Below the pieces are notes generated by a model. The model saw only the letters and a list, made by a program, of their open reading frames with translations. It was not told where the DNA came from and made no database searches. Source: Roseobacter sp. HKCCD6576-2 (GTDB taxonomy: Bacteria; Pseudomonadota; Alphaproteobacteria; Rhodobacterales; Rhodobacteraceae). Taken from it: DNA of 64,000 nucleotides. The stretch lies in assembly GCF_013179285.1 (NCBI RefSeq), contig NZ_WVNW01000001.1, positions 372,001 through 436,000 on the forward strand. Direction: 5' to 3'. Positions 1-64,000 of this stretch are shown piece after piece. Positions within the stretch are counted from its first letter, which is position 1. The number at the start of each line of letters is the position of its first letter. A program made the position numbers and the translations under genes.

Positions 1-1
1 C

Positions 2-79
2 CCCGGCTGGTGGTCCTTGGGTCTGCTTGCCGTGATCGTGGCGCTGTTTGCGTATGGGTTTTTAATCGGCTGGAGTTAG
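2..79 (+). CDS. C-terminal end of an unidentified membrane protein (partial)
   Basis: The reading frame enters from the left edge and stops at the TAG at 77-79. The 25 visible residues form one strongly hydrophobic stretch rich in Leu, Ala, Val and Phe, ending in Gly-Trp-Ser, as expected for a last transmembrane helix with a very short tail. The stop overlaps the stop of the convergent tetR gene by 4 bases. Nothing more about function can be seen, and other readings of so short a tail are possible. Confidence 0.5.
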   Translation, partial: PGWWSLGLLAVIVALFAYGFLIGWS

Positions 80-639
80 CTTTGATGCCTCAAGAGCCCG
101 GGCAGCCGCCGCAGCGGGTCTGAGGTCTTGCGGACCCGCGCCAGAATCCAAGCGCCTTCCAACCCCATCAACAGCATCTCCGCGGCGTCTTTGGCGGCTG
201 CGGCACCAAGGCCAAACCGCTGGCCATGTCGCGCGACCTCGGCAATCCAACTGTCGAACAGCGCGGCGGATTTGGCGCGAAACGCATCGTTTTGCGGGCC
301 TTCGAACAGCGTGGCCGAGATCGGGCAGCCATCCGAGTGGCCTGAGAGATCGAAGAGCTTTGCCAGCTTGTAACACAGCGTCGTCGCGCCGGTTGCGAAA
401 TCCGGTGCGGCATCAAACGCATCGCCAATGATCCGCATCATCTCGGCCGAGGCCCAATCGGCGGCAGCCAGCGCCAGATCGGACTTACCATTGGGGAAAT
501 GGTGATAAAGCGAGCCCTTTGGCGCGCCTGCTTGCGCCAGAATCTCGGCGACGCCCACGCCATGATACCCCTTCTGCCGAAACAGGAGCGCGGCGTTCAG
601 GACCAGGCGGTCACGCGTCGAAGGGGCAGGGGGTGTCAT
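76..639 (-). CDS. TetR/AcrR family transcriptional repressor
   Basis: A 187-residue TetR-type regulator. The N-terminal helix-turn-helix is clear (AGAPKGSLYHHFPNGKSDL), followed by an all-helical ligand domain with a C-terminal region like the YxaF/LmrA group. An ATG 21 bases upstream is possible, but the start at 639 is preferred because a purine-rich AAAAGAAGA element lies just ahead of it. The upstream ATG would also sit at the edge of the operator. The gene diverges from an alpha/beta hydrolase, and two near-identical 16-bp palindromes fill the gap (660-675 and 685-700). It is therefore inferred to repress itself and the hydrolase. The inducer is unknown. Confidence 0.85.
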   Translation of the reverse strand: MTPPAPSTRDRLVLNAALLFRQKGYHGVGVAEILAQAGAPKGSLYHHFPNGKSDLALAAADWASAEMMRIIGDAFDAAPDFATGATTLCYKLAKLFDLSGHSDGCPISATLFEGPQNDAFRAKSAALFDSWIAEVARHGQRFGLGAAAAKDAAEMLLMGLEGAWILARVRKTSDPLRRLPGLLRHQS

Positions 640-659
640 AATTCTTCTTTTGACAGGCA

Positions 660-675
660 TAGACCGATTGGTCTA
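660..675. promoter_or_regulatory. TetR operator, site 1
   Basis: The sequence TAGACCGATTGGTCTA is an almost perfect palindrome (TAGACC / GGTCTA), typical of TetR-family operators. It lies just upstream of the tetR start, and a second copy follows after 9 bases. Assignment to the adjacent repressor is inferred from position. Confidence 0.7.
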
Positions 676-684
676 GAGGGGAGG

Positions 685-700
685 TGGACCAATCGGTCTA
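685..700. promoter_or_regulatory. TetR operator, site 2
   Basis: The sequence TGGACCAATCGGTCTA is the inverse of site 1 with one mismatch. Its centre is 25 bp from that of site 1, and it ends 22 bases before the hydrolase start. Two sites in the short divergent gap suit a repressor that shuts off both promoters together. Confidence 0.7.
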
Positions 701-722
701 ATCCGTCAAAGGATCCGCGCAG

Positions 723-1613
723 ATGACCATCGACATTCGCCCCGTCTCCGCCGGAGAAGCTGTGCCAACCCCGGTCACCTTCCGGTCCGGCACCGCCAAA
801 CTGTCCGGCACGCTGCACCATACCGCCCGCCCGCCGAAAGCTGTTGTGGTGCTCCATGGGGCCACCGGCGTGCCGCATGGCTATTACCGGCATTTCGCGG
901 ATTGGTTGGCACGGGAGAAAGGCATCGCCTGCCTGACCTATGACTACCGCGACTTTGGCGCTTCTGCCCGTGGGTCGGCGCGCGCCTCCAAAGCGACGAT
1001 GGCGGATTGGGGGGTCCATGACCAATATGCCGCCCGGCAGGCTGCCGCGCGGATGCTGCCGGACGTACCGATCTGGGTGGTTGGCCATTCGCTTGGCGGG
1101 TTCATGCTGCCGTTTCAGCCTGAACCGGAACAGATTGCACGCGTGATCGCGGTGGCGAGCGGCCCAGTGCATACAAGCGATCATCCCTGGCCTTATCAGG
1201 CGCTCGCGCGGGTATTCTGGTTTCTCTATGGTCCGGTCTTGACCACGGTCTTGGGCTACTTGCCGGGCCAAGCGATGGGCCTGGGCGCAAACTTGCCTGC
1301 CGGGGTCTATTGGCAATGGCGGCGCTGGTGCACAACGCGTGGTTTTACGGCCAGCGATTTCGGTCGGGCGCTGCCGATGCCCGACTTCAACGCCGTCACG
1401 GCGCCGGTAACCTTCGTGGCAATGGATGATGATCAGTTGGTCCCGCCGCAAGCCGTGTGGCGGTTGATGCCCTACTATGCCCAAGCACCAAAACGACAAG
1501 TCACGGTTCGCGCCGCCGAGCACGGACTCGGCAAGATCGGCCATATCGGGTTTTTCCGGCGTCAGAACCGGGCGGTTTGGGAAACGGTTTTGGCGGCGAG
1601 ACCAGGCGTGTGA
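723..1613 (+). CDS. alpha/beta hydrolase fold protein
   Basis: A 296-residue hydrolase. It shows the oxyanion-hole region VVLHGATG near residue 42, the nucleophile elbow GHSLGG near residue 122, and a late Asp (MDDDQLVPP) and His (GHIGFF) that complete a Ser-Asp-His triad. No signal peptide is visible, so it is probably cytoplasmic. The middle holds a Trp- and Tyr-rich lid. It is divergent from tetR and downstream of both operators, so it is probably the repressor's main target. The substrate cannot be told from sequence; esterase or lactone hydrolase activity is plausible. Confidence 0.8.
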   Translation: MTIDIRPVSAGEAVPTPVTFRSGTAKLSGTLHHTARPPKAVVVLHGATGVPHGYYRHFADWLAREKGIACLTYDYRDFGASARGSARASKATMADWGVHDQYAARQAAARMLPDVPIWVVGHSLGGFMLPFQPEPEQIARVIAVASGPVHTSDHPWPYQALARVFWFLYGPVLTTVLGYLPGQAMGLGANLPAGVYWQWRRWCTTRGFTASDFGRALPMPDFNAVTAPVTFVAMDDDQLVPPQAVWRLMPYYAQAPKRQVTVRAAEHGLGKIGHIGFFRRQNRAVWETVLAARPGV

Positions 1614-1653
1614 CCCTGCCCCCGGGGTCGTGGGACCGGAGACAGGGCCTGCC

Positions 1654-2727
1654 TCATCGCCGCATGCGCCCGCGTTTGTCTTTCGCGATGCTGCGGACCA
1701 TCTTGCCAAACGCCTTGTCGCGCGCCCGGGCTTCGCTGAGCGTGGCGCTGTTACGCGCATCTTCGCGTTCCAGCTTGCGCCAACGGGTGAGCCTGGCGGG
1801 GTCGATCTCTCCGCTGGCGATGGCGGCCTGCACCGCACATCCCGGTTCGGTCTCATGCTTGCAATCGGAGAACCGGCAGTCTGCCGCCAGCGCGGCGAGA
1901 TCGGAGAAGACAGCCTCAATCCCCTCGCTGGCATCGGTCAGACGCAAGGCCCGCATCCCGGGCGTGTCGATCAGCCAGCCGCCAAGCTTGGTTTGCGCCA
2001 AGCCGCGCGCGGTCGTCGTGTGGCGACCCTTTGCATCATCTTCGCGGATGCCTTGCGTGGCGATGGTGCCACCGGTCAGCGCGTTGGCGATGGTTGATTT
2101 GCCAACGCCAGAGGAGCCGAGAAGCGCCAGGGTTTGCCCGGCACGGCACCACGGTGCCAGCGCTTCCGCCGTTTCCGTTTCGTCAGTGGCGTCCAGTGCG
2201 ATGGCAGTCACCATGGGAGAGAGCCGTTCGGCTTGCCTGCGATAGCTCTCAGGATCGTCCGTCAGATCGGCCTTGGTCAGAATCACCAACGGGAGTGCAC
2301 CCGCCGTCGCGGCCAGTGCCAGATAGCGCTCCAGCCGGGGCAGGTTGAAATCGGCATTGCAGGAGGTGACGATCCCAAGCGTGTCGACATTGGCGGCAAT
2401 CAATTGCCGGTCGGCGCCGGTGCCCGCGGCGCGCCGGCTCAGCTCCGTCGTGGGGCTGAGACGTCGAACCACACGGTTGATCGCCGGGTCGATCACCACC
2501 CAGTCGCCGGTGGCGAAGGCGCCGCTGCTTGATCCGGGTGGCAGGGTCAGAGTCAAGGCGCCCTCCGGCGTCAGCGCCGAAAGACGGTCTCGTGCCACCG
2601 TGGTGATACGAGCGACGGGGAGAGTTTCCGCTTCTTCCAGCGACAGTTGCGCCAGAAAACGGGCCGACCATCCGAGGTCGGAGAGAGAAGAATGGGTCAA
2701 TGGTTTGAAGTCCCGAAAACACGTCAA
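1654..2727 (-). CDS. rsgA: ribosome small-subunit-dependent GTPase RsgA
   Basis: RsgA (YjeQ/EngC) helps 30S subunit maturation. The 357-residue protein shows the circularly permuted GTPase order: the G4 motif TKADL comes first, then the P-loop GSSGVGKST, then the G3 motif DTPGMR. An OB-fold-like N-terminal domain precedes it, and a zinc knuckle (CRFSDCKHETEPGC) follows. The stretch after the zinc site is basic, as in the family. The start is uncertain: the frame opens with TTG at 2727 and has no good ribosome site. An ATG at 2826 in the same frame has a strong Shine-Dalgarno sequence but is closed by a TAA after 12 codons. Confidence 0.93.
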   Translation of the reverse strand: MTCFRDFKPLTHSSLSDLGWSARFLAQLSLEEAETLPVARITTVARDRLSALTPEGALTLTLPPGSSSGAFATGDWVVIDPAINRVVRRLSPTTELSRRAAGTGADRQLIAANVDTLGIVTSCNADFNLPRLERYLALAATAGALPLVILTKADLTDDPESYRRQAERLSPMVTAIALDATDETETAEALAPWCRAGQTLALLGSSGVGKSTIANALTGGTIATQGIREDDAKGRHTTTARGLAQTKLGGWLIDTPGMRALRLTDASEGIEAVFSDLAALAADCRFSDCKHETEPGCAVQAAIASGEIDPARLTRWRKLEREDARNSATLSEARARDKAFGKMVRSIAKDKRGRMRR

Positions 2728-2911
2728 AACGGGCAGAGGCCGGGTTGGACTCTGCGGATTTGATCGCCGGGCTTGAGGGCTGCCTGATTAGGCGGCGCTG
2801 GCCCGGATGAGGGTGACACTCTCCATGAGGCCTCCTGTCCGGTGTTTTCGATCTTTGGTCGCAAGGAGCGACCGGGGCGCATCGGACACCCGTGTTGCGG
2901 GTCCCGATATT

Positions 2912-3008
2912 GGTGAGAGGCTGGACAGCGACCCAAGCGGGTCTCGTTGTGGCTGCTTCCTTCCGGACCTGACCAGGTTGGCGAGGTGCTTGCCCGCGCC
3001 AACCTCTC
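2912..3008 (-). ncRNA. ffs: signal recognition particle RNA (4.5S, small bacterial type)
   Basis: Read on the minus strand, the segment holds the universal SRP core: CCAGGTCAGGTCCGG or its close variant, followed by the GGAA tetraloop and GGAAGCAGCC. The ends, GAGAGGTTGG at 3008 and CCAGCCTCTC near 2924, pair over 10 bp, which defines a hairpin of about 97 nt. This is the single-hairpin RNA that binds Ffh. The exact ends are inferred from the terminal stem. Confidence 0.93.
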
Positions 3009-3105
3009 AACGCTTCAGATAGGGTTTTTGTTGGAGAGTCGCAACCCATTGCGCCGCCTATGCGTTCCGGTGTTAGGATTGGACGTAATGCGAAGGGAGC
3101 GAACC

Positions 3106-3261
3106 ATGCGCCTCAGAGATGCGCGCCGCAGTCGAAATGTCGTTGACCGGCGATTGCGCCGGGGTGGCGGAGCGGCCGGTATCGGTGATGTTGATCCGAT
3201 CACTGCGTCAACCACGGCCGATCTCGCGCTACCCGACACCTTCGGAGTGGCGCGTCTATGA
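3106..3261 (+). pseudogene. N-terminal remnant resembling a YpfJ-type neutral zinc metallopeptidase
   Basis: The 51-codon frame opens with MRLRDARRSRNVVDRR followed by a Gly-rich stretch. This is very like the conserved opening of YpfJ-family proteins, which start M-R-x-x-x-R-x-S-x-N-x-x-D-R-R. A good ribosome site (AAGGGAG, near 3092) precedes the ATG. The frame stops at 3261, and no metallopeptidase HExxH region or membrane segment follows in any frame before the next gene. I read it as the leftover of a deleted gene. The evidence is limited to about 20 similar residues. Confidence 0.4.
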
Positions 3262-3392
3262 TGGTGCTTCTCGCCAATTGCTGGAGTTCCAATCGGTTGC
3301 CGGGTGTGCCCTATGGCAAACCGCAAGAATGGTGGCCGCCCCCAGCCTTTTCCTGACCGGATTTTTGAAACACCGATCAAGGAAAGACAGAC

Positions 3393-4505
3393 ATGACAGA
3401 CGTAAACGTAACGCTTGGCGCGGATGCGCTAAGCCTGAGCTGGCCCGATGGCGGCACAGCGGACTACCCCTATATCTGGCTGCGAGACAATTGCCCCTCG
3501 GGCCTGCATCCGGACACGCAAGAACGGATGGCAGATTTGACTCAGATGCCGGAGGCCCCCGTTGTGACCAAGGCGGAGCTGGCCGGGCCGGATTTGAACC
3601 TTGTTTGGGGCAGCGAGGTGCATCAGAGCCGATTCCCCCTGACGTGGTTGCAGGCCTTCCGCCCCGGCCAACCGCCGGAAGACCCGGCTGCCGCACCACC
3701 GGTTGTTTGGCAAAGCGATCTTGGGGCTGACGGCATTCCTCGGCATCAAGCCGACGCGATTGCCGGATCCGATGAAGCGCTCGCAGCTTGGATGCGCGAT
3801 ACCGGGCGGTATGGGATCAGCATCGTCGAAGGCGTCGCAGCGGCATCCGGTGCGGGTCGCGCGCTGGCCGAGCGGATCGGCTTCCTGCGGCGCACCAATT
3901 TCGGTGTCGATTTCGAGGTGGTGAACAAGCCGGACCCGAACAATCTGGCCTATACGGCGGTGGCGCTGCCGCTCCACACCGATCTGCCGAACCAGGAAGT
4001 GCCGCCCGGCTATCAGTTCCTCCACTGCATCGCCAATGAGGCGGAAGGTGGTGGATCGCTTTTCGCCGATGGCTATGCGATGGCCGAAGACCTCCGACAA
4101 AACGATCCGGATGCGTTCGACCTGCTCTCGACCATCGCCATCCCATTCCGGTTCCATGATGGAGAGACCGATCTGCGCATCCACCGTCCGGTGATCACGT
4201 TGGATCCGTCTGGCGCGGTGATCGAGTTGCGCTGGAATGCCCATCTGGCCGGTGTCTTCGATATGGAGCCGGGCTTGATGGTGCCTTACTATAGCGCCTA
4301 CCGGGCGTTTATGCAGCGCACGCGGGATCCCGCATTCCAGGTGACGCTCAAACTGCAAGCAGGCGAAATGGTCGTGTTTGACAATCGCCGAGTCCTGCAT
4401 GGCCGGCAGGCATTCGACCCCTCGACTGGGTTCCGGCATCTGCAAGGCTGTTACGTGGATCGCAGTGAGTTCGACGCCCGGCTTCGGGTACTTGCGCGGA
4501 CGTGA
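3393..4505 (+). CDS. gamma-butyrobetaine hydroxylase-like 2-oxoglutarate/Fe(II) dioxygenase
   Basis: A 370-residue protein with the two-part build of gamma-butyrobetaine dioxygenase (carnitine biosynthesis). The N-terminal zinc-binding DUF971-like domain (residues about 1-90) contains YIWLRDNCPS. The C-terminal TauD/TfdA domain has the iron ligands HxD in LHTDLP (near residue 195) and a distal His in RVLHGR (near residue 335). In the family these bind Fe(II) and the enzyme uses 2-oxoglutarate and oxygen. The ATG has an AAGGAAAG ribosome site. It stands alone; no carnitine genes adjoin it. A related betaine or trimethyllysine substrate is possible. Confidence 0.85.
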   Translation: MTDVNVTLGADALSLSWPDGGTADYPYIWLRDNCPSGLHPDTQERMADLTQMPEAPVVTKAELAGPDLNLVWGSEVHQSRFPLTWLQAFRPGQPPEDPAAAPPVVWQSDLGADGIPRHQADAIAGSDEALAAWMRDTGRYGISIVEGVAAASGAGRALAERIGFLRRTNFGVDFEVVNKPDPNNLAYTAVALPLHTDLPNQEVPPGYQFLHCIANEAEGGGSLFADGYAMAEDLRQNDPDAFDLLSTIAIPFRFHDGETDLRIHRPVITLDPSGAVIELRWNAHLAGVFDMEPGLMVPYYSAYRAFMQRTRDPAFQVTLKLQAGEMVVFDNRRVLHGRQAFDPSTGFRHLQGCYVDRSEFDARLRVLART

Positions 4506-4541
4506 CAGACGCCCGGACGACTTGTGTCTCCCGGGTTCCGT

Positions 4542-5369
4542 CTAGAGGCTCTCAAACCAACTCCACGCATCGGCGGCAAAGGCGGGACCACCCTCATAAA
4601 ACCAATGGGTATGGCTCGGGATGAAGATCAGCTCGAAGTCATGCCCGGCGGTGGCGACGACGGAGCCCGACAGGCGTGCTTGGGCCGGAACAAAAATATG
4701 ATCTGACGTCCCTAGATACGAACGGATCGGCGGCGCCTCTTCAATTCGATGCATCCAAGCCGGATCAGGGTAACCGCCATGGCTGGCCACGCCGCGCCAG
4801 GGGCCTTGCACACGGTTGGCGACAACCTGTGCCATCTTTGCCCCGTTGGAATGGCCAAAGAGGAACAACCGTTCACGATCAATGGGATAGGTTGTTTCTG
4901 CTTGAGTCAGGACGTTATGAATAAAGGCGCCATTCGGTGCCTCGACGGGCCACCCGCTGAACGGCGCTTGGATAGCAATAAGCATCAACCCCTCGGCATC
5001 GGCCACGTCATCCCACATGTCGATCATCGACGCGGCATCTCGCCCAGCGCCGTGGAACAATAAGACGGTTGGCCGAGGGCCTTGGTCGATCACGGGCGCA
5101 TAAACAACAAAGCTGCGCGGGACTGCGCCATTCAGAAGCCGATGGCGGACCGTGTTTCGGGTTTCTGGGTTATAGTCGAAATGATCCGGAATAGACGGGC
5201 GTAAATCTGGCCGATCTGTCTCGACAAACGTCCCATTAGCAGCGTCGGGGGCCGACAAGGTCATATAGCTGCGATCATCCTGGATCAGATTGGGGGTCAC
5301 CAGAACGGCGATTGCGGCAAGAAAGGCTGCCCCAAGGAGAGCGAGGACAGCGAAATAGGTGATGCGCAT
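4542..5369 (-). CDS. PHB-depolymerase-like esterase (alpha/beta hydrolase), membrane-anchored or exported
   Basis: A 275-residue protein with one N-terminal hydrophobic segment (residues about 5-25), which may be an uncleaved anchor or signal peptide. The hydrolase domain has LLFHGAGRDA (oxyanion region), the nucleophile elbow GHSNGA and a late His in SHTHWFYEGG. This arrangement is found in the LpqC/poly(3-hydroxybutyrate) depolymerase and feruloyl esterase group. It lies downstream of the ABC importer genes, but a hairpin at 5435-5460 separates it from them, so co-transcription is doubtful. The substrate is unknown. Confidence 0.7.
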   Translation of the reverse strand: MRITYFAVLALLGAAFLAAIAVLVTPNLIQDDRSYMTLSAPDAANGTFVETDRPDLRPSIPDHFDYNPETRNTVRHRLLNGAVPRSFVVYAPVIDQGPRPTVLLFHGAGRDAASMIDMWDDVADAEGLMLIAIQAPFSGWPVEAPNGAFIHNVLTQAETTYPIDRERLFLFGHSNGAKMAQVVANRVQGPWRGVASHGGYPDPAWMHRIEEAPPIRSYLGTSDHIFVPAQARLSGSVVATAGHDFELIFIPSHTHWFYEGGPAFAADAWSWFESL

Positions 5370-5434
5370 GGATACAGGGCCAAATAGTTAAACCGACAAT
5401 TGAAGAGATGCCTGGTAATTGTGAATAGAGTTGG

Positions 5435-5460
5435 GCGCCCCAATGACGACGTTGGGGCGC
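5435..5460 (-). terminator. hairpin downstream of the ABC importer operon
   Basis: GCGCCCCAA and TTGGGGCGC form a perfect 9-bp stem with an 8-base loop just after the permease stop on the minus strand. The following bases are not a clear T run, so it may be a weak terminator or an mRNA 3'-end stabiliser. Confidence 0.45.
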
Positions 5461-5482
5461 GTGAACGGGCGCTGCGGCCATC

Positions 5483-6253
5483 TTATCCTGGAGCGCGTTC
5501 GGCCCAACCGGCGAAGATGCGCTCCAGGAATACCACGATATAGAAGAGGAAAATCCCAAGTGCGGCCAAGGCGAAGAGCACCGCAAACATCAGCGGATAG
5601 TCTGCGTTAATCCGCCCGCTATCGAAGAGATCCCCCAGGCCGCGCCCGTGTGGCGAGACGATTTCCATCAGATTGGTGCCGATAAAGGCCAGTGTAACTG
5701 CGACTTTGAGCGCCCCGAAGAACTCCGGCAGCGTTTTTGGCAGCGCGATCTTCCAGAAGATCGTAAAATTCGAGGCCCCAAGCGAGCGCAGGATGTCGCG
5801 ATATTCCGGCTCCAGCGTTGACAGTCCAATCGAAACCGAAACGGCGATCGGAAAGAACGAGATCATGAAGGCAATCAGGATCGTGTTGAAATCGTGCTGG
5901 CCGACAAAGATCAGTGCGACAATTGGCACAACAGTCGCTTTCGGGATCGCATTGAAACCGACCAAAAGCGGATAAAGACCCTCGCGTGCGACGCGCGAGA
6001 AGCCCATGATCATCCCGACCAGTGTGCCGAACACCACGGCGATGCCGAGGCCCGCGACAGTGCGCCAAAGCGTTTCCCAGCTTTTCACCAGGAACAGATC
6101 GCGGAACTGCCAGAATTTCGGCAAGAGATCCGAGGGGGAGGCCATGCGGAAATCGGGCAGTTGATAGACCCAGACCAGCCATTCCCAGATGGCTAGGACC
6201 GCGACGATGAACAGAACTGGCGAGGCGATTTTGCGGACGGTTTCGCGGCTCAT
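5483..6253 (-). CDS. ABC transporter permease, SsuC/TauC/ThiX type
   Basis: A 256-residue inner-membrane permease with about six hydrophobic segments. It carries the cytoplasmic loop that contacts the ATPase (YRDILRSLGASNFTIFWKIALP), as in BPD_transp_1 permeases of the nitrate/sulfonate/taurine/pyrimidine-precursor class. Its ATG overlaps the stop of the ATPase gene by 4 bp, so the two are translationally coupled. With the ATPase and the binding protein upstream it forms a complete three-gene importer. Confidence 0.88.
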   Translation of the reverse strand: MSRETVRKIASPVLFIVAVLAIWEWLVWVYQLPDFRMASPSDLLPKFWQFRDLFLVKSWETLWRTVAGLGIAVVFGTLVGMIMGFSRVAREGLYPLLVGFNAIPKATVVPIVALIFVGQHDFNTILIAFMISFFPIAVSVSIGLSTLEPEYRDILRSLGASNFTIFWKIALPKTLPEFFGALKVAVTLAFIGTNLMEIVSPHGRGLGDLFDSGRINADYPLMFAVLFALAALGIFLFYIVVFLERIFAGWAERAPG

Positions 6254-7098
6254 TGCACGATCCCCTCTTTGGCCGATGCGGCGGGCGCGTGTTCGGCCAA
6301 GGGCTCATCCGGGCTACTGGCGCGGCCTTGCGCAACCTGAATTTGGTGGCGCAAGACGGCCAGCATCTCGACCGCTTTCGGCGTGTAAAGATCGTCCAAT
6401 GTGCGCTTACCCTCGATATCCACATCCAGCACAAATTGCGCATGCGCCGGACGACCGGAGAGAACGACCACTTGATCGGCGAGGAACACACTTTCCCGCA
6501 GATCATGGGTGATCAACAGGCAGGTGAACGGCTCCTCTTCCCGCAGATCATGCATCGTGCACCACAGGTCTTCGCGGGTGAATGCATCGAGCGCGCCGAA
6601 AGGCTCATCCAAAATCAATACTTCGGGCCGATGGATCAGTGAGCGGCAGAGCGACGCCCGCTGGCGCATCCCGCCCGAAAGTTCCGAGGGGCGTTTTCCC
6701 TCGAATCCCGTCAGCCCGACCAGTTCAAGTAGATGCCGGGCACGTTCCAGCCCCTCGGCCTTGGTCATCTTGCTTTTGATGATCTCCAGCGGCAGCATTA
6801 CATTCTGCAAAATCGTGCGCCATTCCAGCAAAACCGGGTTTTGAAAGGCCATGCCAACCGTGGGCCGGGGTGAGGTCACTTTCTGATTGGCGAGCCAGAC
6901 TTCCCCCTCATTGGGCCGCATCAGGCCCGAGACCAATCGGGTCAGCGTCGACTTCCCGCAGCCAGAGGGCCCCACAACAGCCGTGAAGCTGTCTTTCGGC
7001 ATTTGCAGCGAAAGCCGGTCTAAAACTGGTAGCGGGCCGGCGGCGGTACGATACGCGTGGGTCACCTCACGCAGCTCGATTTGGGAAGAAGATGTCAT
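6250..7098 (-). CDS. ABC transporter ATP-binding protein, SsuB/TauB/ThiZ type
   Basis: A 282-residue ATPase with Walker [10 protein letters not shown], the Q-loop, the signature LSGGMRQRASL, Walker B LILDEPFGALD and the switch His in LLITHDL. It has a C-terminal tail of about 40 residues beyond the core, rich in Ala and Glu, that is not part of the standard fold. It sits between the substrate-binding protein (66 bp upstream) and the permease (4-bp overlap). It drives import by the neighbouring permease. Confidence 0.9.
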   Translation of the reverse strand: MTSSSQIELREVTHAYRTAAGPLPVLDRLSLQMPKDSFTAVVGPSGCGKSTLTRLVSGLMRPNEGEVWLANQKVTSPRPTVGMAFQNPVLLEWRTILQNVMLPLEIIKSKMTKAEGLERARHLLELVGLTGFEGKRPSELSGGMRQRASLCRSLIHRPEVLILDEPFGALDAFTREDLWCTMHDLREEEPFTCLLITHDLRESVFLADQVVVLSGRPAHAQFVLDVDIEGKRTLDDLYTPKAVEMLAVLRHQIQVAQGRASSPDEPLAEHAPAASAKEGIVQ

Positions 7099-7164
7099 TG
7101 GGGGCTTTCGTCAGAAATGCGGGCCGGGTGGATCCGGCCCGCATGGGATAGGGCGTTTGGCCGA

Positions 7165-8178
7165 TTACTCTGGCGCAACCATCAACACATCGCTCTCGGG
7201 TAGATATGCGTCGGTGAAATAGAGCGCCGCATCGGGTGCGTTCTGGAACTCATAAACCAGGGTCATCTGCTCCAAGGCGCGCGCCAGACGGTCTTGATCC
7301 ACATAACCCATGCCGTTTTCGACAACCGTGTCGGTCAACACGTTGCTGTCGATGGCCAATTGCAGACGCCGGGTTTCCAGCTCCACATCGCCCGCTGGGT
7401 TCCGCGCGATGACCGCCGCAGCACCCGCGGCGGGGTCGGCAATGGCGTCCGACCAACCCTGCGCGACCGCGGTCAGGAAGCTGGTCACGACATCCGGGTT
7501 GGCTTCGGCGAAATCGGTATTGACGATGATCGCATTGCCATAAAGCTCAACGCCGTGATCGGCGAAAAGGATGGTGGTGATGTCATCCTCGGGGATGCCA
7601 AGACGCGCAAGCGACAAATACGACGAGAAGTTGAACCCGGTCACCGAATCCACATTGCCTTCGGCCAGCATCGGCTCACGCGTCGGGAAGCCCACGGGCT
7701 CCACAGTGATTGTCGAGACGTCGATCCCGTTCACCTCGGCCAAGATCGGGAACTGCGCCCAAGCGCCGTCGGGCGGCGGTGCGCCAAGGGTCGAGCCTTC
7801 CAGGTCTTCGATGCCGGAAATACCTTGGCTGACCCGGCCGACGATGGAAAATGGCGGGCTGTCATAGGTCATCATCACGGCGGTGACCGGCGCGCCCGGG
7901 TTGGTGTCGAGAAACCGCACCAATGAGTTGATATCGGCAAAGCCCAGTGGGAAGGAACCAGACGCCACTTTCGGGATCGCATCGAGTGAGCCTTGGCCGG
8001 CAGTGATCTCAACCGACAAATCTTGCGCGGCGAAATGGCCGTTATCAATGGCAAGGAAATAGGGGGCAGACGGGCCTTCAAAGCGCCAATCCAGCGCGAA
8101 GGCGATATCGGTTTCAGCAGCCAGCGGGGTCGCCGCGACAATGGCGGCGGCGCAGGTGGCAATCATTCGGGTTTTCAC
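7165..8178 (-). CDS. ABC transporter substrate-binding protein, NMT1/THI5-like
   Basis: A 337-residue periplasmic binding protein with a signal peptide (residues 1-20, cleavage near PLAA-ET). The mature start, with ALDWRFEGPSAPYFLAID, is typical of NMT1/THI5-like proteins (ThiY, SsuA and TauA relatives). It is the first gene of the importer operon, with a GAGGAGAGA ribosome site. The family binds pyrimidine precursors of thiamine, riboflavin or sulfonates. I found no TPP or FMN riboswitch upstream and no catabolic neighbour, so the ligand stays open. Confidence 0.82.
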   Translation of the reverse strand: MKTRMIATCAAAIVAATPLAAETDIAFALDWRFEGPSAPYFLAIDNGHFAAQDLSVEITAGQGSLDAIPKVASGSFPLGFADINSLVRFLDTNPGAPVTAVMMTYDSPPFSIVGRVSQGISGIEDLEGSTLGAPPPDGAWAQFPILAEVNGIDVSTITVEPVGFPTREPMLAEGNVDSVTGFNFSSYLSLARLGIPEDDITTILFADHGVELYGNAIIVNTDFAEANPDVVTSFLTAVAQGWSDAIADPAAGAAAVIARNPAGDVELETRRLQLAIDSNVLTDTVVENGMGYVDQDRLARALEQMTLVYEFQNAPDAALYFTDAYLPESDVLMVAPE

Positions 8179-8345
8179 GGGCGGTCTCTCCTCTTGGTGG
8201 CAGCGATCATTGACCCCGTTAACTCAGGCAGGACAACGGCGAGGGTCAATCTGCACGCGCCCCGCAGCATAGGTTGCCCTAAGCTTTGCCCAAAAAACAA
8301 GCATGTCGACGGATTATTTGGCAGCCAACGGGTGATCTGCCGAGA

Positions 8346-10244
8346 TTACAGCGTCATGGCAAACCGGGCAAAGCCGGTTTCGGCCACTCCCAGATAATCC
8401 AATCCAAACTCCTTGATCCGGTCTGGATAGGCCAAAGCGCCGGGCCCGATCTCGGCAATTGCGCGGATGCCGCCTGCATCGGCAAAGCGCCACGTCGGGT
8501 TTGTGACAGCGGAGAGTCGATCATAGGTGGTGAAATACCGAACCAGAACATCGCGGACCGAGAGGCGCTCTAGCCAGATTTGCTCCGCATCTGCAGGGGC
8601 TTTGAAATGCCCGCCGCCACTGGCCCGATAACTGTTTGTGACGACCAAAAACTCCTGATCTTCGGTCACAAGCTGCCCGTTATGGCGCAAATCGCGGATT
8701 CGCCCCGGGGTTTCATATTCCTCTTCACCATCAGCGCTGTAGCGCGCAGGGACGGTCACATCGATCGCATAGGTCAACCCGTCGAGCACATCGAAATTGT
8801 AACCCGCAAAGCGATGGTCGATCAGAGGTTGTTGCGGCTCGTCGGGCCGTATCTGATGAAATGCGCAGGCCGCCCGTTCTAGCCAATCGCGCACCTGGGC
8901 GCCTGTTGCTTTTAGGATCGCGACCATGTTCGGATAAACATAGAGGTCAGCGGCGTTCTTGATCGCCAGAGGACCTTTGGGAATATCGGTATAATTCACT
9001 GGGCCGCCGCGACCGCCCGCTTTGAAGGGAGCGGCGGCGGACAAGAGCGGTAGGTGGGCAAGCTTATGCCCGCGGAGGATCTGCCCCGCAAAATCGCGCT
9101 GCGCGTCGGCAATCACCTGGACGGCGGCGGAGTTTGCCAGGAGCGCAAAATACGTCTCCAACGGCACCAGGGTTTCGCCAACCCGGCGACGGATAAATCC
9201 CAGTGTGGCGATATGGTCTTCGGCGGTGGCCCGTATGACATCAGGGCAACTCTCGATCTCTGGCACCTTGCAAGTTGAGGCCGCAGCAGCTGTTGGCGGG
9301 GCGATACGGATCAACTGGCCTCTGGCGTTGCTGACCCGCCAGCAATCTCGGTCAATCTCTGACAACGTCAGGTCGATCACCCCAAGATGTGATCCTTCGG
9401 CACCTGGTTGCACGACCGGCGTGCCGTGGATCGTCCCCGCATTCGGGTCCAGCCAATCTGGCGCTGCGTTGTTCGGCGCTGGGAAGAGTTCATGCGTGTG
9501 CCCTGCAATCACGGCGTCAACGCCATCGAGTCGGGCCAGAGGTACAACCGCATTTTCCATCTGCGGATGCTCCTCCGTTGGCCCCAACCCGCTGTGGCTC
9601 AAGAGGATGACGAGATCCGCTCCGGCCTCGCGCACCGCGCGTACTTCCCGGCGCGCGGCTGTGAGAATGTCTTCCGCCTCCAGCTTGCCTTCTAACAGAT
9701 ATCTGTCCCACATCAGGGTTTGCGGCGGCGCAAAGCCAATGACACCGATGCGCAATCGGCGCGATCTGCCGGACATATCCTGCATATCACGATCGAGAAT
9801 GACCCAAGGCGGCACAAAGCTTTCGCCATCGACCCGTTTGATATTGGCCAAAACAGCTGGAAAAGACGCACCTGCGAGGGCGGCTTGCAGGAACTCCAAC
9901 CCATAGTTGAAGTCGTGATTGCCCAATGCCATCGCGTCATAGTTAAGCGCGTTCATTGCGGCAACCATTGGGTGCGGTCGTCCGTTCGCGCATTGAGATT
10001 GCGCGGCGAAATCGCCAAGCGGCGTGCCTTGTAACGTATCGCCGTTATCAACCAAAAGGCAGTTTTCAGCGGCGCGGCGCAGGCTTGCGATTACGCCACC
10101 GGCACGCACCAAGCCGCCCCGATTCTGTGGTTGATCGGTGTAGTAGTTATAAGGATGCAGGTTCGCATGGAGATCGCTTGTCGCTAAAATGCGCAAGCTG
10201 AGGCTGCTAAGCACCCCTGACTCCAAACTGGCATCAGCACCCAT
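8346..10244 (-). CDS. cpdB: 2',3'-cyclic-nucleotide 2'-phosphodiesterase/3'-nucleotidase, CpdB-like
   Basis: About 632 residues, close to the usual CpdB length. The metallophosphoesterase motifs come in order: TSDLHANLHPYNYY, NGDTLQGTPLGDF, GNHDFNYGLEFL, LSHSGLG and AGHTHELFP. A C-terminal 5'-nucleotidase domain follows, with NSYRASGGGHF. The ATG at 10244 is chosen because a GGAAAGGG element precedes it and the motifs start within 22 residues; longer frames upstream look like non-coding sequence. No hydrophobic signal segment is visible at this or the next upstream start, whereas E. coli CpdB is periplasmic. It diverges from nudC, another nucleotide-cleaving enzyme. Confidence 0.88.
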   Translation of the reverse strand: MGADASLESGVLSSLSLRILATSDLHANLHPYNYYTDQPQNRGGLVRAGGVIASLRRAAENCLLVDNGDTLQGTPLGDFAAQSQCANGRPHPMVAAMNALNYDAMALGNHDFNYGLEFLQAALAGASFPAVLANIKRVDGESFVPPWVILDRDMQDMSGRSRRLRIGVIGFAPPQTLMWDRYLLEGKLEAEDILTAARREVRAVREAGADLVILLSHSGLGPTEEHPQMENAVVPLARLDGVDAVIAGHTHELFPAPNNAAPDWLDPNAGTIHGTPVVQPGAEGSHLGVIDLTLSEIDRDCWRVSNARGQLIRIAPPTAAAASTCKVPEIESCPDVIRATAEDHIATLGFIRRRVGETLVPLETYFALLANSAAVQVIADAQRDFAGQILRGHKLAHLPLLSAAAPFKAGGRGGPVNYTDIPKGPLAIKNAADLYVYPNMVAILKATGAQVRDWLERAACAFHQIRPDEPQQPLIDHRFAGYNFDVLDGLTYAIDVTVPARYSADGEEEYETPGRIRDLRHNGQLVTEDQEFLVVTNSYRASGGGHFKAPADAEQIWLERLSVRDVLVRYFTTYDRLSAVTNPTWRFADAGGIRAIAEIGPGALAYPDRIKEFGLDYLGVAETGFARFAMTL

Positions 10245-10433
10245 AGAACGACCCTTTCCCCGAGCGCCGAGCATAGTCTTAACGTGAGACGAGACATCAA
10301 TTATATCGCGCGCTTTTGGACGGAGCCAGAGCTTCTGTGGATAAATCTGCGTCTTTGCGCCGCCTCCTTTTCGGTCTGCGACATTCCTGCCATACCGAGC
10401 GGTGGGACCAAACCGGCAGGAAGGCGTAAAGTA

Positions 10434-11405
10434 ATGAAACTCGCGGAAACCGTGACTTTTGGCGGCTCGGGTCTTGATCGCGCGGCGGAACTGCGTGGAG
10501 ATGCGGCGATGCTTGATGAGGCGTTGGAAAGCCAGGCCGGTCTGGTCTTGCCGCTCTGGCGCGGCAAGCCACTTATGCGGGGCGAGGCGGGGCGGGCCAC
10601 CTTGGTCTGGCTGCCAAATGACCACCCGGTTCTTGCCGAGGCTGCGCCTGTTCGGGTGTTTTTAGGGCGCAATGACGGGCAATTGCGCTTCGCGGCGGAT
10701 ATCTCGGCCTGGACGCCGGTTGACGTCGATGAAGCGCAAATCGGCGCGTTTCTGGACCCGACGCTTCAGGCCCACCCGGCCGCGCCGAACGAAGCGCTCT
10801 TTCGTGAGTTACGCGGTGCGATGACCTGGCTGAGTGCGCGCGATGCTGAGCTGTCGGCAACGGCCAAAGCTGTGCTTGATTGGCACCGCACCCATCGGTT
10901 CTGCTCGCGCTGCGGTGCTGAGAGTGTGGCCGATCAAGGTGGGTGGCAGCGGGTCTGCGCTACCTGTGGCGGGCGCCACTTCCCACGCACCGACCCAGTC
11001 GTGATTATGCTGATTACGCATGGCAATGACGTCTTGTTGGGCCGGTCGCCGGGCTGGCCCGAAGGCATGTACTCTTTGCTTGCCGGGTTCGTGGAGCCTG
11101 GCGAGACCTTGGAGGCGGCGGTGCGCCGGGAGGTCTTTGAGGAAACGCAGGTCGATGTTGGGCCGGTCACCTACCTGGCCAGCCAACCCTGGCCCTATCC
11201 CGCATCGCTTATGTTCGGATGTCGCGGCGAGGCGCGCACCCGCGCGATCACAGTCGACCCGGTTGAGATCGAAGACGCTTTATGGCTCAGCCGGGAAGAG
11301 CTGACCGAGGTTTTTGCAGGCCGACACACGAAAATCTTGCCAGCCCGGAAGGGCGCGATCGCGCATTTCCTATTGGAAAACTGGCTTGCGGATCGGTTGG
11401 ATTGA
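10434..11405 (+). CDS. nudC: NADH pyrophosphatase NudC
   Basis: NudC hydrolyses NAD(H), and NAD-capped RNA, to NMN and AMP. The 323-residue protein has the zinc ribbon (CSRCG and CATCG, residues about 157-178), then the Nudix box GFVEPGETLEAAVRREVFEETQ split across residues about 219-240. The NudC-specific SQPWPYPASLM follows. The ATG at 10434 follows an AGGAAGG ribosome site; an earlier in-frame ATG at 10284 would add unrelated residues. It is divergent from the CpdB-like gene, with about 190 bp between the starts. Confidence 0.94.
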   Translation: MKLAETVTFGGSGLDRAAELRGDAAMLDEALESQAGLVLPLWRGKPLMRGEAGRATLVWLPNDHPVLAEAAPVRVFLGRNDGQLRFAADISAWTPVDVDEAQIGAFLDPTLQAHPAAPNEALFRELRGAMTWLSARDAELSATAKAVLDWHRTHRFCSRCGAESVADQGGWQRVCATCGGRHFPRTDPVVIMLITHGNDVLLGRSPGWPEGMYSLLAGFVEPGETLEAAVRREVFEETQVDVGPVTYLASQPWPYPASLMFGCRGEARTRAITVDPVEIEDALWLSREELTEVFAGRHTKILPARKGAIAHFLLENWLADRLD

Positions 11406-11453
11406 ACCGAAATTGCGCCGCAAGACCGGGGTATTGATGAGGACAGTCGAGAC

Positions 11454-11927
11454 ATGAAGTTCAAAGTGGCCGAAGATGTCGACGCCCCCATCGGGTTCGT
11501 GTTTGAACGGATGACCGATTTCTCGCAATTCGAGGCGGATGTTAAGCGCCGGGGGGCTGACCTGCGGCGTGTCGGCAATTGGACCCAGATCGCTGAGGGC
11601 GTGCAATGGCGTGGGGCCGTTCAAGTGCGCGGTAAGAAGCGCAAGATCGAAGCCGAATTGACCGAGCTGGTCCCGGATGAGAGTGCGAAGGTCGACATCA
11701 CGGTTGGCGGGATGGAGGCGGTCTATCAAATGGCCTTCATCGCCCTTTCGCCTGAAGTAACGCGGGTAGCGACGGAGCTGGATTTGAAGCCGCGCACGTT
11801 GACGGCACGGCTGATCATCCAAACCTTGAAATTGGCCCGCGGGCGCGTCGTGCGGCGCATGACCAGAAACTTGATGCGGCAGGGCAATCAGACGGCCGCG
11901 GCATGGCGACAAGCGGCGCGCGGCTGA
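11454..11927 (+). CDS. SRPBCC-fold (START/Bet v1-like) protein
   Basis: A 157-residue protein starting MKFKVAEDVDAP, a typical SRPBCC opening in which the first strand leads into a helix (VFERMTDFSQFE). The end is strongly basic. The fold binds hydrophobic ligands or acts in lipid or quinone handling, but no specific family could be named. It follows nudC by 48 bp on the same strand and may share its transcript. Confidence 0.6.
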   Translation: MKFKVAEDVDAPIGFVFERMTDFSQFEADVKRRGADLRRVGNWTQIAEGVQWRGAVQVRGKKRKIEAELTELVPDESAKVDITVGGMEAVYQMAFIALSPEVTRVATELDLKPRTLTARLIIQTLKLARGRVVRRMTRNLMRQGNQTAAAWRQAARG

Positions 11928-11992
11928 GGCTTCGCAGGTTCGTCAAATGTGGCGACTGGGCGAATCTTGGCTGGCTAGATCGCGTGCGCGGC

Positions 11993-12913
11993 TCAACCTT
12001 GCGGTGTCATCGCTTTACGCTGTCTGGCCCTTGCCATGCCCAATTGCCGCTCGCGCCAGATAATCAAAACACCTGCCAGAATGATGATCACGGCCCCGCC
12101 GAGCATGGTCAATGTCGGGATCTCATCAAAGATCAGATACCCCACACCAAGCGCCAACAGCATGGATGTGTATTCAAACGGCGCAATCAGAGACGCATCT
12201 GCATGCCGATAGCTCGACGTGAGCAAGATCTGTCCAAACCCGCCCAAAAGCCCGGCAAGAACCAACATGACGATCTGCACCGGGCTTGGCATGACCCAAC
12301 CCCCGGGGATCGTCAGAAGCGACAAAGTGCTGGCCGTGACCGAAAACCAAAACACAATCGCGGCGGTGCCCTCGGTCTGCACCAGTTTGCGCACAAAGAC
12401 TTGCGCCAGCGCGGCGCAAATCGCGCCCATCAGAACGACGACTGCCCCCAATGTCTCCCGCGTATCGGCACCGCTCACCCCGACTTGCAGCCGTGGGGAG
12501 AGCACGATCAGAACCCCGACCAACCCAAGCGCCACGACACTGAGCCGAAAGGCGCGGACCTCCTCCCCCAAGAACATCGCGGCGAAAATCACCACCAGAA
12601 GCGGCGCGGCATAGCCGATCGCGGTCACCTCGGGCAGCGGCAAGAGACCCAAGCCCGCAAAACCAAGCCCCATCGCCATCGTGCCGACCAGCCCGCGCCA
12701 GACATGGCCGATAGGATTCTGCGTTTTGAGCCCAATATGCAATTCTTGGCGATAGAGCAGCCAAACGACAATCACCGGCAGAGCGCAGATTGAGCGGAAA
12801 AACACGGCTTGCCCCGCGGGCACCGTGTCAGATACCGATTTGATCAGGCTCGCCATCGTCATGAAGACGCAGACCGACGCGATCTTGAGCGCAATGCCGC
12901 GAAACGGCGTCAT
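11993..12913 (-). CDS. DMT-superfamily (EamA) transporter
   Basis: A 306-residue membrane protein of ten predicted helices in two EamA halves. The second half opens near residue 160. It includes glycine-rich helix ends such as GLVGTMAMGLGFAGLGLLPL and the C-terminal EYTSMLLALGVGYLIFDEIP, a usual DMT signature. It probably exports a small molecule. Its ATG overlaps the TGA of the beta-lactamase-like gene (ATGA at 12910-12913), so the two are almost certainly co-expressed. The substrate is unknown. Confidence 0.85.
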   Translation of the reverse strand: MTPFRGIALKIASVCVFMTMASLIKSVSDTVPAGQAVFFRSICALPVIVVWLLYRQELHIGLKTQNPIGHVWRGLVGTMAMGLGFAGLGLLPLPEVTAIGYAAPLLVVIFAAMFLGEEVRAFRLSVVALGLVGVLIVLSPRLQVGVSGADTRETLGAVVVLMGAICAALAQVFVRKLVQTEGTAAIVFWFSVTASTLSLLTIPGGWVMPSPVQIVMLVLAGLLGGFGQILLTSSYRHADASLIAPFEYTSMLLALGVGYLIFDEIPTLTMLGGAVIIILAGVLIIWRERQLGMARARQRKAMTPQG

Positions 12914-13761
12914 GATCCGGGCAGAAGTTCAGCTTCCTGTAGCAGGCGGATCGCAAAATCTTGCCGGAAATGCTGTAGGGCAGAAAAGCTGCGCGCGCGG
13001 GTGTAGAGCGAAAACACCACCGGTTCGGCATTCTCCCGAAGGACGAAACCGGTGTACCAGCCTTCAAATTCTCCACTAAATCCATTGCTGGAGGTCGCGC
13101 CCGCTCCTGTCTTTCCATGCAAAGTCGCGGTGCCGAACTGGGCGAAATGGCTGGCCTCGATCAGCGCGTTGGCACTTGCGCCCGATAGCGCCAGCGTGCC
13201 CATGAAGAACCGGTCGAGAAAGTCCACCTGTTCCCTCACGGACACCATGAGCGGCCCGCCAAGCCAAAAGCCGTCGGAGCCATCTGGAACACTGGCGTTG
13301 CCATATCCCCATTCGCCAAGCCGTTGGCGGTATTCGCGAACTCCGACATCCAGGGCAATGTCCTGAAAGACCCAAACAGCTGAGTCCCGAAACGCGCTGC
13401 GCAAGGTTTGATCCTGGCGCCAGTCTCGCGGCCAGTATCCGGCGGCAGGGCGGCGATCTTGATCCCATGGGTACGCGTGATCAAGCGACGCAGCGACGCC
13501 TGTTTCCAAAGCGATCAGCAGATTGGGGATTTTGAATGTGGACCAAGGCGCATGGCGAGTGTTCAGGTCGCTACCGGTCAGCACATACTCGATACCTGTC
13601 TCCAGATCGCGGGCGAGAAAGGCCACCTCGCGATCGCCGATCTCGTCTGAGAGCGGTCCCCTGAGAATGTCCATTTGTGCGGCCGCCATACTCGCGAAGA
13701 CTGTCGCGATGCACAGAAAGCCTATAGTAATCAAAGAGTTCAAAAAGGCACGCATCGCCAT
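12910..13761 (-). CDS. class D (OXA-type) beta-lactamase-like serine hydrolase
   Basis: About 283 residues with a signal peptide (hydrophobic residues 5-25, Ala-Met-Ala-Ala-Ala end). All class D landmarks are present: S74-T-F-K77 (nucleophile, and the Lys usually carboxylated), S127-A-V129, Y153-G-N155 and K217-T-G219. The SWGYGN-like and FxGxxxGWYTG regions are also in place. One departure is W166-L-G-G where most OXA enzymes have W-x-E-G. The enzyme would act in the periplasm on beta-lactams; family membership in non-hydrolysing BlaR-type sensors is less likely because there is no sensor membrane domain. The frame also offers TTG at 13770 and ATG at 13755. Confidence 0.85.
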   Translation of the reverse strand: MAMRAFLNSLITIGFLCIATVFASMAAAQMDILRGPLSDEIGDREVAFLARDLETGIEYVLTGSDLNTRHAPWSTFKIPNLLIALETGVAASLDHAYPWDQDRRPAAGYWPRDWRQDQTLRSAFRDSAVWVFQDIALDVGVREYRQRLGEWGYGNASVPDGSDGFWLGGPLMVSVREQVDFLDRFFMGTLALSGASANALIEASHFAQFGTATLHGKTGAGATSSNGFSGEFEGWYTGFVLRENAEPVVFSLYTRARSFSALQHFRQDFAIRLLQEAELLPGS

Positions 13762-13896
13762 CTCTGCCAAATCCGACTAGGTTGGAAACTGCGCGGATAG
13801 ATCCACACAGGCACTCGTAACCGACCTGTGCCGGGATGCCAATGCGCATCCGGGCTTGGAGTTAGATTTCACCTCAGAAGTTTTGATCGACGGCAG

Positions 13897-14727
13897 TTAG
13901 TCCCGCGCGCGGTCGGCGGGATAGGTGCCGAGGATGTGCAAATTGGTCGTGAAATACCCCAACTCTTCCAACGCCAACTGCACATTGCGATCCTCGGGGT
14001 GGCCTTCGACATCGGCATAAAACTGCGTGGCGGTGAAGGAGCCGCCGACCATGTAGCTTTCCAGCTTGGTCATGTTCACGCCATTGGTCGCGAACCCACC
14101 CATCGCCTTATAGAGGGCCGCAGGGATGTTGCGGACCCGGAATACGAAACTTGTCATCATGTGATCGGCGCGGCGGGTCATATCCGCCTCTCGCGACATC
14201 AGAAGAAAGCGCGTGGTGTTGCGATCATGGTCTTCGATATGACGGGCGAGCACATCTAGCCCATAAATCTCCCCGGCGAGTTCCGAGGCCAGCGCCGCCT
14301 GCGCTTTGTCGCCGCGTTCGGCGATGATCTTCGCAGATCCCGCGGTGTCTGCGCCAACCTGGCCGCGAATCCCATATTCGCGCAGAAAATCCCGGCACTG
14401 ACCCAGAAGCACCGTATGACTCTGTGCGCTTTTCACATCCGAAAGCGTCGCGCCGGGTACCGCCAACAGGTTGATATGCACCCGCACAAAGGCTTCATCG
14501 ACAATATGCAACCCGCTATCGGGCAGCAGATGATGAATATCCGCGACCCGTCCATAAGTGGAGTTTTCCACCGGCAGCATCGCCATATCGGCGCGCCCAT
14601 CCCGGACCGCTTCGATGGCATCTTCAAAGGTCGGACAGGGCAAAGCCTCCATCGCTGGGCGGGCCTCGTGACAGGCCTGATGCGAATAGGCGCCGGGTTC
14701 TCCCTGGAAGGCGATACGCGATGTCAT
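13897..14727 (-). CDS. pheA: prephenate dehydratase
   Basis: Converts prephenate to phenylpyruvate in phenylalanine synthesis. The 276-residue protein opens with RIAFQGEPGAYSHQA and has the catalytic NTTRFLLM (residues about 175-182). The C-terminal ACT domain with LESYMVGG is where phenylalanine binds in the family. No chorismate mutase domain is fused. The ATG at 14727 has a GGGAAAG ribosome site; the frame stays open far upstream, but that part overlaps the divergent cytochrome gene and is not coding. It is divergent from the cytochrome c gene. Confidence 0.95.
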   Translation of the reverse strand: MTSRIAFQGEPGAYSHQACHEARPAMEALPCPTFEDAIEAVRDGRADMAMLPVENSTYGRVADIHHLLPDSGLHIVDEAFVRVHINLLAVPGATLSDVKSAQSHTVLLGQCRDFLREYGIRGQVGADTAGSAKIIAERGDKAQAALASELAGEIYGLDVLARHIEDHDRNTTRFLLMSREADMTRRADHMMTSFVFRVRNIPAALYKAMGGFATNGVNMTKLESYMVGGSFTATQFYADVEGHPEDRNVQLALEELGYFTTNLHILGTYPADRARD

Positions 14728-14835
14728 GGGCGAATTTCTTTCCCGATGGTGTTTTGTCGCGCTCCCTACACCTTGAAAGCCCCCTGGGAAAGCCGATAGA
14801 TAGCGCGCAAGCTCAGGTGAGAGAACGGGACAACT

Positions 14836-15357
14836 ATGTTTGACACAATGACCATCACCAAGGTAGGCGGCTCTCTTTGCGCCGCGCTCTTGATCTTCCT
14901 GCTTGGGGGCTGGGCCGCCGACGGGCTCTATTCCGTGGGCGGGTCCCACGATGATGAGCATCGCGCGGGCTATGTGATCGATACAGGTGCAGAAAGCGAC
15001 GAACCCGCCGAAGAGGTGGTCGAGGTCGCTTTTGCCGATGTGTATGCCACGGCCGATGCCGGCGCGGGCGAGCGTCTCTGGCGCCAATGCTCGGCGTGCC
15101 ATTCCGATGAGGCTGGTCGCAATGGGGTTGGCCCGTCGCTGCATGGGGTGGTGAACCGTGCGAAGCACACAGCGGAAGGCTTTGGCTATTCCGACGGACT
15201 CCTGGCCACAACCGGAGATTGGACGCCTGAGAATATCTCGGACTTCATCGCCAACCCGCGCGAATATGCGCCGGGCACCGCCATGGCCTATAACGGCATG
15301 CGCGACGTGGAAGATCGGGCCAATCTGATTGCCTATCTGGCGACGCTGGTCGACTGA
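14836..15357 (+). CDS. membrane-anchored c-type cytochrome (CycM/c552-like)
   Basis: A 173-residue protein with an N-terminal membrane helix (residues about 9-33), an acidic Glu-rich linker and a C-terminal cytochrome c domain. The haem site is CSACH (near residue 85), followed by GPSLHGVVNR and an axial Met in PGTAMAYNGM. This layout matches CycM-type anchored cytochromes that carry electrons from the bc1 complex to aa3 oxidase in alphaproteobacteria. A strong terminator follows, so it is probably a single-gene transcript. Confidence 0.9.
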   Translation: MFDTMTITKVGGSLCAALLIFLLGGWAADGLYSVGGSHDDEHRAGYVIDTGAESDEPAEEVVEVAFADVYATADAGAGERLWRQCSACHSDEAGRNGVGPSLHGVVNRAKHTAEGFGYSDGLLATTGDWTPENISDFIANPREYAPGTAMAYNGMRDVEDRANLIAYLATLVD

Positions 15358-15379
15358 TCCTGCGTATAAGACTTAAAGA

Positions 15380-15406
15380 GAGGCCGCCTTCGGGCGGTCT
15401 TTTTTA
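15380..15406 (+). terminator. rho-independent terminator after the cytochrome c gene
   Basis: AGGCCGCC, a TTCG tetraloop and GGCGGTCT are followed by a run of six T. It is a textbook intrinsic terminator 23 bases after the stop codon. Confidence 0.93.
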
Positions 15407-15542
15407 TGCAGAAGCAGCAGATCCGGGCCAAAACCACATCTGTTCACGATTTCTCAACTTGATGAGTCCGGGGGATGGCCCGTAACGTGAGGCAGCCCAG
15501 ATAATTGGCCAGAGAGTCCGAAAAACAGCAGTGGAGGGTGTC

Positions 15543-17453
15543 ATGCGCAACCGCGAATCCGAGGCTCAGGCGGTATTGCGACCGTGCAGCGCAAGCGCGA
15601 GGTATTGGCTTTTGCTGCCAATGATCTTGCTCATGCTTGCGGCAGGCATGGCGCGCGCGCAGGACGATGACCTCATCGTTACCCATGGCATCTCGACTTT
15701 CGGCGATCTGCGCTATGGGCCGGATTTCGAACATCTGGACTACGTCAATCCCGACGCGCCCAAAGGCGGCGAAATGTCGTTTTCTTGGTCGTCCGCCGGT
15801 GGATCGTTCGACTCTCTGCATCCGTTCACACGGGAAGGCCGCCCGGCGGTACTCTCCTCGATCTTTTTTGAATCGATGCTCGAAGGTACAGCGGATGAGA
15901 TCGGATCGGCCTATTGCTTGCTCTGCGAAACCCTCGCGTATCCTGAAGATCGATCCTTCGTGATCTTCACGATTCGCGAGGGTGCTGCATTTTCGGATGG
16001 CACCCCCGTAACGGCGGATGACGCGCTCTTTTCCTATGAAATCCTGCGTGACGAGGGCCTGCCCAGTTTCCGGGCGTCCATCGGGCGAACGATTGCTGGC
16101 GCCGAAGTGCTCGACGATCGCCGCATCCGGTTTGATTTCAATCCAGAGGCGCCGCTTCGCGGGCGGATCCAATCGGCCGGCGGCCTGCCGGTCTTTTCGC
16201 GCGCCAGCCATGACGCATCGGGATACGGGTTTAGCGAGGCGCGGCTGGAGCCGTTGATGGGCTCGGCCCCCTATGTGCTGCATGAAGTGGAATCTGGGCA
16301 ACGGACCGTGTTCCGCCGCAACCCCGATTACTGGGGCAATGACCTGCCGATCAATCAGGGGCGATACAATTTCGACCGTATCCGGATCGAGTATTACGGC
16401 GATGCTGTTGCGGCCTTCGAAGGGTTTACCGCCGGAAACTACCTGTTCCGGCAGGAGAGCAGCTCGGTCAACTGGGCCACGTCTTATGATTTCCCAGCAC
16501 TGGACCGCGGCCATGTGGTGAAAGCGGAACTGCCGGATGGCACGATTTCGACGGGTCAGAGCTTCGTTATCAATCTGCGCCGCGAGAAATTCCAAGATGC
16601 CCGTGTGCGCGAAGCCATCGCGCTGATGTTCAACTTCGCATGGACTAATGAGACTCTGTTCTACGGTCTCTATGAGTGGAATGACTCCTTCTGGCAAAAC
16701 ACCGATCTGGTCGCCGAGGGCCTGCCAAGCGAGGCGGAACTGGTGCTTTTGGAACCGCTTCGCGACCAGCTACGGCCCGAGGTCTTCACCGAGGAGCCGT
16801 TTAGCTTGCCGGCCTCTAATCCTGACCGCGCGCTCGATCGTCGTCAGGCGCGCCGCGCCATCGGCCTGCTAGAGGAGGCCGGTTGGGTCGTTGGCGATGA
16901 CGGCATGGTGCGCAATGGGGCTGGGCAGACGCTGGATGTGGAGTTCTTGAACTCCGGCCCGATGTTTGACCGGCTCATCAACCCTTATGTGGAGAACCTC
17001 CGCACCATCGGCATCAACGCGCGCCTGACCCGTGTGGACAGCGCCCAGATGACACAGCGCGAGCGGGAGTATGATTTCGACATCATCACCGACCATATCC
17101 CGATGGCGTATGAGCCAGGCGCAGGTCTGCGGCAGTATTTCGGGTCGCAAACGGCCAATACATCGGTTTTTAACCCGGCCGGTTTGGCTGACCCGGCCAT
17201 CGATGCGCTGGTTGAGCATGTGATCGACGCAGAAACACGGGAAGAGTTGAGCGTATCCGTTGCTGCTCTGGACCGCGTGTTGCGGTGGGAGCGCTTCCGC
17301 GTGCCGCAATGGTTCAACAATGCCCATTGGGTCGCCTATTACGACATCTATCGGTATCCCGAACCGCTGCCGCCTTTTGCGCTCGGGTTCCTCGATTTCT
17401 GGTGGGTCGATGCCGAGGCGGAAGCGGCCTTGCGCGAAGCAGGCGCGTTCTAA
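15543..17453 (+). CDS. yejA: peptide ABC transporter substrate-binding protein YejA
   Basis: About 636 residues. The signal peptide runs to roughly residue 37 (LLLPMILLMLAAGMARA-QDD). The mature part is an SBP_bac_5 peptide/nickel binding protein; GISTFGDLRYGPDF and FEHLDYVNPDAPKGG are typical of YejA. The ATG at 15543 follows a TGGAGGG ribosome site. It starts the yejABEF operon, which imports oligopeptides and in enterobacteria also microcin C-type compounds. The spacing to yejB is 6 bp. Confidence 0.9.
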   Translation: MRNRESEAQAVLRPCSASARYWLLLPMILLMLAAGMARAQDDDLIVTHGISTFGDLRYGPDFEHLDYVNPDAPKGGEMSFSWSSAGGSFDSLHPFTREGRPAVLSSIFFESMLEGTADEIGSAYCLLCETLAYPEDRSFVIFTIREGAAFSDGTPVTADDALFSYEILRDEGLPSFRASIGRTIAGAEVLDDRRIRFDFNPEAPLRGRIQSAGGLPVFSRASHDASGYGFSEARLEPLMGSAPYVLHEVESGQRTVFRRNPDYWGNDLPINQGRYNFDRIRIEYYGDAVAAFEGFTAGNYLFRQESSSVNWATSYDFPALDRGHVVKAELPDGTISTGQSFVINLRREKFQDARVREAIALMFNFAWTNETLFYGLYEWNDSFWQNTDLVAEGLPSEAELVLLEPLRDQLRPEVFTEEPFSLPASNPDRALDRRQARRAIGLLEEAGWVVGDDGMVRNGAGQTLDVEFLNSGPMFDRLINPYVENLRTIGINARLTRVDSAQMTQREREYDFDIITDHIPMAYEPGAGLRQYFGSQTANTSVFNPAGLADPAIDALVEHVIDAETREELSVSVAALDRVLRWERFRVPQWFNNAHWVAYYDIYRYPEPLPPFALGFLDFWWVDAEAEAALREAGAF

Positions 17454-17459
17454 ACCAAG

Positions 17460-18614
17460 ATGGGCCCTTATATCCTCAGACGGCTTTTGCTGATGATCCC
17501 GACACTCTTTGGGATCATGGTGATCAACTTCGCGCTGACGCAATTCGTCCCCGGCGGCCCGGTGGATCAGGTACTGGCGCAGCTTGAGGGGGAGGGCGAT
17601 GTTTTCGCCACCATCTCCGGCGGTGGGTCCGAGGCGGGCCCGATTGAGATCGAAGGTGCCTATCAGGGCGCGCGGGGCGTGCCGCCGCGTTTCCTCGAAG
17701 AGTTGGAGATTTCCTTCAACTTCGCCCGCATCGTCTGCGCTGATGGCTTCACCGGCATCCCCGACCTGGATGCCGAGGAATGCAGTTCCGAACGTATCCC
17801 GGCTGTCGAACGTTTCTTCCTGATGCTCTGGGATTACATGCGCTTCGATTTCGGCGACAGCTTTTTCCATTCCGAAAGCGTGATGGAGCTTGTGGTCGAC
17901 AAACTGCCCGTCTCAATCACGCTTGGTCTCTGGTCGACGCTCATCGCCTATATCGTCTCGATCCCGCTTGGCATCCGCAAAGCGGTCAGTGATGGCTCCC
18001 GGTTCGACACCTGGACCAGCGGCATCATCATCGTGGCCTATGCGATCCCGGGCTTCCTCTTCGCGATCCTGCTTTTGGTGCTCTTCGCGGGTGGGTCCTA
18101 CTGGCAAATCTTCCCGCTTCGGGGCCTCACATCCCCTTCCGATGTTTGGGCCACACTTACCTGGTGGGAACGCATTCTCGACTATTTCTGGCACATCGCC
18201 CTTCCGGTCGTGGCCTCGACCATTTCGGCTTTCGCGACGCTCACGCTGCTGACCAAGAACAGCTTTCTGGATGAGATCAAGAAACACTATGTGATGACCG
18301 CCAAAGCCAAGGGGCTGGCGGAAAACCGAGTGCTCTATGGCCACGTCTTCCGCAACGCGATGCTGATCGTGATTGCGGGTTTCCCGGCGGTGTTCGTGAG
18401 TGTGTTCTTCGGCGGCTCGGTGATTATCGAGACAATCTTCTCGCTCGACGGGTTGGGGCGTCTGGGTTTTGAGGCGGCGGTCAGCCGGAACTACCCGGTG
18501 ATCTTCGGCACGCTCTTTGTCTTTGGTCTCATCGGCCTCGTGGTCGGGCTGCTCTCTGATCTGATGTATGTCTGGATCGACCCGCGCATCGACTTCGAAA
18601 CGCGGGAGACCTGA
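17460..18614 (+). CDS. yejB: peptide ABC transporter permease YejB
   Basis: A 384-residue inner-membrane permease. The first helix, [21 protein letters not shown], is the usual DppB/OppB-type opening. A large periplasmic insertion of about 120 residues follows, as is normal for YejB, then five more helices and a permease-ATPase contact loop ([23 protein letters not shown]). It lies between yejA and yejE with gaps of a few bases. Confidence 0.92.
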
Positions 18615-18617
18615 GAG

Positions 18618-19802
18618 ATGGCGCTCCGCGAAGACGATATCACCCCGCCCGCCGCGGATGCGGCGCTGCCCGAACCTAAAAGAGGGTTCCTCAGCCTATC
18701 GCCGCTCAATCAACGCCGCTGGCGGAACTTTCGGGCGAATGGCCGGGCCTTCTGGTCGCTCCTGATCTTCACCGTGCTCTTCGGCCTGTCGTTCTTCGCC
18801 GAGTTGATTGCCAATGACAAACCGATCCTCGTCAGCTTCCAAGGGGAGCTCTACACGCCCATTTTCACCTTCTATCCCGAAACCCAGTTTGGCGGCGATT
18901 TCCGAACCGAGCCGGTCTATCGGGACCCCGAAGTACAATGCCTGATCATTTCTGGCGGGTTGGACGCCTGTTGGGACGACCCCGACGGGGTGATTATCGA
19001 CGCGCAGGAAGACGGGGTCGTGAATGGTGAAGAGATCGACCGAGGCTGGATGCTCTGGCCACTCGTGCCCTTTTCTTACAACACGATCAGCAATGTGATC
19101 AGCACACCCGCCCCCGCCGCACCGGATGCCAATCACTGGCTGGGCACCGATGACACCGCGCGCGATGTGCTGGCCCGGGTCATCTATGCGTTCCGGTTGA
19201 GCGTGATGTTCGCGCTGATAGTGACGGCGCTGACCTCGCTTATCGGCATCGCCGCAGGTGCGGTGCAGGGCTATTTCGGTGGTTGGATCGATCTGATCTT
19301 CCAGCGGATCATCGAGATTTGGGGCTACACGCCCAGCCTCTTCGTGATCATCATCGTGGCCGCGATCTTCACGATGAATTTCTGGCTCTTGGTCTTTCTC
19401 ATGGTGCTCTTCGGCTGGACCGCGCTGGTGGGGGTTGTCCGCGCCGAGTTCTTGCGCGCCCGGAACTTCGAATATATCCGCGCCGCCCGCGCGCTTGGCG
19501 TGTCGAACCGCGTGATCATGTTCCGCCATGTGCTGCCGAATGCGATGGTGGCGACGCTGACCATGCTGCCCTTCATCGTGACCGGCACGATCGGCGGGCT
19601 GGCCTCGCTCGATTTCCTCGGCTTCGGCCTGCCGTCCTCAGCGCCGTCCCTGGGTGAACTGACCCTACAGGCAAAGAACAACCTGCAAGCGCCCTGGCTC
19701 GCCTTCACCGCCTTCTTCTCCTTCGCGATCATGCTGTCGCTTTTGGTCTTCATCTTTGAGGGGGTGCGCGATGCGTTTGACCCCAGAAAGACGTTCAAAT
19801 GA
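18618..19802 (+). CDS. yejE: peptide ABC transporter permease YejE
   Basis: A 394-residue permease partner of YejB. A cytoplasmic N-terminus with LSPLNQRRWRNFRANGRAFW precedes helix 1. A long periplasmic loop follows (residues about 65-170), then the DppC-like core with HWLGTDDTARDVLARVIYAFR and the contact loop EYIRAARALGVSNRVIMFRHVLPNA. Its stop overlaps the yejF start by 4 bp. Confidence 0.92.
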   Translation: MALREDDITPPAADAALPEPKRGFLSLSPLNQRRWRNFRANGRAFWSLLIFTVLFGLSFFAELIANDKPILVSFQGELYTPIFTFYPETQFGGDFRTEPVYRDPEVQCLIISGGLDACWDDPDGVIIDAQEDGVVNGEEIDRGWMLWPLVPFSYNTISNVISTPAPAAPDANHWLGTDDTARDVLARVIYAFRLSVMFALIVTALTSLIGIAAGAVQGYFGGWIDLIFQRIIEIWGYTPSLFVIIIVAAIFTMNFWLLVFLMVLFGWTALVGVVRAEFLRARNFEYIRAARALGVSNRVIMFRHVLPNAMVATLTMLPFIVTGTIGGLASLDFLGFGLPSSAPSLGELTLQAKNNLQAPWLAFTAFFSFAIMLSLLVFIFEGVRDAFDPRKTFK

Positions 19803-21403
19803 GGGTGCTCGATGTCAAAAATCTCAAGGTCAGCTTCACCCAGGACGGGGCCACAACCGAAGCGGTGAAAGGGGTCAGCTTCTCGATTGAGAAGGGCGAA
19901 ACCGTCGCGCTGGTCGGCGAATCCGGCTCCGGCAAATCCGTCACCGCGCTATCGACTGTCGCGCTCTTGCCCGATAGCGCTAAGATCGAGGGCTCGGTAA
20001 ATTATCGCGGGGCTGAGATGATCGGCGCGCCTGAAAGCGAGCTGCGCCACGTGCGCGGCAATGATATCAGTTTTATCTTCCAAGAGCCGATGACGTCGCT
20101 CAACCCGCTCCACACGCTGGAAAAGCAGCTCTCCGAAAGCCTCGGCCTGCATCAGGGCCTGCGTGGGGAGGCCGCGCGGCGTCGGGTCATCGAATTGCTC
20201 ACCAAGGTCGGCATCCGCGACCCTGAAACCCGGCTTGGCGCGTATCCGCATCAGCTCTCCGGCGGGCAGCGTCAACGGGTGATGATCGCGATGGCGCTCG
20301 CCAACGGGCCGGACCTGTTGATTGCCGATGAACCGACCACGGCGCTCGATGTGACGATCCAAGCGCAGATTCTCGAACTTCTGGCTGATCTGAAACAGGC
20401 CGAGGGCATGAGCTTGCTGTTCATCACCCATGACCTGGGTATCGTCCGCCGCTTCGCGGATCGGGTCTGCGTCATGCAGGGCGGTGAGATTGTCGAGGCC
20501 GGCCGCACAGGCGAGATTTTCGACAACCCAAGGCATCCCTATACCCGCAAACTCCTGGCCGCCGAGGCCACGGGCGAGCCAGATCCGGTGCCAGAGGACG
20601 CGCCCGAGATCGTCAACACCCATGATCTGAAAGTTTGGTTCCCGATCCAGCGCGGTTTGCTGCGCCGCACCGTGGGCCATGTGAAGGCGGTCAATGCCGC
20701 GTCGATCTCGGTGCGTGCCGGGGAAACCCTGGGCGTGGTGGGCGAGAGCGGCTCGGGCAAGACCACGCTGGCGCTGGCGATCATGCGGCTCATCTCGTCG
20801 GAGGGGCCCGTTGTCTTCATGGGGCAGGACGTGCAGGGCTGGAAATCCGCCGCGCTCCGGCCGCTGCGCCGCGATATGCAGATCGTGTTCCAAGACCCGT
20901 TTGGCTCGCTCTCGCCGCGGATGACAGTGGAGCAGATCGTGGCCGAAGGTCTGGGCGTGCATGGGACCATCCCAGGGCAGGACAAACGCCAGATGGTCGC
21001 CGATATCCTGAAAGAGGTTGGGCTCGATCCCGCGATGATGCATCGCTACCCGCATGAATTCTCCGGCGGGCAGCGGCAGCGGATCGCAATCGCCCGGGCG
21101 ATGATCCTGAATCCGAAACTGGTGGTGCTCGACGAGCCGACCTCGGCGCTCGACATGACCGTGCAGGTGCAGATCGTTGAATTGCTGCGCGAGCTACAGC
21201 GGCGTCATGGCCTGGCGTATCTTTTCATCTCCCACGACCTGAAAGTCGTCCGCGCCCTGGCACATAAGGTGATTGTGATGAAGCAGGGCGACATCGTCGA
21301 AACAGGTCTGAGAGACGAGATTTTCAACGCGCCGAAATCCGACTATACCCGCGCGCTTTTGGCGGCCGCATTCGACCTGCATGCTGAGGGCAGCGCGGCC
21401 TGA
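19799..21403 (+). CDS. yejF: peptide ABC transporter ATP-binding protein YejF (double ATPase)
   Basis: A 534-residue protein with two complete ATPase domains in one chain, the mark of YejF. The first has Walker A GESGSGKS near residue 40 and signature [15 protein letters not shown]. The second has GESGSGKTT near residue 318 and signature [15 protein letters not shown]. Each carries Walker B and the switch His. It powers import through YejB and YejE and is the last gene of the operon, converging on hemN. Confidence 0.93.
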
Positions 21404-21405
21404 AA

Positions 21406-22761
21406 TCAGATCGCCGAAGAGTGCCCGTCAGCGCGCATTTCGTATGCGTCAAATGCCCGCGCGATCATCCGCGTCAGGGGGCGGGCTTCGGGCAAAATCG
21501 AGAAGCCCGTCGCGTCTTGGCGGACCACGCCCGGGAAGGCTTTCACCGCTCCGGCATAGATCGTATCAAGCTCCGCATCGCTCAACCCAAAGTTGTTTTT
21601 GATCTCCGCGCTGTCGATGCGGAAGTCGCACATCAACATCTCGATCATCCGCGCGCGCAGGATGTCATCGCCCTTAAACGCGTGTCCGCGCCCGGTGGCC
21701 ATGTCGCCCGCCCGCACGGCCTTTTGATAGGCGGCGGTGCCGGCATCGTTCTGCGCAAACCCTTGCGGAAACCGCGAGATCGACGACGCGCCAATGCCCA
21801 AGAGCACGTCACATGTGTCATCGGTGTAGCCCTGGAAATTCCGCCGCAAGCGCCCTTGACGCGCGGCCACTTCCAGCCCGTCGCCGGGCCGCGCGAAATG
21901 GTCGATCCCGATCTCGGCATAGCCGTCCCACATAAAGAGTCGCCGCGCCGTATCGAAGAGCGAAAGGCGTTCCTCGGGCGAGGGCAGGGTGTCCGTCGGG
22001 ATCATCGCCTGGCGTTTCGCCATCCAAGGCACATGGGCATAGCCGTAAAGCGCGACCCGATCGGGCGCCAAAGACAGAAGCATTTGAACTGTCTCGGAAA
22101 TTCGGGCCTGACTCTGGTCGGGCAGGCCAAAAAGAATGTCGGCATTGAGTGAGGTGATGCCACGCGCGCGCAGCATTTCAACTGCGTCTCGGGTCACATC
22201 ATAGCTCTGAATGCGACCGATAATCTGTTGGATGTCGTTGTTGAAATCCTGCACCCCGATGGAGGCGCGATTCATCCCCGCAGCAGCAAGCGCATCAAGC
22301 CGGGTGGCGTCGATTTCATTGGGGTCGATCTCAACCGAGAACTCCGCGCCATCGGCGAGCGGCAGGACAGCTGTCAACGCGTCGGTCAAGTCTGTCAGCA
22401 TGGCCGGCGACATCAGCGTTGGGGTGCCCCCGCCGTAGTGCAATCGCGCCAGTTCCACCCCTTCGGGCAGAACCTCGCGCAGCAGCGCAATCTCCGATTT
22501 GACCGATTCGAGATAGGCGATCACCGGTTCGTCGGACCGGACCCCTTGAGTCCGGCACGCACAGAACCAACACAACCTGCGGCAGAACGGCACATGCACA
22601 TAGGCCGAAATCTTCGATCCCGGCGGAATTGCACCAATCCAGTCTACGAAATCCCTTGCAGACACGTCGTTCGAGAACTTCGTGGCCGGAGGGTAACTCG
22701 TATAACGTGGCACTTTTGAGTCAAACAGACCCAGGCGGCGAAGTTGCGTCATATGCTCCAT
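21406..22761 (-). CDS. hemN: oxygen-independent coproporphyrinogen III oxidase (radical SAM)
   Basis: Converts coproporphyrinogen III to protoporphyrinogen IX without oxygen. About 451 residues. The radical-SAM cluster motif C-x3-C-x2-C is seen in PFCRRLCWFCACRT, preceded by the HemN-specific RYTSYPPATKF. HYGGGTPTLM and GVQDFNN, which bind SAM, follow. The ATG at 22761 has an AGGTG element upstream. It diverges from fnrL, and the single FNR box at 22797-22810 serves both, which fits a gene needed at low oxygen. An aerobic counterpart, hemF, lies 13 kb away. Confidence 0.93.
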   Translation of the reverse strand: MEHMTQLRRLGLFDSKVPRYTSYPPATKFSNDVSARDFVDWIGAIPPGSKISAYVHVPFCRRLCWFCACRTQGVRSDEPVIAYLESVKSEIALLREVLPEGVELARLHYGGGTPTLMSPAMLTDLTDALTAVLPLADGAEFSVEIDPNEIDATRLDALAAAGMNRASIGVQDFNNDIQQIIGRIQSYDVTRDAVEMLRARGITSLNADILFGLPDQSQARISETVQMLLSLAPDRVALYGYAHVPWMAKRQAMIPTDTLPSPEERLSLFDTARRLFMWDGYAEIGIDHFARPGDGLEVAARQGRLRRNFQGYTDDTCDVLLGIGASSISRFPQGFAQNDAGTAAYQKAVRAGDMATGRGHAFKGDDILRARMIEMLMCDFRIDSAEIKNNFGLSDAELDTIYAGAVKAFPGVVRQDATGFSILPEARPLTRMIARAFDAYEMRADGHSSAI

Positions 22762-22796
22762 TGCTATACACCTAAGAGTTGTAAGCACCCCTGTAA

Positions 22797-22810
22797 TTGA
22801 TCGAGATCAA
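22797..22810. promoter_or_regulatory. FNR/FnrL box between hemN and fnrL
   Basis: TTGATCGAGATCAA is a perfect match to the FNR consensus TTGAT-N4-ATCAA. Its centre is about 42 bases from both the hemN and the fnrL start codons. It probably mediates fnrL autoregulation and oxygen control of hemN. Confidence 0.88.
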
Positions 22811-22845
22811 AGCGGGGTCAAGCCACTCCTATTCCGGTGATAGAA

Positions 22846-23592
22846 ATGACCAATCGCCAGCTCGCCCTGCCACAACAAGATTGCGCCGATTGCCCGATCC
22901 GTCATCGGGCCGTTTGCGCGCGCTGCGAAACCGATGAGTTGGATCATCTGGAGTCCATAAAATACTATCGGAAGTACGAAGCCGGGCAGACGATTGTCTG
23001 GGCGGGTGACAAGATGGATTTCGTGGCGTCGGTGGTCGAAGGCGTGGCCTCTCTGACCCAAACGATGGAAGACGGGCGTCGCCAGATGGTCGGGCTTTTG
23101 TTGCCCAGTGATTTCCTCGGTCGCCCGAATCGCGACACGGCCCCTTATGACGTCGTGGCCTCGACCGATGTGCTGATGTGTTGCTTCCGCCGGACGCCAT
23201 TTCAGCAGTTGATCGCTGATACGCCGCATATCAGCCAGCGGCTTCTTGAGATGACGCTGGACGAACTGGATGCGGCGCGGGAATGGATGCTGCTTCTGGG
23301 CAGGAAGACGGCGCGGGAGAAGATCGCCAGCCTTTTGAGCATCATCGCGCGGCGCGATGCGAGCCTGAAGGATTTGCCATCGACCGGCGAAGTGTCGTTC
23401 GATCTGCCGCTGACCCGCGAAGCGATGGCCGACTACTTGGGCCTGACGCTGGAAACCGTGAGTCGCCAGATGTCAGCGCTGAAGCGCGACGAGGTGATCC
23501 GCCTGGAAGGCAAACGTCATATCACGATCCCGGATTTCGATCTTCTCCTGGACGAAACCGGCGACGATGCTGATGGCGGGATGCTGGCCTGA
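22846..23592 (+). CDS. fnrL: oxygen-sensing Crp/Fnr regulator FnrL
   Basis: The anaerobic/microaerobic activator of alphaproteobacteria. With the ATG at 22846 the protein has 248 residues. The Cys set C13, C16, C24 and C113 fits [4Fe-4S] cluster binding; C27 and C112 are extra. A cyclic-nucleotide-like domain, a long dimer helix (residues about 140-165) and the helix-turn-helix REAMADYLGLTLETVSRQM follow. A GTG three codons upstream is an alternative start. It diverges from hemN over a shared FNR box. Its likely regulon in this window is hemN, uspA, ccoNOQP and ccoGHIS. Confidence 0.95.
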   Translation: MTNRQLALPQQDCADCPIRHRAVCARCETDELDHLESIKYYRKYEAGQTIVWAGDKMDFVASVVEGVASLTQTMEDGRRQMVGLLLPSDFLGRPNRDTAPYDVVASTDVLMCCFRRTPFQQLIADTPHISQRLLEMTLDELDAAREWMLLLGRKTAREKIASLLSIIARRDASLKDLPSTGEVSFDLPLTREAMADYLGLTLETVSRQMSALKRDEVIRLEGKRHITIPDFDLLLDETGDDADGGMLA

Positions 23593-23746
23593 CGGCTTTT
23601 GCCTCTCCAAACAAGCTTGGATTCATCAGGTGGCCGCATTTCGGGCAGGTCGAACCTTCAGACCCAATCGGTTTCATGATTGAGTGCGCTGTGCGGCGCA
23701 CGAATGACGGCGGAACGGCTCAATCTCATTCAGGAGCGTTGGCGCA

Positions 23747-24436
23747 ATGGTACATGATCTCACCACGCGAATAGACGGTCTCTTCTTCGGCAGAGTCGAG
23801 AAGCGTTGGGAGGGGCGCGACCCTTCTGCCATTGGCAAAACAGCGGTAACCGGTCGGCGTGTCATCGAGGAAAACGGATTTGTGGAGGATGCCCAAGCCG
23901 ATCTTGTGCATCACGGCGGGCGGGACAAAGCCATCCATCACTACGCTGCGGATCACTATCCAGATTGGATCGCGGAAGGGGCGATCCCCGAGGGAACACG
24001 GCCTGCTGCGTTTGGCGAGAATATCTCGACATGCGGTATGACCGAAGAAACGGTGTGCATCGGAGATATCCTGCAATTGGGTACGGCCACCGTCCAAATC
24101 AGCCAAGGGCGGCAGCCGTGCTGGAAGGTCGCGGAACACACGACTAATCCCCGCATGGCGGCGCTCTTCACGAAAAGCGGGCGAACGGGCTGGTACTATC
24201 GCGTTCTGGAAAACGGCACCGCCGGGGTGGGCGATGAGGTGCGCCTTTTGGAACGACCGCACCCAGAGTGGTCGGTCAAACGGGTCACACTGGGTCGCCT
24301 GACGCGGCGTATCTCGTCACAGGATGCAGAGGTCCTGGCGCATATGCCGGAATTGGCAGGGGGCTGGCGGAGCGCCTTTACCAAGATGGCAGCGGGCGAC
24401 CGAGGCGAAGACACCTCCAAACGCCTCAACGGCTAA
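23747..24436 (+). CDS. MOSC domain protein (YiiM-like)
   Basis: A 229-residue protein with the MOSC beta-barrel fold. Recognisable parts are QADLVHHGGRDKAIHHYAADHY, then FGENISTCGMTEETVCIGD, then the conserved Cys region QPCWKVAEHT (near residue 125). The C-terminal helical extension resembles YiiM. MOSC proteins carry sulfur or the molybdenum cofactor; YiiM relatives reduce N-hydroxylated purines. AGGAGCG precedes the ATG. It lies between fnrL and uspA but has no visible FNR box. Confidence 0.85.
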   Translation: MVHDLTTRIDGLFFGRVEKRWEGRDPSAIGKTAVTGRRVIEENGFVEDAQADLVHHGGRDKAIHHYAADHYPDWIAEGAIPEGTRPAAFGENISTCGMTEETVCIGDILQLGTATVQISQGRQPCWKVAEHTTNPRMAALFTKSGRTGWYYRVLENGTAGVGDEVRLLERPHPEWSVKRVTLGRLTRRISSQDAEVLAHMPELAGGWRSAFTKMAAGDRGEDTSKRLNG

Positions 24437-24573
24437 TGCGACGAAACCGCTTGGCCACCCCGGGACAAGCCCAACTCCTTCTCTCGAAGGTTATGACATC
24501 CTTTTAGGCACCCATGAGACATGGGACATGAGGGCTCCACGCAGGCCCTCAGCGACACGAGAATGAAATGTTC

Positions 24574-24603
24574 GAACGCCCCTGCCGAGAAAGAGGGGCG
24601 TTC
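24574..24603 (-). terminator. terminator hairpin after uspA
   Basis: GAACGCCCCT and AGGGGCGTTC form a perfect 10-bp stem 21 bases after the uspA stop, reading on the minus strand. The bases beyond are AT-rich rather than a pure T run. Confidence 0.6.
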
Positions 24604-24624
24604 AGGCTATTGAGCCGAAGCCGC

Positions 24625-25467
24625 TTAGTGCGCCATCAAGACCGGCACGATGGCATTCTCCAGCAGGTTCCGTGTCGCCCCGCCCAAAATCGCTTCGCGG
24701 AAGCGGGAATGGCCATAGGCGCCCATCACCAGGAAATCGGCGTTTTGATCCTGAACATGTCGGTTGATCACATCCGAGACCCGCGGCAGCGTTTGCGCCA
24801 CGATTGAGACTTCCACCTGGCATCCATGCCGGTTGAGCATCTGACAGAGCTCAGCACCCGGATCGGCAACCTCCGCAGCGTGGCGTTGTGGGTCGATGAT
24901 CAGGATATTGACCAGTTTCGCGGTTTTCAGGATCGGCAATGCCGCTCGAACCGCCGAGAGCGCCTCAGCCGATTCATTCCAGGCGATGACAACCCGTTCC
25001 GGCGTCGCCGTGACCGGCTTGTCGCCGCCGGGCAGAACCACGGCGGTCGCTTGGCCTTGGAACATCGCCGCTTCGACCACAACCGGCGCGTCAGAGGTCT
25101 GCCCCTCGCCGTAAGGCTTCGGCAACATAACCATGTCAGCGAACCGCGCCCGGCGGGCGACGATTCCGGCCACGCTGGCCGTCTGCGTGACCAGAGCTTC
25201 GATCCCCCATGAGATTTCCGTCTTCTCCAAGCGGGCGCGGGCGGCAGCCTCGATCTCGCTGGCCAGAGCTTGTGCTTGGGCCAGGGTCTCCTCATGCATC
25301 AGCGCCGTCGCGCCAGCAAAATAATACCCGGTCTGTGTGCGGTCGATCCCGAGGCAAAGCACATCAAGATGCGCGCCTTCGGCACGGGCGAAGGGCAGAG
25401 CAGCCTCTAGCACGGGGCCGACCTCTGCCGGATCGGTGAGAATTGTCAGAATGCTCTTATAGGCCAT
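24625..25467 (-). CDS. uspA: tandem universal stress protein
   Basis: A 280-residue protein with two UspA-like folds, each about 140 residues. The second half has the nucleotide-binding [21 protein letters not shown], while the first half is more diverged. The ATG at 25467 follows a near-perfect GAGGAGGT ribosome site. It diverges from ccoNOQP, and two FNR boxes lie between them, so it is inferred to be induced at low oxygen. Genes of this kind are common next to cco operons in Rhodobacter. Confidence 0.9.
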
Positions 25468-25526
25468 ATCAAACCTCCTCGGTTGCAAGCTTTTCTCAGG
25501 ATTAGACCGGGGCGGGACGTCGCACC

Positions 25527-25540
25527 TTGACCTGCGTCAA
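25527..25540. promoter_or_regulatory. FNR/FnrL box, uspA-proximal
   Basis: TTGACCTGCGTCAA matches the FNR half-sites TTGAC and GTCAA with 4-base spacing. Its centre is about 66 bases upstream of the uspA start and 32 bp from the second box. The spacing suits control of the uspA promoter. Confidence 0.75.
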
Positions 25541-25558
25541 GACAATTGGGGCCGGGGT

Positions 25559-25572
25559 TTGACATGGATCAA
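25559..25572. promoter_or_regulatory. FNR/FnrL box, ccoN-proximal
   Basis: TTGACATGGATCAA matches the FNR consensus with one base change. Its centre is about 104 bases upstream of the ccoN start, which leaves room for a class II FnrL-activated promoter and a leader of about 60 bases. Confidence 0.82.
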
Positions 25573-25669
25573 GGCCATAACCCCCTGTCCTGCGCGATGT
25601 GGGGTCAGATGGAACAGCTCCGGACGGCTCGACTCGAGTCGGAACCGGGGAATGACGAAGGGACGATCT

Positions 25670-27271
25670 ATGCTTGATTATGTAAAGCTGCTGATCCTTG
25701 GCTTGGTGGTGCTTTGTGCAGCCATCGCAGCCAATTACGCCCGGGATATGGTTTATATGATCCATATGATCCTGGTGATGATCACGGCGGGTGGCCTGTT
25801 TATCTGGCAACTCCGTCGCACTGGTGAACCGGCGGTACCGGTTCCGACACATGAATATATGGACGGGCCCGTGCGCGCCGCCGCGATTGCCACCGCCTTT
25901 TGGGGGGTTGTGGGCTTTCTCGTGGGCGTGGTCATCGCGTTCCAGCTGGCTTATCCGCAGCTCAACTTCGATTGGGCGGACGGGTATCTGAACTTCGGTC
26001 GGCTCCGTCCTCTGCATACATCTGCGGTGATCTTCGCCTTTGGCGGTAACGCGCTTCTGGCCGCGTCCTTCTACATCGTGCAGCGGACTTCGGCGGCCCG
26101 GATGTGGGGCGGTGGTCTGACCTGGTTCGTCTTCTGGGGTTACCAGTTCTTCATCGTTCTGGCCGCCTCCGGCTATGTCTTGGGCTCGACCCAAAGCATG
26201 GAATACGCCGAACCCGAATGGTATGTGGATCTCTGGCTCACGATCGTCTGGGTGGCCTTCCTCCTGGTCTTCGTCGGCACCCTGTTGAAGCGGAAAGAGC
26301 CGCATATCTACGTCGCTAACTGGTTCTTGCTCAGCTTCATCGTCACGGTGGCGATGTTGCATGTGGTCAACAACCTGGTTGTGCCGGTCTCCATCTTCGG
26401 CTCGCGCTCGGTGCATGTGATGTCGGGCGTACAGAGCGCGATGACACAGTGGTGGTACGGCCATAACGCGGTGGGCTTCTTCCTGACCGCCGGCTTCCTG
26501 GGGATGATGTACTACTTCATCCCGAAGCAGGCCGAGCGTCCCGTCTACTCCTATAAGCTTTCGATCATCCACTTCTGGGCCCTGATCTTCTTGTATATCT
26601 GGGCCGGTCCGCACCACCTGCATTACACCGCACTGCCGGATTGGGCGTCGACCCTCGGCATGGTGTTCTCGGTGATCCTGTGGATGCCCTCCTGGGGTGG
26701 TATGATCAACGGTCTGATGACGCTCTCAGGCGCCTGGGATAAGCTCAGGACCGACCCGATCCTGCGGATGATGGTGACCTCGGTGGCCTTCTACGGCATG
26801 TCGACCTTCGAAGGTCCGATGATGTCGATCCGTGCGGTCAACTCGCTCAGCCACTACACCGACTGGACGATCGGTCACGTGCACTCCGGTGCGCTCGGTT
26901 GGAACGGCATGATCACCTTCGGGATGCTCTACTATCTCTTCCCGAAACTCTGGAACCGCCAGGCCCTCTACAGCCTGCGCCTGGTCAGCTGGCACTACTG
27001 GCTCGCCACGATCGGCATCGTGCTCTACGCGTCGTCGATGTGGGTGACCGGGATCATGGAAGGCCTGATGTGGCGTGAAGTGGATGCTCAGGGCTTCCTG
27101 GTGAACTCCTTCGCCGACACGGTGGCTGCCAAGTTCCCGATGTATGTGGTCCGCGGCTTGGGTGGGGTGATGTTCCTCTCCGGTGCGCTGATCATGGTCT
27201 ACAACCTCTGGATGACTGTGAAGAAGGGTACCGTGAAATCGGACGCCCCTGCCGCAGCGCCTGCTGAATAA
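25670..27271 (+). CDS. ccoN: cbb3-type cytochrome c oxidase subunit I
   Basis: The catalytic haem-copper subunit of the high-affinity terminal oxidase. About 533 residues with some twelve membrane helices. The haem and copper ligand histidines are visible in [35 protein letters not shown] and [13 protein letters not shown]. The ATG at 25670 follows GAAGGGA; the frame is open upstream, but those residues lie over the FNR box. It is the first gene of ccoNOQP. Confidence 0.96.
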
Positions 27272-27285
27272 GGAGGGTCGAAAAC

Positions 27286-28017
27286 ATGGCAACTCTCGAC
27301 GGACATAAGAAGATCGAGACCAACGCGACCCTTCTGCTGACACTCAGCTTTCTGGTCGTGACCATCGGTGGGATCGTGGAAATCGCGCCCCTTTTCTACC
27401 TGGAAAACACGATTGAGGATGTAGAGGGCATGCGCCCCTACTCCCCGCTCGAGTTGGCAGGCCGGGAAGTCTACATCCGGGAGGGCTGCTATGTCTGCCA
27501 CTCCCAGATGATCCGGCCGATGCGGGACGAGGTGGAGCGCTATGGCCACTACAGCCTGGCGGCGGAATCGCAATATGACCATCCGTTCCAGTGGGGCTCG
27601 AAACGGACCGGGCCCGATCTGGCCCGGGTCGGTGGGCGCTATTCGGATGAATGGCATGTGGACCACATGACCGATCCGCAATCGGTTGTGCCGGAATCGG
27701 TGATGCCGCCTTATGGCTTCCTCTCCGATAACGTGCTGCAGCCGACCTATATCGCCGATCTGATGGAAACCCATCGCTTTGTCGGGGTGCCTTACACCGA
27801 CGAAATGATCGAAAACGCTCAGCTCGATTTCATCGAACAGGCGACAGATTTCGGCGATAGCGGTGTCGTGGAACGCTACCCTGGCGCGCAACAGCGTGAC
27901 TTTGATGGGCAGCCGGAAGTGACCGAGATGGATGCGATCATCGCGTATCTGCAGATGCTGGGCACGCTGGTCGATTTCTCGACCTTCACGCCCGAAGAAG
28001 CTGCGGAAAGCCGGTAA
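27286..28017 (+). CDS. ccoO: cbb3-type cytochrome c oxidase subunit II (mono-haem)
   Basis: A 243-residue membrane-anchored cytochrome c. One N-terminal helix (residues about 15-37) precedes a periplasmic domain with haem motif CYVCHSQM near residue 67. A probable axial Met lies in [10 protein letters not shown]. It passes electrons from CcoP to CcoN. It is 14 bp downstream of ccoN with an AGGAGGG ribosome site. Confidence 0.96.
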
Positions 28018-28029
28018 AGGAGCAAGAAG

Positions 28030-28242
28030 ATGGAAGACACCTACACCATCATGCGGATCTTTGCCGGAAGCTGGGGCCTGATGTTCCTGCTTATCGCGTT
28101 CCTGGCGGTGATCGTATTCACCCTCAGACCCGGCAGCCGCAAAGTGCATCGCGACACGGCCAATATCCCGTTTCGGCATGACGACAAGCCGGCGGCGGAT
28201 GACACCGCTGCTCCCGCCCAGTTGAAGGAGGCGCGGCAATGA
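28030..28242 (+). CDS. ccoQ: cbb3-type oxidase subunit CcoQ
   Basis: A 70-residue protein with one membrane helix (residues about 10-35) and a charged, Ala- and Asp-rich tail. Size, topology and position between ccoO and ccoP define CcoQ, which stabilises the oxidase. AAAGGAGC precedes the ATG. Its stop overlaps the ccoP start by 4 bp. Confidence 0.93.
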   Translation: MEDTYTIMRIFAGSWGLMFLLIAFLAVIVFTLRPGSRKVHRDTANIPFRHDDKPAADDTAAPAQLKEARQ

Positions 28243-29135
28243 CCGACGACAAGTACAAACATCCCGACGAGCAGATTCTGCAAGAGGGCGACCCCGATAC
28301 CACCGGCCATGTCTGGGACGGCATCAAGGAGTTCAACAACCCGCTTCCACGCTGGTGGCTTTGGACCTTCTACGGCACCATCGCCTGGGGATTGCTTTAC
28401 ACGATCCTCTATCCGGCTTGGCCACTGATCAACAGTGCAACGCCGGGCCTGTTGGGTTACTCGACTCGCGCCAATGTGGCCGAGGATATTGCCGAGTTCG
28501 ACAGTATGAACGCTCCGATCCGGGCGCAGATCGAAGAGGTCGAATTGGCGGCCATCAATGCCACCGATAACCCAGATCTCTACAGCTATGCGATCCAAGG
28601 CGGGGCCGCGACTTTTGCGACCTGGTGTTCGCAGTGTCACGGCTCGGGTGCGGCTGGCGTGCAAGCCTCGGGCTATCCGAACCTGCTGGACGATGACTGG
28701 CTCTGGGGCGGCACGATCGAAGACATTCACTACACCGTGTCCCACGGGATTCGGAATGAGGATGATCTCGACGCGCGCTACTCTGAGATGACCGCTTTTG
28801 ACGAGATCCTCACCGACGAGGAAATCGCCAGCGTCGTGCAATATGTCCGCAACATCTCGAACCAGGAGGCCGACGCGACCTTGGCGGCGGCTGGCGAGAG
28901 TGTCTATCTCGACAATTGCGCCGCTTGTCACCTGGATGACGGCTCGGGCGACCGGTTCCTCGGCGCGCCGAACCTGACCGATGCGATCTGGCTCTATGGC
29001 GGCTCCGAAGAGGCGATTGAGCACACCGTGCGCTTTTCCCGCTTCGGCGTGATGCCCCCTTGGACCGAACGTCTGTCCGAGGCTGAGATCCGCTCGGTCG
29101 CGGTCTATGTTCACTCTCTGGGTGGCGGCGAATAG
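28239..29135 (+). CDS. ccoP: cbb3-type cytochrome c oxidase subunit III (di-haem)
   Basis: A 298-residue protein with one N-terminal membrane helix (residues about 38-62, WLWTFYGTIAWGLLYTILYP) and two cytochrome c domains. Their haem motifs are CSQCH (near residue 130) and CAACH (near residue 227). It takes electrons from soluble or anchored cytochromes. It is the last gene of ccoNOQP, followed by a terminator at 29163-29197. Confidence 0.96.
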   Translation: MTDDKYKHPDEQILQEGDPDTTGHVWDGIKEFNNPLPRWWLWTFYGTIAWGLLYTILYPAWPLINSATPGLLGYSTRANVAEDIAEFDSMNAPIRAQIEEVELAAINATDNPDLYSYAIQGGAATFATWCSQCHGSGAAGVQASGYPNLLDDDWLWGGTIEDIHYTVSHGIRNEDDLDARYSEMTAFDEILTDEEIASVVQYVRNISNQEADATLAAAGESVYLDNCAACHLDDGSGDRFLGAPNLTDAIWLYGGSEEAIEHTVRFSRFGVMPPWTERLSEAEIRSVAVYVHSLGGGE

Positions 29136-29162
29136 GCAGCCTAAGGCGCTGATAAACATAAC

Positions 29163-29197
29163 AAAGGCCCGGTGGGATACCCCGCCGGGCCTTTCTC
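29163..29197 (+). terminator. rho-independent terminator after ccoNOQP
   Basis: AAAGGCCCGG and CCGGGCCTTT form a 10-bp stem with a short GC-rich loop, then TCTCGTTT. It lies 27 bases after the ccoP stop and separates ccoNOQP from the downstream region. Confidence 0.85.
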
Positions 29198-29291
29198 GTT
29201 TCGACCGAACAAGCGCCTCCGGCCGGGGCAAGGGCTTCCGCATTCTGTTGGAGCGAAAAAGAACTGAGCGATCCAAATAATTCGTGACTTC

Positions 29292-29305
29292 TTGATTCAT
29301 GTCAA
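29292..29305 (+). promoter_or_regulatory. orphan FNR/FnrL box with a -10-like element
   Basis: TTGATTCATGTCAA matches the FNR half-sites TTGAT and GTCAA with 4-base spacing. GATACT at 29326-29331 could be its -10 element. That would put the FNR centre near -40, the usual class II activation position, and a transcript start near 29338. No intact gene begins within 500 bases, so I connect it to the candidate small RNA below. Confidence 0.65.
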
Positions 29306-29337
29306 AGCTGCGCGCCATCGGAGTCGATACTCCAAGT

Positions 29338-29475
29338 TCAAGACATGTCTCCACGAGGATGTGTTTCTGATTGGCGGCCTCCCAGTGACCGCCTCAAAAC
29401 ACCGAAGGCCCCTCCCGGTCTTTGGTCATGGCACCGGTCTTGGTCCTGTTCGCGCGTTTCCTACAAGACCGGTGC
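29338..29475 (+). ncRNA. candidate FnrL-dependent small RNA with CCUCCC loops
   Basis: Three hairpins lie in a row. The first is GGCGG/CCGCC (29373-29393), with loop CCTCCCAGTGA. The second is ACCGAAGGCC/GGTCTTTGGT (29401-29426), with loop CCTCCC. The third is GCACCGGTCTTG/CAAGACCGGTGC (29431-29475), a perfect 12-bp stem with a 21-base loop. CCUCCC is an anti-Shine-Dalgarno sequence and recalls the loop motifs of alphaproteobacterial 'cuckoo'/CcsR RNAs. The upstream FNR box and -10-like sequence fit a low-oxygen promoter. The third stem lacks a T run, so its role as terminator is unsure. Ends are estimated; this is a prediction. Confidence 0.4.
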
Positions 29476-29531
29476 CCACTCCCCCCACGCTCTAAAAGGC
29501 ACTGACCCAAGGGTCGATTCGCGACCAGTTC

Positions 29532-29693
29532 ATGGCGCACCACAAGACGGCCCCGGTGGAGCAATATGGCGCGATCATGAAGGAATATGTGGCGGTGCCC
29601 GAAGCACTTGCCGCCGATCCGGATCAGGTCGCAGCGCTGTTCGCGCAATCTGTCGCCTACGTGGAAACCTTGAAGCCGAAAAAGACCACGTGA
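29532..29693 (+). pseudogene. C-terminal remnant resembling a TfoX/Sxy-family protein
   Basis: The frame encodes 53 residues ending in MKEYVAVPEALAADPDQV followed by an Ala-rich helix and LKPKK. This is like the last 45 residues of TfoX/Sxy N-terminal-domain proteins, which end in a YV-x-VP-like strand, a helix and a S/T-L-x-PK tail. The usual first half (a K-M/R-M-F-G-G motif) is missing and there is no ribosome site before the ATG at 29532. I read it as the 3' end of a deleted gene. The similarity is short and judged by eye. Confidence 0.4.
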
Positions 29694-29783
29694 AAGTGAC
29701 GCTACGGCCCCCCGCGCGTATCGCCGCAGGCCGCTTTGTCTCATCGTTGTAGTTGGCCTTCACAACTAAATGACGGGCAGGGT

Positions 29784-29797
29784 TTGATCCACGTCAA
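29784..29797 (+). promoter_or_regulatory. FNR/FnrL box upstream of ccoG
   Basis: TTGATCCACGTCAA matches TTGAT-N4-GTCAA. Its centre is about 78 bases upstream of the ccoG start, which suits a class II promoter for ccoGHIS. Confidence 0.82.
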
Positions 29798-29867
29798 GGA
29801 GCCTGCGCGCGCCAAACCCTAGAACAGAATTGCGCAGGATCAGAACAACCTAGGAGCGAGTCTCGTC

Positions 29868-31307
29868 ATGAGTGCCACGGAAGAGCCACAAAAGCTCTAC
29901 GCCGCCCGCGAACCTGTTTTTCCGAAACGGGTCTCCGGTCAATTCCGCAATCTCAAATGGATCATCATGATCGTGACCCTGGGGATCTACTACATCACCC
30001 CCTGGATCCGGTGGGATCGTGGGCCAGCACTTCCCGACCAGGCCGTGCTGATCGACATGGCGAACCGGCGCTTCTTCTTCTTCTGGATCGAGATCTGGCC
30101 GCACGAGTTCTATTTTGTTGCGGGCCTTTTGATCATGGCCGGTCTCGGCCTGTTCCTCTTCACGTCCGCGCTTGGGCGGGTCTGGTGCGGTTATACCTGC
30201 CCGCAAACCGTTTGGACGGATCTCTTTTTTGCGGTTGAGCGCTGGATCGAGGGCGACCGAAACGCCCGGCTTCGGCTCTGGAAAGCGAGTTGGGATGCCA
30301 AGAAAGTCCGGCTCAGGATCACCAAATATATCGCCTGGCTCGCCATTGCGGTGGCCACTGGCGGGGCCTGGGTGTTCTACTTTGCAGACGCCCCGACGCT
30401 TCTGGTCAATCTCATCACGCTTCAGGCGCACCCCGTGGCCTACACCACCATCGGCATTCTGACCGCGACCACCTTTGTCTTTGGCGGGTTCATGCGCGAA
30501 CAGGTCTGCATCTATATGTGCCCCTGGCCGCGCATTCAGGCCGCAATGATGGATGAGCACTCGATCACGGTTGCCTATCGCGATTGGCGCGGTGAGCCGC
30601 GCGGGCGTGGCAAGGATCGCCACGAGGGTGAAGGCGAGGCGGCGCTTGGCGACTGCATTGATTGCAATGCCTGCGTCAATGTCTGCCCTGTCGGGATTGA
30701 TATTCGCGACGGCCAGCAGTTGGAATGCATCACCTGCGCGCTCTGCATCGACGCTTGCGATGACATCATGGAGAAGATTGGCAAGCCGCGCGGTCTGATC
30801 GACTATATGGCGCTGACCGATGAGGAAAACGAGCGCGCCGGCAATCAGAAAATTTCGATCTGGAAGCACATTTTCCGGCCTCGGACGATCCTCTATACAG
30901 CGCTTTGGTCCGGCATCGGCATTGCGCTTGTGGTGATGCTCTTCATCCGGTCCGAGATCGACATGACCGTCGCGCCGATCCGCAACCCGCAATTTGTCAC
31001 CATGAGCGATGGCTCGATCCGCAACACCTATGACATCCGGATCCGCAACATGAGCCATGATGACAGCACGTTCCAGATCACGCTGACCTCCGAGGCGGCG
31101 TTGGATGTCGGGTTGGAAGGCACGGATCTGCTAACCGTTGATGTGCCTGCCGACACGACTCATCTGCAACGGGTCTATGTCACTGCGGCGCCTGGATCTG
31201 ACCCGGCCAATCGTGAGCGCACGGATTTCCGCTTCTGGGTGGAAGATCTGCAAAGCACCGCCCGCACGTCACGCGATACCGTCTTCAACGGGAGAGATAT
31301 GGAATGA
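29868..31307 (+). CDS. ccoG: cbb3 oxidase accessory protein CcoG (FixG/RdxB)
   Basis: A 479-residue membrane ferredoxin-like protein. It has about five membrane helices and two [4Fe-4S] Cys clusters, C-x2-C-x2-C-x3-C in CIDCNACVNVCP and CITCALCIDACD, near residues 262-300. A further Cys pair lies in YTCPQTVW and YMCPWPR. The C-terminal domain is an immunoglobulin-like FixG fold. It reduces copper for delivery to the oxidase. It is the first gene of ccoGHIS and overlaps ccoH by 4 bp. Confidence 0.95.
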   Translation: MSATEEPQKLYAAREPVFPKRVSGQFRNLKWIIMIVTLGIYYITPWIRWDRGPALPDQAVLIDMANRRFFFFWIEIWPHEFYFVAGLLIMAGLGLFLFTSALGRVWCGYTCPQTVWTDLFFAVERWIEGDRNARLRLWKASWDAKKVRLRITKYIAWLAIAVATGGAWVFYFADAPTLLVNLITLQAHPVAYTTIGILTATTFVFGGFMREQVCIYMCPWPRIQAAMMDEHSITVAYRDWRGEPRGRGKDRHEGEGEAALGDCIDCNACVNVCPVGIDIRDGQQLECITCALCIDACDDIMEKIGKPRGLIDYMALTDEENERAGNQKISIWKHIFRPRTILYTALWSGIGIALVVMLFIRSEIDMTVAPIRNPQFVTMSDGSIRNTYDIRIRNMSHDDSTFQITLTSEAALDVGLEGTDLLTVDVPADTTHLQRVYVTAAPGSDPANRERTDFRFWVEDLQSTARTSRDTVFNGRDME

Positions 31308-31777
31308 GCAGCGAAACCAAACCGGCCCGCGAACTGACCGGTCGTCATGTGCTGGCGATCTTCGTTGGCGGCTTCGGCCTGATCATCGGGGTCAATCTCT
31401 TCATGGCCTATAACGCGGTCTCGACATTCCCCGGGCTGGAGGTCTCCTCCAGCTACGCGGATAGTCAGGATTACGACCTGCGCCGTGAAGCCCAAGAGGC
31501 GCTCGGTTGGAACGCATCGGTGGCGGTGGACGGGGATATCTTGACCCTGACCATGGTCGATGATGCGGGTCAGCCGGTCGCCCCGGCGGAGCTCAACGCG
31601 CTCCTGACTCGGCCAACGAACCAACGAGAAGACCAGATTCTTGAGCTGAGCCGGGTCAATGGTGCCTTTACCGCCCCGGTTCAGGTGTCCGAGGGGCGCT
31701 GGCGCCTGCGCCTGACGGGCACGGCCCGCGATGGGACCGACTATCGCCACAACATCACGTTCACGCTGAGAGAGTAA
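31304..31777 (+). CDS. ccoH: cbb3 oxidase assembly protein CcoH (FixH)
   Basis: A 157-residue protein with one N-terminal membrane helix (residues about 15-37, VLAIFVGGFGLIIGVNLFMAY), followed by a periplasmic domain containing LEVSSSYADSQDYD, typical of FixH. It is needed late in cbb3 assembly. Its position between ccoG and ccoI confirms the assignment. Confidence 0.92.
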   Translation: MSSETKPARELTGRHVLAIFVGGFGLIIGVNLFMAYNAVSTFPGLEVSSSYADSQDYDLRREAQEALGWNASVAVDGDILTLTMVDDAGQPVAPAELNALLTRPTNQREDQILELSRVNGAFTAPVQVSEGRWRLRLTGTARDGTDYRHNITFTLRE

Positions 31778-31785
31778 GCGCGCGC

Positions 31786-33969
31786 ATGTCGGCCACCTAT
31801 GACCATACCAGCCCGGCGGCTTGCCCGGCATGTGCCGGGGCACCGGCGGCGGAAGCTCTGGCCGAGGCGCCGCAGGAGGCACGGCTTATGTTGTCTTTGC
31901 CGACGATCCACTGTGCGGCCTGTATCTCTGGCGTCGAGCGCGCCTTGATGGCAACCCCGGGGGTGCAGGACGCGCGCGTGAACCTGACCCTGAAACGCGC
32001 CTTGGTTGAAGCTGAGGCGGGGGTCACTGCCGAGCACCTGACACAGGTTCTCGACCGCGCTGGGTATGAGGCCCATGAACTGGACCCGGGCGTTCTGGCC
32101 ACCACCGAAAACGACCGCCGGGGCCGGGATCTCCTGATGCGGCTTGCCGTTGCGTTTTTCGCGATGATGAACGTGATGTTGCTGTCGGTCGCCGTCTGGT
32201 CCGGGGCCGAAGACGCCACCCGTGATATGATGCATTGGATTTCGGCGGCCATCGCCATCCCGGCGGTGATTTTCTGCGGTAGGCCCTTTTATGTCTCCGC
32301 CTGGTCTGCGCTCCGGGTCCGGCGCTTGAACATGGATGTACCGATCACTCTGGCGATTGTGCTCGCTGTTGGCACCTCGCTTTATGAGACCGCGAATTCT
32401 GGTCACCACGCCTATTTCGATGCCGCCATCGCGCTCTGCTTCTTCCTTCTGGCGGGTCGCTATCTCGACCATCGCACCCGCGCCTCCGCCCGATCCGCCG
32501 CGCAGGAGCTGGCCGCGCTGGAAGTGCCTCGGGCGCTGCGCCTGACGGAAAACGGCGAAGAAACCGTCTCAGTCACCGAACTTGCCATAGGCGAGTTGGT
32601 CCTGGTGAAACCGGGCGGACGGATCCCCGTTGATGGTCGCGTGACGGAGGGCAGTTCCGAGATCGATCGGGCGCTTATGACGGGCGAGAGCTTGCCTGCC
32701 TATGCCGGGCCGGGGTCTGCGGTGAGCGCGGGCGAAGTCAATCTCACCGGTCCGCTGACGATCGAAGTTACCGCCGCGGGCGAAGACACCGCGCTGCATC
32801 GGATCGCCGATCTGGTCGCCGTGGCCGAAGCAGGCCGGAACAATTACACCTCGCTCGCGGATCAAGCGGCGAAGCTCTACGCCCCGGGCGTGCATATCCT
32901 CTCGCTTCTCGCCGCCATCGGCTGGTGGCTCTACACCCAAGATTTGCGCATCTCGCTCAACATCGCCGCTGCGGTTCTGATCATCACTTGCCCCTGCGCC
33001 TTGGGCCTCGCCGTGCCAGCGGTGACCACCGCCGCCTCGGGTCGTCTCTTCCGCAAGGGTATGTTGATCAAAGACGGCACCGCGATGGAACGTCTGGCCG
33101 AGACGGACACCGTGGTCTTCGACAAAACCGGCACCCTGACCCTTGGCGCGCCGCAGCCCGTCGGCCTGGAGGAACATCCGAAAGAGGCGATGCGCGTTGC
33201 CTTGGCGCTGGCCCAAGCCTCCGCCCACCCTCTGGCAGAGGCGCTCACATCGGCGCTCCGCAAGCAGACCATTCGGCCCGCCCGCCTCGACGGGCTCACC
33301 GAAGTACCGGGTTATGGCATCGAAGCCACTTGGAAAGGGCAGCCCGTCCGCCTGGGCCGCGCCGCATGGCTCGGCGCGGAGGCTCCTGATGTCACCGCAA
33401 CCTTCCTCCAGATCGGCGAGGCCACGCCCTTGGCGATCACCTTCACAGACAGCATCCGCCCGGGTGCCGCCGAGGCCGTGGCCGCCCTCAAAGCCCAAGG
33501 CAAACGCCTGATCTTGATATCGGGCGACACAAAGGGCGCGGTCACCCGTTTTGCTGCCGAAATTGGCATCGATGAGGTGATCGCCGAGGCCCTGCCCGAA
33601 GAAAAAGCCGCCTTCGTCGCGGATCTGGCCGGGCAAGACGCCAAAGTGCTCATGGTGGGCGACGGCCTTAACGACACTGCAGCGCTCGCGGCCGCCTATG
33701 TCTCGATCTCACCCGCATCCGCGCTTGATGCGGCGCGTTCGGCCTCCGATATGGTCCTCCTGGGTCGTGATCTCTCACCCATTGCCGATGCGCTGACCAC
33801 CGCGACCCAAGCCCGCAAACGGATCCACGAAAACTTCACGCTGGCGACGATCTACAACGTTCTCGCCGTACCTTTCGCCATCGCCGGGCTTGCCACACCG
33901 CTCATCGCGGCCCTTGCCATGTCCTCATCGTCGCTTACGGTGTCGCTCAATGCATTGCGCTTGAAATAG
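31786..33969 (+). CDS. ccoI: copper-transporting P-type ATPase CcoI (FixI)
   Basis: A 727-residue ATPase that exports copper for cbb3 maturation. The N-terminus has an extra CPACAG motif, then an HMA domain with IHCAACISGVE. Eight membrane helices, the MTGES phosphatase loop, the copper-binding CPCALG, the phosphorylation site DKTGTLT and GDGLNDTAAL follow. The context (ccoGHIS) and the Leu in CPCALG separate it from the CopA detoxification pump at 41.3 kb, which has CPCAMG. Confidence 0.94.
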   Translation: MSATYDHTSPAACPACAGAPAAEALAEAPQEARLMLSLPTIHCAACISGVERALMATPGVQDARVNLTLKRALVEAEAGVTAEHLTQVLDRAGYEAHELDPGVLATTENDRRGRDLLMRLAVAFFAMMNVMLLSVAVWSGAEDATRDMMHWISAAIAIPAVIFCGRPFYVSAWSALRVRRLNMDVPITLAIVLAVGTSLYETANSGHHAYFDAAIALCFFLLAGRYLDHRTRASARSAAQELAALEVPRALRLTENGEETVSVTELAIGELVLVKPGGRIPVDGRVTEGSSEIDRALMTGESLPAYAGPGSAVSAGEVNLTGPLTIEVTAAGEDTALHRIADLVAVAEAGRNNYTSLADQAAKLYAPGVHILSLLAAIGWWLYTQDLRISLNIAAAVLIITCPCALGLAVPAVTTAASGRLFRKGMLIKDGTAMERLAETDTVVFDKTGTLTLGAPQPVGLEEHPKEAMRVALALAQASAHPLAEALTSALRKQTIRPARLDGLTEVPGYGIEATWKGQPVRLGRAAWLGAEAPDVTATFLQIGEATPLAITFTDSIRPGAAEAVAALKAQGKRLILISGDTKGAVTRFAAEIGIDEVIAEALPEEKAAFVADLAGQDAKVLMVGDGLNDTAALAAAYVSISPASALDAARSASDMVLLGRDLSPIADALTTATQARKRIHENFTLATIYNVLAVPFAIAGLATPLIAALAMSSSSLTVSLNALRLK

Positions 33970-33977
33970 GCCGCTCT

Positions 33978-34136
33978 ATGGACGTTCTCGGCATCCTTAT
34001 CCCCGTTTCGCTCTTCTTGGGTGGTGTTGGACTTGCGGCGTTCTTCTGGATGCTCAAGCGGGGCCAATTCGAAGACCCGGACGGTGATGCGCATCGCATC
34101 CTGCGCGACGACTATGATGACGCGCCGAAAGACTAG
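33978..34136 (+). CDS. ccoS: cbb3 oxidase maturation protein CcoS
   Basis: A 52-residue protein: one membrane helix (residues about 4-27, ILIPVSLFLGGVGLAAFFWML), then KRGQFEDPDGDAHRILRDD, the conserved CcoS tail that carries the QFEDP motif. It starts 8 bp after ccoI and ends the operon. CcoS is required to insert copper and haem into CcoN. Confidence 0.95.
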   Translation: MDVLGILIPVSLFLGGVGLAAFFWMLKRGQFEDPDGDAHRILRDDYDDAPKD

Positions 34137-34248
34137 CCGCGTCTAACCATCTCAAGAGAAAAGAGACGCCCTTGCCATCTCTCCATGGCAATGCGGTCTA
34201 AGGAGGGCTCCCGAAAGGGGGCGTGACGCAGACCGCCGCACCCCTTCT

Positions 34249-35706
34249 TTACGGCCCGTAGGTCGTGCAGGTCACCGCCCGCGCCATCAACCGGGCACAG
34301 GCGCGCGCGGCTTGTTCCTCGGTCATGCCGTCAAACCGGGCTTCAAACCCACCGGCGCGATTCACCACGCGGCGGAGCGCCTCGTCGAACGTGCCCAACT
34401 CCGCCAAGGCCGTCGTCAACAACAGCCGCTCTGCGGAATTTTGCGTCGGATAGCGCCCAAGCGAGACCCCATAAAGCCGACTTCCGGTCGATGACGCTCG
34501 CGTCACGATTTCCGGCTCGATCGGTGCCGCCCGTGCCACAACTTCGGTTACATTCACTGGCCGGGGCGCAGGCGGGGTATCGGGCGGCGTCAAAGCAGCA
34601 ACCTCGATCGCGGCATCCTCAGCCGTGCTTTCGGTTTCGGCGGCGTCTGCGACAAGCACGTCTTCGGCCACGGCCTCTGCAACAGAATCCTCGGCCACGT
34701 CTTCTGGCACCTCTTCAAGCACCCCTTCGACGGCTGCATCTATCGCGGCCAGAAGGGCGGGCGAGGCCTCTCGGACGGGCCGCCGCACGGGTACGACGCT
34801 CTGCGCGACCGCCAAGCTTTGCGGACGGCTGGGTTGGTGCGGGTCATTATCATATGTCGGCAGGCTAGGCCGCCTGATTGTCGCGCGGCTGGGTGCTCGG
34901 GCAAAGCCCATATCGAGCAGTTCCATAATCCGCTGGTTGCGCGTTGCGGTGGAGCGGCCGCCGAAGACCGTCGCAATGATCCGCTCTTGCCCCCGTTCGG
35001 CTGAAGCCACCAGGTTGAACCCCGCCGCCCGGGTGTAGCCGGTCTTGATCCCATCCGCCCCGCGATAAGCGTCCAAGACCCTACGATTGGTATTGCGCAC
35101 TGTGGCAATGCCCGCATCGGTCGAGCGGCGCGAGAAGATGTTGTAATACTGCGGATAGTCGAAAAAGATCCGCCGCCCCATCGTCGTCATGTCGCGCGCG
35201 GTGGAGAGATGCCCCTCTTCGGTCAAGCCATGAGCATTGCGAAAGGTTGTGCGCGTCATACCCAACGCGCGCGCCGTGCGGTTCATCCGCCGGGCAAAGG
35301 CCGCTTCGGAGCCTTCAATTGCTTCGCCAATCGCCGTCGCCGCGTCATTGGCCGAACGCACCGCTGCGGCGCGCACCAGATAGCGGAGCGCAATCCGTGA
35401 CCCGGACCGGAGGCCGAGTTCCGAGGGGGGTTCCGCTGCGGCGTTGGAGGAAATCGTCACCTGCGTGTCCATGGTGATCTCGCCCAAGCGCACCGCTTCG
35501 AACGCGATGTAGAGCGTCATCATTTTGGTCAGCGATGCCGGGTGCAATCGGGTGTCGGCGTTGCGAGAATGCAATACCTCACCCGTGCGCGCATCCATAA
35601 CCATGGCGGCGTAGGGGGCCGCCCCGGCTTGTTGCGACAAGCTGAATACGGCGCAAAATAGCGCGAGTGCCCCCAAAAGGGACGTGAGAAACCTTCGATG
35701 TATCAC
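34249..35706 (-). CDS. D-alanyl-D-alanine carboxypeptidase (DacA/PBP5-6 type) with SPOR domain
   Basis: About 485 residues from a GTG start. The signal peptide spans residues 1-30. The penicillin-binding motifs are S58-L-T-K61, S118-A-N120 and KTG near residue 224 (GIKTGYTRAAGF). Trims peptidoglycan peptides in the periplasm. An acidic Ala/Glu-rich linker of about 120 residues (near 310-400) leads to a C-terminal SPOR domain (RLYGVSLGRYPTQNSAER) that would bind denuded glycan at the septum. The usual PBP5 membrane anchor is not seen. The GTG is chosen because it opens the signal peptide; the open frame runs 35 codons further. Confidence 0.9.
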   Translation of the reverse strand: MIHRRFLTSLLGALALFCAVFSLSQQAGAAPYAAMVMDARTGEVLHSRNADTRLHPASLTKMMTLYIAFEAVRLGEITMDTQVTISSNAAAEPPSELGLRSGSRIALRYLVRAAAVRSANDAATAIGEAIEGSEAAFARRMNRTARALGMTRTTFRNAHGLTEEGHLSTARDMTTMGRRIFFDYPQYYNIFSRRSTDAGIATVRNTNRRVLDAYRGADGIKTGYTRAAGFNLVASAERGQERIIATVFGGRSTATRNQRIMELLDMGFARAPSRATIRRPSLPTYDNDPHQPSRPQSLAVAQSVVPVRRPVREASPALLAAIDAAVEGVLEEVPEDVAEDSVAEAVAEDVLVADAAETESTAEDAAIEVAALTPPDTPPAPRPVNVTEVVARAAPIEPEIVTRASSTGSRLYGVSLGRYPTQNSAERLLLTTALAELGTFDEALRRVVNRAGGFEARFDGMTEEQAARACARLMARAVTCTTYGP

Positions 35707-35953
35707 GAGACCTGCTCTATCTGCCTCTGGTGCCGTCTTTGCGGCGATTGAGGGAATCCTAGGCGATTTTTTCAAAGAAATCCATGACAAAGACGAAAGA
35801 GACCGTGGCATTTTTGGGGCAGTTGCAGCGGGTTAGCACATTTGGCGGCCTTGCCGCCTTCAGCCGCTACATCTTCGCCGCCCCATGACAATCGGTCGCG
35901 TGACCTCCCCGGCCGGGCTTGCTAACAGAGCGCAGATGAGAAGGACTGCGCCG

Positions 35954-36835
35954 ATGAGTGACCTGTTTGATACCCGCAAAGCCCGCGCATCGACCTGGTT
36001 CCGCCGGTTACGGGACGAGATCGTGGCGGCTTTTGAAGCCTTGGAAGACACGCAAGGCGGGGAGGGGGCCCCGGGCCGATTCGAGATCAAAGAGACCAAG
36101 CGCGCCTCCGAGGATGGCTCGGATGCCGGCGGCGGGTTGATGAGCGTGATGCGGGGCGGCAAAGTCTTTGAAAAGGTTGGGGTCAATGTCTCCACCGTCT
36201 ATGGCACGCTCGGCCCCCGCGCGGTGCAGGCGATGGCGGCCCGCAAGGACCTGAGCGGGCTGAAAGATGACCCACGTTTCTGGGCCTCGGGCATTTCCTT
36301 GGTGGCGCATATGCAAAACCCGCGCGTCCCGGCGGTGCATATGAACACAAGGATGTTTTGGACGCCGCATGGCTGGTGGTTTGGCGGCGGCGCGGATCTC
36401 AACCCGGCCATTGAATACGAGGCCGATACCGCCGCCTTTCATGCCGTGTTGAAGGATCATTGCGACCGTCACAATCCAGAATACTATCCCAAATTTAAGG
36501 CTTGGGCCGATGAGTATTTCTATATCCCCCATCGTGGCCGGGCGCGTGGCGTGGGCGGGATATTCTATGACGACCTGAATACCGAGGATTGGGACGCCGA
36601 TTTCGCCTTTACGCAAGATGTGGGCCGGGCGTTTCTTCCGGCGTTTTTGGGCGTGGTTGAGACCCGGCGGCATGAAGCATTCACCGGGGAAGACCGCGAG
36701 GCGCAACTTGTGCATCGCGGCCTCTATGCGGAGTATAATCTGGTCTATGACCGAGGCACGAAATTCGGGCTCGAGACCGGGCATGACGCGAATGCGGTCT
36801 TGATGAGTCTGCCGCCGATCGCGAAATGGACCTGA
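35954..36835 (+). CDS. hemF: oxygen-dependent coproporphyrinogen III oxidase
   Basis: The aerobic counterpart of hemN. About 293 residues with the family signatures GGVNVSTVYG (near residue 84), HMNTRMF and WWFGGGADLNP (near residue 140), then HRGRARGVGGIFYDD (near residue 200). Ends in LPPIAKW. The start at 35954 (MSDLFDTRKA) is chosen by homology to usual N-termini and an AAGGA element nearby; longer starts at 35885 and 35936 are possible. A bidirectional terminator follows. Confidence 0.94.
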   Translation: MSDLFDTRKARASTWFRRLRDEIVAAFEALEDTQGGEGAPGRFEIKETKRASEDGSDAGGGLMSVMRGGKVFEKVGVNVSTVYGTLGPRAVQAMAARKDLSGLKDDPRFWASGISLVAHMQNPRVPAVHMNTRMFWTPHGWWFGGGADLNPAIEYEADTAAFHAVLKDHCDRHNPEYYPKFKAWADEYFYIPHRGRARGVGGIFYDDLNTEDWDADFAFTQDVGRAFLPAFLGVVETRRHEAFTGEDREAQLVHRGLYAEYNLVYDRGTKFGLETGHDANAVLMSLPPIAKWT

Positions 36836-36836
36836 A

Positions 36837-36882
36837 AATAGGTTACGAAAAGTCGTCGATCCGGAGTTTTTCGTAACCTATT
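36837..36882. terminator. bidirectional terminator between hemF and the glycosyltransferase
   Basis: AATAGGTTACGAAAA and TTTTCGTAACCTATT are a perfect 15-bp inverted repeat with a 16-base loop. The arms carry A and T runs in both directions, so it can stop transcripts from both sides. The TAG stop of the glycosyltransferase (36878-36880) lies inside one arm. Confidence 0.85.
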
Positions 36883-37942
36883 GGGTGACTCCGAGAAGGT
36901 CGCGATAAATCGCGATGATCTTCTGCGCCTCGCCCTCAATCCGGAAATTCTGAACGACATGGGCACGGGCGGCGGCGGCTTGCCGGGCGCGGTCTTCTGG
37001 ATTGTCCAGCAACTGCGCGGTGGCCTCGATCATCGCCGGAACATCGCCGGGCGGGATCAGCGCGCCGGTTTCTCCGGGCACCACCAGTTCTTCAAAGGCC
37101 CCGACCGTCGTGGCCACAACCGGCACAGCGCAGGCCATGGCTTCCAGCGGGGTGAGGCCGAAGCCCTCCCATCGCTGCGGGGCGATGAAGAGATCCAGCG
37201 CCTGATACCATTTGGCGATGTCATGAACCGGGACCTCGGGCGGGAAGAGCAGCCGATCGGCCAGGCCCGCCGCCGCGACCTTTGCTTTCAAATCACGCTC
37301 AAAGCCGAGATGTTTCTCGGTCGCGCGCCCCATGACGATGGCCGCCGCATCCGGGCGATCTCGCAGCACCTCGATCATCGCATCAACAAAGACATCCGTG
37401 CCCTTTTGCGCCCGAATGCGCCCGAAACACCCGACCAGCGGCCCGGGCGGAAGGCCAAACGATGCTTTGACGGCGGCGCGGTCGGTCGGCGGCGAGAAGC
37501 TTTCCGTATTTATGCCATGCAAGATCACCGTCGATGGCCGATCAAGATAGTCTGCGGTCTTTTGCGATGTGGAAATCACTGCATCCATCTGTCGGATCAG
37601 CCATTTGGAATAGCCCGTGTGGTGGCGCTGTGACGCAGAGGTGAAGAGCAGTTTCAACCGTTTCCGAAGGAGATGTTTCAGCACCAGCCCGGCCAACATT
37701 TCCGAGTTCCGCCGCGCGTGCCACACCCTGTGACCTGACGGGCCTTTGGCGGGCATGGTCAGCAGATCACTGCGCCGGATTTGGGGCACATGGGTCGGCA
37801 ATGCCGGGGCGACGGCGGCAATCGCAATCTCTTGCGCTTGCAGCGGCACCAGCCGCACAACCGTTGCCGTGACGCCAGAAAGGCGGCGTTTGAAATTCGG
37901 CGCGATCACATCGATTTGCGCGGGGTCGAGATAGCTCGTCAT
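36878..37942 (-). CDS. GT4-family glycosyltransferase (LpcC-like)
   Basis: A 354-residue GT-B glycosyltransferase. The donor-binding half has GCFGRIRAQKGTDVFVDA (near residue 180) and the EX7E motif in EGFGLTPLEAMA (near residue 268). Related proteins (LpcC) add mannose to the lipopolysaccharide core in rhizobia; that role is only suggested here. The stop lies in the shared terminator. It is preceded on the same strand by the flavoprotein gene, with 27 bp between them. Confidence 0.8.
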   Translation of the reverse strand: MTSYLDPAQIDVIAPNFKRRLSGVTATVVRLVPLQAQEIAIAAVAPALPTHVPQIRRSDLLTMPAKGPSGHRVWHARRNSEMLAGLVLKHLLRKRLKLLFTSASQRHHTGYSKWLIRQMDAVISTSQKTADYLDRPSTVILHGINTESFSPPTDRAAVKASFGLPPGPLVGCFGRIRAQKGTDVFVDAMIEVLRDRPDAAAIVMGRATEKHLGFERDLKAKVAAAGLADRLLFPPEVPVHDIAKWYQALDLFIAPQRWEGFGLTPLEAMACAVPVVATTVGAFEELVVPGETGALIPPGDVPAMIEATAQLLDNPEDRARQAAAARAHVVQNFRIEGEAQKIIAIYRDLLGVTQ

Positions 37943-37969
37943 GATGGGCGCTTAGCGGCCTTGGGCGGT

Positions 37970-39142
37970 TCAAGCAAGGACTGCGCGGAAATCCGTCTCA
38001 TAGCCTTCGGCCTGGATGCCTTCGCCACGCGCCACCATCGCACCAAGCCGCCCCAACTCATCACAGCATTTCGCGCCCGCGCCATTGCCGCCGGTCAAGA
38101 GCGTCAGATCATCGGACAGCCGGTCGATATAGGGATATCCGGTGGTCGTGAAGCTGACGGCGCAACTGCCCGTATGGGTGCTTTGGATGGCGAGATCGGG
38201 CATGAGGGTGCGGAGATGGGTGAGAAGTGTCTCGGCGATTTCTGCATCGCCGTCGCTTTGAAACCATGCGGTGATGTCGGATCGGTTGGTCAAAAGTGGG
38301 CTTTCATCCTCGCCGCCGATCTTCAGGTAAAGCTTGCCATCAGGATAGCGGATCGGCGGCAGAAGATAGAGATCGTAGCCGAGCCCTTCGGGGATGAAGA
38401 TCAGGCTCGGCATCTGTGCCAGGCGGGCGGCTTCGGTCTCATCAACTTCAGCAAAGGCGATGGTGCGGGCATAGACTCTCATCTCCGGACGGGCCGGGAG
38501 CAGATCATCCGTATGCGCATAAGCGCCAGTTGCCATCACGATATGGCCAGCGGCAAGTGTCGTGCCATCCGCCAAATGCAGCCCGTTTTGGCTCAGGGCC
38601 GTGACGGCGTGTCGGATGATCTCTGCCCCGGCTTTCGCGGCCAAGAGGCTTTCCGCATCCCGCAAGGCGCGGGGGTTGATCGTACCGCCGCTGGCCTCCC
38701 AAGCGGCCTCTGTGCCAGGCGGGAAGGTGAACTCGGGGAACCGCCGGGGAAGCGTCGCGTCGTTGTGGTGCTCATGTGGGATGTCGAGCGCGTCGGCGAC
38801 TCTCAGGAAGCTTTCGGTAAAGTCACTGCCGGGGCCCGCGCGCGGGCCGGCCATCATGCCACCTGACGCGGTGAAAATCTCCAATCCGCTTCGCGTTTCA
38901 AGATCGGCATAGCGGTCAATCGACCGGCTTGAGAGCCGCGCCCAATCCGCGTCATGAGCCAGGCGACGGGTGATCCGGCCTTGATCGTGATGGCTGCCGA
39001 AGGGGCCGGAATGCGTTATGCGGTCTGCGGGTTCGTCCGGGCCGATTAGCGCGACCGATGCGCCACTCTCCGCCAAGTATCGGGCGCAGGCGTTGCCCAT
39101 CATGCCGCGCCCGATCACCGCGAAATCGACGGTTTTGCTCAT
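37970..39142 (-). CDS. FAD-dependent oxidoreductase, monomeric sarcosine oxidase/SolA-like
   Basis: A 390-residue flavoprotein. The N-terminal dinucleotide fold is VIGRGMMGNACARYLAESGA. The DAO family C-terminal half includes a Cys in SCAVSFTTTG at the place where monomeric sarcosine oxidases link FAD covalently, and a late GGNGAGAKCCDELGR. It probably oxidises an N-methyl amino acid or related secondary amine. It sits between hemE (18 bp upstream on the same strand) and the glycosyltransferase, with no evident pathway link. Confidence 0.75.
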   Translation of the reverse strand: MSKTVDFAVIGRGMMGNACARYLAESGASVALIGPDEPADRITHSGPFGSHHDQGRITRRLAHDADWARLSSRSIDRYADLETRSGLEIFTASGGMMAGPRAGPGSDFTESFLRVADALDIPHEHHNDATLPRRFPEFTFPPGTEAAWEASGGTINPRALRDAESLLAAKAGAEIIRHAVTALSQNGLHLADGTTLAAGHIVMATGAYAHTDDLLPARPEMRVYARTIAFAEVDETEAARLAQMPSLIFIPEGLGYDLYLLPPIRYPDGKLYLKIGGEDESPLLTNRSDITAWFQSDGDAEIAETLLTHLRTLMPDLAIQSTHTGSCAVSFTTTGYPYIDRLSDDLTLLTGGNGAGAKCCDELGRLGAMVARGEGIQAEGYETDFRAVLA

Positions 39143-39160
39143 CCGATGCCCCTTCCTGCG

Positions 39161-40192
39161 CTAGCCCCGGATCGCCTCCAGCATCCGGTGCACATTCTCT
39201 GGGTCCGCATCGGGTGTGATCCCGTGACCCAGATTGAAGATATGCGGCCCGCCTTTGAGCGCCTCGATAATGGCGCGGGTTTCATCGACCAGGGGCTGCC
39301 CGCCGGTGACCATATGTTTCGGGTCCAGATTGCCCTGAATACAGCTATCGGGCTGCAAATGCTCTGCCGCCCAAGCGGGATCGACATTGGTGTCGATGGC
39401 CAGCCCATCTGCGCCAACGGCCTTGGCGAAGCCGATATAGGCCTCGCCTGCCTGGCGGGGGAAAGCGATGATGGGCAGGCCTGGGTGGCGGGATTTCAGC
39501 TCTGCGATGATCCGCGTGGCGGGTGCGAGTGCGTATTTGGTGAAATCCTCGCCGTTCAGCGACCCGGCCCAACTGTCGAAGAGTTTCACAACCTCCGCCC
39601 CGGCGTCGACCTGTTTCGAGAGATACTCAATCGTCGCTTCGGTCAACAGATCCAGGAGTGCCTCAAACGTCGCGCGATCCTCGGCTTTCAGCTTATGGGC
39701 CGGGCCTTGATCCGGGGTGCCGCGCCCGGCGATCATATAGGTGGCGACGGTCCATGGCGCGCCCGCAAAGCCGATCAGCGCGGTCTCGGAAGGCAACTCA
39801 CGGCGCAGGATTCGCAGAGTTTCGTAGATCGGGGCAAGGTGGTCATGGATGTCGTCTTTGCCTTTGAGCGGCGCGAGCCCGTCCGGGCCGGTGATGGTCG
39901 ACAGGCGCGGGCCTTCGCCGGTGACGAACCAGACATCCGCGCCAAGCGCGTCAGGCACCAGAAGGATATCGGCAAACATGATCGCCGCATCGAACCCATA
40001 GCGGCGGATCGGTTGAAGCGTCACCTCGGCTGCGAGCTCGGAGTTATAGCAGAGCGACAGGAAATCCCCCGCCTCGGCCCGGGTGGCGCGGTATTCCGGC
40101 AAGTAGCGCCCGGCCTGGCGCATCATCCAAACCGGCGGGATGGGAAGGGTTTCGCCAGCCAAGCTGCGAAGGAGTTTTTTCTCAGTGCTCAT
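39161..40192 (-). CDS. hemE: uroporphyrinogen decarboxylase
   Basis: Removes four acetate carboxyls from uroporphyrinogen III to give coproporphyrinogen III. The 343-residue protein has the family opening [17 protein letters not shown] (near residue 20), then [15 protein letters not shown] with the catalytic Asp. Later come [14 protein letters not shown] and [13 protein letters not shown]. The ATG at 40192 follows AAAGGAT; the frame continues upstream without coding character. It diverges from hemC. Confidence 0.95.
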
Positions 40193-40290
40193 CAACGGAT
40201 CCTTTGTCTGGCGCGCACCGTCTGGTGTGGGCGGCGAAGTGTCAAGACGGGCTCCGTTGTCACCACCGGCGGGCTTGGATAGAGAGAGGC

Positions 40291-41241
40291 ATGACCGTTG
40301 ATTTGCCCACCCCCGCAGAGCCTTTGAAGATTGGCACCAGAGGCTCACCGCTGGCGCTAGCGCAGGCGCATGAGACGCGCGACCGGCTGGCCGCTGCGTT
40401 CGATTTGCCGCAGGCCGCGTTTGAGATCGTGGTGATCAAGACCACGGGAGATAAGGTGCAGGACCGGCCGCTGAAGGAGATCGGCGGCAAGGGGCTCTTC
40501 ACCAAGGAGATCGAAGAGGATCTGCTGTCCGGCGCGATCGATATCGCGGTGCATTCGATGAAGGATATGCCTGTGGCGCAGCCGGGCGGGTTGCTGCTCG
40601 ATACCTATCTACCGCGCGAGGATGTGCGCGACGCGTTTGTGTCTTTGGGTTTCGACAGCCTGGCCGCTTTGCCCGCAGGGGCACGGGTTGGCACCTCAAG
40701 CCTGAGACGGGCGGCGCAGCTTCGGGCGCGGCGGCCCGATCTGGAAGTTGTGGAGTTTCGCGGCAATGTGCAGACGCGGATGAAAAAGCTTGGCGATGGG
40801 GTGGCCGATGCGACCTTTCTGGCCATGGCCGGGTTGCGCCGGTTGGGGATGGAAGAGGTGGTGAAATCCGCGATTGCCGTGGAGGACGTGTTGCCCGCCG
40901 TGGCCCAAGGCGCGATTGGTATCGAGCGGCGCGCAGCCGACAGTCGCGCGGCGGCGCTTTTGGAAGCAATCCATGACGGGCCGACGGGGCAACGCTTGGC
41001 CGCCGAACGGGCATTTTTGGCAGGGCTGGACGGGTCTTGCCAAACGCCAATCGCCGGATTGGCGGAGTTGGACGGCATGATGCTCCGGCTTAGGGGTGAG
41101 ATTTTGCGGCCTGACGGGTCGGAGACCCTGCAGGACGACGCCAATGCGCCAATTGAAGATGGCGCGGCGCTTGGCGCCGAGATGGCGGCGCGCTTGCGCG
41201 GCCAAGCCGGCCCCGGATTTTTTGACTGGATCACCGATTAG
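40291..41241 (+). CDS. hemC: porphobilinogen deaminase (hydroxymethylbilane synthase)
   Basis: Joins four porphobilinogens into hydroxymethylbilane. The 316-residue protein has [14 protein letters not shown], then [34 protein letters not shown] and the dipyrromethane-binding Cys in [11 protein letters not shown] (near residue 248). The ATG at 40291 follows AGAGAGG. It diverges from hemE, so two consecutive haem steps share a control region of about 100 bp. The copA promoter starts 7 bases after its stop. Confidence 0.95.
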
Positions 41242-41247
41242 GGTCTC

Positions 41248-41278
41248 TTGACCTTCCCGTGACTGGAAGCCTTATATC
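41248..41278 (+). promoter_or_regulatory. CueR-type promoter and operator of copA
   Basis: TTGACC (-35, 41248-41253) and TATATC (-10, 41273-41278) are 19 bp apart, the long spacer typical of MerR-family promoters. Between them lies the dyad ACCTTCC-N7-GGAAGCC (41251-41271), close to the CueR consensus ACCTTCC-N7-GGAAGGT. CueR, encoded just downstream, would untwist it when copper is bound. Confidence 0.85.
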
Positions 41279-41308
41279 TGGTGGGACCGGATAGGAGAGG
41301 CTTGCCCG

Positions 41309-43519
41309 ATGCCCAAGGATCACAGTGAAATCGCCACCCGCCTGACCGTCGGCAACCTGTCCTGCGGCGGCTGTGTCGCGCGGGCGGAAACCGCGCTGGG
41401 CGGCGCGCCGGGGATACTCGAGGCCCGGGTGAATTTGGCCACGAAACGGGCGGATGTGGTCAGCGCCGGGCCCTTGGATCTGAGCGCGATCCAAGCGGTG
41501 ATGGATCAGGCGGGCTATCCCGTCGCGCCCGAAGCCCAACCGGAGATTGCGGAACCAGAGGAGGACGAGGCCGCCCCGCTCTGGCGCAGCTTTCTGATCG
41601 CGGCGGTTCTGACCCTACCGGTTTTTGTTCTGGAAATGGGCGGGCATCTCTACCCGCCGTTTCACCATTGGGTGATGGCCACGATCGGGACGTTTCCGTC
41701 CCATCTGATCCAGTTCGTGCTGACCACGGCAGTTTTGGCCGGGCCGGGCCGGGTGTTTTTCCGCCATGGGGTGCCCGCGCTTCTGCGTCTGGCGCCAGAG
41801 ATGAACAGCCTTGTGGTGTTGGGCACATCTGCGGCCTGGGCCTTCTCAACCGTCGTGACCTTCGCGCCAGAGCTTCTGCCGGCCGGATCGCGCTTTGTCT
41901 ATTTCGAGGCAGCGGCGGTGATCGTGACGCTGATCCTGCTCGGCCGCTATCTGGAGGCCCGCGTGCGGGGGCAGGCGGGCTCGGCCATTCGCGAACTGAT
42001 GGGGCTGAGGCCTGATACGGCTACCACGGCGGATGGGCAACGCGTGGCGTTGGCCGATATTCAGCCGGGCGATAAGCTGCGGCTTTTCCCGGGCGAACGG
42101 GTGGCCGTCGATGGCGTGGTGATCGAGGGTGAGACCTATATTGAAGAGGCGATGATCACCGGCGAGCCGGTGCCCGCGCCGAAAGGCCCTGGCGATACGG
42201 TGACCGGCGGAACGCTGAACGGCACCGGGGGGCTGATCTACCAGGCAACCCATGTGGGGGCCGATACCGTCTTGGCGCAGATCGTCCGCATGGTTGAGGA
42301 CGCGCAGGCGACGCGGCTGCCGATCCAAAGCTTGATCAACAAGGTAACGGGTGTGTTCGTGCCCGTGGTTTTGGCGATTGCGGTTCTTGCGGCGGGCGGT
42401 TGGTTTTTCTTCGGCCCCGATCCAATCACGGCCTTGGTGATTGGTGTGTCGGTGCTGATCATCGCCTGCCCGTGTGCGATGGGGTTGGCGACACCGGTTT
42501 CAATCATGGCAGGCACGGGCCGGGCAGCGGAACTGGGCGTGCTGTTCCGTAAGGGCGATGCGTTGCAAGAATTGGGGCGCGTCGATCTGGTGGCGTTCGA
42601 CAAGACCGGAACGCTGACCGAAGGCGCGCCGAAAGTGGTGCGTGTGGCGCCAGAACCGGGCTTGCCGGAGGCGGAGCTTCTGGCGCTCGCCGCTGCGGTG
42701 GAGCAGGCCTCGGAACACCCGCTGGGGCAAGCGATTGTGGCCGAAGCGGCGGCGCGAGGGTTGGATCTGCCGCCTGTGCATGGCTTTCAGAGCCGAACCG
42801 GTGCGGGTGTTGAGGCGTTTGTGGGCGATGCGCAGCTCCGGATTGGGACAGAGGCGCTGATGGCGGAGGCGGGCGTTGCGCCAGGTGACTTGGCGGATGG
42901 GTCCGAAACCTTGATCCATGTGGCGCGGGACGCGGATTATCTGGGGGCGATTGCGCTGGCCGATCCCGTCAAGCCCGATGCAGCGCGGGCCGTTCAAGCC
43001 CTGAAAGACCGTGGCATTGCGGTTGCGATGCTGTCTGGTGATGCGGAGGGGCCTGTCGCGGCGGTGGCAGAGGCGCTTGGCATCGAGATCGCGTTGTCGC
43101 GGCTGGACCCGGCGCAGAAACGTGCGAAAGTGGCCGATTGGCGCAAGGAGAAGCGCAAAGTGGCCTTCGTGGGCGACGGGATCAATGACGCGCCGGTTTT
43201 GGCCGCGGCGGATGTGGGCGTGGCGCTGGGTTCGGGCACGGATGTGGCGATGGAGGCGGCGGATGTTGTTTTGATCTCTGGCGCGCCATCGGGCGTCAGC
43301 ACCGCGATGGAGGTCAGCCGCCGGACGATGCGCAACATCGCGCAGAACCTCGTTTGGGCCTTTGGCTATAATGTGGCTTTGATCCCCGTCGCGGCGGGGC
43401 TTCTGGCGATTTTTGGCGGGCCGGTTCTGTCGCCAATGCTGGCCGCAGGCGCGATGGCGGCCAGTTCGGTTCTGGTCGTGATGAATGCGCTTAGACTGCG
43501 ACGGATGGAGATGAGATGA
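41309..43519 (+). CDS. copA: copper-exporting P-type ATPase CopA
   Basis: A 736-residue Cu(I) efflux pump. One N-terminal HMA domain has an unusual metal site, LSCGGCVARAE, rather than the common MxCASC. Eight membrane helices, ITGEP, the copper-site CPCAMG, the phosphorylation site DKTGTLTEG and GDGINDAPVLA follow, then a last helix pair with MAASSVLVVMNALRLRR. It is preceded by a CueR promoter and overlaps cueR by 4 bp. Its role is copper detoxification, in contrast to CcoI. Confidence 0.94.
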   Translation: MPKDHSEIATRLTVGNLSCGGCVARAETALGGAPGILEARVNLATKRADVVSAGPLDLSAIQAVMDQAGYPVAPEAQPEIAEPEEDEAAPLWRSFLIAAVLTLPVFVLEMGGHLYPPFHHWVMATIGTFPSHLIQFVLTTAVLAGPGRVFFRHGVPALLRLAPEMNSLVVLGTSAAWAFSTVVTFAPELLPAGSRFVYFEAAAVIVTLILLGRYLEARVRGQAGSAIRELMGLRPDTATTADGQRVALADIQPGDKLRLFPGERVAVDGVVIEGETYIEEAMITGEPVPAPKGPGDTVTGGTLNGTGGLIYQATHVGADTVLAQIVRMVEDAQATRLPIQSLINKVTGVFVPVVLAIAVLAAGGWFFFGPDPITALVIGVSVLIIACPCAMGLATPVSIMAGTGRAAELGVLFRKGDALQELGRVDLVAFDKTGTLTEGAPKVVRVAPEPGLPEAELLALAAAVEQASEHPLGQAIVAEAAARGLDLPPVHGFQSRTGAGVEAFVGDAQLRIGTEALMAEAGVAPGDLADGSETLIHVARDADYLGAIALADPVKPDAARAVQALKDRGIAVAMLSGDAEGPVAAVAEALGIEIALSRLDPAQKRAKVADWRKEKRKVAFVGDGINDAPVLAAADVGVALGSGTDVAMEAADVVLISGAPSGVSTAMEVSRRTMRNIAQNLVWAFGYNVALIPVAAGLLAIFGGPVLSPMLAAGAMAASSVLVVMNALRLRRMEMR

Positions 43520-43911
43520 ACATCGGAGATGTGGCCGAGCGGACCGGCCTGCCCGCCAAAACGATCCGGTATTACGAAGAGATCGGGCTGATCGCGCCGG
43601 ATCGCACGGCCAATGGCTATCGGGACTTTTCGGGCGCTCATGTGCATAAGCTGGCGTTTTTGGGTCGGGCGCGAGGATTGGGGTTTTCGATTGAGGAATG
43701 TCGGGCGCTTTTGGCGCTTTATGAAGACCGGGGCCGGGCGAGCGCCGATGTGAAACGCATCGCCCGGGCGCATTTGGTGGATATCGAGAGCAAAATGGCG
43801 GAACTGGCCGCGATGCGCGACACGCTGGCCGATCTGGTGGAGAAATGTGCGGGCGATCATCGGCCCGACTGTCCGATCCTGGCGGATCTGGCGGAAGATG
43901 GGGCCACTTAG
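43516..43911 (+). CDS. cueR: copper-responsive MerR-family regulator CueR
   Basis: A 131-residue MerR protein. The helix-turn-helix NIGDVAERTGLPAKTIRYYEEIGL is at the start, the dimer helix spans residues about 80-110, and the metal loop with two Cys (CAGDHRPDCPI, near residues 114-122) is typical of copper-sensing CueR. It is the second gene of copA-cueR and is inferred to activate the promoter at 41248. Its stop overlaps that of the convergent serine hydrolase by 4 bases. Confidence 0.93.
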   Translation: MNIGDVAERTGLPAKTIRYYEEIGLIAPDRTANGYRDFSGAHVHKLAFLGRARGLGFSIEECRALLALYEDRGRASADVKRIARAHLVDIESKMAELAAMRDTLADLVEKCAGDHRPDCPILADLAEDGAT

Positions 43912-44909
43912 GCGCGGGCGAAGGTCAGGACGGTTCGGTCGACCAGATCGCGTAGGTCGCTGAAATATCCGCCAGAGCGGGCGGGTCGCGTCGGATCAGA
44001 GGTGATCGCGATCGACAGGTCCATGTCTGGCACGACCACCAGCATTTGCCCACCATATCCACGGCCATAAGCGGCCTCCTGCCCGGCAAACCGGGTCAGA
44101 AACCAGCCATAGCCATAGGCGTCACCGGACCAGGGGGACCGCGCCTGCGCACGCCAAGAAGCGTCGATCCAACCGGGACTGACCACCTGCTGCCCCTCGA
44201 TCTGGCCGCCATTCAGGATCATCTCGCCCAAACGCGCCAAGGCCAGCGGGCTCATCGCCATTTCATTGCCGCCGAGATAGCGGCCCTGACCGTCGCGGAC
44301 CCAGGGCGGGATATCGATCCCCAGGGGGTCGCCGAGCCAGTCGCGCGCCATTTCAAGCAAGCTTATCCCACTGGCCGCCGACAGAGCCGCGCCGAGAATG
44401 TGCCAGGACCCGGTGGAGTAGATGAACCGGCCACCCGGTTGATCGATCAAGTCGCGGGTGAGCGCGTAATCGACCCAATCCGGGCTGGCGATCCAAGCGC
44501 CGTAATTCGGGCCGGAGGTGCTTTCAAGCCCGGCTTGCATCGACAGAAGATGGCCGATGGTCAGCCGATCTCTCGCGTCACCGAAGGCCGCGCGGTTCAG
44601 AAGCGGGAGGACCAGCTGTTCGGGGCCATCAAGCAGGCCCTTGTCGATGGCGATGCCGGTCAGAAGGGCATGGATTGTTTTCGAAACGGATTTGATATTG
44701 GCGGACCGATCCACGCCCGGCCCGCGATAGGTTTCGGCCAGTTCGGTCTGTCCATTGCGCGTCACAACGAGTGTGTGAAGCTGACCAAGGCTGCGAGCCC
44801 AATGCGTCAGATCGTGTGTTGCAGGCAGGCCTTGGGCCAAAAGGGCCGGCGCCGCCAGAGCGGCGGGCATGGCGCCCAAAACGGCGCGACGGGAGAGAAG
44901 GGTCGGCAT
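43908..44909 (-). CDS. serine hydrolase, beta-lactamase class C/esterase family
   Basis: A 333-residue protein. The N-terminus MPTLLSRRAVLGAMPAALAA is a twin-arginine-like export signal. The catalytic core shows S-V-S-K (near residue 74), then FIYSTGSWH in the place of the YxN motif, and a late GYGGQ replacing the usual H/K-x-G. This pattern is typical of penicillin-binding-protein-like esterases rather than true AmpC enzymes. It is monocistronic and converges on cueR. Substrate unknown. Confidence 0.8.
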   Translation of the reverse strand: MPTLLSRRAVLGAMPAALAAPALLAQGLPATHDLTHWARSLGQLHTLVVTRNGQTELAETYRGPGVDRSANIKSVSKTIHALLTGIAIDKGLLDGPEQLVLPLLNRAAFGDARDRLTIGHLLSMQAGLESTSGPNYGAWIASPDWVDYALTRDLIDQPGGRFIYSTGSWHILGAALSAASGISLLEMARDWLGDPLGIDIPPWVRDGQGRYLGGNEMAMSPLALARLGEMILNGGQIEGQQVVSPGWIDASWRAQARSPWSGDAYGYGWFLTRFAGQEAAYGRGYGGQMLVVVPDMDLSIAITSDPTRPARSGGYFSDLRDLVDRTVLTFARA

Positions 44910-45026
44910 CGTAAGCCCTTTGACTGACGTCTATCTGTCCTGATCATCTAGGCGCAGAAGGGGCGCGGGCCAACATCCCGCATGGCGTCGGTCACGATTG
45001 GTTGAAGGCGCTTTCTGGGCGGTTGG

Positions 45027-46082
45027 TTATCTCAACCGCTGACCAGAGGTTGCATCGAAATAGAGCGGCGCGTTGGCATCGAAGCTGAGCCCAACCATGC
45101 TGCCCGGGGCAGGCGCGGATTGCTCATGTGCCTCGACGATGATCCGCGTCCCATCTTGGCCGGTCAGATAATGATAGGCGACGCCGCCCAGTTGCTCACT
45201 CAACACCACCTGATGCGTGTTCCCCTCGCCGATTTTCAGATGCTGCGGGCGCAGGCCCATGGTGACCGCGCCGTCGGTCACGCTGCCAAGGCCGGGTGAC
45301 AGCACTGTGTTGCCGAGGCCGGGAATGGTTACTTGCCCACCTTTGGCGGCGCCGGGGAAGAAATTCATTGCTGGCGAGCCGATGAACCCGGCGACGAACT
45401 GATTGTCAGGGTCATTGTAGAGATCGAGCGGGCGGCCCGCCTGTTCGATGATCCCGGCACGGAGCACGACGATTTTGTCGGCCAGCGTCATCGCCTCGAC
45501 CTGATCATGGGTCACATAGATCATTGTTGCGCCGATCTCTTGGTGCAGGCGCGCAATCTCAACCCGCATTTCGACCCGCAATTCGGCATCGAGATTGGAG
45601 AGTGGTTCATCAAAGAGGAACACCTCTGGCCCACGGACGATCGCCCGGCCAATGGCGACGCGCTGACGTTGCCCGCCGGAGAGGGCTTTGGGTTTGCGGT
45701 CCAGATAATCGTCGAGTTTCAGAACGCGCGAGGCCTCGGCGACCTTCTCTTGAATCTCGGCTTTCGGATGGCCGTTCATCTTCAGACCGAAGCCCATATT
45801 CTCGGCAACCGACATATGCGGATAAAGCGCATAGGTTTGAAACACCATCGCTACACCACGTTCGGCCGGGTCCATATGGGTCACGTCGCGGGGGCCGATC
45901 TCGATTTTGCCAGCGGTGGTTTCTTCCAGGCCTGCGACCATCCTGAGCAGCGTGGACTTGCCGCAGCCGGAGGGGCCAACAAACACGCAGAAATCCCCGT
46001 GATCTATCTGAAGGTCGACCCCATGGATCACCTGCACATCACCGTATTTCTTCACCACATTGCTGAGCGTGACGCCTGACAT
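45027..46082 (-). CDS. sugar ABC transporter ATP-binding protein, UgpC/MalK/MsmX type
   Basis: A 351-residue ATPase with Walker [10 protein letters not shown], signature [15 protein letters not shown], Walker [12 protein letters not shown] and a C-terminal TOBE-like regulatory domain (residues about 240-350). This type serves carbohydrate importers. It lies 3 bp after iclR and is divergent from the binding protein and two permeases, which lack an ATPase of their own. It therefore very probably completes that importer. Confidence 0.9.
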
Positions 46083-46085
46083 GGT

Positions 46086-46913
46086 CTAGCCCCTCCCGAT
46101 TTTTTGTGTGTTGCCCGCATCTGGAAAGCGCCAACTTTGCGCCTCCTCCGCGATGGATTGTGCGGTGCGTTTGATCAAAGGCACGCGGTCTTCCAACGCG
46201 TCCAATGATGTGCGCTCGGTCGACGATGTGACCGAGAGCGCGCCTAGCATCCGACCGGTCGCAGTCAGAATCGGCAGCGCGACACAGATGATGCCTGGTT
46301 CATGTTCTTCCCGGTCGAAGGCGTAGCCATGCAAACGAATGCGCGCGAGCTCGGTCCGCAAGGCGGCTTCGGAACCAAGCGTGTGTTCCGTGAACCGATG
46401 ATAGGATTGCTGCGCGAGGATCGGAGCTAGCTCGTCCTCAGGAAGAAAGGCGATCATCGCCTTGCCAACGCCGGTGCAATAGGCGGGGCCGACCTTGCCG
46501 GCCTGCGAATACATCGGCAGCGGCTCCCGCGCGTTGCGCTTGTCGACATAAAGAACCTGCGCCGCGTCAAGCTGCGCCAGATGCACGGTCTCACCGATCT
46601 GTTCGCTCAACGCGTCGATATGCGGCCGCGCGATTGGCGCGAGAGACGAGGTCTGCCACGCGGCATGGGCCAGCCGCACCAGACGGATGCCAAGCGCATA
46701 GGTCTGCCGTTCTGGATCATAGGCCAGCATGCCTTGGTTGGTGAGTGTTTGCAGGAAACGGTAGAGGGTGGCTTTGGGATAAGGGCTGTGAGCCAGCAAT
46801 TCACCAAAGCGCACGGGGCGGCCAAACCCGGCCACCTCATCAAGAACGCCAAGCGCTTTGCCGACGGTTCCGTCGCCCGGTTTGTCGCCCGAATGATCCG
46901 CGGGTGTTGCCAA
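46086..46913 (-). CDS. IclR-family transcriptional regulator
   Basis: About 275 residues. The winged helix-turn-helix (residues about 20-80) contains FGELLAHSPYPKATLYRFLQTL, and the IclR effector domain has YSQAGKVGPAYCTGVGKAMIAFLP and ITATGRMLGALSVT-like strands. A TTG start at 46913 is chosen because GGGAGG lies 7 bases ahead; no ATG is near. It diverges from the sugar-binding protein gene and is inferred to control the galactoside cluster, perhaps through the palindrome at 47026-47042. Confidence 0.86.
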   Translation of the reverse strand: MATPADHSGDKPGDGTVGKALGVLDEVAGFGRPVRFGELLAHSPYPKATLYRFLQTLTNQGMLAYDPERQTYALGIRLVRLAHAAWQTSSLAPIARPHIDALSEQIGETVHLAQLDAAQVLYVDKRNAREPLPMYSQAGKVGPAYCTGVGKAMIAFLPEDELAPILAQQSYHRFTEHTLGSEAALRTELARIRLHGYAFDREEHEPGIICVALPILTATGRMLGALSVTSSTERTSLDALEDRVPLIKRTAQSIAEEAQSWRFPDAGNTQKIGRG

Positions 46914-46976
46914 AACTGTTCCTCCCAATGGCCCCCTCCGTTTTCGATCTGCACTCTGACGGTGCGGAGGAAACTG

Positions 46977-47007
46977 TTGACAAGACTAAGCCGAGTTGCG
47001 TTATGAT
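46977..47007 (+). promoter_or_regulatory. probable sigma-70 promoter of the galactoside operon
   Basis: TTGACA (46977-46982) is followed after 18 bases by TTATGA, or after 19 by TATGAT (47002-47007). Transcription would start near 47014, upstream of the candidate IclR palindrome, which fits repression. Confidence 0.5.
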
Positions 47008-47025
47008 TTCAACATAAGAAACCAA

Positions 47026-47042
47026 GTTTCAAATAGTGAAAC
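47026..47042. promoter_or_regulatory. candidate IclR operator
   Basis: GTTTCA-AATAG-TGAAAC is a perfect 6-bp inverted repeat just downstream of the proposed promoter. A related TTTC-N7-GAAA element lies at 47008-47022. IclR proteins bind such short AT-rich palindromes. Assignment is by position only. Confidence 0.5.
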
Positions 47043-47074
47043 AAAATCCGATCCGGATCACTAGGGAGGACACC

Positions 47075-48337
47075 ATGCGATCCATCTTTAAAACCGGCGC
47101 TGCGGCGCTGGCGGCGGCGACGATGTTGTCAGGCGCGGCTTTGGCCGAAGGCCATACCAATCTCGAAGGCACGCTGCGCATCACCGCCGATATGTCGAAC
47201 CCCGGCCCGCGGGCTGTGATCGAAGGGCTGGCCGCCGAGTTCGGCGAGATGCACCCAAACCTTGAGGTCGAGTTGACCGTCGTTGATCGCGAGGCCTGGA
47301 AGACCCAGATCCGCAACGCACTCTCCGCCGATCCGCCTGATGTGATCAACTGGTATGCCGCCAACCGGATGGGGCCTTACGTGGATGCGGGCCTGTTTAT
47401 GGACATCTCCGAATGGTGGGACGCTGGCGACTACGAAGGTCTCGAATCCGTGCGCGGCGCGATGACGATGAATGATGCGCAATGGGGCGTGCCTTACACC
47501 TACTATCAGTGGGGCATTTACTACCGTGAAGACATCTTCAACGAACTTGGCCTGAGCGAGCCGACGACCTGGGAAGAAGAGGTGGCCAACTGTCAGGTGA
47601 TCGTCGATTCCGGCCGGGTTTGCTATGCGATCGGTTCGAAGTTCCTGTGGACCGCCGGTGGCTGGTTTGACTACCTGAACATGCGCACCAACGGGTTTGA
47701 CTTCCACATGCAGCTCGCGCTGGGTGAAGTGCCTTGGACCGATGACCGTGTTCGCGCAACCTTCGACAACTGGCGCACGTTGATCGATATGGGCGCGTTC
47801 CTGGAAGATCACCAAAACTACTCCTGGCAGGAGGCGCTGCCCTTTGTCGTAAACGGCCAAGCCACCGCTTACCTGATGGGTAACTTCGTCGTCGATCAGC
47901 TGCGCTTGGCGGGCCTGACCGATGATCAGTTGGACTTCTATCAGTTCCCGATGATCAATGAGGGTCTCGAAATGGGCGAAGACGCCCCAACCGACACGTT
48001 CCATGTGCCGTCAGGCGCGCAGAACGTCGAGGCCGCGCGCGCCTTCCTGCAATTCGTGACGTCGCCTGACGTGCAGGGCCGGATCAACGGGCCTGATGGC
48101 TTGGGTCAGCTGCCGGTGAATGCCAATGCAGAAGTCGCGGATGATGAGTTCATCCAGCAGGGCTTCGAGATGTTGAGCCAGAACGCCACGGGCGGTATCG
48201 CGCAGTTCTTCGACCGCGATTTCCCGGCCGAGATGGCCTCGGTCGGTATGGAAGGTCTGCAGGAGTTCATGGTGTTCCCAGACAACCTGGATGACATCCT
48301 GGAGCGCCTGGAGGCGGCGCGCCAGCGGATCTACTGA
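47075..48337 (+). CDS. sugar ABC transporter substrate-binding protein
   Basis: A 420-residue periplasmic protein of the SBP_bac_1 (MalE-like) group. The signal peptide ends near residue 24 (LSGAALA-EGH). The mature part has the typical early TADMSNPGPRAVIEGLAAEF and GVPYTYYQWGIYYRED regions. AGGGAGG precedes the ATG at 47075; the frame runs 13 codons upstream over the operator. It is followed by a hairpin and then the permeases. The gene context suggests a galactoside ligand. Confidence 0.9.
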   Translation: MRSIFKTGAAALAAATMLSGAALAEGHTNLEGTLRITADMSNPGPRAVIEGLAAEFGEMHPNLEVELTVVDREAWKTQIRNALSADPPDVINWYAANRMGPYVDAGLFMDISEWWDAGDYEGLESVRGAMTMNDAQWGVPYTYYQWGIYYREDIFNELGLSEPTTWEEEVANCQVIVDSGRVCYAIGSKFLWTAGGWFDYLNMRTNGFDFHMQLALGEVPWTDDRVRATFDNWRTLIDMGAFLEDHQNYSWQEALPFVVNGQATAYLMGNFVVDQLRLAGLTDDQLDFYQFPMINEGLEMGEDAPTDTFHVPSGAQNVEAARAFLQFVTSPDVQGRINGPDGLGQLPVNANAEVADDEFIQQGFEMLSQNATGGIAQFFDRDFPAEMASVGMEGLQEFMVFPDNLDDILERLEAARQRIY

Positions 48338-48352
48338 TCTTATAGAATATCG

Positions 48353-48381
48353 CATGCCCCGCCTCTTCTCGGCGGGGCATG
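48353..48381 (+). terminator. intercistronic hairpin after the sugar-binding protein gene
   Basis: CATGCCCCGCC and GGCGGGGCATG form a perfect 11-bp stem with a 7-base loop. No T run follows. Such hairpins often protect binding-protein mRNA or partly stop transcription, making binding protein more abundant than permease. Confidence 0.6.
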
Positions 48382-48474
48382 ATCCCTTCCCAAGGCAGGT
48401 CATTCGCAAGCCGCACCACCCCGCAGTTTTCGTATGGGCTCCCGCTGCCCCGTCCCGATTGAGGAGAGCTGGAT

Positions 48475-49410
48475 ATGAGCACAGAAGCAGCCGTTCCGAT
48501 GGGCGATGGGCGTGACGCCCAGACCTGGATGCAGCGCAACAAGATGGTGGTGACGCCGATCCTGTTCCTGCTGCCTGGGTTCTTGTTCTTCGCGGTCTAC
48601 GTCATCATCCCGATCTTTCAGTCGTTTCAGATTTCGCTCTACGAGTGGGATGGGTTGGGAGAGGCGACATTTGTCGGCGCCCGGAACTATCAGGAACTGC
48701 TGACCGACCGTAATTTCGAGATCTCGCTTTGGAACAACCTGAAATGGCTGGCGCTCTATCTGTTGGCGATCCCGGCGGGTTTGTTCATCGCGTTGTTTCT
48801 GAACCAGACAGTTGTTGGCATCCGGCTTTATAAGTCGCTGTTCTTCTTCCCCTTTGTCCTGTCGCAGGTCGTTGTAGGGTTGGTCTTCAGCTGGTTCTAC
48901 CTGCCGCGCGAAGGATTGCTGAACAACGTCATCACCTTTTTCGGGTTTGAATCGGTCAACATCCTCGGCGACCCAACCCTTGCGACCTATGGGATCATCG
49001 CCGCCGGCCTCTGGCCGCAGACGGCCTATTGCATGATCCTCTATCTGACCGGTCTGAACGCGGTGGACCCGGAGCAGGTGGAGGCCGGGCGGCTTGATGG
49101 CGCAAAGGGCTGGAAAATGCTCTGGCACGTGATCCTGCCGCAGTTGAAACCAGCGACCTTTATCGCCTTTGTGGTGACGATCATCGGCGCGCTGCGGTCT
49201 TTCGACCTGATCTCGATCATGACCAATGGCGGGCCGTTTGGGTCAACCCGCGTGCTCAGCTTCTACATGTTCGAACGCGCGCTGAGCGAGTTTGGGTTCC
49301 GCATGGGCTATGGCTCGGCCATCGCGGTGGTGCTGTTCATGATCATGCTGGTCTTCATCGGGTACTTCCTCTGGTCGATGTACCAAGAAGAACGCGAAGC
49401 GCGGCGCTAA
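48475..49410 (+). CDS. sugar ABC transporter permease, MalF/UgpA type
   Basis: A 311-residue inner-membrane protein with six helices, the first at residues about 23-45. The ATPase-contact loop is EAGRLDGAKGWKMLWHVILPQL (near residue 203). Gene order binding protein-permease-permease is standard for carbohydrate importers. It is 15 bp upstream of its partner. Confidence 0.91.
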   Translation: MSTEAAVPMGDGRDAQTWMQRNKMVVTPILFLLPGFLFFAVYVIIPIFQSFQISLYEWDGLGEATFVGARNYQELLTDRNFEISLWNNLKWLALYLLAIPAGLFIALFLNQTVVGIRLYKSLFFFPFVLSQVVVGLVFSWFYLPREGLLNNVITFFGFESVNILGDPTLATYGIIAAGLWPQTAYCMILYLTGLNAVDPEQVEAGRLDGAKGWKMLWHVILPQLKPATFIAFVVTIIGALRSFDLISIMTNGGPFGSTRVLSFYMFERALSEFGFRMGYGSAIAVVLFMIMLVFIGYFLWSMYQEEREARR

Positions 49411-49425
49411 GGGAGGGCCTCAGAT

Positions 49426-50274
49426 ATGTTTCCGACACCGATCGAAAAACGCTCCCGCGCGGCGCAACTGACCTATCAATCGCTCTTGCCGCTGGCGCTT
49501 ATCATGTGGCTCGCGCCACTGATCGCGGTGATGATCTTCTCGATCCGGCCCTTTGCCGATTTCACCAATGGCAACTATTGGGGGGTGCCGTCCTCCTTCG
49601 ACCTTGTTGCGAATTATGGGCGGGTGTTCTTCGAATCCGACATGCCGCAATACCTGGTGAACTCGATCCTGATCACTGTGCCGACTGTGATCGGCGCCGT
49701 GGCGTTGAGCTGCATGACGGGTTTTGCGCTCGGGATTTACCGGTTCCGCGGCAACCTCTTGATCTTCTTCATGTTCATCGCGGGGAATTTCGTGCCGTTC
49801 CAGATTTTGATGGTGCCGGTGCGGGATCTGACGGTGGATATGGGGCTTTATGACACGAAGCTCGGCCTAGTCCTCTTCCATATCGCGTTCCAGACCGGGT
49901 TCTGTACGCTTTTCATGCGGAACTTCATCCGTGCGCTGCCCTATGAGTTGATCGAGGCCGCGCGGGTCGAAGGCGTCGCGGAATGGCGGATTTTCTGGTA
50001 CGTTGTCTTGCCCTTGATGCGGCCCGCCATCGCAGCCTTGGCCGTCTTGATCTTCACCTTCATCTGGAACGACTATTTCTGGGCGATCGTGTTGACCCAA
50101 GGCCCCGATGCGCAGCCGGTGACCGCTGGGATAACGCAATTCAACAGCCAGTTCGTGGCACAGTACCATCTGATGAGTGCAGGAAGCATCGTGGCGGCGA
50201 TCCCGCCGGTGGCGATCTTCTTCCTGATGCAGAGACACTTCATTGCGGGTTTGACCCTCGGTGCGGTGAAATAA
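49426..50274 (+). CDS. sugar ABC transporter permease, MalG/UgpE type
   Basis: A 282-residue permease with six helices and the contact loop EAARVEGVAEWRIFWYVVLPLM. It partners the preceding permease. The gene is followed after 25 bp by the GH4 glycosidase, so uptake and hydrolysis are linked in one transcript. Confidence 0.91.
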   Translation: MFPTPIEKRSRAAQLTYQSLLPLALIMWLAPLIAVMIFSIRPFADFTNGNYWGVPSSFDLVANYGRVFFESDMPQYLVNSILITVPTVIGAVALSCMTGFALGIYRFRGNLLIFFMFIAGNFVPFQILMVPVRDLTVDMGLYDTKLGLVLFHIAFQTGFCTLFMRNFIRALPYELIEAARVEGVAEWRIFWYVVLPLMRPAIAALAVLIFTFIWNDYFWAIVLTQGPDAQPVTAGITQFNSQFVAQYHLMSAGSIVAAIPPVAIFFLMQRHFIAGLTLGAVK

Positions 50275-50299
50275 CGAGCAACACATACGGATACCAACG

Positions 50300-51640
50300 A
50301 TGACGAAGCTTGCCTTTATTGGCGCAGGGTCCACGATTTTTATGAAGAATATCGTGGGAGACATGTTGCATTTTCCAAGCCTGGCGGATGCGCAGATCTC
50401 GCTTATGGATATTGATCCGGTGCGGTTGGAGGAATCCGCCTTGGTCGCGCGGAAGATGATCCAGACCATGGGTGCCAGTGCCACGGTGGAGGCAACCACA
50501 GACCGCGCCCGCGCATTGGACGGCGCTGATTTTGTGGTAACCGCGTTTCAAATCGGCGGTTATCGCCCCTCGACCGTCATCGATTTTGACATCCCGCGCA
50601 AATACGGGCTGCGGCAGACGATTGCCGACACATTGGGCGTCGGCGGGATCATGCGGGGGCTGCGCACCGTGCCGCATCTTTGGGCCGTGGCCGAGGATAT
50701 GGCGCGGCTCTGCCCCAACGCGCTGCTCATGCAATACGTCAATCCGATGGCGATCAACACATGGGCCCTGGCGGAGCGCTATCCGCATGTCAACCAAGCG
50801 GGCTTGTGTCATTCGGTGCAAAACACAGTTGAAGAGATGGCGCATGATCTCGACCTGCCGGTTGAGGAAATCCGACACCGGGTGGCTGGCATCAACCATG
50901 TGGCCTTTTTCCTGAAACTCGAACATCAGGGCCGTGACCTCTATCCCGCCTTGCAGGACGGGTATCGCGCTGGGCGCTTGCCGAAAGCGCCATTGATGAA
51001 CCTGCGCTGCCCCAACAAGGTGCGCTATGAGGTGATGGAGCATCTGGGCTATTTCTGCACCGAGAGCTCCGAGCATTTTGCGGAATATGTGCCTTGGTTC
51101 ATCAAGGATGGCCGGGGTGATCTGATCGAAGAATTTGGTATCCCGCTGGATGAATATCCCAAGCGCTGCGAAGAGCAGATGGCCGATTGGTCAGCGCAGG
51201 CCGAGAGCTATCGCGCGGCAGAGACGGTTCAGGTCAGCAAGAGCCATGAATTCGCCGCCGAGATCATGAATGCCATGGTCACGGACAGCCTCATCACGAT
51301 CACGGCGAACCTGCCGAACCGCGGGCAGGTGCCGCAGCTTCCGAACGGCGCGGCGGTAGAGACCCCAACGCTGGTCGATGGCAACGGGCTTCAGCCGACG
51401 CTGATTGATGATATCCCACCGCAGCTCACCGCGTTGATGCGGACCCAGATCAACGTGCAGGAACTTGTCGTAAAGGCGCTCACCGAAGAGAACCGCGAAC
51501 ACATCTATCACGCGGCCTATATGGATCCGCACACGGCGGCCGAGTTGGATTTGCGACAAATCCGGAGCTTGGTCGATGACCTGATCGCCGCCCATGGCGC
51601 GATGCTGCCCGACTGGTGCCGCGATCGGAGAGCCGCATGA
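50300..51640 (+). CDS. family 4 glycosidase, alpha-galactosidase (MelA)-like
   Basis: A 446-residue NAD- and metal-dependent cytoplasmic glycosidase of GH4. It has the N-terminal nucleotide fold KLAFIGAGSTIFMKNIVGDM, then YVNPMAINTWA (near residue 145), the metal-site CHSVQNTVEEM (near residue 173) and GINHVAFFLKL (near residue 197). The CHSV form and length near 450 favour MelA-type alpha-galactosidase over 6-phospho-glycosidases, and no PTS is present. The stop overlaps the SDR start by 4 bp. Confidence 0.85.
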   Translation: MTKLAFIGAGSTIFMKNIVGDMLHFPSLADAQISLMDIDPVRLEESALVARKMIQTMGASATVEATTDRARALDGADFVVTAFQIGGYRPSTVIDFDIPRKYGLRQTIADTLGVGGIMRGLRTVPHLWAVAEDMARLCPNALLMQYVNPMAINTWALAERYPHVNQAGLCHSVQNTVEEMAHDLDLPVEEIRHRVAGINHVAFFLKLEHQGRDLYPALQDGYRAGRLPKAPLMNLRCPNKVRYEVMEHLGYFCTESSEHFAEYVPWFIKDGRGDLIEEFGIPLDEYPKRCEEQMADWSAQAESYRAAETVQVSKSHEFAAEIMNAMVTDSLITITANLPNRGQVPQLPNGAAVETPTLVDGNGLQPTLIDDIPPQLTALMRTQINVQELVVKALTEENREHIYHAAYMDPHTAAELDLRQIRSLVDDLIAAHGAMLPDWCRDRRAA

Positions 51641-52404
51641 GTGACCCGATTTATCCCGACCTGAATGGCGCGTCGGTTTTTATCACCGGCGGCGGGTCGG
51701 GGATTGGGGCATCGCTGACCGAAGGCTTCTTGCGTCAGGGGGCGAAGGTCGCCTTCGTGCAGCGTTCGGATGCGTCTGATTTCGTGATGAGGATGGAGGC
51801 GGAAACCGGCAATCGTCCGCTGTTTTTACCCTGTGACATCACCGATATCGCGCGGCTCAAGTCCTGTATCGCCGAGGCGTCGGAGGCGCATGGGCCGGTG
51901 ACCGCGTTGGTCAACAATGCCGCCAATGACAAGCGCCACAAGACCGAAGAGGTCACAGAAGAGTTTTGGGACTGGTCGCAGGCGATTAACCTCAAAGTCT
52001 ATTTCTTCGCCTGCCAAGCCGTGGTGCAAGGCATGCGCAACGCGGGCGGCGGCGCGATCGTAAATTTCTCCTCGGTGTCCTATATGATGGGCAATGCGGG
52101 CTACCCGTCTTACACCAGCGCCAATGGCGGAATTACGGCGATGACACGCAGCTTGGCGCGCGAGTTTGGGCCCGACAAAATCCGCGCCAACGCGTTGCTG
52201 CCGGGCTGGGTTTTGACCGATAAGCAGCTCGAGTTGTGGGCAAGCCCCGAGGACCTCGCCGCGCATATGGACAAGCAGTGTTTGAAAGAGCATCTGGCGC
52301 CCCGCGATATTGTCGGTGGGACGTTGTTTTTGGCCTCCGATGCGAGCCGGATGATGACGGGCCAAGTGATGGTCATTGATGGCGGCGTGGTGTTTTCTGG
52401 ATGA
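51637..52404 (+). CDS. SDR-family sugar dehydrogenase (probable D-galactose 1-dehydrogenase) with altered active site
   Basis: A 255-residue short-chain dehydrogenase. The cofactor site is ITGGGSGIGA (residues 16-25), with NNAAND (near residue 90). Its opening (IYPDLNGASVFITGGG) resembles Caulobacter D-xylose dehydrogenase. The catalytic Ser (S146) and Tyr (Y159) are present, but the canonical YxxxK reads Y159-T-S-A-N163, so Asn replaces the Lys. In the pathway it would oxidise D-galactose to the lactone for the SMP-30 enzyme. It could also have another role, or use a different proton relay. Confidence 0.75.
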   Translation: MSDPIYPDLNGASVFITGGGSGIGASLTEGFLRQGAKVAFVQRSDASDFVMRMEAETGNRPLFLPCDITDIARLKSCIAEASEAHGPVTALVNNAANDKRHKTEEVTEEFWDWSQAINLKVYFFACQAVVQGMRNAGGGAIVNFSSVSYMMGNAGYPSYTSANGGITAMTRSLAREFGPDKIRANALLPGWVLTDKQLELWASPEDLAAHMDKQCLKEHLAPRDIVGGTLFLASDASRMMTGQVMVIDGGVVFSG

Positions 52405-53324
52405 GCGCCGGAGCTGCATATGCCGATTGGATCGCGGTCGATTGGGGCACGTCGCGCCTGCGCGTCTGGGCGATGGCGGCGGATGGAACGATCCGCGCCG
52501 AGGCGGCCTCGGACGACGGGATGGGCGGGCTGGCCCGCGATGGGTTTGAACCGGCGCTGTTGAAACTGGTGGCGCCCTGGCTGGGGTCGGTGCCGGTGCC
52601 GGTGCCGGTGGTGGCCTGCGGTATGGTTGGGTCCCGCCAAGGCTGGGCCGAGGTTCCCTATCGCGCCGTGCCTTGTGCCCCGGGCGCTTTGCAGCCTGTG
52701 CCAGTGGCGACGCAGGATGGGCGTATCCGATTGTTCATTATGCCGGGGGTGAGCCAGGCGAAACCAGCTGATGTAATGCGCGGCGAAGAAACCCAGATCG
52801 CGGGATTTCTTGTAGAAGAACCAGGGTTTGATGGCGTGCTCTGCCTGCCCGGGACCCACACCAAATGGGTCCATATCAGCGCCGGCGAAATTGTCAGTTT
52901 CCAGACCTTTATGACCGGTGAGCTGTTCCGCTTGATCTCGGAGGAAAGTGTGCTGCGGCATGGGATTGCCAACGAGGGATTTGATCAAGCGCGTTTTGAA
53001 AGCGCTGTTGCGGACGCCCTGTCACGACCTGAACGTCTGGCGCAGCGGCTGTTTGCCATTCGGGCCGAGGGCGTGTTGCAGGGGCTGACCCCTGAGGCGG
53101 CCCGGTCGCAGCTCTCCGGTGAGCTTATTGGCGCGGAGCTGGCCGCCGCGCGGCCCTATTGGTTGGGGCAGGAAGTGGTTGTCGCCGGTGCGCCGGCGCT
53201 GGCCGCGCTCTACGGCGATGCGCTGCAGGCGCAAGGCGTATCCGCGCGGGTCTTAGATGCGGGGCCCCTCACACGGATCGGCCTTGGCCGGGCCTATACC
53301 ACCATTTCGGAGACAACTGCATGA
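52401..53324 (+). CDS. dgoK: 2-dehydro-3-deoxygalactonokinase
   Basis: Phosphorylates 2-dehydro-3-deoxygalactonate at C6. The 307-residue protein has the opening IAVDWGTSRLRVWAM, typical of DgoK in the ASKHA kinase fold, and GVLCLPGTHTKWVHISAG (near residue 148) with the catalytic region. It overlaps the SDR gene upstream and the aldolase gene downstream by 4 bp each. Confidence 0.92.
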   Translation: MSAGAAYADWIAVDWGTSRLRVWAMAADGTIRAEAASDDGMGGLARDGFEPALLKLVAPWLGSVPVPVPVVACGMVGSRQGWAEVPYRAVPCAPGALQPVPVATQDGRIRLFIMPGVSQAKPADVMRGEETQIAGFLVEEPGFDGVLCLPGTHTKWVHISAGEIVSFQTFMTGELFRLISEESVLRHGIANEGFDQARFESAVADALSRPERLAQRLFAIRAEGVLQGLTPEAARSQLSGELIGAELAAARPYWLGQEVVVAGAPALAALYGDALQAQGVSARVLDAGPLTRIGLGRAYTTISETTA

Positions 53325-53926
53325 GCCGACCTCTGATCGCCATTTTGCGGGGCATTACCCCTTCGGAGGCCGCGCCGGTCGCGGGCGCGCTGATCGAGGC
53401 GGGGATCGACCGGATCGAGGTGCCGCTGAATTCACCCGACCCGCTGGATAGTATCGCGGTGATGGTGCAGAGCTTCGGCCAGGACGCGTTGATCGGCGCG
53501 GGGACGGTTTTGACCCGCCAGGATGTGGCCCATGTTGCCGGGGTTGGCGGACGCCTGATCGTGTCGCCGAATTTTGATGCCGAGGTGATTGCAGCGACGA
53601 AAGCGGCGCGGATGCAGAGCTTTCCCGGCGTGCTGACGCCTTCGGAGTGTTTTGCCGCGTTGAAAGCAGGCGCCGACGGGCTGAAGATTTTCCCGAGCCA
53701 TTTGATGGGGATCGAAGGTCTGAAAGCGCTCCGGGCTGTGCTGCCGATTGGTACGCAGGTCTATATGGTGGGCGGCGTCGGCCCGAAGAACTTCGCCGAC
53801 TGGATCGCGGCCAGCGCCGATGGGTTCGGCCTGGGCACCGGCATCTATACGCCCGGCCTGAGCGTCGCGGATGTGACCGCGCGGGCCGCAGAGATCGTGG
53901 CGGCTTATGACGAGGCGGTGGCATGA
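53321..53926 (+). CDS. dgoA: 2-dehydro-3-deoxy-6-phosphogalactonate aldolase
   Basis: Cleaves KDPGal to pyruvate and glyceraldehyde-3-phosphate. The 201-residue class I aldolase has AILRGITPSEA (near residue 7), GAGTVLTRQDV (near residue 61), SPNFDAEV, PGVLTPSE and the Schiff-base Lys in GADGLKIFPSHLMG (near residue 124). The ATG is set by the 4-bp overlap with dgoK, and it is joined to the lactonase gene the same way. Confidence 0.93.
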   Translation: MSRPLIAILRGITPSEAAPVAGALIEAGIDRIEVPLNSPDPLDSIAVMVQSFGQDALIGAGTVLTRQDVAHVAGVGGRLIVSPNFDAEVIAATKAARMQSFPGVLTPSECFAALKAGADGLKIFPSHLMGIEGLKALRAVLPIGTQVYMVGGVGPKNFADWIAASADGFGLGTGIYTPGLSVADVTARAAEIVAAYDEAVA

Positions 53927-54774
53927 CGGCAGAGGTCTTTGACGACCATCGGAATCTGCTTGGCGAGGGGCCGCTTTGGCATCCGCGCTTGGGGCAGCTC
54001 TTTTGGTTCGACATCTTGGGAAATCGGCTGTTTACCAAGCCCGACGAGACCCGGCAGGACTGGGTATTCGACCGCCATGTCTCGGCGGCCGGTTGGGTGG
54101 ATGACACGGCGCTTTTGGTTGCGACCGAGACCGACCTGATCCGGTTCGATGTCACAAGCGGGGCGTTAGAGCATGTGATTGCGCTCGAGGCCGACAACCC
54201 GCTGACGCGGTCAAATGATGGTCGCGCAGACCCCTTCGGCGGGTTCTGGATCGGGACGATGGGCAAGCAGGCGCAAACCGACGCGGGCGCGATTTACCGT
54301 TATTATCGGGGCGAGCTGCGGCAGCTCTTCGAGAAGATCAGCATCCCCAATGCGATCTGCTTTGCGCCTGACGGCGCGCATGCCTATTTCGCCGACACAA
54401 AGCAGCGGCTCATCTGGCGGCAGAGGCTGGACGGGCAGGGCTGGCCAAATGGCGATCCCGAGATGTTCATTGATCACCGCGAGACGGGGCGTGGGCCGGA
54501 TGGTGCGATCGTAACCCAAGATGGTCTGTTTGTCTGTGCTGAATGGGGGTCATGGCGGGTCGCTGTTTATGATGCAGCCGGGGTCTTTCTCGAAGAGATC
54601 AAATTGCCGGCCGAACAGGCCTCGTGCCCCGCGCTTGGCCCGGGAAAGCTCTATGTCACCACCGCGCAGCAAGGCTTCACTGAAGAACAGCTTGCAGCGC
54701 AGCCGCAGGCCGGTATGACCTTCGTCACCGACACCCATCTGATTGGGCAAGATGAGCATCAGGTCATCCTGTGA
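53923..54774 (+). CDS. SMP-30/gluconolactonase-family sugar lactonase
   Basis: A 283-residue six-bladed propeller hydrolase. The metal-binding Glu is in GEGPLWHP (residue about 13), and the motifs RSNDGRADPFGGFWIGTMG and NAICFAPDG hold the Asn and Asp ligands. In this operon it would open galactono-lactone to galactonate. It overlaps dgoA and the GH42 gene by 4 bp each. Confidence 0.87.
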   Translation: MTAEVFDDHRNLLGEGPLWHPRLGQLFWFDILGNRLFTKPDETRQDWVFDRHVSAAGWVDDTALLVATETDLIRFDVTSGALEHVIALEADNPLTRSNDGRADPFGGFWIGTMGKQAQTDAGAIYRYYRGELRQLFEKISIPNAICFAPDGAHAYFADTKQRLIWRQRLDGQGWPNGDPEMFIDHRETGRGPDGAIVTQDGLFVCAEWGSWRVAVYDAAGVFLEEIKLPAEQASCPALGPGKLYVTTAQQGFTEEQLAAQPQAGMTFVTDTHLIGQDEHQVIL

Positions 54775-56666
54775 AACGTACACTCGGCACGTGCTATTAC
54801 CCTGAACATTGGCCCGAGGAGATCTGGGCCGAGGACGCGGCCCGCATGGCCGATCTTGGCCTGACTTGGGTGCGGATTGGCGAATTTGCCTGGTCACGTT
54901 TGGAACCAACCCCTGGCGAGTTACAGTTTGACTGGCTGGACCGGGCGTTTGAGGTGCTGGGGCAGGCGGGGTTGCGCATCGTTCTGGGCACACCGACGGC
55001 GACACCGCCCCGATGGATGCTCGACAGACACCCGGACATGCTGGCCGTGGATGCAGAGGGCCGCGCGCGCGGCTTCGGATCACGGCGGCATTACTGCTTT
55101 TCGCATGAAGGCTATCGCGCGGAGGCGGTGCGGATCACGACGCTTCTGGCGGAGCGCTATGGGCGGCATCCGGCGCTTGGGGCGTGGCAGACGGATAATG
55201 AGTATGGCTGCCACGATACGGTGATCTCCTATTCCGATGCGGCGCGTCATGCGTTCCGTGATTGGTTGGCGCAGAAATACCAATCGCCCGAGGCGTTGAA
55301 CCGCGCTTGGGGCAATGTGTTCTGGTCGATGGAATATCGGGACTTCGACGAGATCGACCTGCCGAACCTGACGGTGACCGAGCCGAACCCGTCCCACGCG
55401 ATGGATTTCCGGCGGTTCTCCTCGGATCAGGTGGTGCGGTTCAATGGTGCGCAGGTGGCCGCGATCCGGGCGCGGTCTGATGCGCCGATCAGTCATAATT
55501 ACATGGGTCGGACCACAGAGTTCGATCATTTCGCCACCGGCGATCAGATGGAGATCGCGACCTGGGACAGTTATCCACTGGGTTTCTTGGAAGACCGGTT
55601 GGAGGACTCTGCCGAACACAAGCGCCACTATGCGCATCAAGGCGACCCGGATTTCCAGGCGTTTCACCATGACCTTTATCGTAGCGTCGGCCAGGGCCGC
55701 TGGTGGATCATGGAGCAGCAGCCGGGGCCGGTGAATTGGGCGCCGCATAATCCCGCGCCTCTGCCCGGCATGGTCCGGTTCTGGACCTGGGAGGCCTTTG
55801 CCCATGGTGCCGAGGCGGTATGCTATTTCCGGTGGCGGCAGGCTCCCTTTGCGCAGGAACAGATGCATGCCGGGCTTTTGCGCCCCGATAGCGCCGAGGC
55901 GGCTGGCTATGCCGAGGCCGCAGCGGTTGCGGCAGAATTGGCTGATGCCCCAGAGGTCGAAACCGCTCAAGCCCCTGTGGCGCTGATCTTTGACTACCAG
56001 GCCGCGTGGTCTTGGGATGTGCAGCCGCAAGGACGGGGATGCGATTACTTCCGATTGGTGTTTGAGATCTATCGCGGGTTGCGAAAGCTGGGCCTGTCGA
56101 TCGACATCCTGCCGCCGGAGACGCGGGATTTCGAGGGCTATGCAATGATCCTGGCCCCCGGGTTGGAGATGCCGCCGGACGGCCTGATTGCGGCGCTGCG
56201 GGCCTCCGAGGCGCAGGTGCTGCTTGGGCCGCGCTTTGGCACGAAAACCCAAGGCTTTGCGATCCTCGTGCCGTTGCCGCCCGCGATCCCCGATCTGGAT
56301 ATCCAGGTGGCGCGGGTCGAAACGCTGCGCCCGGATATGCCGGTGCCTGTTGATGGCGGTGGAGCGATCACCTTGTGGCGGGAGGACTTGCTGGGCGGTG
56401 CCGAGGTTCTTGACCGCGATGCGAATGGCCGACCGGTTTTGGTGCGGTCGGGCGCGGTGCATTATCTCGGCGGGTGGCCTGACCCGGACTATCTGGCGCG
56501 CGTGTTGACCCGGTTAGCAGAGCGCGCTGATGTGCCGGTCCTCGACTTGCCGCAAGATATCCGCCTGCGCCAATCAGGGACGACGCAGTATGTCTTCAAC
56601 CACGGGCATGAGCCCGTGACATTCGGGGGCGAGATTATCCCGCAAGCGGGTGTGTTGCGCCGCTAG
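54771..56666 (+). CDS. family 42 beta-galactosidase
   Basis: A 631-residue cytoplasmic GH42 enzyme. The family opening is LGTCYYPEHWPEE. The acid/base Glu lies in WQTDNEYGCHD (near residue 144), and the nucleophile in WWIMEQQPGPVNW (near residue 312). A trimer-forming domain (residues about 395-590) and a small C-terminal beta domain follow. It releases galactose from beta-galactosides, complementing the GH4 enzyme. Its stop overlaps that of the convergent oxygenase by 4 bases. Confidence 0.92.
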   Translation: MKRTLGTCYYPEHWPEEIWAEDAARMADLGLTWVRIGEFAWSRLEPTPGELQFDWLDRAFEVLGQAGLRIVLGTPTATPPRWMLDRHPDMLAVDAEGRARGFGSRRHYCFSHEGYRAEAVRITTLLAERYGRHPALGAWQTDNEYGCHDTVISYSDAARHAFRDWLAQKYQSPEALNRAWGNVFWSMEYRDFDEIDLPNLTVTEPNPSHAMDFRRFSSDQVVRFNGAQVAAIRARSDAPISHNYMGRTTEFDHFATGDQMEIATWDSYPLGFLEDRLEDSAEHKRHYAHQGDPDFQAFHHDLYRSVGQGRWWIMEQQPGPVNWAPHNPAPLPGMVRFWTWEAFAHGAEAVCYFRWRQAPFAQEQMHAGLLRPDSAEAAGYAEAAAVAAELADAPEVETAQAPVALIFDYQAAWSWDVQPQGRGCDYFRLVFEIYRGLRKLGLSIDILPPETRDFEGYAMILAPGLEMPPDGLIAALRASEAQVLLGPRFGTKTQGFAILVPLPPAIPDLDIQVARVETLRPDMPVPVDGGGAITLWREDLLGGAEVLDRDANGRPVLVRSGAVHYLGGWPDPDYLARVLTRLAERADVPVLDLPQDIRLRQSGTTQYVFNHGHEPVTFGGEIIPQAGVLRR

Positions 56667-57592
56667 CTCTTGGGCACCGGAGCGTTATAGGTCACATCCA
56701 GACGCGATTGCAGATAGTCGGCTGCCCGAATGGCCGGATATTTCGGGGCTCCGGTGCCCGGCAAGGCCTCGACAATAACATCCGGGTTTGCCTCAACAAA
56801 AAATGCTACCGAGCGGCGTTGGTTTTTGGGGCGCAACACCCGATGCGGGGTCGAGACATAAATGTCGTTGGTCCATCGCATTAGGCAATCGCCGATATTG
56901 ACCACATAGGCGCTGGCAACATGCGGCACATCGATCCAATCTCCGCCGCGCGGTTTGACCTGCAACCCCGGCTCCCCATTCGTCATCAGCAGCGTGATCG
57001 CGCCATAATCGGTGTGGGCCCCAGCACCGATCTCGTTTTTGGCATCTCTGCCTGGCGGGTAATGCAACACGCGCAGCGCGGCCAGCGGGTCGATAAAGGC
57101 CGAGTCAAAATGGTGTTCGGGCAGTCCGAGATCGAGCGCGATGGCGCGATGCAGTTTGACCCCAAGCGCCAGCGCGGCATCGTAGTAGCGGAGCATTGTT
57201 TTGCGAAAGCCGGGCAGATCGGGCCATTGATTGACCCCACGAAAGGGATCACCCGCCAGCACTCTGGGATCATCGGCAGGAAGGTCGAGCCCCATATTAA
57301 AGCTCTCCTTGCGATCCGCCATGCCGCTTGCCTCATCGAGCGACTCCAACCCGTCATAGGCCCAGCCCCGATAGTGCGGCGTCTTGAGGATTGAGATGCT
57401 CTCCTTCTCCGCAGGCGGCAAGGCGAAGAACTGATCCGCTTTGTCAAAGACCTCTCTTTGTAGGGCGAGATCGACCCCATGCCCTTTGAGCAGGAAGAAA
57501 CCGGTCTGTCGGGCTGCGATGCCCAGATCAGCGACGAAACCATTGCGGTCTTGGCCGGAAGCAAACCGCTGCCAGTCGAGTATCGGGATCAT
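56663..57592 (-). CDS. isopenicillin N synthase-like 2-oxoglutarate/Fe(II) oxygenase
   Basis: A 309-residue dioxygenase. The N-terminal domain has TGFFLLKGHGVD (near residue 30), and the iron site is HTDYGAITLL (near residue 188) with a distal His and the 2-oxoglutarate-binding Arg in STPHRVLRP (near residue 250). AGAGGTG precedes the ATG at 57592. It converges on the GH42 gene and has no evident link to galactose use. The substrate is unknown; the family includes enzymes of ethylene, flavonoid and antibiotic chemistry. Confidence 0.82.
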   Translation of the reverse strand: MIPILDWQRFASGQDRNGFVADLGIAARQTGFFLLKGHGVDLALQREVFDKADQFFALPPAEKESISILKTPHYRGWAYDGLESLDEASGMADRKESFNMGLDLPADDPRVLAGDPFRGVNQWPDLPGFRKTMLRYYDAALALGVKLHRAIALDLGLPEHHFDSAFIDPLAALRVLHYPPGRDAKNEIGAGAHTDYGAITLLMTNGEPGLQVKPRGGDWIDVPHVASAYVVNIGDCLMRWTNDIYVSTPHRVLRPKNQRRSVAFFVEANPDVIVEALPGTGAPKYPAIRAADYLQSRLDVTYNAPVPKS

Positions 57593-57891
57593 ATTGGCAC
57601 CTCTGATAAGGGGAGCGCGCACCGTTCTGGCCGGTGAGCCGTGCCGTCTTCGTGCGGGCATTCTGTAGGCGTATTGGACACGCGCATCTTGAAAAGGTCT
57701 CTGGTGTTTCGCCGATTTGGGTGGATGGAGTTTCAGATCCGCGATCTTTGGTCGGCGTTCAAGCTATCGTATCCTGCCTGCTGCGCAACCTGGTGACACG
57801 CCTCCTTGAAGCACCGCTGCTTCGGATGCCATTGCCCCGCGATTTTGAGGTTGACGGAGGCGCGTTGCTGTCTTAGCACCGCGCACGGTCC

Positions 57892-57968
57892 GGCGGAGTA
57901 GCTCAGTTGGTTAGAGCAGCGGAATCATAATCCGCGTGTCGGGGGTTCAAGTCCCTCCTCCGCTACCA
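57892..57968 (+). tRNA. elongator tRNA-Met (CAU)
   Basis: A 77-base cloverleaf including an encoded CCA. The acceptor stem GGCGGAG pairs with CTCCGCT, and the anticodon stem GCGGA/TCCGC has loop ATCATAA (anticodon CAT). The T-loop is GGTTCAAGTCC. It is not the initiator, which has three GC pairs in the anticodon stem. Ile2 is less likely because its loop usually reads CTCATAA. Confidence 0.93.
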
Positions 57969-58243
57969 AACCTCCTTGATGTCTTTGGATTATTTATCCG
58001 AATTTGGTTTGTGGTGACCAGAATAGAAGCGCTCAGTTCGAGTAAAGTGATTCAATTCCATCAATGACTTAGGCTTCAGAACACACAGCCAATATATGAC
58101 TATTGCCACCAAAGCGATGCCCGAAGGTCTTCCTCTCGGCCATCGCTCTCACAGCCAATGTTCTGTTCTGGTTGTAAGTCAATCGGTTGAGAGCCGGGAT
58201 ATCGCTAAGTAGCCCTACAAACCGATATAAATCTCGTAAAATT
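57969..58243. other. AT-richer region after the tRNA without a convincing gene
   Basis: The composition is visibly less GC-rich than elsewhere. A 65-codon minus-strand frame (58069-58266) starts inside a terminator loop and has no ribosome site, and its translation resembles nothing I know. No attachment-site repeat of the tRNA end is seen within the window. Confidence 0.5.
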
Positions 58244-58280
58244 GGTGTCGGGAGGCGAAAAACCACCGCCTCCCGACACC
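58244..58280 (-). terminator. terminator of the yjbH-yjbF-gfcA-like genes
   Basis: GGTGTCGGGAGGCG and CGCCTCCCGACACC form a perfect 14-bp stem with a 9-base loop, then AATTTTA on the minus strand. It lies 63 bases after the last gene of the minus-strand group. Confidence 0.85.
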
Positions 58281-58343
58281 ATTATGTGCCATTCGTCTCG
58301 ATGAGCCGAAACATTACAACTCAGTTGCTGCTGGTTGAATATG

Positions 58344-58655
58344 TCAATTCACTACTACTGTTCCGGATGTACCGGACGTATCATCATCTCCTGCGGCAAC
58401 GACAACCGCCAGCAAGAGCAAGCCACCGATGATTGCGCCGGCGGTTGCCCCTCCGGTTGCTCCCGCAAGGACTTCGCTGCCTGGAGTGCCGGCCGGCAAC
58501 TCTTCGACAAGGCAAACAGCTTGACCTGCGGCATTCTGACCAACTGTTCCACCAAGTTCGGTAACGCAAGCGTCGGCTGTAACCTGGGCCATTGCAGGTA
58601 CGGTCGACATGAGCGCAAGGGACGCAGCTGCAAGGAGATTGATACTGTGTTTCAC
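58344..58655 (-). CDS. small exported protein, GfcA/YjbE-like
   Basis: A 103-residue protein from a GTG start. The signal peptide is about 24 residues (ending PAMAQ). The middle contains two Cys, and a Gly/Ala-rich hydrophobic stretch (GATAGAIIGGLLLLAVVVAAG) is followed by an Asp/Thr/Ser tail. This layout is like GfcA and YjbE, small surface-polysaccharide proteins with a Thr-rich end. It is the last of the minus-strand genes here, after YjbF- and YjbH-like genes, which supports the call. Sequence identity by eye is low. Confidence 0.6.
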   Translation of the reverse strand: MKHSINLLAAASLALMSTVPAMAQVTADACVTELGGTVGQNAAGQAVCLVEELPAGTPGSEVLAGATGGATAGAIIGGLLLLAVVVAAGDDDTSGTSGTVVVN

Positions 58656-58751
58656 GGCACCACCATTTGTTTGGGAATAGAGATTATTTTGTATCACGAC
58701 CACAAGATCACATCAATGGCGCAACCAGTCTTTCTCTGGTCTTGGTAAAGT

Positions 58752-59420
58752 CTATCGAAACAGCCGTTCGATCTGGAAATACCCGAGCGATGGGCTCACA
58801 TATTGAATAGATCGCCAAATAAACCCGTCGGACCCTATCCAATAGCTATTGCGAATCTCTTCATCGCTTGACCGACACTCCTCGATAACCGCCGTCGTCG
58901 AAATGTCCCGGTCAAAGATCGTGATGACCTCGGGCCCGGTATCCGAGAAACTACAGACCATTGACCGAGTGTAGTCGTCATCCTCGCCATCGAGAAACCG
59001 CATGACCCGCACTGCGATGGCTCCCTCGCCTATTCGTAATGCTTCAACGACGTCTTCAACATCGGAGCTGATGAGATCGTCGCCATAGCCACGGGTCGCC
59101 GTTAGGATCCCGTCATCCAGAAGGACAACTCCAGCCTGATCAAGACCGGCCCAGGAAGAATAGCGCCCAGCTCGACCGGTGGAGATCATCGTGCCTGAGC
59201 CAGACAGTTGCAGTGTATCAACAAGGATAACGGGGGTCGCCGCGCGATCGATGATCTCACGGTTCAGAACGACGCGCGGATCTTGGGGGGTAGCGTTGCC
59301 GCCGACAGCGCCTGCCAGCAATCCGCGTGCAATTTGCAAGGGCTGTTGATTGTTGTCTGTGCCGCAGGCCGCAAGAAGGCCAAAGGACAGGACCAAGACG
59401 AGTTTCGACAGGAGCTTCAT
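58752..59420 (-). CDS. yjbF: YjbF/GfcB-family lipoprotein
   Basis: A 222-residue protein with a lipoprotein signal ending in LLAAC (lipobox, Cys near residue 20). The domain contains ATRGYGDDLISSDV, the conserved YjbF motif region, and late WIGSDGFIWRSIQYVSPSLG. It probably sits on the inner face of the outer membrane and takes part in exopolysaccharide output. The ATG at 59420 overlaps the yjbH stop by 4 bp. Confidence 0.85.
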   Translation of the reverse strand: MKLLSKLVLVLSFGLLAACGTDNNQQPLQIARGLLAGAVGGNATPQDPRVVLNREIIDRAATPVILVDTLQLSGSGTMISTGRAGRYSSWAGLDQAGVVLLDDGILTATRGYGDDLISSDVEDVVEALRIGEGAIAVRVMRFLDGEDDDYTRSMVCSFSDTGPEVITIFDRDISTTAVIEECRSSDEEIRNSYWIGSDGFIWRSIQYVSPSLGYFQIERLFR

Positions 59421-61576
59421 CGCCAGAACCGTCCCCACTGATCATTAAGGCTGGGCGCATGGTAATCGCGGACCACGTCATGCAAGCGGTTACGCACACT
59501 CAGGCGTGCGCCGCCATCCCGCAAGACCGGTCGGATGGTAAAGGCTTGCTCGGTACGGGTCGACTGGCCAGTGAACCACGACAACGGAACAGTCAGGCGG
59601 ATGCCTTTGTCGAAAGACCCCTCGCCGAATTCTTCGGAACTCACATCCGTTAGCGTGGCGAAGGCACCAATGCGCCAGCCATTATCGAAGGTCCGGTCCA
59701 CGCTCAGCGTCGCCCCCCAATCGCCTGCGAGGTAGCGACCGACATCAATCTGTATGTCATAGTCATCTGCCAGCGAGAAATAGGCTGAGGCATGGCCTGT
59801 GGTGACGGAATAGTCTTGAAAGCCGAAGCGTTGGTCGAAGTCGCGCTGCTGAACATGGTTCACCTCGATCCCGAGGCCAAACTGGCTGTTGACGGGCATC
59901 CAGAGCAGTTCAGCGGAGAGGCCGCCATACATCTCTTCGAGATAGCCGAAGGTGACACGAGAATAGAAGTCGGGTGCGGGACGGCCAAAGTGTTCGAGGG
60001 TCAGGTGCCGGATCGCAACATCGGCCTCTCGGTCATAGAGATTTGAGTCTGACCTAACGCGCGGCAAGACGGAGTTCGAGGCTCGTGTCGATTCGTCCAG
60101 TGTTCCGAACGCTGCCCCACGGAGCGCGCCGGATAGGGTGAGACCGGGCCGGATGTCGTAACTGGCGCCCAGTTCCACGCCGACATTGTAGCGAAGTGGG
60201 TCATCGGGGTCGAAAAGCGAGGTTTCGATATAGGGGCCAAGTGACCAGTCAAGCCGTGGATAGGCGACTGTGTTGGTTTGCATGCCCGCGTCGCTAAGCC
60301 CTGCCGCGTCGGTTATCGTTGCCCGACCGTATGAGAGAAAGGTTCCGTCTGGGTGGTATTGTAGCTCTTCGAGATCGGACCTGTTCAAGATGGTCAGAGA
60401 GAGAGGGATGCCTTCGGCCAAGAACACAATCTCGAAGGTCTCGACAGAGGGGGGAAGCGTCGCGCTCATCGCGCGTGCGATTCGGCCGAGCGCCTGTGCC
60501 TCAGCGTCATAGCGTTCGTTCACAACCGAGATGCGTGCGGTGCTGGCGTTCACAGACAGGCTCTCGACAGCGATGCCCTCATTGACGAGCGCCCGCGAAA
60601 GGGTTGTGCGCAGCGTCGCCGCCGCATTGACGTCGGAGGCCCAAGCCGTCGCGTAAGGGAGCGTCGTCGGATCCCGCACTTCAACGGGTCTGGCCATTGG
60701 GTCGCGCCCACCGATGACTGGCGGGCGGACCGGGTTTAACGCAAAGGTCAGCGATAGGCCGAGCTCTGCGCCATGCATGTACCGTGCGCCCAAAACTGCA
60801 CCGTTATCGAAACGATAGGTCAGGCCAAGATTGACGGGACTTTCCTCGGTGAAAACTCCGTCGGCCTGCTCGGCGCTATAGGTGTCAGAGGAGTACTCTA
60901 ACTGAAAAGCCAGCCGGTCATTAACCTGCCATTCGATGCCGCCAAACACGGCCGCATCCCCCCTGAACCATTGCCCGGTGTTGAACGTTCCGCCAAGGCC
61001 ATCGAACCCGGGGCGGGTATCAAACCGATCGTCAATCGATCCGAGCGGGTTTGAAAATCCATTTCGGGTTCCAAGCCGCCCCCACCCCAGACCGAGCGTG
61101 ACCGCGACTTGATCCTCAGGGCCAAAATGCCGACTGGCCACGAGATATTCCGAACCATAGACGCCTGTCCCGCCAAAATCCCGCAGACCAACGGCGACAG
61201 CAGGCCAGATGCCATCTTCCTCCAACAGGCTGAAATGCAGGTCAAAACTGCGGTCATAGAAGACAAAGTCGGATGCCGGCGTGGTTGTCCCGGGCGAGAA
61301 TCCGCGCAGACCAGAGTAGCGGAAGCTGCCCGTCAGACGCGGCGTAATCTGGAAGCTGAGCGTGCCACGAGTCTGGCCGGCGAATGTCGAGACCGTCCCC
61401 GCAAGGTCGCCATCGGGCATGCGGAATGCACTGGGTATGTCGAGCAACCCAGGCAAGCCATAGCTGTTCAGTGTCGTCCGAGCCGGCGCTTCCTGTGCCA
61501 AGGCGGCCGATCCAAGCGGGTTCCCGCCGAGCAGGCCCACCAGACAGGCCAGGATCATACCCGGCACCTTGTTCAT
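59417..61576 (-). CDS. yjbH: YjbH-family outer-membrane exopolysaccharide protein
   Basis: About 719 residues. The signal peptide is residues 1-28 (ending ALAQ). The mature part begins with the typical TTLNSYGLPGLLDIPSAFRMPDGDL and continues as many amphipathic strands with aromatic girdles, the pattern of a large outer-membrane barrel (YjbH/GfcD). It probably forms part of the polysaccharide exit route. No YjbG/GfcC partner is found here. It is the first of the minus-strand genes and diverges from the tyrosine autokinase. Confidence 0.87.
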   Translation of the reverse strand: MNKVPGMILACLVGLLGGNPLGSAALAQEAPARTTLNSYGLPGLLDIPSAFRMPDGDLAGTVSTFAGQTRGTLSFQITPRLTGSFRYSGLRGFSPGTTTPASDFVFYDRSFDLHFSLLEEDGIWPAVAVGLRDFGGTGVYGSEYLVASRHFGPEDQVAVTLGLGWGRLGTRNGFSNPLGSIDDRFDTRPGFDGLGGTFNTGQWFRGDAAVFGGIEWQVNDRLAFQLEYSSDTYSAEQADGVFTEESPVNLGLTYRFDNGAVLGARYMHGAELGLSLTFALNPVRPPVIGGRDPMARPVEVRDPTTLPYATAWASDVNAAATLRTTLSRALVNEGIAVESLSVNASTARISVVNERYDAEAQALGRIARAMSATLPPSVETFEIVFLAEGIPLSLTILNRSDLEELQYHPDGTFLSYGRATITDAAGLSDAGMQTNTVAYPRLDWSLGPYIETSLFDPDDPLRYNVGVELGASYDIRPGLTLSGALRGAAFGTLDESTRASNSVLPRVRSDSNLYDREADVAIRHLTLEHFGRPAPDFYSRVTFGYLEEMYGGLSAELLWMPVNSQFGLGIEVNHVQQRDFDQRFGFQDYSVTTGHASAYFSLADDYDIQIDVGRYLAGDWGATLSVDRTFDNGWRIGAFATLTDVSSEEFGEGSFDKGIRLTVPLSWFTGQSTRTEQAFTIRPVLRDGGARLSVRNRLHDVVRDYHAPSLNDQWGRFWR

Positions 61577-61762
61577 TCGGGGGAACTGCACGGTGATGTC
61601 TAATCCACTCGCCGAGTCAGAGAGGGCGTGCCGCCGCTGCCAAAAACGCAATGTGGCGGCAGTGCATTCTCATAGGTGTTTGTTACGGTGCCACCACATC
61701 ACATCACAGAGCGAGCGGCAACCGCCTTCCGAATAGCCAGCAGAAAGACGTAAATAAAACGT

Positions 61763-61800
61763 TAACCAGCATCGCAATTAGAAAATAACCAGCACTGCAA
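61763..61800. repeat. two 15-bp direct repeats in the polysaccharide promoter region
   Basis: TAACCAGCATCGCAA (61763-61777) and TAACCAGCACTGCAA (61786-61800) match at 13 of 15 bases. They are 23 bp apart, about two helical turns, so a regulator could bind both on one face. They lie between yjbH and the autokinase gene. The first contains TTAACC, which recalls half of a CtrA site. Confidence 0.55.
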
Positions 61801-61869
61801 ATGCCGCCTTTTTCCCGCCGATCGTATTCGCTAGTTAGGGGTACTTCTTTCCAGGATGTATCGGTAGTT

Positions 61870-63978
61870 ATGAATCAGCAGTTTGTCCCGGCGCCTGACG
61901 CCGAGCCCGACGACGAGATAGACCTCTTGGCTTTGCTAGGAACGCTATGGCGCGGCAAATGGATTGTGCTGATGGCCGCGGTTCTCAGCATGGTGCTTGG
62001 CGGCGTGTATGCGTTCAGATTGGCCGTGCCGCTCTATCCGGCGACTGTCACGGTCGCGCTGAATGCTCAGCAGCAACAGGTCATAACAGATATTGAGAGT
62101 ATTCTCGGTGGCGGAGCTTGGGACAACGTCGCGATTAATACAGAGCTTGAGGTGCTCCGATCGCGCGAGCTGGTTGGACAATTGGTCGACCGGCTGGATT
62201 TGACATCGGACCCAGAGTTCAACGCGGCCTTACGAGTTCGGTCGAGGTTCGATAACTTGCGTGCTGCAGTGTTGGCTCCGCTTCAGGGCGGACCCGCCGA
62301 GGAGGTGACATCGTCGGTCAGGGATGAAGTCATCGACACGCTGCTGCAGCAGATCTCTGCAAGCAGTGTGCGCTCGTCGCTCGCGCTGACGATCTCGGTA
62401 ACTACGACAGAACCGGCGAAATCAGTGCGCATCGCCAACGCCTTGGCCGAGATTTACATCGAGAACCAGATATTGGTGAAGCTCGAGGCCCTTACGCGTG
62501 CGACCGCGTTCTTGTCCACCCGAACGGTGGAACTTCGCGAGAACTTGGAAGATGTGGAGGGGCAACTGGCGGCTTTTTCCGAGCAGGCAGAGATGATCAG
62601 CCCGGAGGTCCTGGTGGCGCAAGGTATCCAGTTGCGTGAATTACGGACGCGCATAAGAGAGCAAGAGGTCCGCGCGACCGATATGCGGGCCCGCCTAGAG
62701 ACATTGCAAATGTTGCAGTCTCAACAGGATGTGGAAGGCTTCATTCTCGCGGCTGATGAGTTTCGCCTCACGCGGTCCCTGACTCAATTTCGCAATGGCC
62801 GTATCTCCGAGGCCGAACTCAATGCACAGTTGGATGATTATCTTGACCAGCTAGCCTCTGACGCTGTGCGCAACGAACAGCAGGTCGCGGCGCTGGAGAA
62901 CGCAGAGCAAGAGCTATCGGCACGAATCCAGCGGCAGTCCGAAGAGCTGATCGCGCTTCAGCAATTGGAGCGTGAGGCTGAGGCCGCTCGGCTGCTTTAT
63001 GAAAACTTCTTCACGCGTCTGCAGGAAACCAACGTGCAGCAAGGATTGGAAGTGGCCGACAGTCGGATCATTTCCGAAGCTGTTCCGCGACCGGCCTCAA
63101 GCCCCAACAAACCTTTTGTTGTTGTGCTGTCAGTCGTCCTTGGCGCTTTGCTGGGAAGCGGCTTGGTCTTGCTACGGGAGATGCGTTTTGCCGGATTCCG
63201 GACATCCGATGATTTGCGTCTGCAGACCCAAAAGACGGTTTTGGCCTCGGTACCGGTCATCCCTGCCAAGGATCGCCAAGCAACCTTGCGCTACCTATCG
63301 GACAAACCCAACTCGATCGTTGCCGAAGCGATCCGCAATCTACGCACATCGGTGTTGATGTCGAACGTCGACAAGCCGCCGCGTGTCATCATGATCACCT
63401 CTTCTGTTCCAGGGGAGGGCAAGACGACGCTGGCCCTGGCACTTAGCCGGATCATGACGGGTATGGGCAAAAAGGTGTTGCTTATTGAGGCGGATATTCG
63501 TCGTCGAACCTTCAAGGAGTATTTTGACACGGATGCGAGCGTGGCGCTGCTTGATCTTTTGCTTGGTACCGTAAAAGCCGAGGATGTCGATCCGTTTGTC
63601 CCAGAAGTCGGTTTCGATGTTCTGACCGGGAGTAAATCTGATGTGAATGCCACTGATCTGTTCACCTCAGAGAAATTCGCGTCTTTGATGAAAGGCCTCC
63701 GAACCACGTACGACTACATCATCATCGACACGCCGCCGGTTCTGGCAGTTCCCGATGCACGGGTGATCGGCGCCCATGCCGATGCAATTATCTACGGCGT
63801 GGCTTGGGACAGGACAACGAAAACGCAGGTGCGCCAAGGGCTGGACATGCTGGACAGTGTGGGGCTGACCATCACCGGCTTGGTGTTGTCGCAGGTCGAT
63901 CAACGTAAGATGAAAACCTACGGCTACGGTGGTCAATATGGCTACGATACCAACGGATCAAAATACTACGACCAATAG
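61870..63978 (+). CDS. Wzc/ExoP-type polysaccharide co-polymerase and tyrosine autokinase
   Basis: About 702 residues. The Wzz domain lies between two membrane helices (residues about 29-50 and 416-435), with long coiled coils (about 190-390). The proline-rich P-R-P-A-S-S-P-N-K-P motif precedes the second helix. The kinase half has Walker A SVPGEGKTT (near 512), Walker A' LIEADIRR (near 537), Walker B IIIDTPPV (near 616) and a C-terminal cluster of six Tyr for autophosphorylation. It sets chain length in exopolysaccharide export. The ATG at 61870 is preferred to 61801, which abuts the direct repeats. Confidence 0.9.
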   Translation: MNQQFVPAPDAEPDDEIDLLALLGTLWRGKWIVLMAAVLSMVLGGVYAFRLAVPLYPATVTVALNAQQQQVITDIESILGGGAWDNVAINTELEVLRSRELVGQLVDRLDLTSDPEFNAALRVRSRFDNLRAAVLAPLQGGPAEEVTSSVRDEVIDTLLQQISASSVRSSLALTISVTTTEPAKSVRIANALAEIYIENQILVKLEALTRATAFLSTRTVELRENLEDVEGQLAAFSEQAEMISPEVLVAQGIQLRELRTRIREQEVRATDMRARLETLQMLQSQQDVEGFILAADEFRLTRSLTQFRNGRISEAELNAQLDDYLDQLASDAVRNEQQVAALENAEQELSARIQRQSEELIALQQLEREAEAARLLYENFFTRLQETNVQQGLEVADSRIISEAVPRPASSPNKPFVVVLSVVLGALLGSGLVLLREMRFAGFRTSDDLRLQTQKTVLASVPVIPAKDRQATLRYLSDKPNSIVAEAIRNLRTSVLMSNVDKPPRVIMITSSVPGEGKTTLALALSRIMTGMGKKVLLIEADIRRRTFKEYFDTDASVALLDLLLGTVKAEDVDPFVPEVGFDVLTGSKSDVNATDLFTSEKFASLMKGLRTTYDYIIIDTPPVLAVPDARVIGAHADAIIYGVAWDRTTKTQVRQGLDMLDSVGLTITGLVLSQVDQRKMKTYGYGGQYGYDTNGSKYYDQ

Positions 63979-64000
63979 GAGCCGTGGTCAGTTGGCCAGG
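63979..64000. other. right edge of the window
   Basis: Only 22 bases follow the autokinase stop; no feature can be assigned. More polysaccharide genes are expected beyond the edge. Confidence 0.5.

Follow-up and report, generated by a model that had tools for sequence, protein, structure and literature searches.

The window, a 64,000-nucleotide stretch of the Roseobacter sp. HKCCD6576-2 genome, carries the cco genes for a cbb3 oxidase, and the features considered here lie between ccoP and ccoG, whose identities we confirmed by NCBIfam match (Table 1). Behind ccoP is a terminator-like hairpin with a short T-run. A terminator scan did not list it, but its stem recurs, with a longer T-run, in another genome of the same species (G392), and it may separate the ccoNOQP unit from the small RNA element proposed below. 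Next come an FNR box, a -10-like region, a series of hairpins, the remnant of a TfoX-like gene, and ccoG with an FNR box of its own. The window holds five exact FNR boxes, and 14 at up to one mismatch versus 5.2 expected. Two of the five exact boxes (25527-25540 and 25559-25572) are located at the start of an open reading frame at 25559-27271, presumably ccoN; a divergent frame (24625-25488), which had no NCBIfam match, adjoins them.

Table 1. Features between ccoP and ccoG, in window coordinates.
Feature	Position	Strand	Basis or remark
ccoP stop	29133-29135	+	
Terminator-like hairpin with short T-run, 3' of ccoP	~29166-29195	+	From sequence
FNR box TTGATTCATGTCAA, proposed own promoter of the element	29292-29305	+	Exact TTGAYNNNNRTCAA box; conserved in G392
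-10-like region	29326-29333	+	GATACT 29326-29331; family position TACTCC 29328-29333
First hairpin of the predicted RNA	29338-29370	+	MFE fold; letters changed in G392
Hairpin with CCTCCC (29378-29383) in and beside the loop	29373-29393	+	MFE fold; present in G392 too
Hairpin with loop exactly CCTCCC (29411-29416), anti-Shine-Dalgarno-like	29401-29426	+	MFE fold
HRC-8-4-type hairpin ("third hairpin"; last of four in the MFE fold)	29430-29476	+	13-bp perfect stem
Near-invariant loop GTCCTGTTCGCGCGTTTCCT(A), 21 nt in the window, proposed pairing region	29443-29463	+	16 invariant columns in 66 aligned rows; petB-site complementarity
TfoX-like gene remnant, between element and ccoG	29532-29693	+	Pfam TfoX_N match below its cut-off
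Separate FNR box of ccoG, outside the RNA	29784-29797	+	Exact box
ccoG start	29868	+	

An earlier examination of this DNA from its letters alone (the sequence-only reading) had taken the first FNR box to have no gene to serve and GATACT to put it near -40 of a plausible start for a possible small RNA. The box is indeed exact, and no gene was seen to start right behind it. GATACT matches TATAAT at four of six positions, while the hexamer at the offset favored across the family, 23 nt after the box, is TACTCC, a weak -10. Across the family the -10-like signal has class-II spacing; the window itself thus offers no strong case of this promoter. Transcription is predicted to start near 29338-29340.

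The RNA encoded downstream is predicted to fold stably, with a minimum free energy (MFE) of -59.1 kcal/mol for 29330-29480 compared with -43.9 +/- 4.5 for shuffled sequences (z -3.40; 2 of 200 shuffles were as stable). Three consecutive hairpins had been described, two of them with CCUCCC in the loop and the third a perfect 12-bp stem. The MFE fold instead has four hairpins, both CCUCCC motifs are placed in or at hairpin loops, and the last stem is perfect over 13 bp rather than 12. We refer to this last structure as the third hairpin throughout.

The third hairpin is HRC-8-4, identified by location, host range, and architecture as described in the text of Brewer et al. (2021; PMC8632094). The family was reported with 160 representatives, in Rhodobacterales only, mainly between ccoNOQP and ccoGHIS and sometimes upstream of hvrB; its discoverers speculated that it could be a riboswitch-like terminator or a binding site for HvrB (PMC8632094). 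Among the papers covered by a text search, the name occurs only in that one. Rfam gave no gathering-score match at the hairpin site, and membership in ar14 (RF02344) was rejected, as the match over 29363-29480 scored 14.6 bits (E 3.1) against a gathering threshold of 58.8.

A first sequence search matched 6 of 60 other genomes, only across the last two hairpins (query positions 143-239 of 311). Each of these six has the third hairpin with its loop TGTTCGCGCGTTTCCT kept, mostly directly 3' of ccoP. We then used a covariance model (R1), with which the window copy scores 61.6 bits (match G000 C1:401425-401482); the searches were run with fast filters, at the cost of weak matches. Of 248 Rhodobacteraceae genomes, 109 had an element detected by R1; of the 142 genomes in a class sample, only the two family members matched, and none of the other 140 did. 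A ccoP match (E 0.001) was found in 241 of the 248, and the element was detected in none of the seven lacking one. R1 left the element undetected in 132 of the 241 genomes with a ccoP match, which counts against a small RNA explanation.

Comparison of the copies shows the third hairpin to be an RNA structure, one that looks specific to the family. In an alignment of 66 of the 108 nonredundant copies, the outer 8-bp stem is 97.5% paired with 90 double changes. None of 500 shuffles reached the observed covariation on four of five measures, 5 of 500 did on the fifth, and the signal was lost when the pairing partner was slid. Sixteen loop columns are without variation in the 66 rows, an invariance that is partly by construction because most rows were found via the loop. 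The last loop letter varies in three aligned copies (L002, L010, and L028), and the loops of L030 and L033, which are among the copies left out of the alignment, deviate by two letters and one letter, respectively; the loop is therefore near-invariant rather than invariant. Behind the stem the window copy has CACTCCCCCC and no U run. This absence does not exclude it from HRC-8-4, since the authors write only that the family "generally conforms" in this respect (PMC8632094). Two or three tandem copies with identical loops occur behind ccoP in L129 (genome G214), L055, and L058; the spacing is 286 nt in L058 and close to 91 nt in the other two.

To compare promoters, we began with 162 loop matches with stem energies. 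Of these, 24 fell below the stem cut-off and 6 weak ones were dropped by hand, leaving 132 elements, 128 of them distinct. For 76 copies the distance to the ccoP stop is under 120 nt; the other 52, at least 120 nt from that stop or with ccoP not found, we classed as away from ccoP. No exact FNR box occurs in the 300 nt upstream of the 76 copies behind ccoP (three at up to one mismatch, 1.2 expected). Away from ccoP, an exact box is present upstream in 47 of 52 copies, where dinucleotide shuffles predict 0.01. The five without one are the second tandem copy of L055, the second tandem copy of L058, which has one-mismatch boxes, the second and third tandem copies of L129, and L088, for which just 106 nt of upstream sequence was covered. 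A further set of 31 loci gave 18 copies new to the set, with an exact box in 0 of 9 behind ccoP and 8 of 9 away; the ninth away copy has a one-mismatch box.

The geometry of these boxes is that of a promoter. Among the 47 copies, element-strand hexamers at an offset of 23 nt past the box average 2.98 of 6 matches to the -10 consensus, versus 0.8 to 2.0 at other offsets, and 15 of 47 have at least four matches, which places the box center near -41. Class-II FNR activation occurs from about this position. The opposite strand has no -10-like signal at that offset (mean 1.17 matches in the 47 copies), so service to a divergent gene was rejected. In the window the box likewise lies at class-II distance from the predicted start with no other gene to serve, although the -10 is weak.

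The box might also serve ccoG, but ccoG has its own exact FNR box in all 37 copies away from ccoP that have ccoG within 1.6 kb, 57 to 75 nt before its start (the 37 include a few tandem copies that themselves lack a box). Among copies behind ccoP with ccoG at that range, 57 of 60 show the same. In the window, too, ccoG has an exact box of its own, and assignment of the first box to ccoG was rejected. Because ccoG has a separate box, the element is most likely the sole feature served by the first one. The pattern of boxes, present away from ccoP and absent behind it, looks like that of an FNR-controlled small RNA: the hairpin looks like a 3' untranslated region (3'UTR) product in some genomes and like the product of its own gene in the window genome. 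In Rhodobacter sphaeroides, ccoNOQP is reported to be a target of FnrL and CrpK (PMC4263372), so the hairpin would be expected at low oxygen in both arrangements.

These results bear on the discoverers' proposal (PMC8632094), under which the element would sit in the leader of a downstream gene, ccoG or hvrB, and terminate its transcription conditionally, either like a riboswitch or when bound by a protein. Four relocated copies with an FNR box (L032, L067, L092, and L098) do have a LysR-type reading frame (MDWL..PPLAALRAF), perhaps hvrB, about 150 to 340 nt downstream on the same strand, and read-through control is therefore possible there. As a general account we consider a leader function improbable, since the exact box of ccoG stands between the element and the ccoG start, 34 of 112 copies have the next large reading frame running the opposite way (by a rough heuristic that left 16 of 128 unassigned), and a T-run (at least 5 T in 8) follows the hairpin in just 9 of 128.

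A second alternative is a cis-acting 3'UTR element, a hairpin that an RNA-binding protein would recognize by its loop and that would serve the processing or stability of the ccoNOQP mRNA. The many copies close behind ccoP agree with this, and a near-invariant loop on a free stem suits a protein site as well as it suits a pairing loop. A cis stabilizer, however, needs no FNR box of its own, which nearly all of the copies away from ccoP possess, and in the window the terminator-like hairpin stands between ccoP and the element. We regard this alternative as unlikely, though slightly less so than a leader.

Both arrangements occur within one genus. The extra FNR box is present in the window genome (G000), in G392 of the same species, and in G003. 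In G001, G002, and G004 the element lies directly 3' of ccoP and the box is absent, and G005 carries ccoP but lacks the element. The stretches examined in G003 and G005 did not show ccoG. The sequence-only reading had named loss of the stems and loops in close relatives that keep the flanking genes as grounds for refutation. This check mostly failed to refute it: five of the six own-genus relatives with ccoP keep the third hairpin and loop, but across the family the element was detected in far fewer genomes than was ccoP. The TfoX-like gene is truncated in the window and longer at the same place in G392, which suggests a deletion in the window strain. Such decay would fit a locus without any functional RNA, a leftover of the ccoP 3'UTR beside a dying gene. 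Against this, the FNR box, the -10 region, the loop, and the third stem are identical between the window and G392 while the neighboring gene decayed, and we give this explanation very little credence.

We also asked how far the CCUCCC loops are shared. A hairpin with this loop is kept on changing stems in the own-genus copies, in G016 (L006/L108), and in L059, L122, and L129. CCTCCC occurs 18 to 90 nt upstream of the element in 21 of 128 copies, counts that are inflated by related, nonindependent genomes. Among copies with their own FNR box it is found in 12 of 47 (1.6 in shuffles; reverse complement 0), and among copies behind ccoP its frequency is close to that of shuffles (7 of 76 versus 4.3 expected; CCCCTCC 8 versus 1.8). 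CCTCC is unpaired in 9 of 16 MFE folds. The CCUCCC loops are a real trait of part of the family and not its core. The expected anti-Shine-Dalgarno loops thus proved constant in the own genus and a few relatives without being a family feature; the stems around them change among those copies, and the covariation measured across the family is that of the third stem. If these loops were the main actors, as in a general anti-Shine-Dalgarno regulator of the cuckoo/CcsR kind, the third hairpin would be merely a 3' cap. The enrichment in copies with their own box and the constancy in the own genus speak for this; the absence of CCTCCC from the other 35 of those 47 and the placement of the conserved part in the third loop speak against it, leaving it about as improbable as a leader function.

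We conclude, with a probability of roughly three in four, that positions 29338 to 29477 or thereabouts are an FNR-controlled small RNA gene of about 140 nt, with HRC-8-4 as its 3' hairpin, most likely acting in trans and with petB as the best candidate target. The main idea of the sequence-only reading, that the cbb3 island holds a small RNA gene activated by FNR, was thus most likely right in kind, and the FNR-box pattern, the class-II spacing of the -10 hexamer, and the separate box of ccoG in related genomes support it well. At low oxygen, the FNR-type regulator FnrL would bind near -41 and start transcription. The RNA would display a 20-nt loop, GUCCUGUUCGCGCGUUUCCU, that hardly varies and is carried by a covarying stem; the CCUCCC loops would lie closer to the 5' end. 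The hairpin would instead form the 3' end of the FNR-driven ccoNOQP mRNA in many relatives, so that low oxygen would induce the RNA in both arrangements. Its action is most likely in trans, the loop pairing with ribosome-binding sites and blocking translation. The window copy has no T-run behind the third hairpin that would account for its 3' end.

The candidate target, petB, encodes cytochrome b of the bc1 complex. It emerged in a search of own-genus genomes for complements of the loop before ATG, where it was matched twice, with different halves of the loop (G005 and G002), among many genes. Of 241 genomes with a match, we examined the petB start in 149, drawn from 30 loci and from the 119 best-scoring stretches of a limited list (G264 was left out), and scored the contiguous pairing length, minus one-half per G-U pair, from -25 to +6. 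Nineteen of 82 genomes with the element scored 9 or more, versus 2 of 67 without it (P = 0.0002; 0.0001 to 0.03 across seven cut-offs, and 0.0003 given GC3). When the 3' UUUCCU of the loop was held fixed and the rest shuffled, a mean of 1.7 genomes attained a score of 10 versus 19 of 149 observed, and 4 of 400 shuffles were as high. The best pairing, in G182, spans 16 nt with two G-U pairs, and the window genome's own petB scores 9.5.

Other tests were less favorable. Sixty-three of the 82 genomes with the element do not attain a score of 9, and G005, which lacks it, still has 13 nt of complementarity to petB. Mean duplex energy differed little, at -14.2 with the element and -12.5 without it (P = 0.02), and permuting the loop did as well: 121 of 300 permutations gave a mean as low in genomes with the element, and 23 of 300 matched the group difference. 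The trait is scattered on the petB tree with about 20 changes, on a tree that is weakly resolved and with few supported pairs in an independent-pairs test. With the tests mixed, petB is a candidate target of the loop, a lead rather than a finding.

Broader scans for loop complements were also made. A loose pattern allowing two mismatches gave no excess over a reversed control in nine genomes. Ribosome-site patterns outnumber reversed controls, which is expected because the pattern contains Shine-Dalgarno bases. In the own genus, the gene of an 82-amino-acid membrane protein has sites complementary to the loop, but these did not clearly separate genomes with the element from those lacking it (30 loci, 3 without a start), and a complement scan of the cco loci was swamped by the element's own opposite strand. 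Within ccoG, GCGCGAACAGG (30494-30504, + strand; also in L003, L004, and L006) is complementary to 11 nt of the loop and may reflect merely conserved codons. In G002, a gene for a MarR-type regulator precedes an apparent cydA and carries the loop complement CGAACAGGA at its ribosome site (L262), and a glutaredoxin-family gene begins AGGAAACGCGCG directly before its ATG, with 12 nt complementary to the loop (L243).

A bolder version of the small RNA reading is a family-wide, two-state RNA that repeatedly switched, even inside a single genus, between the 3' end of the cbb3 mRNA and a gene of its own under FNR, and that silences petB at low oxygen through its one nearly invariant loop, coupling the high-affinity oxidase to a lowered bc1 complex. 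We offer this tentatively and would sooner bet against it than for it. If petB is a true target, the RNA would link two parts of the respiratory chain. The element occurs in a large part of the Rhodobacteraceae sample, and its copies form a natural series, even in one genus, of a small RNA moving between an operon 3'UTR and its own promoter.

Among known small RNAs, PcrZ of R. sphaeroides was rejected as the identity of this locus by its different map position, its 5' end lying at 2,565,820, about 0.13 Mb from the cco genes at 2.436 to 2.441 Mb. CcsR/cuckoo RNAs have CCUCC-type loops with the loop CCUCCUCCC. The element shares loops of the CCUCC type with these RNAs, which, with CcaF1, are processed from the 3' part of a transcript. 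As far as their descriptions go, however, they are cotranscribed with a DUF1127 gene from an RpoHI/RpoHII promoter, whereas in the window the element has ccoP as its upstream gene, is preceded by an FNR box, and conserves another loop. CCTCCTCCC occurs once in the window, at 12559, and not within the element. The likeness to cuckoo/CcsR suggested by the sequence-only reading was not borne out, and membership was rejected. The main text of a P. denitrificans small RNA paper mentions none of cco, cbb3, FNR, and Pden_184.

In regulation, the proposed RNA would resemble FnrS of Escherichia coli, a small RNA directly under FNR (PMC4263372). Two FnrL-bound small RNAs, RSs0019 and RSs2461, are described there as not resembling FnrS (PMC4263372). 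In structure and place, the likeness is to HRC-8-4 itself: the window copy has the hairpin, the conserved tip on a strong stem, the location between ccoNOQP and ccoGHIS, and the host order Rhodobacterales given in the text of PMC8632094. The motif is thus not new as a sequence. The published account of the family, in its passages on HRC-8-4, is without FNR promoters, a switch between 3'UTR and own gene, or a pairing target, and in the texts covered by our literature search we did not meet a reading of it as an oxygen-controlled small RNA that repeatedly exchanged one arrangement for the other. HRC-8-4 was published in 2021 without a function, and the FNR-box pattern recasts this presumed riboswitch as a testable, oxygen-controlled small RNA.
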